DNA from: a virus
DNA: 28,302 nucleotides
Direction: 5' to 3' (one strand)
Virus record (IMG/VR): IMGVR_UViG_3300006086_000026
Span: 1 to 28,302 of that record
Part shown: positions 1-28,302 of the stretch, in pieces
Position numbering within the stretch: position 1 is the stretch's first letter
Layout: each line of letters opens with the position of its first letter
Made by a program: the position numbers and the translations under genes
Notes under the pieces: generated by a model
Databases searched by the model: none
Told to the model about the DNA's origin: nothing
The model's input: the letters and a program-made list of their open reading frames with translations, nothing else

Positions 1-805
1 CGCCGCCGCCTTTGGCGATAACGATTTGCGCACCTGCCGCATCATCGGCAGACGCGGCCGTTGTATCGCCCAGCTGACGCGCCTGCGCACGCAGGGCCTT
101 CATTTCCGGCGATTCTTTTCCCACGCCGAGCACGGCCTGCAGCTCGGAATTTTTCTGTGAAAAGTCAAAGCCCGGCATCAGCAGCGAGGTTGCCGCCATG
201 CCGCCGACCGTGGCGGCACCGATACCGGCCGCGCCCATGTTGCGAACCTTGCCCGACAGCTCCTGCCCTTTGCGGTAGCGCTCGCTGGTCTGATTCAGCC
301 GCTCCTGCTGTGCATTCAGCCGCTGCAGCTCCATTTTCTGACGGCTCAGGCTGACGGTTGCCTGCGCCGAGGCGGATTTCAGGCGCTGCTGCTCGCTGCT
401 CAGGGCTTTGGTGGAAATCCCCGCCGCGTTAAGCGCCTCGCGCTGCTGCTGCACCGAAAGGCGCAGGCTGTTTGTTTTGGTCTGCAGCTCAGCCGCCGCC
501 TGCCGGGCCTTTTCCAGTGCGCGGGCCTGCTGTGTCGTCGGGCGCTCCGTGTTTTTAAACTGCACGGCAAGCGCGGCAGCCTCCTGCTTGGCGTCCTTAA
601 GGCTCTGCTGTGTGACGGCCAGCTGCGCGCTGGCCTTGCGGAAGCCGTCAATTTTCCCGGCCTGCGCGTCCAGCTCCTTGATAGTCGTCTGCGTCTGGCG
701 TATGTCTGACGACAGGTTTTTGGCTGCGGTCTGCACGGCTTTGAAGGGGCGCGAGGCTTTATCTACCGCATTCAGCAGCACCTGCACCTTGAGGTTATTG
801 CTCAT
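1..805 (-). CDS. T: Tape measure protein gpT (3' end beyond window)
   Basis: N-terminal 268 residues of the P2-type tail tape measure protein, which sets tail length and is packed inside the tail tube. The ATG at 805-803 overlaps the end of the E' frame, as in P2. The visible part begins MSNNLKVQVLLNAVDKASRP and is a long Gln/Ala-rich helical, coiled-coil-like stretch (about residues 20-150). A Gly/Ala-rich hydrophobic segment follows (about 190-210), then SQKNSELQAVLGV, typical of this family. No stop is reached before position 1, so the gene is cut by the window edge and not truncated by mutation. The assignment rests on sequence character plus position directly after E/E'. Late tail gene of the FI-FII-E-T operon. 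Confidence 0.93.
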   Translation of the reverse strand, partial: MSNNLKVQVLLNAVDKASRPFKAVQTAAKNLSSDIRQTQTTIKELDAQAGKIDGFRKASAQLAVTQQSLKDAKQEAAALAVQFKNTERPTTQQARALEKARQAAAELQTKTNSLRLSVQQQREALNAAGISTKALSSEQQRLKSASAQATVSLSRQKMELQRLNAQQERLNQTSERYRKGQELSGKVRNMGAAGIGAATVGGMAATSLLMPGFDFSQKNSELQAVLGVGKESPEMKALRAQARQLGDTTAASADDAAGAQIVIAKGGG

Positions 806-1231
806 CCGGGGTTGCTCCGCTGCGGATAAAGGCTTTATGCCGCCAGTCCATCAGCTCGGCCAGCGGCATGTCGTACATCTCGGAGGGTTGCCAGTGAAAT
901 ATCGTGGCAATGTCGGCCATCAGGTCGTTGACCGTCAGGCCGCGCGGCCAGTCTATTCGTCCGACTTCGACTGCAAAAAACCGATCACCTTTCCGCCCAG
1001 CGCAATCAGGTCAACCGGATCGAGGGCGTTACATTCGGCCTTTGTCAGTGCTGGCAGGGTAATGCGGGGCAGCACGGTCAGCAGGGAGTCAACATCCGAC
1101 TGACACAGATCGGCCAGCCGCACGCCGCGCAGGCTTCCGGCCGTTGGCTTAATCAGCTCCACGCTTTTGATTTCGGTTTCGCCGCGCAGCAGCGGGGTTT
1201 CAAACTCAACAACGTTATCTTTCTTTTCCAT
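795..1231 (-). CDS. E': Tail assembly chaperone gpE+E' (programmed -1 frameshift product)
   Basis: A -1 slip at T TTT TTG (974-980) moves ribosomes out of the E frame after residue 86. They read a further 59 codons, from A-V-E-V-G to ...TPDEQ, and stop at 797-795. The joined product is 145 aa, close to the 142 aa of P2 E+E'. The extension contains WPRGLTVNDLMADIATIFHW and PLAELMDWRHKAF, typical of the C-terminal part of tail assembly chaperones. The E' frame has no start of its own and overlaps the T start. E and the fusion are needed in an unequal ratio for tail assembly around the tape measure. The frameshift is established for P2; here I see the heptamer and an open frame in the right phase. 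Confidence 0.9.
953..1231 (-). CDS. E: Tail assembly chaperone gpE
   Basis: A 92-aa P2 gpE homologue (P2: 91 aa), begun by ATG at 1231-1229. It includes SLRGVRLADLCQSDVDSLL and LDPVDLIALGGKVIGF. It is the unshifted product of the E/E' pair; both act as chaperones that coat the tape measure protein during tail assembly and are not found in the virion. It lies between the tube gene FII (upstream) and T (downstream), as in P2. The stop follows six codons after the slippery heptamer, so most ribosomes terminate here and a minority enter E'. Confidence 0.92.
   Translation of the reverse strand: MEKKDNVVEFETPLLRGETEIKSVELIKPTAGSLRGVRLADLCQSDVDSLLTVLPRITLPALTKAECNALDPVDLIALGGKVIGFLQSKSDE
974..980 (-). 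promoter_or_regulatory. -1 ribosomal frameshift slippery heptamer in E
   Basis: Read on the minus strand, GGT TTT TTG gives the canonical slippery string T TTT TTG in the correct phase. It sits seven codons before the E stop. The -1 frame downstream stays open for 59 codons. The same heptamer is used in P2 E/E'. Confidence 0.88.
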
Positions 1232-1290
1232 GATGGTTCTCTGTTCACTGTAGTCAGGGTAAAGCCAGCGGCGGGCGCTGGCGTCAGGGT

Positions 1291-1800
1291 TTATACCAGG
1301 CCGAGGTTTTTACGGCGCTGCTCAAGACGGTCAGTGCCGTTAACCTTCTCCACCATGTTGATGGTGTCGATTTCGATCAGCTCTTTGCCGTTAAAGGTCA
1401 GCTTGTAATAGGTGTTTTTACTGGTGATTTTGGTTTCGGTGTCTTCGCCCTGTTTGGCTTCGCCGAAATCAAACGACTGATGCTTGCCGCGCACCTCAAT
1501 CTCTACCGCGATTTCCTCGCCGGTATCGTCGCGCTGGTATGAGCCGGTAAAGCGCAGGGGAATGTCAGACGCACCCCATTGTGTGAGTACCAGCTCATCA
1601 ATACCGCCGATGCTCCACTCAACATCGAGCGCGTCATCTTCCAGGCCGTTATCAATGAAGGCAGCGCCGCTCATGCCGCCCGCGCGGAACGGGTCGAGCT
1701 TGCGCGCCAGCTTCGGCAGGGTCACGGCGGTGACGACGCCCTGATAGCTGTTGGCGTTATTAAAAAGGTTCATGCCCTTCAGTTTGCGTGGCAGTGCCAT
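1291..1800 (-). CDS. FII: Major tail tube protein gpFII
   Basis: 169 aa (P2 FII: 172 aa). It polymerises into the inner tube of the contractile tail. It begins MALPRKLKGMNLFNNANSYQ, typical of the family, and contains GAAFIDNGLEDDALDVEWSI. A good ribosome site (GAGGAG, 9 nt before ATG) lies just after the FI stop, so the sheath and tube genes are co-translated in series. Late structural gene. Nothing unusual in length or composition. Confidence 0.95.
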   Translation of the reverse strand: MALPRKLKGMNLFNNANSYQGVVTAVTLPKLARKLDPFRAGGMSGAAFIDNGLEDDALDVEWSIGGIDELVLTQWGASDIPLRFTGSYQRDDTGEEIAVEIEVRGKHQSFDFGEAKQGEDTETKITSKNTYYKLTFNGKELIEIDTINMVEKVNGTDRLEQRRKNLGLV

Positions 1801-1812
1801 TTATCCGGCTCC

Positions 1813-2982
1813 TCAGCTGTTCACGGATGCGGCGAAGTTCGCCAGATAGGTGTCGGTAATGCGCTGGCGCAGGGTTAAATCTTCCAGCGGCGGAACCGGC
1901 GTATAGTCATAATCGATAAAGAGCTTGCCCGCCTTCAGGGTGTCTTGATCGTTGGCGCTTTCGTCATACCAGGCGGATGCGCCCAGCAGATAACCGGCGT
2001 TAACCAGCTCGCGGAATTTCGCATTGATGCCCGCGATAATTTCGCGCACCAGAACCGGCGTCAGCGGCTTATCAACCGCCCACATGTGCGCCTCGGCCAT
2101 CGTGTCGGCCAGCACCTGCGCCGTGCGGGTGTAGTTCTCAAACTGAAACAGCGGATCATCGCTGCAGGTACGGTTGCCCCAGAAGCGGAAGCCGTCCTTA
2201 CGGATCAGCGTGGTGACGTCGGCCTCGTTGAGCAGGTCGGCGTCGGTGCCGGTCTGCTGCAGATCCCAGAACACGGATGCAGAAATGCCGGTTACGCCGT
2301 TGACGCCGACGTTAGAAAGGGTTTTATGCCAGCCGGTGTCATTGTCGATTTTGGCGCGCAGGCCCAGCGCACGGGCAGTGGCATAGGCGGTATCGGATTT
2401 GCTGGTCGCAGTGTTCCAGGCAAGAAAATCAGGCCAGATAACCATGATTTCGCGCTGGCTGAAGTTCTGGCGATACAGGCGGGCTTCGGAAATGGTTTTA
2501 CATTCCCATGCTGACACATAGGCAAAAGCGCGCAGCTGCTGCGCAATGCTGGCAAGCGCGGTTGCCACTGGCAGCGAATCCAGCCCCGGCACGCCGAGGA
2601 TACGCGGTTTAACATCGAGCTGGGTCTGCGCGGCGAGCAGCGCTTTCATGCCGGTATACTGGCCGTTTTCATCCGTGCCGCCGATGATATTGGACGTGGT
2701 TTCGGCTTCGTCGGCTCCTTCAGCGACGCGCACGACGACGGTGACGGGTTTTGACTGGTCAGCAATGGCCTGCAGCGCAGCGGCAAGCGTGCCTTTTTTG
2801 CCTGCTTTGCCGACAGCAGCCTGCACGTTGGTGATAAGGACCGGCGTGTTGAGCGGGAAGGTTGCCGCATCCGCATCCTGCGCGGTGCAGACCATGCCGA
2901 CGATTGCGGTTGATACGGTTGTAATGGTGCGCGTGCCGTCGTTGACTTCGACGACGCGGACACCGTGATGATAATCAGACAT
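1813..2982 (-). CDS. FI: Contractile tail sheath protein gpFI
   Basis: 389 aa from ATG at 2982-2980 (P2 FI: 396 aa). It forms the contractile sheath around the FII tube. The N-terminus [20 protein letters not shown] and the C-terminal [20 protein letters not shown] are typical of P2-like sheaths. An upstream in-frame GTG at 2991 is less likely, because GGAG at about 2995 fits the ATG at 2982. First gene of the FI-FII-E-T transcript. The 163-bp gap upstream should hold its late promoter, but I found no perfect Ogr-type TGT-N12-ACA there. Confidence 0.95.
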
Positions 2983-3145
2983 CTGATGCACTCCGTTTTG
3001 AGGGTGTGCTCAGGGTGTCAGGTCATGCGGAGTCATGCATGTGGTTGCTGTTTGCTGACATTTGAACAGGCAACTACCGCATAATGATCGTTTTACTTTC
3101 CTGTGGCACTATAAAACAGCCAGTGTCATAAACGAGGGATTGAGA
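2983..3145. promoter_or_regulatory. Divergent promoter region between FI and the Z/fun-slot insert
   Basis: Noncoding gap between two divergent genes, so it should hold the late promoter of FI (minus) and the promoter of the toxin-like gene (plus). The nearest match to the Ogr/Delta activator site TGT-N12-ACA is an imperfect TGT-N12-ACC on the minus strand (3061-3044). The stretch 3023-3039 (two ATGC motifs 10 bp apart) nearly repeats a stretch beside cos (21188-21204). No firm -10/-35 assignment. Confidence 0.35.
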
Positions 3146-3820
3146 ATGAGTTCAGGAACAGCCGCAAGACAGGAACCCGGACGTTACTACACATTTGAGT
3201 CAAGATTGCCTCAGGGCGTTTTTTTTGAGATTCGCCCCGGTCATTTGCCAAGAAATGCAAAGCCTATAACGGATGAAACCAGCGGTATGTGTATCGGTTA
3301 CTCGGTCGCACAGGCTCCGGGTTTGTGGCAGATTTATGATGTTCAGGGGCATTTTGTCAGGCTGGAAGAAGCGCCACTTGAAACACCCCTGATTGATCCC
3401 ACGGATATTGCCCTGTTTGGCTTGGGAATTTTTCGTATCCTTCGTACAGGGCGGGTGCTGTTTGAATCAGGGGCACGTGCCGCTGTTTATGCGAAGCTCA
3501 GTCACTCCACTATATCCTTTCTGCGCAGCAGACTTAAACTCGGGCTGCATGCACGTAACCTTAAAATGACCGAGACTGCTGCAAAACATATGTATGAACC
3601 GAGTCGCTATGTCCCTCTGCAAATTCAGGAAAGAGCGATTCGCTATGGCAGGCGGATGGCAGATCCCCGCAAAGGTGAAGGTATGTTCAGATATGAGACC
3701 AGAATGTTTAAACTACGCTTTAATAAGCAAACAATGGAATATGAGTATAAAGAATACACACTTGAAGTCGTCGTGCGTGAGTCAGACTGGACGATATCGC
3801 ATTTTAAATACATGGATTAA
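3146..3820 (+). CDS. Putative polymorphic-toxin-like protein (Z/fun-slot cargo)
   Basis: 224 aa from ATG at 3146 (GAGGGA 7 nt upstream); a longer TTG-initiated frame from 3062 would run through the promoter region. The N-terminal part (to about residue 80) is unrecognised. Residues about 85-115 hold an Ile/Leu/Gly-rich stretch (PTDIALFGLGIFRILRTG) like the region before many contact-dependent or type VI toxin domains. The last about 85 residues form a compact domain with ETAAKHMYEPSRYVP, then AIRYGRRMADP, then strands ending YTLEVVVRESDWTISHF. This spacing of His, Arg and a terminal strand pair resembles DUF4258/BrnT-like RNase-type toxin tails (inference). It is followed 17 bp later by an immunity-like gene. 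AT-richer than the tail genes on both sides and on the opposite strand. No signal peptide or delivery domain seen. An abortive-infection or T5-type exclusion role, as for P2 Fun at the same locus, is possible. Confidence 0.6.
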   Translation: MSSGTAARQEPGRYYTFESRLPQGVFFEIRPGHLPRNAKPITDETSGMCIGYSVAQAPGLWQIYDVQGHFVRLEEAPLETPLIDPTDIALFGLGIFRILRTGRVLFESGARAAVYAKLSHSTISFLRSRLKLGLHARNLKMTETAAKHMYEPSRYVPLQIQERAIRYGRRMADPRKGEGMFRYETRMFKLRFNKQTMEYEYKEYTLEVVVRESDWTISHFKYMD

Positions 3821-3837
3821 CAGACTGGAAAACTTGT

Positions 3838-4278
3838 ATGTTTGATTTGCGCAATGAAGATTTCACCTTTGTGATTTCTCCTTTTGAAAGAATCTCAGAC
3901 GATGAAGCCGATCCGGTTGATCATCTATGGGACTGGATCCAATCCTGGATTGAGTTCTCTGTTAGCGGCCTTAAAATGCAGTTTCAAACTGAATTTACCA
4001 TCGGCGAGCTAAAGATTTTAAAGGATGAGTTTTTCGCTCATTACCAGGCAATTATCACGCAGCGTGAATTAAAACCTTTTAATTTTCGCAGCGAACGTGG
4101 CCAGCTCAATATGGTTATCAGAAAAGTTACGGGTAAAGACGGTGTTATAGTGGAGTTTGATATCCGCCCTGAACCACACGCCGACAGCGTTCAGGTTAAA
4201 GGTGACTTCAGCCTTAATGAAAGCTATTTTCCTGACATTCTGAAGCGGCTTGATGAAATGATTCAATGGCAGAATTAG
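3838..4278 (+). CDS. Putative immunity protein (WapI-like) for the upstream toxin-like protein
   Basis: 146 aa, acidic and Trp-containing, starting 17 bp after the toxin-like gene. It has WDWIQSWIEFSVSGLKMQFQ, then EFTIGELKILKDEFF, then alternating strands (FDIRPEP, QVKGDFSLNESYFPDIL) and a C-terminal helix ending RLDEMIQWQN. The pattern of strands, then a helix starting near Y-x-P-x-x-x-x-L, then a strand-rich half is what I associate with the WapI family of immunity proteins; this is memory of the family and not a search. Its place directly behind a toxin-like gene, in one transcription unit ended by a terminator at 4306-4333, supports an immunity or antitoxin role. It could also be an unrelated moron product. 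Confidence 0.55.
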   Translation: MFDLRNEDFTFVISPFERISDDEADPVDHLWDWIQSWIEFSVSGLKMQFQTEFTIGELKILKDEFFAHYQAIITQRELKPFNFRSERGQLNMVIRKVTGKDGVIVEFDIRPEPHADSVQVKGDFSLNESYFPDILKRLDEMIQWQN

Positions 4279-4305
4279 GCATGCCTATAGTAAAAATTTT
4301 CATCT

Positions 4306-4333
4306 AAACCCCCGTTGTAACGGGGGGTTTTTA
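4306..4333. terminator. Bidirectional terminator between the immunity-like gene and G
   Basis: Strong hairpin with arms CCCCCGTT and AACGGGGG around a tiny loop, A-rich on the left and T-rich on the right. It can end the plus-strand cargo transcript as well as the minus-strand V-to-G late transcript. Confidence 0.85.
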
Positions 4334-4918
4334 TTAGGGCTTTTCAGGCCAGGCAATATGTGACGCAGCAATATTAACCGCCTGTACCGCCTGCACATAC
4401 TTCATCCAGGCGGTCAGCGTGGCTTTATCCGCATCGGTAATGATGCCGAGCAGCAGCTGCGTCTGCCATGCCTGAGTAATTCCGTTGGCCTCACTCACGC
4501 GCGCCGCCTTTTCGCTGGCTGCCGCGTCAAGCAGCGACTGCTGCTGTGCATCGCAGTCGGTTACCCACTTTTCACCGTCCCACTTATCAAACGCGGTTGC
4601 CGGGGCCAGCGTTGTGGTATCCGCCGGATAGCCGCCCAGCGCCGTGATTTTCAGTGGCGCGCCGCCGGAAACCGGGTAAACCGTTTCGCCGCGATGATCG
4701 GCAACGGCCAGCCAGCTTTCATCACGGTAAAGCATTACGTGCCCGGCCTCAGCATCGGGTGGTGCTGTGATACAGGCGTTAGCAGGCAGGCCGACACCCT
4801 GCGCCAGAAACTCATTGCTTGAGCCGGTAAACTCACCGGTTAACGCATCAAAATTGTATACAGTGAGTGTACCGGCTGATTTAGCCAGGCCATTTTTATC
4901 AAGTGTTACCTTAGCCAT
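4334..4918 (-). CDS. G: Tail fibre assembly protein gpG
   Basis: 194 aa (P2 G: 175 aa). Chaperone for tail fibre gpH; contains the family's VYNFDALTGEFTGSSNEFL start region and the common C-terminal half (KAARVSEANGITQAWQTQLL, TAWMKYVQAVQAV). Start ATG at 4918 shares a base with the gpH stop (TAATG), so the two are translationally coupled. Last gene of the V-G late operon, ended by the hairpin at 4306-4333. Confidence 0.92.
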   Translation of the reverse strand: MAKVTLDKNGLAKSAGTLTVYNFDALTGEFTGSSNEFLAQGVGLPANACITAPPDAEAGHVMLYRDESWLAVADHRGETVYPVSGGAPLKITALGGYPADTTTLAPATAFDKWDGEKWVTDCDAQQQSLLDAAASEKAARVSEANGITQAWQTQLLLGIITDADKATLTAWMKYVQAVQAVNIAASHIAWPEKP

Positions 4919-5958
4919 TAAGCAGCCCTTACGATGTAGTTAAACGCCACGTTGCGCGGGCGGATGAACCAGCGCGCCCTTGACCCTGTTGATCCAAATG
5001 TTGGCAAGTTACAGACAGCTTTGTTTTCTGCTGTGTTGAATAGATTTTCACCATTACCAAGCTGAATAGCTGTAAGTGTCGAGTTGTTTTCAATATTGGG
5101 CTGAATCCATGTGCCTTCCTGGAAAGAAAGTAACTCACGGTCTACGTCAACACCTCGGCCATCATCCCAGCCACGGATAAACTCTCCGCGCAGATCAGGC
5201 AATTTAAGGGACGGATAGACCTTTGCCAGCGCCGGATAAGCAGAGGCGCTGAAGGATGCGCCATTGCATTTCAGCCATCCTACAGGCGGGACAGGAGATG
5301 CATAGGGTAAAGGTATGCCTACCGGCACTGCAGAGCCTTCTCCTAAACCGAGGTTTTTGAGAAGGTCTGCAATCAGACCGGCGTCTTTGATTTCAGCGAG
5401 GGCATTTGCGATCTGCAGGTACTGGCCGTGTGGGTTATCAGCATCAATATGCTTTTTCATTACGCTGTCAGCGTAGGCTTTCACCTCGATCACTGCATCA
5501 TCAACATATTTACGCGTTGCCAGCACGACTGACGGATCAATCTTCAGCGTCACGGCCGTTGTGCTGTTCACGATTAAAATCATGCGCACGGTCTGCGTCC
5601 GGCCGCTGCCTTCGGCCAGCTGCGGCTTGTAGGTTTCCGGGCAGTTAGCAACGGCAATCAGCACGCCGTCGGCGTCATACAGACCAATCTCGCGGATCCA
5701 GAAACCGCCTTCGCCTTCCGGGATAATCTGCTCGGCGATAATCTGGCTGCTGTTTGCCGCGTCAACGGTTAGCGAATTAAGCTGCGCGCGTCGCTTCTCG
5801 CCAATGAGCTTTGTCTGTGCTGCGTCAGGCGTCGGCAGCGTACCGCCACCGTCCCCGACTCCTAATGATGTGATATTCACTTTCGTGCCGAGTGCGGCGG
5901 CGTTCGCCAGCTTAGCCGCGCCCTGATTGGTCAGCAGGGCAAAATATTTTGTCGTCAT
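4918..5958 (-). CDS. H: Short tail fibre protein gpH
   Basis: 346 aa, about half of P2 gpH (669 aa). The N-terminal about 160 residues match the P2 baseplate-attachment part (KYFALLTNQGAAKLANAAAL, GGFWIREIGLYDADGVLIAV). A short helical linker and a tail-collar-like domain follow (VPVGIPLPYASPVPPVGWLK, LPDLRGEFIRGWDDGRGVD), then an Asn/Thr-rich tip (about residues 275-325) and the conserved end RPRNVAFNYIVRAA. The tip-coding DNA (about 4990-5110) is visibly AT-richer than the rest, suggesting exchange of the receptor-binding end. The long shaft of P2 H is missing. ATGA overlap with gpI. Both conserved ends are present, so this is a complete short fibre and not a truncation. Confidence 0.92.
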   Translation of the reverse strand: MTTKYFALLTNQGAAKLANAAALGTKVNITSLGVGDGGGTLPTPDAAQTKLIGEKRRAQLNSLTVDAANSSQIIAEQIIPEGEGGFWIREIGLYDADGVLIAVANCPETYKPQLAEGSGRTQTVRMILIVNSTTAVTLKIDPSVVLATRKYVDDAVIEVKAYADSVMKKHIDADNPHGQYLQIANALAEIKDAGLIADLLKNLGLGEGSAVPVGIPLPYASPVPPVGWLKCNGASFSASAYPALAKVYPSLKLPDLRGEFIRGWDDGRGVDVDRELLSFQEGTWIQPNIENNSTLTAIQLGNGENLFNTAENKAVCNLPTFGSTGSRARWFIRPRNVAFNYIVRAA

Positions 5959-6563
5959 GCGCTCACTTCCGTCAGGTCAATAAGATGCACCGCCACGCCG
6001 GAATAACCCGGCCCGCCGACGCTGATAAGTTCAGGGGTATAGGGATAAACGGTCAACTCGTCGCCGCTGTAGCTGGCAACGGCAACTGGCAGCGCGCCGG
6101 TCGCGTCAAGATTGATAGACAGGCCGATAAGGTGACGGCTGCATGGCTTCGCGTCGGCTATCAGGCGCTCCAGCTCGTTATACATTTCCTCGGTAATGCC
6201 GGTATCGAGTACGCCCACGTCCAGCCGGAACGTGCCAGGCGCTTCACCGGTTTTCCACCATTCGATTATTTTGATGAGATAGCCCAGCGGCTCAACGACA
6301 CGGCGGATAGCGCCTATCGTGCCCTTGTGACGATGCACGTACTGCGAGGCGGCAACAACGGCGCGCTTTGTCGATTCAGGCCAGGCCGAATCCCAGCGGT
6401 CAACCGACCACGCCCACGCCAGATAGGGCAGAAGCACCACCGGGCATGTGTAGGGATTCCATAACTGGCGCAGTGGCACATTCATAGCGCCAGGGGTTGC
6501 CAGCGCCTCAGCGGCAGCAATCTCAAGCGCTGACGAGCCGGTCGGCAGCAGGCGGTCACTCAT
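5955..6563 (-). CDS. I: Baseplate wedge protein gpI
   Basis: 202 aa (P2 I: 176 aa). P2 tail protein I family, a baseplate component linking wedge and fibre. Typical start MSDRLLPTGSSALEIAAAEA and the motif LPYLAWAWSVDRWDSAWPES. Overlaps J at its start (stop of J beyond ATG at 6563) and H at its end (ATGA), a tightly coupled baseplate block. The C-terminal part (about 110-202) looks somewhat extended relative to P2. Confidence 0.93.
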   Translation of the reverse strand: MSDRLLPTGSSALEIAAAEALATPGAMNVPLRQLWNPYTCPVVLLPYLAWAWSVDRWDSAWPESTKRAVVAASQYVHRHKGTIGAIRRVVEPLGYLIKIIEWWKTGEAPGTFRLDVGVLDTGITEEMYNELERLIADAKPCSRHLIGLSINLDATGALPVAVASYSGDELTVYPYTPELISVGGPGYSGVAVHLIDLTEVSA

Positions 6564-7464
6564 CCGAGCCTCCCACGGTCAGCGCGTATCCCGAGCAGTA
6601 AGCGGCCTGCGTTTTGTCTAGCACCACGTCAGCCGATGGCTTGATCAGGTTCACGCGCTGCACGCCTTCAACGTGCATCGCGGCATACAGCGCAGACAGG
6701 CGAATGTCGCGGCCGAGGCGCTTCTGCGCGCTGACAAAGGCGGCGAGCTTTGCCTCCGAGGCGGCGCGGATTGGCTCCGCCTCCGGCCCCGGATAGAGGT
6801 ACAGTTCAGCCACGATTTCGTAATCAATAATCTTCGCTGACTGCACGCTCACCCGGTCGGCAACCGGGCGCACGTCTTCGTCGTTTAGCGCAGCGTTAAC
6901 CACGGCCAGTAGCTCGTCGCTTGCCACGCCGTTGCCCTCTCGTGCAAGCACAGTCACGGTAACAACGGCGGGCGACGGGCTGATGGCCGATGCATCCGCA
7001 ACGCGGCCGTCTGCACTTTTGGCATGGTACTCATACGCGCCGGTCGGCCCTGCCACGCTCAACCCCTCAAAGGCGGAGGCAATGCGCAGCCGGAAATCGT
7101 CGTTGCTTTCCATCACTGCGGCGGTCGGCGGAATGGTTGTATTGTCGGCCGGGATAATGGTCAGGCGGGTTACGCCATTGTTAGCGCCGAGCTGGTCAAG
7201 GTCGCCATCCAGTGCATACGCCACCATAACGGCCTTTGCCGCCTCGTTGATGCGCTGGCGCAGGATCAGCTCACGATAAGCATTTTCCTGCAGCAGTTTA
7301 ACGATGGGTTCTGACTCCAGCGTCAGCGTGCGGGCGACGGCCTCCTGCTGGTCAGCAGGGTAAAGGGAAATCAGCGTCGCCTTTCGCTCGGCCAGCAGGG
7401 TTTCATAATCCAGCGGCTCCACCACGTCAGGCGCGGGCAGCTGGCTCAGGTCGATAGTTGCCAT
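6556..7464 (-). CDS. J: Baseplate wedge protein gpJ
   Basis: 302 aa (P2 J: 302 aa). Baseplate J-like protein of the wedge. It has the common N-terminus (IDLSQLPAPDVVEPLDYETL), the family segment DFRLRIASAFEGLSVAGPTG and, toward the C-terminus, RVSVQSAKIIDYEIVAELYL. Lies between W and I, in P2 order. Start ATG at 7464 follows the W stop (7469) by a few bases. Confidence 0.95.
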   Translation of the reverse strand: MATIDLSQLPAPDVVEPLDYETLLAERKATLISLYPADQQEAVARTLTLESEPIVKLLQENAYRELILRQRINEAAKAVMVAYALDGDLDQLGANNGVTRLTIIPADNTTIPPTAAVMESNDDFRLRIASAFEGLSVAGPTGAYEYHAKSADGRVADASAISPSPAVVTVTVLAREGNGVASDELLAVVNAALNDEDVRPVADRVSVQSAKIIDYEIVAELYLYPGPEAEPIRAASEAKLAAFVSAQKRLGRDIRLSALYAAMHVEGVQRVNLIKPSADVVLDKTQAAYCSGYALTVGGSDE

Positions 7465-7468
7465 AGTC

Positions 7469-7819
7469 TCAGCTCACAGGAACGGTTAAGGAAAAAGGCT
7501 GCGCGCTGTCGGTGCGGTTGCCGGACAGCTCAACCACCATTGCGCTATTAATATCCGACTCAAAGCTGATGGCGGTCAGCTTTACGCGCGGCTCCCATTT
7601 CAGGATCGCCAGATAGCAGGCCGACATAATCTGCAGGCGCAGCGCCTCGTTTTGTGGCTGGTCAATCAGCGCGGATAAAAGCGAACCATACTGGCGACGC
7701 ATCACCCTGGTGCCTACAGGGGTCAGCAGAATGTCACGCACTGACTGCCGGATATGATCGAGGTCGGTCAGCGCACCGCCGGTTTCCCGGTTCATGCCGA
7801 TATATTTTGCTGTCGTCAT
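7469..7819 (-). CDS. W: Baseplate wedge protein gpW (gp25-like)
   Basis: 116 aa (P2 W: 115 aa). Homologue of T4 gp25, a core wedge component that nucleates the sheath. Conserved DIRQSVRDILLTPVGTRVMR and YGSLLSALIDQPQNEA are visible. Start ATG overlaps the end of V (7816), giving coupled translation. Confidence 0.95.
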   Translation of the reverse strand: MTTAKYIGMNRETGGALTDLDHIRQSVRDILLTPVGTRVMRRQYGSLLSALIDQPQNEALRLQIMSACYLAILKWEPRVKLTAISFESDINSAMVVELSGNRTDSAQPFSLTVPVS

Positions 7820-8406
7820 TGTGGGCCATCCGTTCTGCTACCGCCGCGCTGCACGCCGCCATGATCGTGGTCATCCACGACGACACCGTTAGAACTCAAC
7901 TTGCCACCGCTATGCGTTACGTTGCCTTTCATCGCTGCGCCGTTTGTAACTTCCAGCTGCGCAGTTTTGAGCAGCGTTGTGCATTCCACTTCGGGCGAGT
8001 CGAAAAGGATTTTTACCGCTGCTTTGATGGTTGCCGTCTGTATGCCGGTTGCAGCCAGTGCGCCCGTTTCCGGCTCGTACTCGATCACTGCGCCGTCAGG
8101 GAATGACCAGTGCAGTGCATCGGCCGAGGCTGACGGGGCTGGGTTGTCATCCGAGAAAATGCCCGGCAGCACAAAGCCGGTATCGAGTTCACCACCGAGG
8201 CACAGAACAAGCACCTGCTCACCCACTGACGGCGCATTCCAGGAGCGGGTTTTACCCGCGCGGGCGCTCAGCCAGTGCAGCCAGCTGGTTGTGTTTTTTC
8301 CCGTATCGACACGGCATAGCCCGTCGTCAAGATTGACGGCCGACACGGTTCCGATGCGGATAAGGTTGCGCAATAGACGCTGCATTTCTGCGAGTTGTTC
8401 GTTCAT
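7816..8406 (-). CDS. V: Baseplate spike protein gpV
   Basis: 196 aa from ATG at 8406-8404 (P2 V: 211 aa). Membrane-piercing spike at the centre of the baseplate. An N-terminal OB-fold part (LIRIGTVSAVNLDDGLCRVD; VGEQVLVLCLGGELDTGFVL) is followed by a beta-helical part and a C-terminal His-x-His at residues 180-182 (DDHDHGGV), the tip motif that binds iron in P2-like spikes. In-frame codons upstream (to 8424) lack a ribosome site. First gene of the V-W-J-I-H-G operon; the 97-bp gap to the divergent gene at 8504 must hold its late promoter. Confidence 0.93.
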   Translation of the reverse strand: MNEQLAEMQRLLRNLIRIGTVSAVNLDDGLCRVDTGKNTTSWLHWLSARAGKTRSWNAPSVGEQVLVLCLGGELDTGFVLPGIFSDDNPAPSASADALHWSFPDGAVIEYEPETGALAATGIQTATIKAAVKILFDSPEVECTTLLKTAQLEVTNGAAMKGNVTHSGGKLSSNGVVVDDHDHGGVQRGGSRTDGPQ

Positions 8407-8503
8407 AATGCACATGATGAGCAAAAAGGCTTTTCATTTGAAAGCAAGACTGTCCGATGGTCAGTAGCCAAACAATAAACACATCAAAAAGAGCTTAAAT
8501 ATT

Positions 8504-9565
8504 ATGAGAAAGCTATTTGTAGAAGATGAAACACAAAGGGTGTTAAAGCAGTGCCGTAAGCTTGTTGCAAGAGAATCAGCGGACACGGAGTTTGATAAGA
8601 CTAGGAATTTATACATAACCCAAATGATAGATCTAATGACTCAACATCCTGAGCATTGGGATAAAACCACACCTTTAAATATAAGTTACTTTGGTGATAT
8701 ATTCATTAATGATCTAAATAGGATGGATTTTAATAAATACTATCTTGATGTGATATTTGCCGATCTGTTTAGGTTTTTAATTGAAAGCTATATTAGCAGT
8801 CCGGGTGAGATGAGTATGGAGTCAAAAGCTATTCGGAGTTTTGCCACGAATCAAGTGTCATATTTTGCAGAGGAAGCTTCCATTCAAATAAATTATGCTC
8901 TCCGAGACATGTCCCTGTCTATGTTTAAGAGCCTTTATAATGAAGAAGGCTTACAGGCAATTAGGAGTTTCTCTAACATTAAGGATCAAGCAGAAAACCT
9001 GAAAAGTGCTTGGGATACTGAAATCGAATCCAAGGAAAAAAAAGTAAAGTCTTTGAGGGATTCTCTTACCAATCAACTAGACTCTTATAACTTTGTTGGT
9101 CTACATGCAGGTTTTGCTAAACTTGGTCGTATTAAAGCAGGTGAGCTATTTTGGTCACGTCTTATAATGCTAGTCATCGGTTGCCTAACACCAATTTCAA
9201 TTGCTACACAGGTAATTTTATATCACCACTTCAATGTAGCATTCGAAAAGCCAATGGATCTGATTAAAATGCTCCCCGGAGCAAGTGTAACGTTATTATT
9301 ATTGTACTACTTTAGAGTTTCCTTAAGTAATTACTCTTCAGTTCGCGCTCAAATTATGCAAATCGAGCTTAGGAAAAGTTTATGTCGGTTCATTCAAAGA
9401 TATTCAGAGTACTCAGAGGGCATTAGCGCTAAAAACCCTCAGCTTCTGGCTAAATTTGAAGAGGTTATATTCTCAAATATAATGACTTCAGAGGATAAGA
9501 TACCATCAACATTTGATGGAATTGAGCAGATTGCAGGACTAATCTCTTCTTTAAAATCCAAATGA
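8504..9565 (+). CDS. Two-TM coiled-coil membrane protein in the orf30 slot, function unknown
   Basis: 353 aa, on the opposite strand to V and S, AT-rich and unlike its neighbours in base use. The N-terminal about 155 residues are a helical cytoplasmic-type domain; about 160-195 is a charged coiled coil (DQAENLKSAWDTEIESKEKK). A short conserved-looking motif SYNFVGLHAGFAKLG (194-208) precedes two membrane segments (about 217-240 and 255-273), with a soluble tail (about 280-353). The coiled coil, an NFVGL-like motif and two TMs resemble the DUF6161 type of protein as I remember it; not certain. In P2 this position holds orf30, a known variable cargo site. A superinfection-exclusion or defence role is plausible, with no catalytic motif to support it. 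Weak ribosome site (AAGAG). Confidence 0.75.
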   Translation: MRKLFVEDETQRVLKQCRKLVARESADTEFDKTRNLYITQMIDLMTQHPEHWDKTTPLNISYFGDIFINDLNRMDFNKYYLDVIFADLFRFLIESYISSPGEMSMESKAIRSFATNQVSYFAEEASIQINYALRDMSLSMFKSLYNEEGLQAIRSFSNIKDQAENLKSAWDTEIESKEKKVKSLRDSLTNQLDSYNFVGLHAGFAKLGRIKAGELFWSRLIMLVIGCLTPISIATQVILYHHFNVAFEKPMDLIKMLPGASVTLLLLYYFRVSLSNYSSVRAQIMQIELRKSLCRFIQRYSEYSEGISAKNPQLLAKFEEVIFSNIMTSEDKIPSTFDGIEQIAGLISSLKSK

Positions 9566-9578
9566 TAGCCACATAAAT

Positions 9579-10025
9579 TTATTGCACATGGTTTAATATA
9601 ACTTCTTGAACCATGTCAAAATCCTTTTTACTAACACCAAACAATGGTCGTGCCTCATACTGCACTTCTTTGCCTTTGCGTGACGGCCTGTCGCGCAGCC
9701 CATAATGATGCACGCGGGCCATGCGCTGCACGTTACCCGCAAACTCGATAACGGCCTCATTCGGGCTGGCCTGCGTCTTCATGTACTTAGCGGTGCGCAG
9801 TTTTGCGAACATCTCGCGCTTTATGCGGCCCTTTTTGCTGCGTACCGGCTGCGTTTTTCGGGCTTTAAACGGCGTGCCGTCTGGTGCCTGCTGGCGTTTG
9901 ATATTCTGCTGCTGACTCGCGCGCAGCTTCTTCGCGATACTGCGCGCCATCTCTTTACGCGCCGGGGCTGACAGGCTGCTGATAAGCGCCTCCAGCCGGT
10001 CATTTACCAGCTGCAGCTCGCTCAT
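9579..10025 (-). CDS. S: Tail completion protein gpS
   Basis: 148 aa (P2 S: 150 aa), phage virion morphogenesis family. Acts in finishing the tail and joining it to the head. It starts MSELQLVNDRLEALISSLSA, then a basic stretch (KKLRASQQQNIKRQQAPDGT) and the conserved HHYGLRDRPSRKG, ending near RPLFGVSKKDFDMV. ATGA overlap with gpR. Convergent with the 353-aa cargo gene, with only 13 bp between stops. Confidence 0.95.
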   Translation of the reverse strand: MSELQLVNDRLEALISSLSAPARKEMARSIAKKLRASQQQNIKRQQAPDGTPFKARKTQPVRSKKGRIKREMFAKLRTAKYMKTQASPNEAVIEFAGNVQRMARVHHYGLRDRPSRKGKEVQYEARPLFGVSKKDFDMVQEVILNHVQ

Positions 10026-10489
10026 GCCTGCAACTCGCTTACCAGCTCGCCCTTAACGTAAAGCTGCACCGGCCGTGCGTCATTCTCCGGCAGCAGGTTC
10101 TCACCGACGTGCGTCACGTGCAGCCCGTCGTCGGCCTGCTTCACAATCACGCGCTCGCTCAGCTGCAGCTCGATGCTGATATCGCTGGCCGTGTCGCTGA
10201 TAACGTCTGCCTGGAAGGTAAAGCCCGTCCGGCGCTTTTCCTCGGTTGCCATAATGTCGGGTTCATTCGTTCGCAGCCATGCCAGCAGCGGCACGATCAG
10301 CAGGTCGATGTTACCGGCGTAATCGGTAATGACCATGTTGAGCCGGTACTGGTATTCAAACGACAGCGAGCTGGCAAGCGTCGAGACGATGCGCCCGCTG
10401 TCGATAAACACGTTCATTGCGTCAGGGTTTCGCTGCAGCTCCGGCACGTTGTCTGTCAGCGCCTGGCGAAGTTGTTGGGGTTTCAGCAT
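10022..10489 (-). CDS. R: Tail completion protein gpR
   Basis: 155 aa (P2 R: 155 aa). Needed with S for tail completion. MLKPQQLRQALTDNVPELQR and FEYQYRLNMVITDYAGNIDL are characteristic. Its 5' end overlaps the lysC-like spanin gene (stop at 10422), so the lysis and tail-completion genes are joined. Confidence 0.95.
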   Translation of the reverse strand: MLKPQQLRQALTDNVPELQRNPDAMNVFIDSGRIVSTLASSLSFEYQYRLNMVITDYAGNIDLLIVPLLAWLRTNEPDIMATEEKRRTGFTFQADVISDTASDISIELQLSERVIVKQADDGLHVTHVGENLLPENDARPVQLYVKGELVSELQA

Positions 10490-10742
10490 CGTGTTGTTCC
10501 TGGCAGTCTTTGATTACTTCGACCTGCAGCCCGCAGGCAGCGAGTGCGGCCTCAAGCTGGCGATTATCCGCCGCCAGATCGCCCGCCGTTCTAAGGCTGT
10601 TTCCCGGCACCGGGCAGCTTGTCACGCGCGGACACCCAATCCAGATAATCTCTGGCGCTGCTGAAGGCCGGGCGGGCGTGCAGCCGGATAACATCGTCAG
10701 GCAGAGCAGCAGCAGACCAGTCACGCAGTATCGGATTCGCAT
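10422..10742 (-). CDS. lysC: Outer-membrane spanin subunit (Rz1/LysC-like)
   Basis: 106 aa in a different frame, starting inside lysB and running past its end into R. A hydrophobic signal sequence is followed by a lipobox (LSGC, Cys21), so a lipoprotein sorted to the outer membrane. It is Pro-rich near the mature N-terminus, as in Rz1-type spanins. It would join LysB across the periplasm to disrupt the outer membrane. The nested frame is the usual Rz/Rz1 arrangement. P2 LysC is about 96 aa. The C-terminal quarter lies in R-coding DNA and is probably constrained by R. Confidence 0.82.
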   Translation of the reverse strand: MRIRYCVTGLLLLCLTMLSGCTPARPSAAPEIIWIGCPRVTSCPVPGNSLRTAGDLAADNRQLEAALAACGLQVEVIKDCQEQHDAETPTTSPGADRQRAGAAAKP

Positions 10743-11013
10743 CGGTTTCTCTCTGTATGGTCATTTCACGGTTAAGCGCGGCCGTGCTGGCGCGCCCCTG
10801 CATCAGCCGCAGCTCGGCCTCACGCTTCTGGCTGGCCCTCGCATCGGCATCCAGCCTGGCTATCGCCCTGTCGCGGCTCTCGATACCGGCCGACAGCGTG
10901 CCGATAATGCGCTGTGCGCTGGTCAGGTCGTCTTTGGCTTCTTTCCACTGCCAGCCGGTTACGCCCAGCGCCAGCAGCGCCACGGCCAGAAGCAGCGCTA
11001 TCAGGCGCGTCAT
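10591..11013 (-). CDS. lysB: Inner-membrane spanin subunit (Rz/LysB-like)
   Basis: 140 aa. One N-terminal membrane anchor (LIALLLAVALLALGVTGWQW), then a helical periplasmic domain rich in Ala/Arg/Asp/Glu (about 25-95). The C-terminal ALPDDVIRLHARPAFSSARD is typical of LysB-type i-spanins. Works with the lipoprotein encoded within and beyond it. ATG at 1013 of this block overlaps the endolysin stop (11010). Confidence 0.9.
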   Translation of the reverse strand: MTRLIALLLAVALLALGVTGWQWKEAKDDLTSAQRIIGTLSAGIESRDRAIARLDADARASQKREAELRLMQGRASTAALNREMTIQRETDANPILRDWSAAALPDDVIRLHARPAFSSARDYLDWVSARDKLPGAGKQP

Positions 11014-11519
11014 GTCGCACCCCGCAGGCAGTAGGCTGTCTCATTCGCGCGGCGATTTTCCAGCCCGCGATTTCTCACGCCCTTAACGAATACCCAGCGC
11101 CGCAGCTCATTACAGGCATCGAGCCAGTGCTGCAGCCTGATGTAACGGGCAAAGGTTGAGCTGCAGGCCGCGCGCACGCCGACGTTAAAGGCGAATGACA
11201 CGGCCGTGTCATAGACCGGCTGCGGCATGTCGCTGCGCATACAGGTATCAATCCCGCGCTCGACGCGCATTACGTCATACACCAGATTGACCGCCGCCTG
11301 TCTTTCGCTGATCTGGCTTTGAGGCGTCACGCCCTCTGTGTGACCGATGCCGTTCGTCCAGACTCCGGCGTTGCACTGATAGGGCGAGGTGCGGCACCCC
11401 TCAGCGTTGGCGATGAGAGCAAGCCCTGCCTCGGACGTTTTCAGGGTTTTAAACTGAGGCAGCAGCGCGGCAATTGCCACCACGGCCACCACGGCGCAGC
11501 GCTTAACGGTCTGGCTCAA
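11010..11519 (-). CDS. K: SAR endolysin, phage lysozyme (GH24)
   Basis: 169 aa. Muramidase of the P21-lysozyme type. A weakly hydrophobic Ala/Val-rich N-terminal segment (about 7-22) is a signal-arrest-release domain. The catalytic triad is E40-x8-C49-x5-T55 (EGCRTSPYQCNAGVWT), with Cys in place of the Asp of T4 lysozyme, as in several SAR endolysins. Start is TTG (11519-11517), the only start after an in-frame TGA. It has GGGGGTGAG directly before it and overlaps the end of the holin gene. The enzyme would be exported by Sec, held in the membrane, and freed when a holin collapses the membrane potential. Confidence 0.9.
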   Translation of the reverse strand: MSQTVKRCAVVAVVAIAALLPQFKTLKTSEAGLALIANAEGCRTSPYQCNAGVWTNGIGHTEGVTPQSQISERQAAVNLVYDVMRVERGIDTCMRSDMPQPVYDTAVSFAFNVGVRAACSSTFARYIRLQHWLDACNELRRWVFVKGVRNRGLENRRANETAYCLRGAT

Positions 11520-11721
11520 GGCTCACCCCCCGCAGGCGCTGCAGTTCGTAGGTTTTACGGCGGTAATGCCAGTTGATAAAGAACGTCGCCACGTTAGTAA
11601 TGAGCGTGATAACGGCCACGCCGGAACCGACCATAAAGGCGATATCCTGTGGCGTATGACGCCCGAACCACATCAGAATGAGGCCAATCAGGTAGTTGAT
11701 CACAGAGCTGATTTTTTCCAT
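11503..11721 (-). CDS. Y: Holin (class II, two TM)
   Basis: 72 aa from ATG at 11721; a GTG 12 nt upstream overlaps the gpX stop and is less likely. Two membrane segments (about 5-20 and 28-49) and a basic C-terminal tail (WHYRRKTYELQRLRG). It permeabilises the inner membrane, which with a SAR endolysin need only be a pinholin. It has the place of P2 gene Y (between X and K) but sequence-wise resembles the short holins of other P2-like prophages. No lysA-like antiholin gene is seen in this lysis block. Confidence 0.85.
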   Translation of the reverse strand: MEKISSVINYLIGLILMWFGRHTPQDIAFMVGSGVAVITLITNVATFFINWHYRRKTYELQRLRGVSLEPDR

Positions 11722-11723
11722 TT

Positions 11724-11927
11724 TTAGTCCCACAGGTTGACGGTTTCACCTGCTGAAGATTCAGGCATATCGGGCAGCGTTACCTCACAGCCGTGCGGCA
11801 GCACCGGCCCGCTTTCGGCAAGGCCCGGATTAGCCGCGTAAACCAGCCCGACGGCCTGTCCGGTTCGCCCGTAATAGCGCTGACAGATTTCGTCAACGGT
11901 ATCGCCCTGCTGTGCGTAAACGTTCAT
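11724..11927 (-). CDS. X: Tail protein gpX (LysM-like)
   Basis: 67 aa (P2 X: 67 aa). A single small LysM-like domain: DTVDEICQRYYGRTGQAVGL, then NPGLAESGPVLPHGCEVTLP. Small tail component. ATG at 11927 overlaps the gpL stop. Confidence 0.93.
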   Translation of the reverse strand: MNVYAQQGDTVDEICQRYYGRTGQAVGLVYAANPGLAESGPVLPHGCEVTLPDMPESSAGETVNLWD

Positions 11928-12397
11928 CAGAGCAGATCCACAATGCAGGCAGGCTTACCGGCAATGCGGCTGATACTGAATCGCGCGTCGCGCCAGTACT
12001 CGTCGGCGCTCGCCTCGATTTCGCCCGCTTTTTTCGTGCCGCTGGCGTCGTAGCCGCGATAGCGCTCGACGATGGTGGCGGCAGTCAGCGCGCTGACGGC
12101 GGCAAGGTAGGCCGTAATCTTTTCGCTCTCGCCGTCCAGCGCTTCCGCAGGCACGTCGGCCAGCATCTTAAAGCCCGCGGCCATCTGCGCGGCGCGCCAG
12201 TCGTACAGCTCGGCGTTAACTTCTGAAATCGCCGTCTTCACGGCAAGGCGCAGGCGCTGCGCCGTGACCGTACCCTCATAGCGCAGCGAATCGCGCAGCT
12301 GCTGCAGGTCAACGTCAGGCCAGAAAAACGTATTCTTTACCGGCGGCTCGGCAGCGTCTGCCGGTCGCGGGGCGGGGATAACAACCGTGTTATTCAT
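11927..12397 (-). CDS. L: Head completion protein gpL
   Basis: 156 aa from ATG at 12397 (AAAGG 8 nt upstream); upstream in-frame codons to 12442 are not supported. P2 L is 169 aa. It finishes the packaged head before tail joining. Features TFFWPDVDLQQLRDSLRYEG and the C-terminal ADEYWRDARFSISRIAGKPA. Lies between M and X as in P2. Confidence 0.93.
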   Translation of the reverse strand: MNNTVVIPAPRPADAAEPPVKNTFFWPDVDLQQLRDSLRYEGTVTAQRLRLAVKTAISEVNAELYDWRAAQMAAGFKMLADVPAEALDGESEKITAYLAAVSALTAATIVERYRGYDASGTKKAGEIEASADEYWRDARFSISRIAGKPACIVDLL

Positions 12398-12489
12398 AAT
12401 CGGCCTTTGAAATAGGTGGGCGGTGGAGGACGGCGCAGACACTGAAAGTGCGTTGCCGTCCTGCCGCCCGTGCGCGGGGTCGCGTCCGG

Positions 12490-13158
12490 TCAGCGGCTGG
12501 CGATGGCCTGTTTTTTCATCGCCGTTCCCAGCCGCTCAATGTCTTTTTTGACGCCGCAGCCGTCGTGCAGCTGCTGCGCCCTTGCAAGGTGGGTCATCGC
12601 CTCCGAAGCCCTGCCCGCATCGCGAAGCACGTACCCGGTTATCTTGTGCAGCTTGGCGCGCACCTGATCGGGCATGTCTTCAGATTCCGTCATCGCAATG
12701 GTTGCCAGCAGCGGGTCAACATCGACCGGCGCTTTTGCCGTCCAGGCGCGCGCTGCCGCGCTGGCGACTTCCTCGGCCAGCAGATAGGGCAGGCTGGCGC
12801 GCTTGAAGCCGTCAGGCGACACAAGGCCATGCGTCAGCGCGTACCGGGCAATCTCCAGCGCGCCGGGCACGTCGCCCGCATCAAGCCGCCAGATCATGAC
12901 GGTCATCAGCACGGCATCCTGTGCGCCTTTGCCTTTCTCCAGCACGCCGGACACCCACGGCAGGTACTCAGGCAGCAGCTGACGCTTCAGTTCCGCCTTG
13001 CGCTCGTTAGAGTGCACTTTCTTCAGGCGGCGCTTGTCGTCGTTGAGCTTGATGAGCATCTGCTCATAGCCGCTGGCGTAGCGCAGCGGGTTGTCGGCGT
13101 TCTGCGAGGCTTCGATAGCCTGCTGGCGCATGCGGTGACGTCGGGCAGGGCTTAACAT
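12490..13158 (-). CDS. M: Terminase small subunit gpM
   Basis: 222 aa (P2 M: 247 aa). DNA-recognising endonuclease subunit that cuts at cos, working with gpP. The N-terminus MLSPARRHRMRQQAIEASQN, the central LPEYLPWVSGVLEKGKGAQD and VMIWRLDAGDVPGALEIARY are family hallmarks. Its substrate cos lies at 21075-21093. Start is 3 bp after the N stop. Confidence 0.95.
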   Translation of the reverse strand: MLSPARRHRMRQQAIEASQNADNPLRYASGYEQMLIKLNDDKRRLKKVHSNERKAELKRQLLPEYLPWVSGVLEKGKGAQDAVLMTVMIWRLDAGDVPGALEIARYALTHGLVSPDGFKRASLPYLLAEEVASAAARAWTAKAPVDVDPLLATIAMTESEDMPDQVRAKLHKITGYVLRDAGRASEAMTHLARAQQLHDGCGVKKDIERLGTAMKKQAIASR

Positions 13159-13161
13159 GCG

Positions 13162-14271
13162 TTACGCCTCCGTTTTTTCGGTGCCAGCAGCGCCGCTTTC
13201 TGCCGCTGCTGCCTGCGTTGTGGCTGCAGGTGCAGCGAACTCACCGACTTCAATGTTTTCGACCAGGCAACCGGCCGCGTAATCCTCGATCACGTAGTCC
13301 TCGTTAATGGACTCATAGTTTTCGATGCGGTCGCGCTTCGGCACTTCGTCAATCAGGCGGCGGTGCGTACCTTCCTGCCAGTAAATCGACAGGTTATCGG
13401 TGCGGGTGATAAACATGGCGTCAGCCGGGAAGTACGGCACGCGTACCGCTGGCAGACCGCCAATGCGTTTCTGACTGATAATGACGTCAGCGGCCAGCTG
13501 CTCGGTGTTGGCCTGCGTCTGGTTGACGATCGGGAAGTACTTGTCAGCCAGCAGCTGACGGCCCACGATAACAACCAGCTCCGGGTCTTCCTGATACCAC
13601 GGCTCGATCAGGGTGTTGGTGGCATCCATCACCAGCGCGTCGAGGTTGGCATAATCGCCGTTTTTGCCGACGCGGATTTTTTCAGAAACGACGGTGCCGT
13701 CTTCCTCGGTGATTTTGCTCATCACGCGCGCCGGTGCATCGTTGCGGTACTTCTGCAGCCAGCCTACGGCCACGTCCTGCAGCATCGGGTTCTTGGCGCG
13801 GTTCGAGGTTTTGGCGCGGGTCACGCCGTTGAAGCCGATCATGATGCGGTCAAGCGCCTGGCGCTTTACGATGGCATCACGCAGGCGGGCCTGAAAATCT
13901 TCATAGCGCGCCCACAGGTCGAGCGTGTTATAGCGGATATGAAAGTCGTAGTTGACCTGCACACACTCATAACCCTGCTTATCCAGCGCGGCAAAGTCAG
14001 CGGTTTCGCGCTCGTCGCCGCCTGCCGTATCGGTCACGCTGGCAATCGAACCGGACACGCCGATCCCGATTTTCTCGCCCTTCATTTCGGACACCGGCAC
14101 AATGTTGATGCGGGTCAGGAAGTCGGAAGACTCCTGCACGCGGTTCATCAGGGTCTGCGTGACCGTCGGCTCAACGGTAAATTTCTTGTTCATGTCGTCG
14201 GTTTCGACGCCGTTCAGCTCGGCGAGGCGGGTCATGAACTGGTTAAACTTGAAGCGGGTATTCTTGCGCAT
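13162..14271 (-). CDS. N: Major capsid protein gpN (precursor)
   Basis: 369 aa (P2 N: 357 aa). It starts MRKNTRFKFNQFMTRLAELN, and the region FTVEPTVTQTLMNRVQESSD corresponds to the mature P2 N-terminus, so the gpO protease should remove about 30 residues. The core (GFNGVTRAKTSNRAKNPMLQ; RIENYESINEDYVIEDY) is typical. The Ala/Gly/Glu-rich tail after about residue 350 is longer than in P2. Confidence 0.96.
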   Translation of the reverse strand: MRKNTRFKFNQFMTRLAELNGVETDDMNKKFTVEPTVTQTLMNRVQESSDFLTRINIVPVSEMKGEKIGIGVSGSIASVTDTAGGDERETADFAALDKQGYECVQVNYDFHIRYNTLDLWARYEDFQARLRDAIVKRQALDRIMIGFNGVTRAKTSNRAKNPMLQDVAVGWLQKYRNDAPARVMSKITEEDGTVVSEKIRVGKNGDYANLDALVMDATNTLIEPWYQEDPELVVIVGRQLLADKYFPIVNQTQANTEQLAADVIISQKRIGGLPAVRVPYFPADAMFITRTDNLSIYWQEGTHRRLIDEVPKRDRIENYESINEDYVIEDYAAGCLVENIEVGEFAAPAATTQAAAAESGAAGTEKTEA

Positions 14272-14323
14272 TGGCGTTCCTGTTTATCTCTGTGTTGGGT
14301 TATAACGTTCAGGCCACGCCTGA

Positions 14324-15172
14324 TTAGCAGTCGGTCTGCGCGCCGGACTTCGGATCGCTGCCGGTTGCCGCCGGGCGACGGTTAAAGCTGCCGTCGGTCT
14401 GCGAAAGCTGGCCCTGCAGCGCAGCGAATGCGGCGCGGTCTTCCCCGGCCTGCTGCTCGATGGCCTCAAGTCGTGCGCTGACGGATTGCTCCAGCGCTGA
14501 CAGCTCCTGCGTCTGGCTCTCTGCGTTGAGCTGCACCTGCTCGGCGACGGCCGTTACCGCCGCGCTGACGTCGGCGAACTGCTCGCCATCGGTTTTCTTT
14601 TTCGCGGAGAACATCGCCGAGATGCGCGCCAGCAGGGACGGTGAAGGCTCGGCGACCTCTTCAAACTCGATCACGGTTTCTTCGGCGGCGGTAAAGAGGT
14701 TGCCTTTGTCCTGCTTGCGGGACGCCAGCGGATTAACGGTCGCCGTGGCGCTGAAGCTCAGAATCTCCGTGCCGAGGCTTGCCGGGTCATCGGTGACGGC
14801 CAGGCCGACGAGATAAGCCTCGCCCGTGTCGGCGAACTCCGGGTTAACTTCAATTGAGGTGTAGATTTTCTGGCGCGCTTTGGTCAGCTCAACCAGCTCA
14901 GGCGTCGGATCAATCCAGCCGAACAGCGCCAGCTTGCCCTTGAGCGGGCCGTCACCGATTTCTTCAGCCTCAACGGCGGTCACGTCGCCAAAGCGGCGGA
15001 ACGTGCTGTCGGCGGCATAGCCCCGGATGTGTTCCATGTTGATGCGTGCGCCGTACATTTCCGGGCTGTAGTTTTTCGCCATCTGCGAAATCCAGTTGCG
15101 GGAAATGACACGGCCGTCGGTGGTTGCGCCTTCAACTGCGATACGAAAACGCTTTGCTTTGATTGCTGCCAT
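14324..15172 (-). CDS. O: Capsid scaffold and maturation protease gpO
   Basis: 282 aa (P2 O: 284 aa). The N-terminal half is a serine protease: D19, H48 and S106 line up with the Asp19-His48-Ser107 triad of P2 gpO. The C-terminal half (about 190-250) is the coiled-coil scaffold. It builds the procapsid with gpN and cleaves gpN, gpQ and itself. Divergent from P; the 144-bp gap should carry the PO and PP late promoters. Confidence 0.96.
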   Translation of the reverse strand: MAAIKAKRFRIAVEGATTDGRVISRNWISQMAKNYSPEMYGARINMEHIRGYAADSTFRRFGDVTAVEAEEIGDGPLKGKLALFGWIDPTPELVELTKARQKIYTSIEVNPEFADTGEAYLVGLAVTDDPASLGTEILSFSATATVNPLASRKQDKGNLFTAAEETVIEFEEVAEPSPSLLARISAMFSAKKKTDGEQFADVSAAVTAVAEQVQLNAESQTQELSALEQSVSARLEAIEQQAGEDRAAFAALQGQLSQTDGSFNRRPAATGSDPKSGAQTDC

Positions 15173-15316
15173 TAATCAGGCTCCGGTCAGGTGTTGGGTC
15201 GGTTCGGGGCCAGTTTCCCCGTCGCCACACAATCCCTCAACGAATGCCAGCCCGCTGATGCATCAGCAAACAGGGACAGCAGGCGCGCCATTTTCGGCAC
15301 CGGTAGCCTTGCCGGT

Positions 15317-17080
15317 ATGAACATGACACCGACAACCATCATCAGCGATCCGCGCCGTCAGGCCGCGCTGCTTTACTGGCAGGGTTATTCCGTGCGCCAG
15401 ATTGCGGAGACGCTCGGACAGAAAACGCCAACCGTGCAGAGCTGGAAACTGCGCGACGCGTGGGACAACGTTGCGCCCATCAGTCGCGTTGAATCCAGCA
15501 TGGAAGCCCGGCTGATTCAGCTCATCATGAAAGAGGTAAAGGGGAATGGTGATTACAAAGAGATAGACGCGCTCGGCCGTCAGATTGAGCGCCTTGCCCG
15601 CGTTGAGCGCTACCGCAGCAGCGGCAACGAGGCCGACTTAAACCCCAACGTGCGCAACCGCAACAAAGGCGAGCGCCAGCCGGTCGTAAAAAACGAGTTC
15701 AGCGACGAACAGACAGACAAGCTGACCGGCCTGTTTATGGATAACTGCTTTGAGTATCAGCTCAACTGGCATAAAGCCGGGCTGACTCACCGCATCCGCA
15801 ATATCCTGAAGTCCCGCCAGATTGGCGCAACGTTCTATTTTGCCCGCGAGGCGCTGCTCGATGCGCTGACCACCGGGCGCAACCAGATATTTCTTTCAGC
15901 CAGCAAGGCGCAGGCGCACGTCTTTAAAAACTACATCCTCGACTTTGCCCGCCAGGCTGATGTTGACCTGAAAGGCGATCCCATCGTGCTGCCGAACGGC
16001 GCGCGCCTGATATTCCTCGGCACGAACGTGCGTACCGCGCAGAGCTACACCGGCAACCTGTACCTGGACGAATATTTCTGGATCCCGAAATTCCAGGAGC
16101 TGCGCAAGGTTGCCAGCGGCATGTCGCTGCACAAGAAATGGCGCACGACCTATTTTTCCACGCCATCGGCCCTGTCGCACAGCGCCTATCCGTTCTGGTC
16201 AGGCGAGCTGTTTAACAAGGGACGGCGCAGCAAAGATGATCGCATCGAGATAGACCTGTCGCATTCTCACCTGGCGAAGGGCGCGCTGTGCGGTGACGGC
16301 CAGTGGCGGCAGATTGTCACCGTTGAAGACGCGCTGACTGGGGGCTGCAACCTGTTCGACATTGACCAGCTGCAGCTTGAATACAGCCCGGCGGAATATC
16401 AGAACCTGCTGATGTGTGAGTTTGTCGATGATGAGGCGAGCGTGTTCCCGTTCGCCGAGCTGCAGAGCTGCATGATCGACAGCCTGGAAGAGTGGGAAGA
16501 CTTTAACCCGTACCTGCCGCGCCCGTTTTCATTCCGGCCGGTCTGGATCGGTTATGACCCGTCGCACACCGGCGACAGCGCAGGCTGTGCGGTTATCGCG
16601 CCGCCGCTTGTTGCGGGCGGTAAATTCCGCGTGCTTGAGCGTCACCAGTGGCGGGGCATGGACTTTGCCGCGCAGGCGAAATCTATCGAGGACTTAACGA
16701 AAAAATACACCGTTGAATATATCGGCGTGGATGCAACCGGCATCGGCCAGGGGGTTTTCCAGCTGGTACGCCAGTTTTACCCGGCCGCGCGGGAAATCAA
16801 ATACTCACCGGAAGTGAAAACCGCAATGGTGCTGAAGGCAAAAGACACCATCAGCAGCGGGCGGCTTGAGTATGACGCCGGGGCGACGGATATCACGCAG
16901 TCGTTTATGGCTATCCGCAAAACCATGACGGCCAGCGGCAACCGCTCAACCTACGAGGCGAGCCGAAGCGAAGAGGCCAGCCACGCTGACGTCGCCTGGG
17001 CCATCATGCACGCACTGTTAAACGAACCGCTTACCGCAGCCAGCGGCGGCGCTAACCCCTCAATTCTGGAATTTTACTGA
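15317..17080 (+). CDS. P: Terminase large subunit gpP (ATPase)
   Basis: 587 aa from ATG at 15317 (P2 P: 590 aa); earlier in-frame codons from 15191 lie in the divergent promoter region. An N-terminal HTH-like segment (YWQGYSVRQIAETLGQ) is followed by the ATPase: Walker-A-like SRQIGAT at 166-172 and Walker B LYLDE with D251/E252. The C-terminal nuclease-like fold has acidic motifs IGYDPSHTGDSAG and YIGVDATGIGQG. It packages DNA from cos with gpM. ATGA overlap with Q. Confidence 0.96.
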   Translation: MNMTPTTIISDPRRQAALLYWQGYSVRQIAETLGQKTPTVQSWKLRDAWDNVAPISRVESSMEARLIQLIMKEVKGNGDYKEIDALGRQIERLARVERYRSSGNEADLNPNVRNRNKGERQPVVKNEFSDEQTDKLTGLFMDNCFEYQLNWHKAGLTHRIRNILKSRQIGATFYFAREALLDALTTGRNQIFLSASKAQAHVFKNYILDFARQADVDLKGDPIVLPNGARLIFLGTNVRTAQSYTGNLYLDEYFWIPKFQELRKVASGMSLHKKWRTTYFSTPSALSHSAYPFWSGELFNKGRRSKDDRIEIDLSHSHLAKGALCGDGQWRQIVTVEDALTGGCNLFDIDQLQLEYSPAEYQNLLMCEFVDDEASVFPFAELQSCMIDSLEEWEDFNPYLPRPFSFRPVWIGYDPSHTGDSAGCAVIAPPLVAGGKFRVLERHQWRGMDFAAQAKSIEDLTKKYTVEYIGVDATGIGQGVFQLVRQFYPAAREIKYSPEVKTAMVLKAKDTISSGRLEYDAGATDITQSFMAIRKTMTASGNRSTYEASRSEEASHADVAWAIMHALLNEPLTAASGGANPSILEFY

Positions 17081-18111
17081 TGAGCAAACGCAGAGGCCGC
17101 AAGGCTCACACCGCCACCACGCAGCCGGTACAGGCAACCGCACCGCAGCAGCACGCCGAGGCTTTTACCTTTGGCGATCCGACGCCGGTTATGGATAAGC
17201 GCGACATTCTGGATTATGCCGAGTGCATCGGTAACGGGCGCTGGTTTGAGCCGCCGGTCAGCTTTAGCGGGCTGGCTAAGAGCCTGCGCTCGGCCGTGCA
17301 TCACAGCTCACCGATTTACGTGAAGCGCAACATTCTGGCATCAACGTTTATTCCGCACCCGATGCTGAGTCAGCAGGAGTTCAGCAAGTTTGCGCTGGAT
17401 TATCTGGTCTTCGGTAACGCCTTTGCCGAGCTGCGCCGCAACGGTCTGGGCAAGCCGCTGCGTCTTGAAACCACACCGGCAAAATTTACCCGCAGGGGTG
17501 TTAAGGATGGCGTTTACTGGTTTGTGAATGACTGGAAAGAGCCGCACGAATTTTCAGCCGGCAGCGTGTTTCACCTGCTGGAGCCGGATATTAATCAGGA
17601 GTTGTACGGCCTGCCGGAATATCTCAGCGCACTTAACTCTGCCTGGCTGAATGAGGCGGCGACGCTGTTCCGCCGCAAGTATTACCAGAACGGTGCGCAC
17701 GCCGGTTATATCCTGTATATGACCGATGCCGCGCAGAGCAGCAGCGACGTTGACCGGATGCGCCAGGCGATGCGCGATACGAAAGGGCTGGGTAACTTCC
17801 GCAATCTGTTCATGTACGCACCTAACGGTAAGCCAGACGGGATCAAGATTCTGCCGCTCAGTGAGGTGGCGACGAAAGACGATTTCTTTAACATCAAGAA
17901 GGCCAGCCGCGACGACCTGCTCAGCGCGCACCGCGTGCCGCCGCAGATGATGGGGATTATTCCTGATAACACTGGCGGGTTTGGGGATGCGGTTAAGGCA
18001 TCCCAGGTGTTTGTACGTAACGAACTGACACCGCTGCAGGAGCGCTTTAAGGAAATAAATATCTGGCTTGGAAAGGAAATAATATTATTTAAACCATATG
18101 AGCTAGAATGA
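17080..18111 (+). CDS. Q: Portal protein gpQ
   Basis: 343 aa (P2 Q: 344 aa). Dodecameric portal vertex for DNA entry. ILDYAECIGNGRWFEPPVSF, DYLVFGNAFAELRRN and HRVPPQMMGIIPDNTGGFGD are family hallmarks. Its last 20 codons lie in DNA that turns AT-rich (GKEIILFKPYELE), so the boundary with the foreign cassette begins inside the gene end. Transcribed toward cos, ended by the hairpin at 18124-18142. Confidence 0.96.
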   Translation: MSKRRGRKAHTATTQPVQATAPQQHAEAFTFGDPTPVMDKRDILDYAECIGNGRWFEPPVSFSGLAKSLRSAVHHSSPIYVKRNILASTFIPHPMLSQQEFSKFALDYLVFGNAFAELRRNGLGKPLRLETTPAKFTRRGVKDGVYWFVNDWKEPHEFSAGSVFHLLEPDINQELYGLPEYLSALNSAWLNEAATLFRRKYYQNGAHAGYILYMTDAAQSSSDVDRMRQAMRDTKGLGNFRNLFMYAPNGKPDGIKILPLSEVATKDDFFNIKKASRDDLLSAHRVPPQMMGIIPDNTGGFGDAVKASQVFVRNELTPLQERFKEINIWLGKEIILFKPYELE

Positions 18112-18123
18112 TCAAAACATTGA

Positions 18124-18142
18124 AAGCCTGCAAGGCAGGCTT
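18124..18142. terminator. Bidirectional terminator between Q and the ATPase/TOPRIM cassette
   Basis: Perfect 8-bp stem AAGCCTGC/GCAGGCTT with a 3-nt loop, lying between two convergent genes whose stops are only 35 bp apart. AT-rich flanks follow in both directions. Confidence 0.75.
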
Positions 18143-18146
18143 AATA

Positions 18147-19256
18147 TTAAATTTTCGCTTTCTTAGGTGGTGCACAGCACCAACTGAAAAAAATTGATCC
18201 TATGTCACTCCAAATTCTTTTCATCTGAGGAGTCAACTTAGGTTTAAAAGCTTTTAAATTACCATACTTTATATGATCAACTGTTTTGGTCAGAATGTCA
18301 CTGCCATATCCATCGACTTTGAAACACCCTGGCTCACACGAACATACGCCTTGCCCAACACAAACACTTTCACGAAGTTCATTGGTTTGGGATAGTATTG
18401 GTCTCCAATAAGGAGTGTGTGAGACATCCAGTTGAAGAACTTTTTTCAAATCAAGACCATTTTTATGGTCATAGTAAAACTTAGCATCCTCTCTTATTTC
18501 TGTTACACGATCCCAGAAGTTTAATGAAAATTGCTGTTCCCTATTAATTCCATTTTTTTCTGTTACTTCTCTTAATAAATACTGTGGGATAAGACACTCA
18601 ACTTCATGAGCATCCAAAACATTAACCAACCCTGTGACATTGCTTGTAACATTATTAAAAGCGCGGCAGGTGCTTCCTCTTGATGATTCTGGGTGTTTTT
18701 TATCATTATCTAATATGCACAATACTAACTCATTGTTACTTACAAATCGATCAAAGGTTGCACGCGTCGAACCGCCTCCTCCATTTATTGCATCAAAAAC
18801 AGGAGGGCAGCTTCCATTAGCATTTATATTCTTCAAGTATTCTAATGCAACTATCTCATAAAAATCGGCATCACTAGGATTCTCACAAATGACTTTTGAC
18901 TTTTGAATGGATATTGAGTCTTGAAAGAATGAAGCAGTACAATGGAACACTTTCTTATTTGCAGGATTACTCCAATGATAAGCGTTTCCTGACATATTAA
19001 AATCAACATAAACCACGATTTCTATATGAGGAACTATCTGAGCATATTCAAGTTGAGCACGATAGAGTTCAATAGCTTGCATTTTTGTAGTTGTGCTCAG
19101 AGCGTCCAGCTTTGCTATAGTATCACGTAAAAAAGTTCTATCGCATAAAATGATATGTTTCCTTTCGCCAAAAGCTTTTATCAAGTTTTCAATTGCAGTT
19201 AAGTGCAATGCGTTGTTAGGGTCAAAACTACCATGATTTTTTATTTCGATTAGCAT
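18147..19256 (-). CDS. TOPRIM-like protein, partner of the ATPase
   Basis: 369 aa, AT-rich gene starting 4 bp after the ATPase stop. The middle looks like a TOPRIM (OLD/RNase M5-like) catalytic core: E125 in CENPSDADFYEIVALEYL, the DxD pair D183/D185 in LCILDNDKKHP, and E218/E220 in AHEVECLIP. The N-terminal about 90 residues (HIILCDRTFLRDTIAKL; IEIVVYVDFNM) form an unrecognised alpha/beta part. A cysteine cluster C299, C305, C307, C311 may bind a metal. With an SMC/ABC-type ATPase upstream the arrangement matches OLD (both domains in one protein), AbiL/RloA-RloB and PARIS (AriA-AriB), but I do not recognise this protein as AriB or RloB. Likely a nuclease effector of an anti-phage system; inferred. 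Confidence 0.7.
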   Translation of the reverse strand: MLIEIKNHGSFDPNNALHLTAIENLIKAFGERKHIILCDRTFLRDTIAKLDALSTTTKMQAIELYRAQLEYAQIVPHIEIVVYVDFNMSGNAYHWSNPANKKVFHCTASFFQDSISIQKSKVICENPSDADFYEIVALEYLKNINANGSCPPVFDAINGGGGSTRATFDRFVSNNELVLCILDNDKKHPESSRGSTCRAFNNVTSNVTGLVNVLDAHEVECLIPQYLLREVTEKNGINREQQFSLNFWDRVTEIREDAKFYYDHKNGLDLKKVLQLDVSHTPYWRPILSQTNELRESVCVGQGVCSCEPGCFKVDGYGSDILTKTVDHIKYGNLKAFKPKLTPQMKRIWSDIGSIFFSWCCAPPKKAKI

Positions 19257-19260
19257 TTTT

Positions 19261-20823
19261 TCAATTCATCCCTGAGAAGAAACCAATCGGCCAATTATTT
19301 AAATATCCATTTTCGTCAAAATATGCATTTTGTAGAGTGGTACTATTTTTTTCATCTTTGTTAAATACAATAATCGAGACATCATCTTTACTTATTGGAT
19401 GAGAAGAGTCCTCGATACACTCACTTAAAGCTTCGATCATTGATTGGCTATGGGTTTCAAAAATTATTTTAACATTTTCGGTTTTTTTTACGACCTTAGC
19501 AAAAAGTTTTGCAAGGTTGTGTTGATAAGCAGGGTGTAAATGAAGTTCCGGCTGCTCAATAATAAAAAGAATAGGGTTGTTCTTTTTTGAATTATTTTTA
19601 TTTTCGGACTCTATCCATATAGCAGCTATGATAGGTAATACTTGTGAGTAGCCAAATCCCATATCACTAACATTGAACTCATTATCTGAACCAGCCATTT
19701 GTATATTTACAGCGAAGTGCGCACCTACCTGTTTAACTTTAACATAGAAGCCAAAATTCTCTTTTGTCCAAGCCTCAAAATTTGCCTTCTCTTGAGGTCG
19801 CAATGAATTTAGCAACATTGCAAGATTTGAACCTGTATGATCTATCTCATGTACCTGTAAATCTTGGAATCTATAAAACCTCTCGGAAGTAGCACGCAAA
19901 GGAGCTATATATCTTACTGAACGATAAGTTTCATTCAATGAAATATTAATAAGGCTATTAAGGTAATTAATATTCCACATAATTGATAAAGGGTATACTT
20001 TTTGTAATATTTCAGTCTCAAATGTCTTTAAGTTTTTAAGGAAGTGCTTTTGTTCTTTGAATTTATATTTAAGAACCTGTATGAAAAGATTCTTTGAAAC
20101 TGGACCAATGGCTTTTAATCCATCACGAATTTTAAGATTTGATGTGTTGTAATGAAAGTATGGCCTTAGATTTTTTACCGCGGAATCATAAAAAGATGCT
20201 TCGTAGGGGTCCTCTCTAAACGGAGAGCTCCACATGAGTTCCTTAGGAAAGAGAGCAGCTTGCATATTGGCTTCTTCTCGCTTTTTTAAACTCAATGTTG
20301 GGAGGAAGTTACCTGTGTTCCTAACAATATAATTATCTGATGGAAATGAGATGTTTTGATTCAAAAAGAATATATTGGCATTATTTTGTTCGTCAACAAC
20401 TATAGAGTATTCTTCATCAAAAAAAACCACAGTGACTTTTTTTGTTCTGGTTTTCTTATCTTTTCCAGAAGAAAGCTCAAGCTTGATTTTAACAGGAGTA
20501 TCATCATGAGATAATATCTTTCTTGAGCGAACTGACATCATATGTTTCTGAGTCAGGAGTATCTCAAAATTAAAACCAATAGTATCATTAGTTGTGTTCT
20601 TCGAGATAACGTCGGAAAAATCTCCAAAGTCAACATATCTTCCATACCACAAAACAGGCCCAGTGGTATTTTCTTCTGAAGATTGTCTGAATAGTGGGAA
20701 TGTTCTTATCAAAGAACTTTTACCGCTACTATTTTTACCCACAAAAATGGTAATTGGTTTTATTTCTAAATATTGTTCTTTGTCGAAACTTCTAAAGTTA
20801 TTAACACCAATCCCTTTAAGCAT
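19261..20823 (-). CDS. AAA/ABC-type ATPase (OLD-like, DUF3696-type C-terminus)
   Basis: 520 aa. N-terminal MLKGIGVNNFRSFDKEQYLE and Walker A GKNSSGKSS (29-37). A signature-like SDMGFGYSQVLPI lies at about 386-398. Walker B is ILFIIEQPELHLHP with E423 and E426, followed by the switch motif KIIFETHSQSMIEAL. The end, ENGYLNNWPIGFF, looks like the DUF3696 C-terminus found on defence-type ATPases. The long insert between the two halves (about 80-370) is characteristic of this group and should dimerise or sense a trigger. It is the first gene of a two-gene AT-rich operon inserted between cos and Q. By analogy it would hold the TOPRIM effector inactive until a phage component is detected (inference). 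Confidence 0.85.
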   Translation of the reverse strand: MLKGIGVNNFRSFDKEQYLEIKPITIFVGKNSSGKSSLIRTFPLFRQSSEENTTGPVLWYGRYVDFGDFSDVISKNTTNDTIGFNFEILLTQKHMMSVRSRKILSHDDTPVKIKLELSSGKDKKTRTKKVTVVFFDEEYSIVVDEQNNANIFFLNQNISFPSDNYIVRNTGNFLPTLSLKKREEANMQAALFPKELMWSSPFREDPYEASFYDSAVKNLRPYFHYNTSNLKIRDGLKAIGPVSKNLFIQVLKYKFKEQKHFLKNLKTFETEILQKVYPLSIMWNINYLNSLINISLNETYRSVRYIAPLRATSERFYRFQDLQVHEIDHTGSNLAMLLNSLRPQEKANFEAWTKENFGFYVKVKQVGAHFAVNIQMAGSDNEFNVSDMGFGYSQVLPIIAAIWIESENKNNSKKNNPILFIIEQPELHLHPAYQHNLAKLFAKVVKKTENVKIIFETHSQSMIEALSECIEDSSHPISKDDVSIIVFNKDEKNSTTLQNAYFDENGYLNNWPIGFFSGMN

Positions 20824-20862
20824 TCAACCTAGTCCTATCAAAAGGTAAATAAATATCAAATT

Positions 20863-20891
20863 ATGTTACAGAACTTCAATTTTCTGTGCAA
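20863..20891 (-). promoter_or_regulatory. Candidate promoter of the ATPase/TOPRIM operon
   Basis: On the minus strand TTGCAC (20891-20886), a 17-bp spacer, then TAACAT (20868-20863), about 40 bp upstream of the ATPase ATG. The region is AT-rich, so chance matches are likely. Confidence 0.3.
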
Positions 20892-21074
20892 GAAATTGTT
20901 TTTTCAACTTACTTAATAAATTGCACCTCAAATTACTATGCTGATAATTCTCAGATTTATTAGGTTAGTTACGAATTGCTAAGGAGGTAGTTACAACAAT
21001 AAATGGTATCTCAAGTTAATTATTGCATATGTCCGCAGGATAAACTTTTCCATGCGTAAGCTCATCTGCGCGCA

Positions 21075-21093
21075 ATGCTATCCCCGCCACGCC
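21075..21093 (-). other. cos: P2-type cos site (cohesive end)
   Basis: On the minus strand GGCGTGGCGGGGATAGCAT followed by TGCGCGCAGA. This corresponds to the P2 cohesive-end sequence GGCGAGGCGGGGAAAGCAC followed by TGCGCGCTGA, differing at a few bases. The orientation puts Q on the left virion arm and gpA on the right arm, as in P2. The 20824-21279 intergenic stretch holds only this site, the phased repeats at 21190-21224 and a terminator. It shows that the ATPase/TOPRIM cassette lies between cos and Q, on the left arm of the virion DNA. Confidence 0.85.
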
Positions 21094-21189
21094 TGCCCGC
21101 TTTATGCATCACTTTTCATGCATGTGCACGTGTTACCTCTGAACGCGCCAGCACCGGCCTCACACACGCTTAGCGATCCAATCTGGATC

Positions 21190-21224
21190 ATGCGGATTCA
21201 TGCAAGCATATGCACTTTGATGCA
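21190..21224. repeat. Four ATGC(A/G) motifs at exact 10-bp spacing beside cos
   Basis: ATGCG at 21190 and ATGCA at 21200, 21210 and 21220 lie one helical turn apart. Two further ATGCA copies are at 21104 and 21118, close to cos. Phased repeats on the right-arm side of cos fit a binding site for the terminase small subunit (a cosB-like element) or a DNA-bending protein. No such site is known to me for P2, so the role is inferred. Confidence 0.6.
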
Positions 21225-21229
21225 GAAGC

Positions 21230-21252
21230 AAAAAGCCACCTGAAAGGTGGCT
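21230..21252 (-). terminator. Terminator of the LexA-controlled small gene
   Basis: Stem AGCCACC/GGTGGCT with a short loop. On the minus strand it is followed by a run of T (complement of 21230-21234). It lies 28 bp after the stop of the 58-aa gene and before cos, closing that transcript. Confidence 0.75.
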
Positions 21253-21279
21253 AGTGAAGGGTAGGGAAGGGGCAATTAA

Positions 21280-21456
21280 TCATTCAGCCTGGCAGTATAT
21301 GGCAGCTTCGAAAACAGATGTGTCGATTGTGCCTGCCATGTCACTGATCATCGACAGTGCCATTTTTAATTCATCTTCTTTGCAGTGTGCGATCAGTGAT
21401 ATGTCAGCAACGAACTGAATGCGTGCAACCGTTTCACTTAGATTATCTATGTTCAT
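21280..21456 (-). CDS. Small SOS-controlled protein in the tum position
   Basis: 58 aa, MNIDNLSETVARIQFVADIS to a C-terminal YCQAE. Acidic and helical with two Cys, no TM and no DinI or HTH signature. AAGGAG lies 11 nt before the ATG (21456-21454). A near-consensus LexA box overlaps the -10 of its promoter and a terminator follows the gene, so this is a stand-alone SOS transcription unit. It sits between gpA and cos, where phage 186 carries the LexA-controlled antirepressor gene tum. It is much shorter than Tum (about 146 aa), and I see no sequence similarity. Best reading: candidate inducer or antirepressor. Alternative: a small SOS-regulated moron. Confidence 0.8.
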   Translation of the reverse strand: MNIDNLSETVARIQFVADISLIAHCKEDELKMALSMISDMAGTIDTSVFEAAIYCQAE

Positions 21457-21486
21457 CAAATGATTAACTCCTTCTAGTCAAAAAAA

Positions 21487-21506
21487 TACTGTATGTATAA
21501 ACAGTA
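21487..21506 (-). promoter_or_regulatory. LexA (SOS) box
   Basis: TACTGTATGTATAAACAGTA, against the consensus TACTG(TA)5CAGTA: both half-sites are perfect and only the centre differs. It covers the -10 (TATACA, complement of 21494-21499) of a promoter whose -35 is TTGAAG (21521-21516) with a 16-bp spacer. LexA bound here would block the 58-aa gene until DNA damage. Confidence 0.88.
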
Positions 21507-21566
21507 TCACGGTGACTTCAAATCGTAAAGAATCGTGCGGATCAGATTAGTCCGACTGCCGTTTTA

Positions 21567-23795
21567 TTAATCAGGCAGTTTTATGCCCCTTTTTCTCGCG
21601 AGCGCAATGAAGCGCTTTAATGGATTGGTATCTTTGCGCTGTCTATGGAACAGATAGCCGCTTGTACCGCTCCAGTAAGAAAGCTCCCCAACCCTGATTG
21701 TATGGCCTTTCATCATGCGGACAGCTTCACCGTCGGACAGTGTTAGCCTGGAGATCTCGAAGAAACTCTTTTTCAACGTTTCCCGTTCTGTGCAATGACT
21801 TAGTTCAGTATGATATTTGTCCGGCTCAGGTTGCTCCTGCGCTGGCTTTTCTCTTAATTGCTTAATGATCCTTCTTCGCTCGGCGCGAGTAGGGGGCTTT
21901 GTGAAATCGATAGCTGCTTCAAAGCCTGGTGGCTCCGTACAGTTATTGACAGAACTCCGAGAGGACGCAGGCGCGTCCTTAAATTCAAAACCCAAATCAA
22001 CAGCACGTTTCGGGACAATCTTCCATTGCATCAGACGGGTTAAAATTGGCGTATCGTTGCCAACTTCAGTTGCGTAAACACCCTTGATGCGCACGGTTTC
22101 CTCTCCGTACTCATTCATGTCTTCGCTTGCCTGATACCAGGTGCGCACAGCCAGCTCGTCGCGGCGCACAAATGGGCCACCCTGCGCGTTAACGTATCCG
22201 GCCCAGTCTCCTGCGTCGGCGGCGTCATGCGCGGCCGCAAACTCAACGCTCAGGCCGTGCGCGGTTTCGCTGTCTGCCATGCGGCGCAGTTCGCGGTAAA
22301 CCGTGACCGGCGCACCGCCCACAAACTGAAATTGCCGGATGTGCCAGCGTGCCGCCCAGGCAGAAACGGCCGAGGCGGTTTCCTTAAGGTCTTTGCCGCT
22401 TTCGGCGTCCGTCTCGCCGTCCAGCGCGTAGCCATCGATATTCTTGGAAATGTATTTAGCAACGTAACCCGTCGCGCTGCCTTTCTCCGGGTCGATAGCC
22501 TCGGCGTGAAAGCGGGCCTTACGGGCTTTGTCGGTTGTCAGCTCGCTGCCGTCTTGCTGCCAGGCGTAGTCGCGCATAATCTCGCGCACGCGTTCAGCCT
22601 GCTCCGGGCGCATAAACATGAGCATGTGCCAGTGCGGGGTTGCATCGTGATGAGGTTCGGCAACGCGGATCCCGAAGATGCGGATTTCTTCGCGGTGCAG
22701 CTTGGCGCGAATTTTCTGCCAGACACTGCAGAGATAACGCTGGGTGTCGGCCGGGCTGGAACCGTTCCATTTACGGTTACGATGCCCGGTTTTGATTGTG
22801 GCGTGATAGCGCGCGGGGGCGGTCAGCGTGTAGAATTCGCCGATAAAGCCCATTTCATTGCAGATGTTTTCGAAGCCACGAATGCGGGTCATCAGCTCGC
22901 AGCGGCGAATAGCCGGATTGGCCACACTGCCGTCATATTTCTCGATCAAGCTGATACGGTTGCCTTCTTCGTCTTCCAGCTCCATTCCCTTCAGAAACTC
23001 ACGGGTGCGGCGCTTCTGCTCGCGCCACTCTGAAACGGTCATGCTGCTGGCGTAGGGGGTGTGTTTTTTGCTCACGTTAGCCAGGGCAATCTGAAGGTGT
23101 TCACGCCATGATGCGGCCACGCGGCGCAGTCGGCCTTTCCACCATTTTTCCGTCTGCATACGCATGATCGCCGGGGTAACTTCCTCCGGGTCAAACAGCC
23201 GTGACGTGACTTTATCCCATAATGGCGGGGTCTGGCTCAGCTCGCGGGTGATGGTGGCGGCGGTCATGTAAACGCGATGCGTGTATTTGTAATCTGATTC
23301 GTCGCTGGCCTGGGCGTGCGCCTGTACCAGCTCAGCGAGAATGAAATTAGCCACATCCCCGGCCAGCAGATCGACGTCGGCGCGCGCCATGTCAGGCAGT
23401 CGGTTGAAGCGGCGCATTAGATTGAAAAGCTGACCAGCTGCTATAGCCGTATTGTCACGCTCAGTGGCGTTACCGCCGAGTAAATTCAATGTGCTCCCCT
23501 TCATTACGCCGACACGATATTGAGCGTTAACGGTTTCAACGCGTGGCAATGTGCGCTCAACAAATGTCTTTGTTAAGTACACATTGGCGCGGGCTGTTCC
23601 GTGCGTTTTTTCCAGATCACTGGCGCGGCGTTTAACATCGAGTTGTATCAGGGTCGGCTGCTTTTCAAGTAGCTCATGCGCACGCACTAAAGCCGCAATC
23701 ATCTGACTGCGGCTGCGCATTTCCTCATAGGTGGGATAGGGGCTGGCGATGGCTTCCCGTGGAGCATTCCACGGGTAAGCAAATTCCTCATGCAT
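21567..23795 (-). CDS. A: Replication initiator gpA (HUH endonuclease)
   Basis: 742 aa (P2 A: 761 aa). Rolling-circle initiator that nicks the origin and stays joined to the 5' end. The HUH motif is H388-W389-H390 (TPHWHML). The paired catalytic tyrosines Y444 and Y448 (GYVAKYISK) match Tyr450/Tyr454 of P2 gpA. The motif FYTLTAPARYHA lies at 321-332. In P2 and 186 the origin lies inside A, so one is expected within this gene, though I could not place the nick site. Start ATG overlaps the end of the zinc-finger gene upstream. Last gene of the cox-to-A early operon. Confidence 0.95.
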   Translation of the reverse strand: MHEEFAYPWNAPREAIASPYPTYEEMRSRSQMIAALVRAHELLEKQPTLIQLDVKRRASDLEKTHGTARANVYLTKTFVERTLPRVETVNAQYRVGVMKGSTLNLLGGNATERDNTAIAAGQLFNLMRRFNRLPDMARADVDLLAGDVANFILAELVQAHAQASDESDYKYTHRVYMTAATITRELSQTPPLWDKVTSRLFDPEEVTPAIMRMQTEKWWKGRLRRVAASWREHLQIALANVSKKHTPYASSMTVSEWREQKRRTREFLKGMELEDEEGNRISLIEKYDGSVANPAIRRCELMTRIRGFENICNEMGFIGEFYTLTAPARYHATIKTGHRNRKWNGSSPADTQRYLCSVWQKIRAKLHREEIRIFGIRVAEPHHDATPHWHMLMFMRPEQAERVREIMRDYAWQQDGSELTTDKARKARFHAEAIDPEKGSATGYVAKYISKNIDGYALDGETDAESGKDLKETASAVSAWAARWHIRQFQFVGGAPVTVYRELRRMADSETAHGLSVEFAAAHDAADAGDWAGYVNAQGGPFVRRDELAVRTWYQASEDMNEYGEETVRIKGVYATEVGNDTPILTRLMQWKIVPKRAVDLGFEFKDAPASSRSSVNNCTEPPGFEAAIDFTKPPTRAERRRIIKQLREKPAQEQPEPDKYHTELSHCTERETLKKSFFEISRLTLSDGEAVRMMKGHTIRVGELSYWSGTSGYLFHRQRKDTNPLKRFIALARKRGIKLPD

Positions 23796-24019
23796 CAGGC
23801 ATTACCCTGCCGGTGTTTATTGCGATGTTCTTCAATTTCCTGGCAGGAAACACAGCGAGTTACACCCAGATACGCGCCGCGGCGCTTTTCAGGAATTGGG
23901 GCATCACAGTCTTCACAAAATGAGGCGCTTATAGCAGGCGCTCGATTGACGATATTGGCGATGTTGCGAGCCAGCATTTCATCGGTGCGCTGTTGCACGA
24001 TGTCCATTGAGTCAGTCAT
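23795..24019 (-). CDS. DksA/TraR-type zinc finger protein
   Basis: 74 aa. A four-cysteine C4 finger C35-x2-C38-x17-C56-x2-C59 (FCEDCDAPIPEKRRGAYLGV) after an N-terminal helix, the usual layout of short phage TraR/DksA proteins found upstream of A in P2-like prophages. Such proteins bind the secondary channel of RNA polymerase and change promoter choice; no direct evidence for that here. One-base overlaps with both neighbours (24019 and 23795), so tightly coupled. Confidence 0.9.
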   Translation of the reverse strand: MTDSMDIVQQRTDEMLARNIANIVNRAPAISASFCEDCDAPIPEKRRGAYLGVTRCVSCQEIEEHRNKHRQGNA

Positions 24020-24249
24020 TAGTGCGCCTCCTCAATCTGAGCCTGAATTTTTTCCGCTTCCTGATTAAGTAGCTCGGCTGCTTCGACACAGGTTAATTCT
24101 TCCCGACGAATTTTCGAGGCCAGGATGTTAAGGCGGCATATCATGAGGTCAGCACGACCGCGACGTTCTTCACGACGCGCATCATTCAGCATCATATCGA
24201 GTTCGATATAGGAACCAGGCTTAGTGGTACTAGATGATTTATTCAGCAT
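24019..24249 (-). CDS. Small conserved P2-like early protein (DUF2732-type)
   Basis: 76 aa, helical and charged: ELDMMLNDARREERRGRADL, then ILASKIRREELTCVEAAELL. This matches what I know of the DUF2732 proteins found two genes upstream of A in P2-like prophages. Function not known to me. ATG at 24249; its stop overlaps the zinc-finger gene start. Confidence 0.8.
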   Translation of the reverse strand: MLNKSSSTTKPGSYIELDMMLNDARREERRGRADLMICRLNILASKIRREELTCVEAAELLNQEAEKIQAQIEEAH

Positions 24250-24316
24250 GTGATTTTCCTTTCTTCAGGCAAAGCGAATCCCGGCGGGTTTACGCCAATT
24301 AATTGCTTTGGGTTAT

Positions 24317-24658
24317 TTAGCTTAAAAGAGTCATTCGTTTGGGAAATAAACTCACAACGGCTTTCAGATGGTTCATTGCGCGAATCAACGCGTTTCTTTC
24401 ATCAGTAGTGAGATCAGTAAAATCGGCTGAGTGCCGGTCTTTACCGATGTTTGCCAGAAAGAAAATGGCACTTAAAGCACGCTTGTTATCCTGATAATTG
24501 CTGTCTGTTACATCGCGCATTTCAGCAATAAAACGGGCTACATCTTTTTCACAATTACCGCCCATCAATTGCGAGCGGAGTAGAGCGACATGATTCAGTG
24601 CGGCAACGCGTTGACCGGTTGTCAGTTCGACCAGCATGGAATCGCCTTCGATAGCCAT
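24317..24658 (-). CDS. Conserved P2-like early protein (DUF5347-type)
   Basis: 113 aa, mainly helical: TTGQRVAALNHVALLRSQLM, a central DVARFIAEMRDV, and a C-terminal TDERNALIRAMNHLKAVVSL. Resembles the DUF5347 proteins of P2-like early operons; function unknown. A strong AGGAG lies before ATG at 24658. Its first 12 codons overlap the small frame ending at 24622. Confidence 0.78.
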   Translation of the reverse strand: MAIEGDSMLVELTTGQRVAALNHVALLRSQLMGGNCEKDVARFIAEMRDVTDSNYQDNKRALSAIFFLANIGKDRHSADFTDLTTDERNALIRAMNHLKAVVSLFPKRMTLLS

Positions 24659-24768
24659 GTTTTGCTCCTCTTAGGTAATGCTTGTGCTTTTACTTCTGAA
24701 GCTGACGGTGTTGCCGGATTCCAGCGCTTACCGTTTTCTCCCATGATCCAGCCGTGTCCGTATGACAT
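24622..24768 (-). CDS. Small phage protein (DUF2724-type), 48 aa
   Basis: 48 aa in another frame, MSYGHGWIMGENGKRWNP and on to SKTWLSKAIPCWSN. The GWIMGENGKRWNPATP and ALPKRSKTWLSK segments are typical of DUF2724 proteins that sit between cII and the next early gene in P2-like phages. The reading frame upstream closes at a TAA, so the ATG at 24768 is the only good start. No clear Shine-Dalgarno. It overlaps the next gene by 37 bp, so translation of the two is probably coupled. Confidence 0.72.
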   Translation of the reverse strand: MSYGHGWIMGENGKRWNPATPSASEVKAQALPKRSKTWLSKAIPCWSN

Positions 24769-24818
24769 AGATGGGCTTTGGCGTTAAAGCCTTGCTGCCA
24801 ATGAGATCATGATATCCC

Positions 24819-25328
24819 TCAACTCATGCCAAATGATGCACCGATGCCGCTGATGGCATCGACGGTTGAGGACAGTGTCGGATTAGCCTGAATACGTGCC
24901 TGTACTGCCATTGCGGCCAGTGTTAAGCAGCGAATACCACTATTAACGTTTTGCAGAAGGCCACGTTTACAGTTGGCTGTCATAGGTTCTGTAGAAGTTG
25001 CCCCAGCTGCTAACTGACCTACTTCTGCGGTGGCTTTCATGACATATAGGGGAAATTTTTCATCAGCGACTTCGTTTACCGGCACACAGGGGAGACACTG
25101 GATTTGCGCCAGCAGGCCATCAACTAACGTTGCATCCTCAGTGACATCGGTAAGGGCTAAAACCTCTAAGACGGTAAGCTGATGTGGCTGGTCTGGATTC
25201 AGCTTGTTACGCAACGTTTGCGCACGCATGCCGGACTGCTTAGCGACGTCTACCATGTTGTGAGCTAACGCGAATTTGCGACAGGCATCGTCGTAATGGG
25301 TATGGGTAGAAACCTTGAAATCAAACAT
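24819..25328 (-). CDS. cII: CII-type regulatory protein
   Basis: 169 aa from ATG at 25328 (AAGGA about 10 nt upstream); the longer frame to 25442 would run into the Cox-like gene. Phage regulatory CII family (186 CII type). It has a POU/HTH-like domain in the N-terminal half (MVDVAKQSGMRAQTLRNKLN) and a helical C-terminal half. In 186, CII activates the establishment promoter for CI. P2 itself has no such gene, so the control region is of the 186/PSP3 kind. Confidence 0.88.
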   Translation of the reverse strand: MFDFKVSTHTHYDDACRKFALAHNMVDVAKQSGMRAQTLRNKLNPDQPHQLTVLEVLALTDVTEDATLVDGLLAQIQCLPCVPVNEVADEKFPLYVMKATAEVGQLAAGATSTEPMTANCKRGLLQNVNSGIRCLTLAAMAVQARIQANPTLSSTVDAISGIGASFGMS

Positions 25329-25359
25329 GCTCAGATCCTTCTTAACTTGCAAAATCAAG

Positions 25360-25761
25360 TTATGGTTTGATATAGCGGCATTTGATTGCTTGTTGGCGGT
25401 TCTTCTCACGCCATGCAGCAACATTGATAAGCGGATTGCCATGTTTCGTCATGGTGGTCTCTACCACTTCGCCGGTCTTACGATTAGTGCGGTTCTGCGT
25501 GTAAGTGAAAGATGGAGTAGGAGCAAGCAAGACAACGCCATTAGCAATCCATTTCTCCAGCACCGACAGGCTAATGCGGTTGGCTGCAGCAAAGTCCTGC
25601 TTAGACATTGTTGGGGATGTGGCGAGCGTGACGGCTTTGTTTACGGCGTCGTTTACCGCTTCGCTGATGGCTGGCATCAAAATCGCTGCGACATTGGCAA
25701 TAAAATCTTGAGATTGCACTAAGTCAAATGCGTTCTGACTATTTGCATTTTCAGTATGCAT
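25360..25761 (-). CDS. cox: Cox/Apl-like regulator and excisionase
   Basis: 133 aa from ATG at 25761 (GGAG 9 nt upstream). The N-terminal about 55 residues are a helical extension not present in P2 Cox (91 aa). The rest is a Cox-type HTH (SKQDFAAANRISLSVLEKWI, ANGVVLLAP) followed by a conserved end GNPLINVAAWREKN. Cox represses the CI-side promoter and assists excision. First gene of the early operon, divergent from cI. Also reads as the repressor counterpart at the lysis-lysogeny switch. Confidence 0.85.
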   Translation of the reverse strand: MHTENANSQNAFDLVQSQDFIANVAAILMPAISEAVNDAVNKAVTLATSPTMSKQDFAAANRISLSVLEKWIANGVVLLAPTPSFTYTQNRTNRKTGEVVETTMTKHGNPLINVAAWREKNRQQAIKCRYIKP

Positions 25762-25876
25762 AACGCAGTATCTCCTATTAGTTAAGCGTGTTCTATTGTG
25801 TTGCATGTGGTATGCAAACACTCTAGATCGCATTTGTTTAACTGTAAACATAATTTAGCGTTTATTGGTAAAAATA
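25762..25876. promoter_or_regulatory. CI/Cox control region (lysis-lysogeny switch)
   Basis: 115 bp between divergent genes. The Cox-side promoter fits TTTACA (25848-25843), 17 bp, TAGAGT (25825-25820) on the minus strand. Directly after its -10 lies an imperfect palindrome, GTGTTGCAT/ATGCAAACAC, at 25798-25821. A second short palindrome, GTTTA-N4-TAAAC, lies at 25836-25849, over the -35. Both are placed to act as operators. The CI-side promoter is not clear to me. Confidence 0.5.
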
Positions 25877-26719
25877 ATGCGTCTTGAAAATGCAGTTGCG
25901 AGCGAGGTGTTAGAACGAATCCTCTCAGCGTATGGCTTCACCATGCAAAAAGAATTAAGCGATAGACTAGAAATTGCCAAGAGCAATGTCGCTAGTTGGT
26001 TGGCGCGCGGTCAGGTTCCGGGCAACGTTATTGTGCAATGTTCTCTTGATACAGGAGCTGATGTAAATTGGTTAGTTACTGGTGAACTTGAAAAAGCAAG
26101 TCAACAACGCGAACTTCCAAACCTGACTGGTAAAGCTGTTTACGATGAAGTTATGGCTAATGGTGGTAAATCTGTGCTTCGTCGTATCCTTGATGCATAT
26201 GGATTCACCCAGCAAAAGCAACTCTGTGAATTACTGGATATTTCATCAGGCACTGTCAGCACCTGGGTAAGACGGAATTATTTTCCCGGTGATGTTGTTG
26301 TTGCGTGTGCGCTTGATACAGGTGTTGATCTGCATTGGCTTGCAACAGGAAAGGGAAAACAGCTAAAAGAAACTATTAAAGAATCCGAAACCTTTTCTAT
26401 CCCTCGCAAGAATCTTATTGCAGGCAGCTTGTATGAAAATGGTCTGTGGGAAATTAACCTCAGCTTCATCTCTCAAAATCTTGTTGAACCGGTGTTCGTA
26501 TCGAGCAGCAATTCTGCTTGGGTTGTTGATTTAAGTATTGGTGATATTAGCAACGGGCGTTGGTTGATGGGAATCGACGGTAAATACGATGTATATGACA
26601 TCACGCTTTTACCTGGGCGTAAAATTAGCGTCACTAATAAGGGAACAAATTTCACTTGTGGTGCTGATGAAGTAAAAACTGCTGGCAAGGTGGTTTTGAC
26701 AATGGATTATAATTTTTAA
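25877..26719 (+). CDS. cI: CI repressor with tandem duplicated DNA-binding domain
   Basis: 280 aa from ATG at 25877; a TTG at 25865 would add four codons. Two copies of the 186-CI N-terminal HTH domain: residues 11-70 (VLERILSAYGF to WLVTGE) and 100-159 (VLRRILDAYGF to WLATGK). They align without gaps over 60 positions, with 32 identities by eye, and an 89-residue (267-nt) period. A linker and a single C-terminal oligomerisation domain follow (about 172-280, FSIPRKNL to the end). 186 CI has one HTH copy and is not RecA-cleaved; no self-cleavage motif is seen here either. It should bind the operators at 25798-25849 and hold the prophage silent. Confidence 0.92.
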   Translation: MRLENAVASEVLERILSAYGFTMQKELSDRLEIAKSNVASWLARGQVPGNVIVQCSLDTGADVNWLVTGELEKASQQRELPNLTGKAVYDEVMANGGKSVLRRILDAYGFTQQKQLCELLDISSGTVSTWVRRNYFPGDVVVACALDTGVDLHWLATGKGKQLKETIKESETFSIPRKNLIAGSLYENGLWEINLSFISQNLVEPVFVSSSNSAWVVDLSIGDISNGRWLMGIDGKYDVYDITLLPGRKISVTNKGTNFTCGADEVKTAGKVVLTMDYNF

Positions 26720-26732
26720 TAAGGGATAAATC

Positions 26733-27314
26733 ATGGATATGATTTTTGCAATATTAGGTTTAGTTTTAGTGATTTGGTCTGTTCGTAGCATTTTTAATAA
26801 GCAGCAAGGTCTTGGTAAAAAAATTGGTAAGTCTATTTTTTCTGCATGGTATTTCTTTACTGCTGCTGGTTTGGCAATATCCCCATCTGATTCAGTTAAG
26901 ATCGCTATCATTATGATGATGGTCGGTGCATTTGTTATTTGGTATTGTAATCGAAATTACAAAACGCCTACCACTAATAACGATATACTAAATGGTTATG
27001 CTGACGCTGTAAAAGGATTTGATTTATCCACTAACAAGAATGAACAAAGCAAGTATCGCTCAGTTAACCATGCAAAAGGCAAAGATGAAGAAATCAAAAA
27101 GGTCGCATTTTCATATGTGAATAGTAAAGGCGAAAATAGCTTTCGAGACGTCGATGTTAAAAGCTTTGATGGTGAGTATTTAGAAGGTTATTGTCATCTT
27201 TCACGTAAATTCAAGACATTTAGGCTCGATAGGGTCGAAGGTGAAATCATCATCCGAGATACAGGCGAAGCCATAGATACTATTGATTGGGCTGCTCAAA
27301 TGGAAGCAAGATAA
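26733..27314 (+). CDS. Membrane protein with a WYL-like C-terminal domain
   Basis: 193 aa, 13 bp after cI. Three membrane segments (about 2-19, 36-50, 54-73), a hydrophilic linker (about 75-118), and a C-terminal segment VAFSYVNSKGENSFRDVDVK to CHLSRKFKTFRLDRVEGEII with the pattern of a WYL domain (AFSYVNS, R138, a YCHL box and a TFRLDR end). WYL domains sense nucleic-acid-like ligands in defence regulators; on membrane anchors they are less common. Co-transcribed with cI and so expressed in the lysogen, which suits a superinfection-exclusion or signalling role (inference). AT-rich. Confidence 0.75.
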   Translation: MDMIFAILGLVLVIWSVRSIFNKQQGLGKKIGKSIFSAWYFFTAAGLAISPSDSVKIAIIMMMVGAFVIWYCNRNYKTPTTNNDILNGYADAVKGFDLSTNKNEQSKYRSVNHAKGKDEEIKKVAFSYVNSKGENSFRDVDVKSFDGEYLEGYCHLSRKFKTFRLDRVEGEIIIRDTGEAIDTIDWAAQMEAR

Positions 27315-27337
27315 TTTTTCTTAAAAGGAGATGTTGC

Positions 27338-27967
27338 ATGTCGGATATAATTGAAACATTTGTGAAAGTAGTATTGCCAATTATTTTGGCTTTGGTAGCG
27401 GTACTTTCTTTTTTCAAAGAAATGTTTTTAACTAAACGAAGAGTATTTGAAGAAAGAGAAAAGCTTAGTAAATTGAGTTATGATCTTTATAAAATAACTG
27501 ATGATGAAGATTTAAAGCGGCTGTCCATTGAGTACGGCTATGCTGCAATAACTAAAGAAAACTTTCTGAGTCAGCAACAACGAAAAGCCTTAGTTAGAAG
27601 TGAAAATCCTACTAGAGATATTGACTTGTTTGTAAAGTGTAGAGGGCTGTTAGACATAAAAACTGAACCACTTACGTTTGTTTGGAAAAAAAAGAGATAT
27701 GCTAATAAGTTTTATTTTAGTATGTCTATTTTTGTTAGGGTAACACTCTACACATTTGGGGCGCTAATATTCTTATTGCCGCTGCTATACAGCGCATTAC
27801 TGCCTAATTTTATTCTTGAGAAGCTGAGTGATTTTTCTGCACTGGCAAAGATAGGTATGGCCTTATATGCGCTATCCGCTGGAGCATTTTTAGCGTATGT
27901 GAATCTCTCTGCTGCTGTAAGGTTGATCGACTCTTCAAGACTCATTAAACGTCACACTACTGATTAG
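27338..27967 (+). CDS. Three-TM membrane protein, function unknown
   Basis: 209 aa from ATG at 27338, AAGGAG 7-8 nt upstream; a longer frame from 27287 overlaps the WYL gene. N-terminal membrane segment (about 9-27), a charged cytosolic region (about 30-125, with FEEREKLSKLSYDLYKITDD), and two C-terminal membrane segments (about 131-153 and 172-193). No family recognised. Lies 23 bp after the WYL-like gene, so a two-gene unit expressed from the cI side. Possible lysogenic-conversion or exclusion protein. Confidence 0.72.
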   Translation: MSDIIETFVKVVLPIILALVAVLSFFKEMFLTKRRVFEEREKLSKLSYDLYKITDDEDLKRLSIEYGYAAITKENFLSQQQRKALVRSENPTRDIDLFVKCRGLLDIKTEPLTFVWKKKRYANKFYFSMSIFVRVTLYTFGALIFLLPLLYSALLPNFILEKLSDFSALAKIGMALYALSAGAFLAYVNLSAAVRLIDSSRLIKRHTTD

Positions 27968-27976
27968 CCACTATAA

Positions 27977-28037
27977 GGTGGCGGTGAAATCATAACTGTA
28001 GCAGCGCTAAGTTGATTTAAGCCATTTCATCGCCACC
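27977..28037. repeat. Long inverted repeat between the CI operon and integrase
   Basis: Arms GGTGGCGGTGAAAT (27977-27990) and ATTTCATCGCCACC (28024-28037) pair over 14 bp with one mismatch; the spacer is 33 bp. It lies in the 243-bp stretch that holds no gene, between the last CI-operon gene and integrase. It could be an integrase or Cox arm site, part of an att site, or a transcript end; no T-run follows either arm. Confidence 0.6.
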
Positions 28038-28062
28038 GAATAACCTAACTCATTGAAATAAA

Positions 28063-28090
28063 GAATATTAAATAGTATTCGGTCTTTTTT
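28063..28090 (+). terminator. Candidate terminator of the CI operon
   Basis: Short AT-rich stem GAATAT/GTATTC with a 6-nt loop, followed by GGTCTTTTTTT. The stem is weak but the T-run is good for plus-strand transcripts. It lies about 95 bp after the last plus-strand gene and before the integrase end. Confidence 0.35.
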
Positions 28091-28210
28091 TGGTTGGCAT
28101 TTAAAAACAGCATCTTAGATTAAAATCAATGAGTTAAACGCCATCCTGTTGCCTTCTGTTCTACTCTGCTGGACTCTGTGCCGGCACTTTGTCGCCACTT
28201 TTCTTCACCA

Positions 28211-28302
28211 TCACGCCAGCGGATTGCAGCGAATTGCATCCTCAAGGTGGTCTGGCGCGAAGTGCGCATAACGCATCGTCACCCTGATATCGGAATGCCC
28301 GA
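28211..28302 (-). CDS. int: Tyrosine integrase (3' end only)
   Basis: The last 29 codons of a minus-strand gene entering from beyond 28302: GHSDIRVTMRYAHF then APDHLEDAIRCNPLA, stop TGA at 28213-28211. This is the C-terminal box of a tyrosine recombinase, GHS plus the active-site Tyr in MRYAHF. The gene is convergent with the cI operon, whereas P2 and 186 int run in the same direction as their repressor. A second frame, KKSGDKVPAQSPAE and stop at 28163-28161, carries the usual SGDKV-type integrase tail, so the gene has lost or shifts its last residues. It may be this prophage's integrase (att then lies to the right) or that of a neighbouring element. Confidence 0.85.
   Translation of the reverse strand, partial: GHSDIRVTMRYAHFAPDHLEDAIRCNPLA

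Follow-up and report, generated by a model that had tools for sequence, protein, structure and literature searches.

Phage 186 encodes Tum, a 146-aa LexA-controlled inhibitor of the CI repressor, and its p95-tum module de-represses pR after UV (PMC7708051). In the record of PSP3, tumA is annotated as "similar to 5' end 186 tum", and tumB as similar to dinI and to the 3' end of tum; antirepressor activity in PSP3 has been assigned, as a personal communication, to the upstream gene (PMC3121763). The P2-like DuoHS of E. coli HS no longer lyses its host after mitomycin when tum is deleted or when LexA is non-cleavable (PMC12055606). Reading the P2-like prophage of this strain by chromosome coordinates, we found a 62-aa phrog_698 protein, one or more LexA boxes, and a DinI gene at the tum position (924619-925051). 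From the P2-like gene set we infer that this prophage is DuoHS, and the deleted tum could be either the phrog_698 gene or the DinI gene. By their description, GfoA and GftA of the Gifsy phages are also alike, being small, LexA-controlled, and acting on a non-cleavable repressor (PMC3121763), although their targets are the ~150-aa repressors GfoR and GtgR. Here, we describe a new member of the Tum/TumA kind of antirepressor that lacks the DinI part, a pared-down relative of this known switch.

The 58-aa gene and its LexA box

The analysed stretch of 28,302 nt (IMG/VR record IMGVR_UViG_3300006086_000026, hereafter the window) is from a P2-like phage of Pantoea/Erwinia-type bacteria. The sequence-only reading had placed a 58-aa gene with its own terminator between gpA and cos, and all these elements have been located:

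21567-23795, minus strand: replication endonuclease gpA, the upstream neighbour (phrog_91, E 2.6e-263)
21524-21529, minus strand: candidate -35 element TTTACG, 17 nt upstream of TACTGT
21487-21506, minus strand: LexA (SOS) box TACTGTTTATACATACAGTA, 30 nt upstream of the tumA-like ATG
21467-21473 (approximate), minus strand: Shine-Dalgarno-like AGGAG stretch, from sequence reading
21280-21456, minus strand: 58-aa tumA-like gene (Tum N-domain without the DinI half), ATG at 21456-21454, stop codon TGA at 21280-21282
21234-21252, minus strand: intrinsic terminator of the tumA transcript, AGCCACCTTTCAGGTGGCT-TTTTG, 3' of the stop codon
21075-21093, minus strand: cos site, GGCGTGGCGGGGATAGCAT, differing from the annotated 186 cos by a single base (18/19 identity)

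The encoded protein is MNIDNLSETVARIQFVADISLIAHCKEDELKMALSMISDMAGTIDTSVFEAAIYCQAE. Translation might also begin at a TTG one codon upstream (21459), with a closer Shine-Dalgarno spacing. The order A, LexA box, tum, cos is common to the window and 186, and the position between gpA and cos of a P2-like phage with a 186-type CI is that of the TumA family, as is the LexA box directly upstream.

Both half-sites of the box are perfect, as had been claimed: its CTGT-N8-ACAG core is the sole zero-mismatch occurrence in the window. With up to three mismatches allowed, the 20-mer LexA consensus has one match in the window and none in 100 shuffles. LexA control of the 58-aa gene is thus well supported; at the level of sequence it stands established, together with the homology and the selection described below. 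The claim that the box covers the -10 element of a promoter fared less clearly, as a sigma-70 promoter scan yielded no candidate reaching the threshold. Still, the LexA box of 186 begins with TACTGT, the hexamer annotated there as the -10 element of p95, which makes the same overlap plausible here by analogy. The candidate -35 element is likewise placed as in p95 and is conserved in relatives, although it is sub-threshold in the scan.

Several other genes in the window were also noted. Between cos and the portal gene (18147-20823), an AAA ATPase (NsnB-, PDC-M55A-, and AriA-like) is accompanied by a second, weakly PDC-M55B-like gene, and the pair is likely anti-phage defence cargo. In the tail region, a pair of genes on the opposite strand (3062-4278) encodes a product of 252 aa together with a WapI-like immunity protein (PF24716, 3.9e-7); pieces related to this pair occur upstream of tumA in loci L031, L034, and L035. 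A 353-aa gene without a family match lies on the opposite strand among tail and baseplate genes (8504-9565).

Relationship to Tum and TumA

The 58-aa protein matches phrog_1993 (E 4e-20, residues 2-58), the profile match extending across the domain length. The same family is matched by residues 1-61 of 186 Tum (1e-22), by PSP3 TumA (2.7e-32), and by relatives from Yersinia; the remainder of 186 Tum past this N-terminal half is the DinI domain. In a tblastn comparison, the window protein is 47% identical to PSP3 TumA. Its pairwise similarity to 186 Tum is weak (19%), and therefore the homology link to 186 Tum rests on profiles: hhalign of the window family yielded E 2.7e-16 with the PSP3-type set, 2.6e-6 with the 186-type set, and 1.3e-6 with the Fels-2-type set. 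Moreover, phrog_1993, phrog_698, and phrog_8554, all listed as "unknown function", cross-match one another's members, suggesting that they form one putative superfamily of LexA-controlled antirepressors. Pfam and NCBIfam models had no match to the 58-aa protein or the other members tested, and a PDB sequence search with the 58-aa protein also gave no match. An AlphaFold2 model of the protein consists of three helices, with modest confidence (pLDDT 74, pTM 0.56), and Foldseek found no match to it in PDB below E 6. A 62-aa ORF of 4LV2017, although similar in size to TumA members, proved to be unrelated.

Among the closest known systems, PSP3 TumA (AAN08399.1, 60 aa) is a homologous protein of the same size and position, with a LexA box about as far upstream, and occurs with a tandem-HTH CI. 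It differs in that tumB, encoding a DinI-like protein, lies directly downstream, whereas the window gene is followed by a terminator and DinI is absent. Like the window gene, 186 tum is LexA-controlled and lies between A and cos, but in 186 a C-terminal DinI domain is fused to the homologous residues, and its CI has one HTH rather than two. The Fels-2-type tum region (RE2010, DuoHS; 62-aa phrog_698 protein plus DinI) shares the LexA boxes and the position and encodes a remote homologue; unlike the window, it represents another subfamily, has a DinI partner, and occurs with a CI of single-HTH size.

We searched the window and 81 close loci for DinI with tblastn and HMM and found none, while all four positive controls were detected. 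Hence, the window gene has neither the C-terminal DinI-like domain nor the linked tumB of a full-length 186-type Tum, and the absence of this half explains why its product is smaller than 186 Tum. Among 26 distant or reference members, DinI is fused or linked in 11; it was not seen in the other 15, which include ENT90 and Yersinia phages, and one Yersinia member without DinI has already been annotated as "tum protein". As DinI-less members are common, the shortness of the window protein reflects the antirepressor core alone and not a different solution.

IMG/VR contigs, as well as genomes of Pantoea and Erwinia, yielded relatives of the 58-aa gene; among 395 Enterobacterales genomes searched, 15 hold a member. 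Counting the window, 82 close sequences were compared, and 78 of them retain the whole LexA core, with CTGT 46-48 nt before the start codon; two of the remaining four have a single-base difference in the core and two are apparently decayed. Across 66 distinct sequences, the core is 99.4% conserved, versus 87% for the upstream flank. The dN/dS ratio over 57 distinct tumA coding sequences is 0.086, and at the sequence level the gene is evidently under strong purifying selection. A LexA-like box ~40-70 bp upstream was present in all distant loci and phage references examined, all from Enterobacterales, being weak in L115; LexA boxes also accompany the members in RE2010 and E. coli HS. One Pantoea genome with a relative contains further near-perfect LexA sites, commoner than the reversed control pattern.

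These data bear on two alternatives. The ORF is short, and it could be imagined to have arisen by chance beside a chance LexA-like palindrome. With zero box matches expected by chance, and the gene kept in more than 80 loci at the above dN/dS, this possibility is negligible; it has already been refuted by conservation. Alternatively, the gene could be a remnant of a longer Tum, that is, an antirepressor that needs its lost DinI partner and is thus weak or reliant on host DinI. The fusion of the DinI half in 186 Tum, its linkage in PSP3, and the imperfect LexA core in the four sequences mentioned would all fit such decay. On the other hand, purifying selection is strong and the box is near-invariant, DinI-less forms also occur in ENT90, in Yersinia phages, and at many genomic loci, and dinI deletions in Gifsy phages did not significantly affect induction (PMC3121763). 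We consider the remnant explanation very improbable, and prefer to see the gene as a stand-alone antirepressor core.

Some bacterial loci are less complete. Loci L007, L008, and L009 are bacterial-chromosome remnants which keep tumA with no CI nearby, and the LexA box of L008 has decayed. In matches from E. coli genomes (H201-H240), the partner following the tumA region varies by strain, being a DinI-family or an unnamed protein, which suggests partner exchange.

The CI repressor as presumed target

The immunity region of the window includes two genes of 186 type:

25865-26719, plus strand: immunity repressor CI, presumed TumA target, with two tandem Phage_CI_repr HTH domains (PF07022, two stretches, 2.7e-49) and Phage_CI_C (PF16452, 1.4e-20)
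24819-25442, minus strand: CII-like activator of the 186-type immunity region (PF06892, 1.6e-45)

Two genes downstream of CI (26733-27967) are possible lysogenic cargo. The product of one combines a membrane-like N-terminus with a WYL-like domain, and that of the other is weakly SLATT-like.

The repressor had been described as the uncleavable kind of 186. This holds for its domains, as both Phage_CI_repr and Phage_CI_C are present and no S24 peptidase domain was matched in the window CI, which also matches the solved structure of 186 CI (2fjr, 3e-26). However, it does not simply duplicate 186 CI: where the latter has a single N-terminal HTH, the window CI has two, NTD1 and NTD2, which are 51% identical to each other. 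The tandem CI is a more unusual component of the system than the DinI-less TumA.

Besides the window, a 186-type CI (in one case partial) was found at 42 close loci, that is, at every locus with the immunity region captured. At least 37 of these 43 repressors, including that of the window, are tandem. We considered the CI-less loci L007-L009, L031, L034, L035, L054, and L077 as counter-examples, but they are remnants or contigs ending before the immunity region. Among the distant genomic loci, the 16 whose flanks are long enough all have a 186-type CI nearby, which is tandem in six, and CI is listed for all tum-bearing phage records except the pair MK416018/NC_049451. Tandem CI also occurs in PSP3 and the phages closely related to it. 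At one locus, L121 (G260:C11, 536-2418), three successive CI-like genes lie upstream of tumA, and each of them encodes a single HTH and a single C-terminal domain.

The 58-aa product could instead be a small SOS-induced protein that serves a different purpose, such as in host DNA replication or division or in RecA modulation, as phages are generally known to carry small genes under SOS control that have other roles. But the homology is to the non-DinI half of Tum, with no DinI match; the gene is always at the tum position and always accompanied by a 186-type CI where this is visible; and the window has no second LexA box able to drive induction. Hence, a role other than CI inactivation seems improbable to us, and we return to CI as the presumed target.

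The CI domains of the tandem repressors diverge to different extents, with the mean identity of 81% for NTD2, 64% for NTD1, and 47% for CTD, while TumA is ~88% conserved. In a mirror-tree analysis of close relatives, TumA did not co-vary with any CI domain (r about 0) and tracked the neighbouring gpA (r 0.87); therefore this comparison gives no direct sign of a TumA–CI interaction. On the broader TumA tree, the CI architecture is clustered, with 5 changes versus 10.8 in shuffled data (0/500), a result limited by long branches and near-copies. As TumA is near-constant while CI varies, it should act on something constant, and NTD2 is the obvious candidate for such a docking partner. This is a hypothesis, as a conserved role of NTD2 in binding operators would account for its conservation just as well. 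In a more speculative extension, which we regard as rather unlikely, the tandem CI would split tasks: NTD1 and CTD would diversify while NTD2 docks the near-invariant TumA, so that TumA of one phage could wake co-resident prophages differing in NTD1 and CTD.

Prophage induction

Taken together, the 58-aa gene very probably encodes TumA on its own, the core of the 186/PSP3 Tum system that acts as antirepressor, with the DinI part missing. It would act in a chain from DNA damage through TumA and CI to prophage induction. The sequence-only reading had proposed the 58-aa protein, from its position, as a candidate for a much smaller antirepressor, and this is supported by its sharing phrog_1993 with Tum residues 1-61 and PSP3 TumA and by the 186-type CI. 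Since DNA damage would turn the gene on, and since its product is homologous to the first half of 186 Tum, this protein is most likely the one that releases the dormant phage; binding of CI and antirepression would be carried over from its homologues.

In a lysogen, LexA would bind the box and block the tumA promoter. Upon DNA damage, RecA would trigger LexA cleavage, and the 58-aa helical protein would be made. By homology, this protein may then bind the non-cleavable CI, which would lose its operators, allowing early lytic transcription. Once LexA recovers, TumA synthesis would stop, and CI could regain control.

An unannotated 58-aa ORF thus gains a likely role as the switch that induces a widespread group of P2-like phages of Pantoea and Erwinia. 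Its natural DinI-less members allow one to test directly the idea that the N-terminal half alone is the antirepressor. Finally, the near-invariant TumA beside a strongly varying CI predicts that co-resident prophages may be cross-induced.

Follow-up and report, generated by a model that had tools for sequence, protein, structure and literature searches.

The window, i.e. the whole 28,302 nt stretch of DNA analysed herein (IMG/VR record IMGVR_UViG_3300006086_000026), encodes a CI repressor with two helix–turn–helix (HTH) domains. Divergent cox/apl-type (phrog_3554) and cII-type (PF06892) genes adjoin the window cI, as they do for 186-type CI. The repressor and these neighbours are arranged as follows:

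25877–26719, + strand: cI, double-HTH repressor of 280 aa (Pfam matches, reading frame, AlphaFold2 model)
25898–26089, + strand: HTH1, the variable head, residues 8–71, recognition helix region AKSNVASWLARGQVPGN (PF07022, alignments)
26165–26356, + strand: HTH2, the conserved head, residues 97–160, recognition helix region SSGTVSTWVRRNYFPGD (PF07022, alignments)
26396–26695, + strand: C-terminal oligomerisation domain (CTD), PF16452, residues 174–273 (73.9 bits; fold match 2fkd)
25360–25761, − strand: Cox/Apl-like gene, phrog_3554, with a start at 25761 presumed from the ribosome-binding site
24819–25331, − strand: cII-like activator, PF06892, with a presumed start at 25331

The cI start used is the ATG at 25877, with a TTG at 25865 being a possible alternative. 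A Pfam search of the reading frame returns two matches to PF07022 (Phage_CI_repr), both above the cut-off of 22 bits, at 25904–26086 (76.6 bits, profile positions 1–61 of 65) and 26174–26359 (95.1 bits, positions 2–63 of 65). These are followed by one match to PF16452 (Phage_CI_C; cut-off 27 bits). When the protein is compared to itself, 32 of 60 residues are identical at an offset of 89 (residues 10–69 or 11–70), versus 12 identities at the next-best offset and a maximum of 14 in 300 shuffled proteins. An AlphaFold2 model built from 33 aligned sequences (mean pLDDT 81, pTM 0.40) folds both copies with confidence as five-helix HTH bundles, with helices at 8–68 and 97–157, respectively. An earlier note on this DNA had proposed two complete HTH domains ahead of a single C-terminal domain, and each element of that description holds. 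Between the heads lies a low-confidence linker (73–85) and then a helix (85–94), and a beta-rich C-terminal domain comes after the second head; as pTM is only 0.40, the model does not predict how the domains are placed with respect to one another. The best Foldseek match of the model is 186 CI (2fjr, E 4e-18), and the C-terminal domain has the fold of the 186 CI CTD (2fkd, TMt 0.91).

With regard to the remainder of the window, the gene after cI (26733–27311, + strand) appears to encode a membrane-anchored product that weakly matches a WYL-like domain (25.4 bits; cut-off 21.8), and is itself followed by a phrog_21256 gene, a family without functional assignment. The region 18147–20823 (− strand) harbours an AAA_15 ATPase, for which the best PADLOC match is NsnB (188 bits), and a 369-aa partner outside the known families; this pair adjoins the terminase/portal genes and looks like anti-phage defence cargo. 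Genes at 3062–4278 and 8504–9565 (+ strand), opposite in strand to the tail genes, are probably also cargo, with one matching a WapI-like immunity protein family (30.8 bits).

Distribution and origin of the double head

That the duplication is a peculiarity of one phage is not borne out, and a rare, single-phage event is ruled out: a large subfamily in Enterobacterales, with the classical phage PSP3 among its members, routinely has this layout, an outcome that the earlier note had itself named as counting against its proposal. A tblastn comparison with named phages yielded 133 records, in 92 of which a single place spans 80 % or more of the query, and PSP3, SI22, SW9, SEN1, Midge and RCIP0057 each match in a single piece from residue 1, 8 or 11 to 279 (the PSP3 cI is 861 bp). 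From viral contigs, 80 of 117 relatives were kept; together with the named phages and the window, but without 186 and the broken L023 (a stop after 9 codons), these gave 85 sequences, which reduction at 90 % identity brought to 40. All 40 carry both heads in the alignment. Sequenced genomes contributed 72 loci, of which 54 are double-headed, 17 are single-headed and one is without a usable frame. Using an HTH2-type single CI as the query, the 80 sequences kept comprise 68 double and 12 single CIs, and using 186 CI, all 80 of those kept are single-headed, as is the 186 branch; contigs are shared between these scans. Within the family to which genome G001 belongs, PF07022 is matched in 52 of 119 genomes; of the 64 matches of at least 50 bits, 38 stand singly, whilst the other 26 are paired in tandem, one pair in each of 13 genomes (hand count). 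PSP3-type cI is found in 64 of 5,426 complete E. coli genomes, and in 40 of those over at least 80 % of the query. The double-head architecture is already present in public genomes such as PSP3; a description of it, or of an operator split, was not found in the open-licence literature, subscription papers being outside that search.

The named hosts of the relatives are nearly all Enterobacterales; one locus labelled Chryseobacterium (L141) may be contamination. The CIs of L104 and L160 are truncated, and L149 has no usable frame at the match start, and no domain. In L139/L321 (Enterobacter sp. EA-1) the CI is double-headed and the end of HTH2 is intact, but the HTH2 core is scrambled in the manner expected of two compensating frameshifts. 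An unusual array is seen in L327 (G044:C11:15000-19000), where three adjacent same-strand, single-HTH, 186-type cI genes of approximately 200 codons each occur.

In a tree of 111 HTH rows (54 HTH1, 39 HTH2, 18 single), a single branch (support 100/100) separates all 54 HTH1 rows, including that of the window (WIN_h1), from the rest. The window HTH2 (WIN_h2) lies among the HTH2 rows (fork support 89/92), where HTH2-type single-headed CIs (e.g. L140, L143) are also placed. The simplest reading is one old internal duplication with later loss of HTH1 in some lines, such that the HTH2-type singles probably lost HTH1 secondarily; this direction is one that we infer, as the HTH alignment has a mere 64 columns and the tree is midpoint-rooted.

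The two heads have changed at very different rates. Across 103 non-redundant double CIs, summed column entropy is 84.1 bits for HTH1 versus 42.1 bits for HTH2, with the HTH2 recognition helix, SSGT.STW.RR..FPGD, being nearly fixed. Among 89 doubles, the HTH1 distance exceeds the HTH2 distance in 92 % of pairs. The CTD of double-headed CIs has a mean distance of 0.63, versus 0.45 for HTH1 and 0.23 for HTH2, which suggests rapid diversification or exchange of an oligomerisation or anti-repressor surface.

The predicted lytic promoter and its covariation with HTH1

The region between the divergent genes contains three predicted elements:

25820–25848, − strand: predicted lytic promoter pR, with −35 TTTACA (25848–25843), −10 TAGAGT (25825–25820) and a spacer of 17 (consensus placement)
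25826–25860, no strand: predicted pR operator of HTH1, GATCGCATTTGTTTAACTGTAAACATAATTTAGCG, with inner palindrome TTTGTTTAACTGTAAACATAA at 25833–25853 (palindromy, HTH1 covariation)
25762–25819, no strand: Cox/RDF-type repeat region with conserved TGTTGCATGTGGTATGCAAACA (by eye; goes by the type of cox gene and not by that of CI)

The position of pR in the window is that of the mapped pR in the annotation of phage 186, and its predicted operator shows 7 of 10 palindromic pairs at centre −0.5. By eye, each of the HTH1 helix classes AKSNVASW, AKSNVAGW, SNVGSW, HANNVSSW and PANNISSW has a separate inverted repeat at pR. For 89 of the 103 doubles (14 were dropped, having no clear promoter or too little DNA), the partial Mantel correlation of operator DNA is 0.346 with HTH1, 0.128 with HTH2, 0.028 with the CTD and −0.026 with the RDF region, with 0, 0, 33 and 154 of 200 permutations, respectively, being as high, counts which are not true probabilities because the sequences are related. 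RDF DNA also correlates with HTH1 (0.208). When evaluated block by block, the correlation with HTH1 peaks at 0.546 in the −17 to 0 block, within the spacer between the −35 and −10 of pR, and falls to 0.09–0.11 in the leader nearer the gene. As plain linkage would be expected to generate the opposite gradient, with the highest values close to the HTH1 codons, this pattern argues against it.

The palindromes at pR are themselves distinct in the two kinds of phage. In 35 distinct double-type regions, centres occur at −9.25, +1.75 and +12.25 from the −35 start, approximately 10.75 bp apart, with means of 5.0, 5.3 and 4.9 of 10 pairs versus a control of 3.86. The nine distinct single-type regions peak at −9 (6.7 of 10 pairs), with nothing at +12 in the same scan. 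Given several centres at pR of doubles, HTH2 could also help there. Outer half-site symmetry at pR is seen by eye in the L013-type clade; in that of the window, an outer CGC/GCG pair is off-centre by approximately 2 bp. A GATC (Dam site) adjoins the pR −10 in many doubles with otherwise differing operators (25826–25829 in the window), possibly as a methylation input or as a portion of a conserved half-site.

A conserved palindrome within 25762–25819, TTGCATGTGGTATGCAA, was considered as an HTH2 operator and rejected, as by eye it goes with the cox gene type in single- and double-headed phages alike. Because this region follows cox type in both, it is more likely a Cox/RDF site region, and probably holds the sites of an excisionase-type regulator; its partial correlation with the operator is −0.03. 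RDF sites are described, in PMC7498355, as 10–11 bp direct repeats between pR and pL.

The HTH2-type motif and its placement

A second palindrome, CTTGCAWWTGCAAG, occurs in most of the HTH2-type single-headed relatives, 11 of 17 of which carry it or a CTTGCATTTGCAAG-like form in the pR spacer at no more than 2 mismatches. Only 4 of 103 doubles have it near pR or the cI start at the same threshold. Over positions −650 to +450 of HTH1, the 103 doubles hold 111 motif sites at no more than 2 mismatches versus 4.2 in shuffles, of which 67 lie at +180 to +199, in the linker codons, and 30 at −520 to −560, just before cII. The same range in the 17 HTH2-type singles holds 14 sites versus 0.0 expected, whilst 20 186-type phages have none at no more than 2 mismatches (0.6 expected). 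The places occupied in doubles are those of the FL, FR and pB sites of CI annotated in phage 186 (NC_001317). The corresponding elements of the window are:

26087–26100, no strand: predicted FL operator of HTH2, CTTGAAAAAGCAAG, within cI, in the HTH1–HTH2 linker codons
25346–25359, no strand: predicted HTH2 operator at FR, CTTGCAAAATCAAG, which precedes the presumed cII start by 15 bp, as FR does in 186

Each has 2 mismatches to the motif, with FL lying at +189. A scan of the window alone gives 5 hits at no more than 3 mismatches versus 7.4 expected, which is not above chance, and these two sites count only because of their places and the relatives. FR reaches 2 mismatches or fewer in only 33 of 103 doubles.

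At FL, the predicted operator is written in the codons that join the two heads, and can therefore be compared with what synonymous codon choice would give. Across 103 linkers, 2.39 mismatches are observed versus 4.75 with synonymous re-coding (null means 4.48–5.02). For 83 representative linkers the excess over the synonymous expectation is −2.42, versus −0.30 to +0.28 in 22 other gene windows; an additional gene window that covers the linker gives −2.43. When 300 random palindromes were evaluated, only two reached the FL excess, both equal to the motif, and none of the other 298 did so. FL is thus preserved as a DNA signal by codon choice, and not merely as a conserved linker peptide. The match also varies with the head: mean mismatches are 1.95 with SSGT/STGT/SAGT-type HTH2 (n=73) versus 3.38 with other HTH2 variants (n=29), and 21 of the 23 HTH1 helix classes paired with SSGT/STGT/SAGT-type HTH2 have a member with FL at no more than 2 mismatches.

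The ogr/pB region is outside the window record, and pB was assessed in relatives. Searching 48 virus records for Ogr gave 26 matches and 22 readable starts, which with four named phages make 26 regions. The motif is present at pB with no more than 2 mismatches in 11 of 17 doubles, 4 of 5 HTH2-type singles and none of 4 186-type phages (L171 and L172 in this set being near-copies). Of the other doubles, L211 and L238 are weak, at 3 mismatches, and L028, L049, L222 and L229 lack the motif (at least 4). PSP3, SI22, RCIP0057 and Midge all have CTTGCAAATGCAA at pB despite three HTH1 classes and pR operators. In the HTH2-type singles L140–L142, L162 and L169, a nearly identical helix is accompanied by different palindromes at pR, and thus the motif is not the only possible site for that helix.

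Proposed division of operator work and relation to known systems

The explanation that we favour, and consider probable, is that HTH1 reads pR and sets immunity, that HTH2 holds FL, FR and pB, and that both derive from one old HTH duplication. The N-terminal HTH of a 186-type CI would have been duplicated once, long ago, with the two copies subsequently dividing the work of the one 186 head. HTH1 would bind the inverted repeat that serves as operator at pR and lies within, and next to, the −10/−35 spacer, and the quick diversification of this head would generate immunity specificity. HTH2 would bind the nearly invariant operator CTTGCAWWTGCAAG at FL, FR and, in most phages checked, pB, with CTTGCAAATGCAAG as its predicted target DNA. 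Pairs of HTH1 may thereby form on pR and pairs of HTH2 on FL, FR and pB, joined by the CTD oligomer; the CTD presumably multimerises as in 186, such that one oligomer would show both kinds of head, and pR would be tied to FL/FR through looping or wrapping. Computation establishes the two domains, the grouping of the HTH1 copies, the unequal rates, the covariation of HTH1 with pR, and the placement and codon-level preservation of the HTH2-type motif; the assignment of each head to its sites, oligomerisation, looping and effects on immunity are inferred from sequence. The earlier note had offered two uses for a two-headed monomer, and it is the binding of two different operator types, as predicted here from sequence, that is favoured; the other, closely spaced operators, has a counterpart in the regularly spaced palindrome centres at pR.

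The main competitor, which we judge unlikely, is a composite operator, in which a single long site at pR would accommodate the two heads of every monomer together (four half-sites per dimer), FL, FR and pB being weaker or incidental. The three palindrome centres of double-type pR, as opposed to −9 alone in single-type regions, would suit such an arrangement, as would nested or paired pR palindromes seen by eye in some clades (e.g. L013, L225, L198) and a linker which, being modelled at low confidence, could be flexible. Against this, the HTH2 helix is nearly invariant while pR differs widely among clades, operator DNA correlates only weakly with HTH2, and the two pR palindromes look similar in several clades, which suits two HTH1 pairs and not one of each head. 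The motif is also kept at FL by codon choice, and is therefore not incidental.

Two further readings would each take specific recognition of the motif away from HTH2, and both appear very improbable. One makes HTH2 mainly structural or non-specific, serving dimerisation or general DNA affinity, with HTH1 alone reading sequence; the strong conservation of HTH2 does extend to positions beyond the recognition helix, but its invariant positions include that helix, and in single-headed phages whose pR palindromes are clear, an HTH2-type domain is the only head. The other, at similarly long odds, assigns CTTGCAWWTGCAAG to a different protein (CII, Cox, Ogr or a host factor), unrelated to HTH2. FR does adjoin the start of cII, in 186 also overlapping the region of the pE promoter, and the motif arms at FR are often imperfect. 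The motif is found, however, at three places mapped as CI sites in 186, as well as at the pR operator place of HTH2-type singles. The 186-type phages lack it, their FL, FR and pB being ATTCAC-type sites instead.

Returning to a division of work between HTH1 and HTH2, we lean, by a little, towards the broader proposition that duplication inside one gene resolved an old conflict. Where 186 has one head for two operator vocabularies, the double CIs would have two heads, with HTH1 co-evolving with pR and HTH2 locked to the FL/FR/pB motif. Heteroimmune phages would then share flanking and late-activator operators, so that repression by a prophage CI could extend, in part, to the late activator of a heteroimmune invader. 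If true, this would be a natural genetic switch whose repressor has split two binding specificities between duplicated heads, separating the evolution of immunity (HTH1/pR) from fixed network wiring (HTH2 with FL, FR and pB). Interactions among heteroimmune P2-like phages, and the coordination of distant sites by 186-type CI, would also become amenable to testing. The natural HTH1/operator pairs, with 23 HTH1 helix classes and one HTH2 type, are a ready set for studies of HTH specificity.

With regard to known systems, 186 CI has A- and B-type operators, and earlier studies of it reportedly dealt with action at a distance and the CI wheel. Like the window, 186 (NC_001317; 2fjr, 2fkd) has a PF07022 HTH and a PF16452 CTD and the same gene order, and its pR, FL and FR places are those at which CI sites are predicted in the window; the pB place, matched in relatives, is beyond the window record. 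Unlike the window CI, with two HTHs per chain, that of 186 uses one HTH for all sites, with different sequences at pR versus FL/FR/pB, and no HTH1/HTH2 split. Published work describes 186 CI as a 14-mer wheel that loops or wraps DNA and uses distal sites (PMC8053113), and FL and FR as its flanking sites (PMC7708051).

The CIs of PSP3, SI22, SW9, SEN1, Midge and RCIP0057 belong to the same double-HTH subfamily (approximately 51–54 % identity over nearly the full length), differing from the window in HTH1 class and pR operator, and carry annotations no more specific than CI, repressor or hypothetical protein. HTH2-type single CIs of Rahnella, Ewingella, Citrobacter and others (L140–L158, L161–L169) resemble HTH2 plus the CTD, without HTH1, and most have CTTGCAWWTGCAAG at pR. 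The nearest known two-domain phage repressor is that of mycobacteriophage TipsytheTRex, which, as set out in PMC9283540, is likewise an immunity repressor with two DNA-binding domains per chain. It differs in being a monomer in which an HTH is combined with a distinct stoperator domain, the two binding a single asymmetric site; it has no duplicated HTH and is not a 186-type CI.
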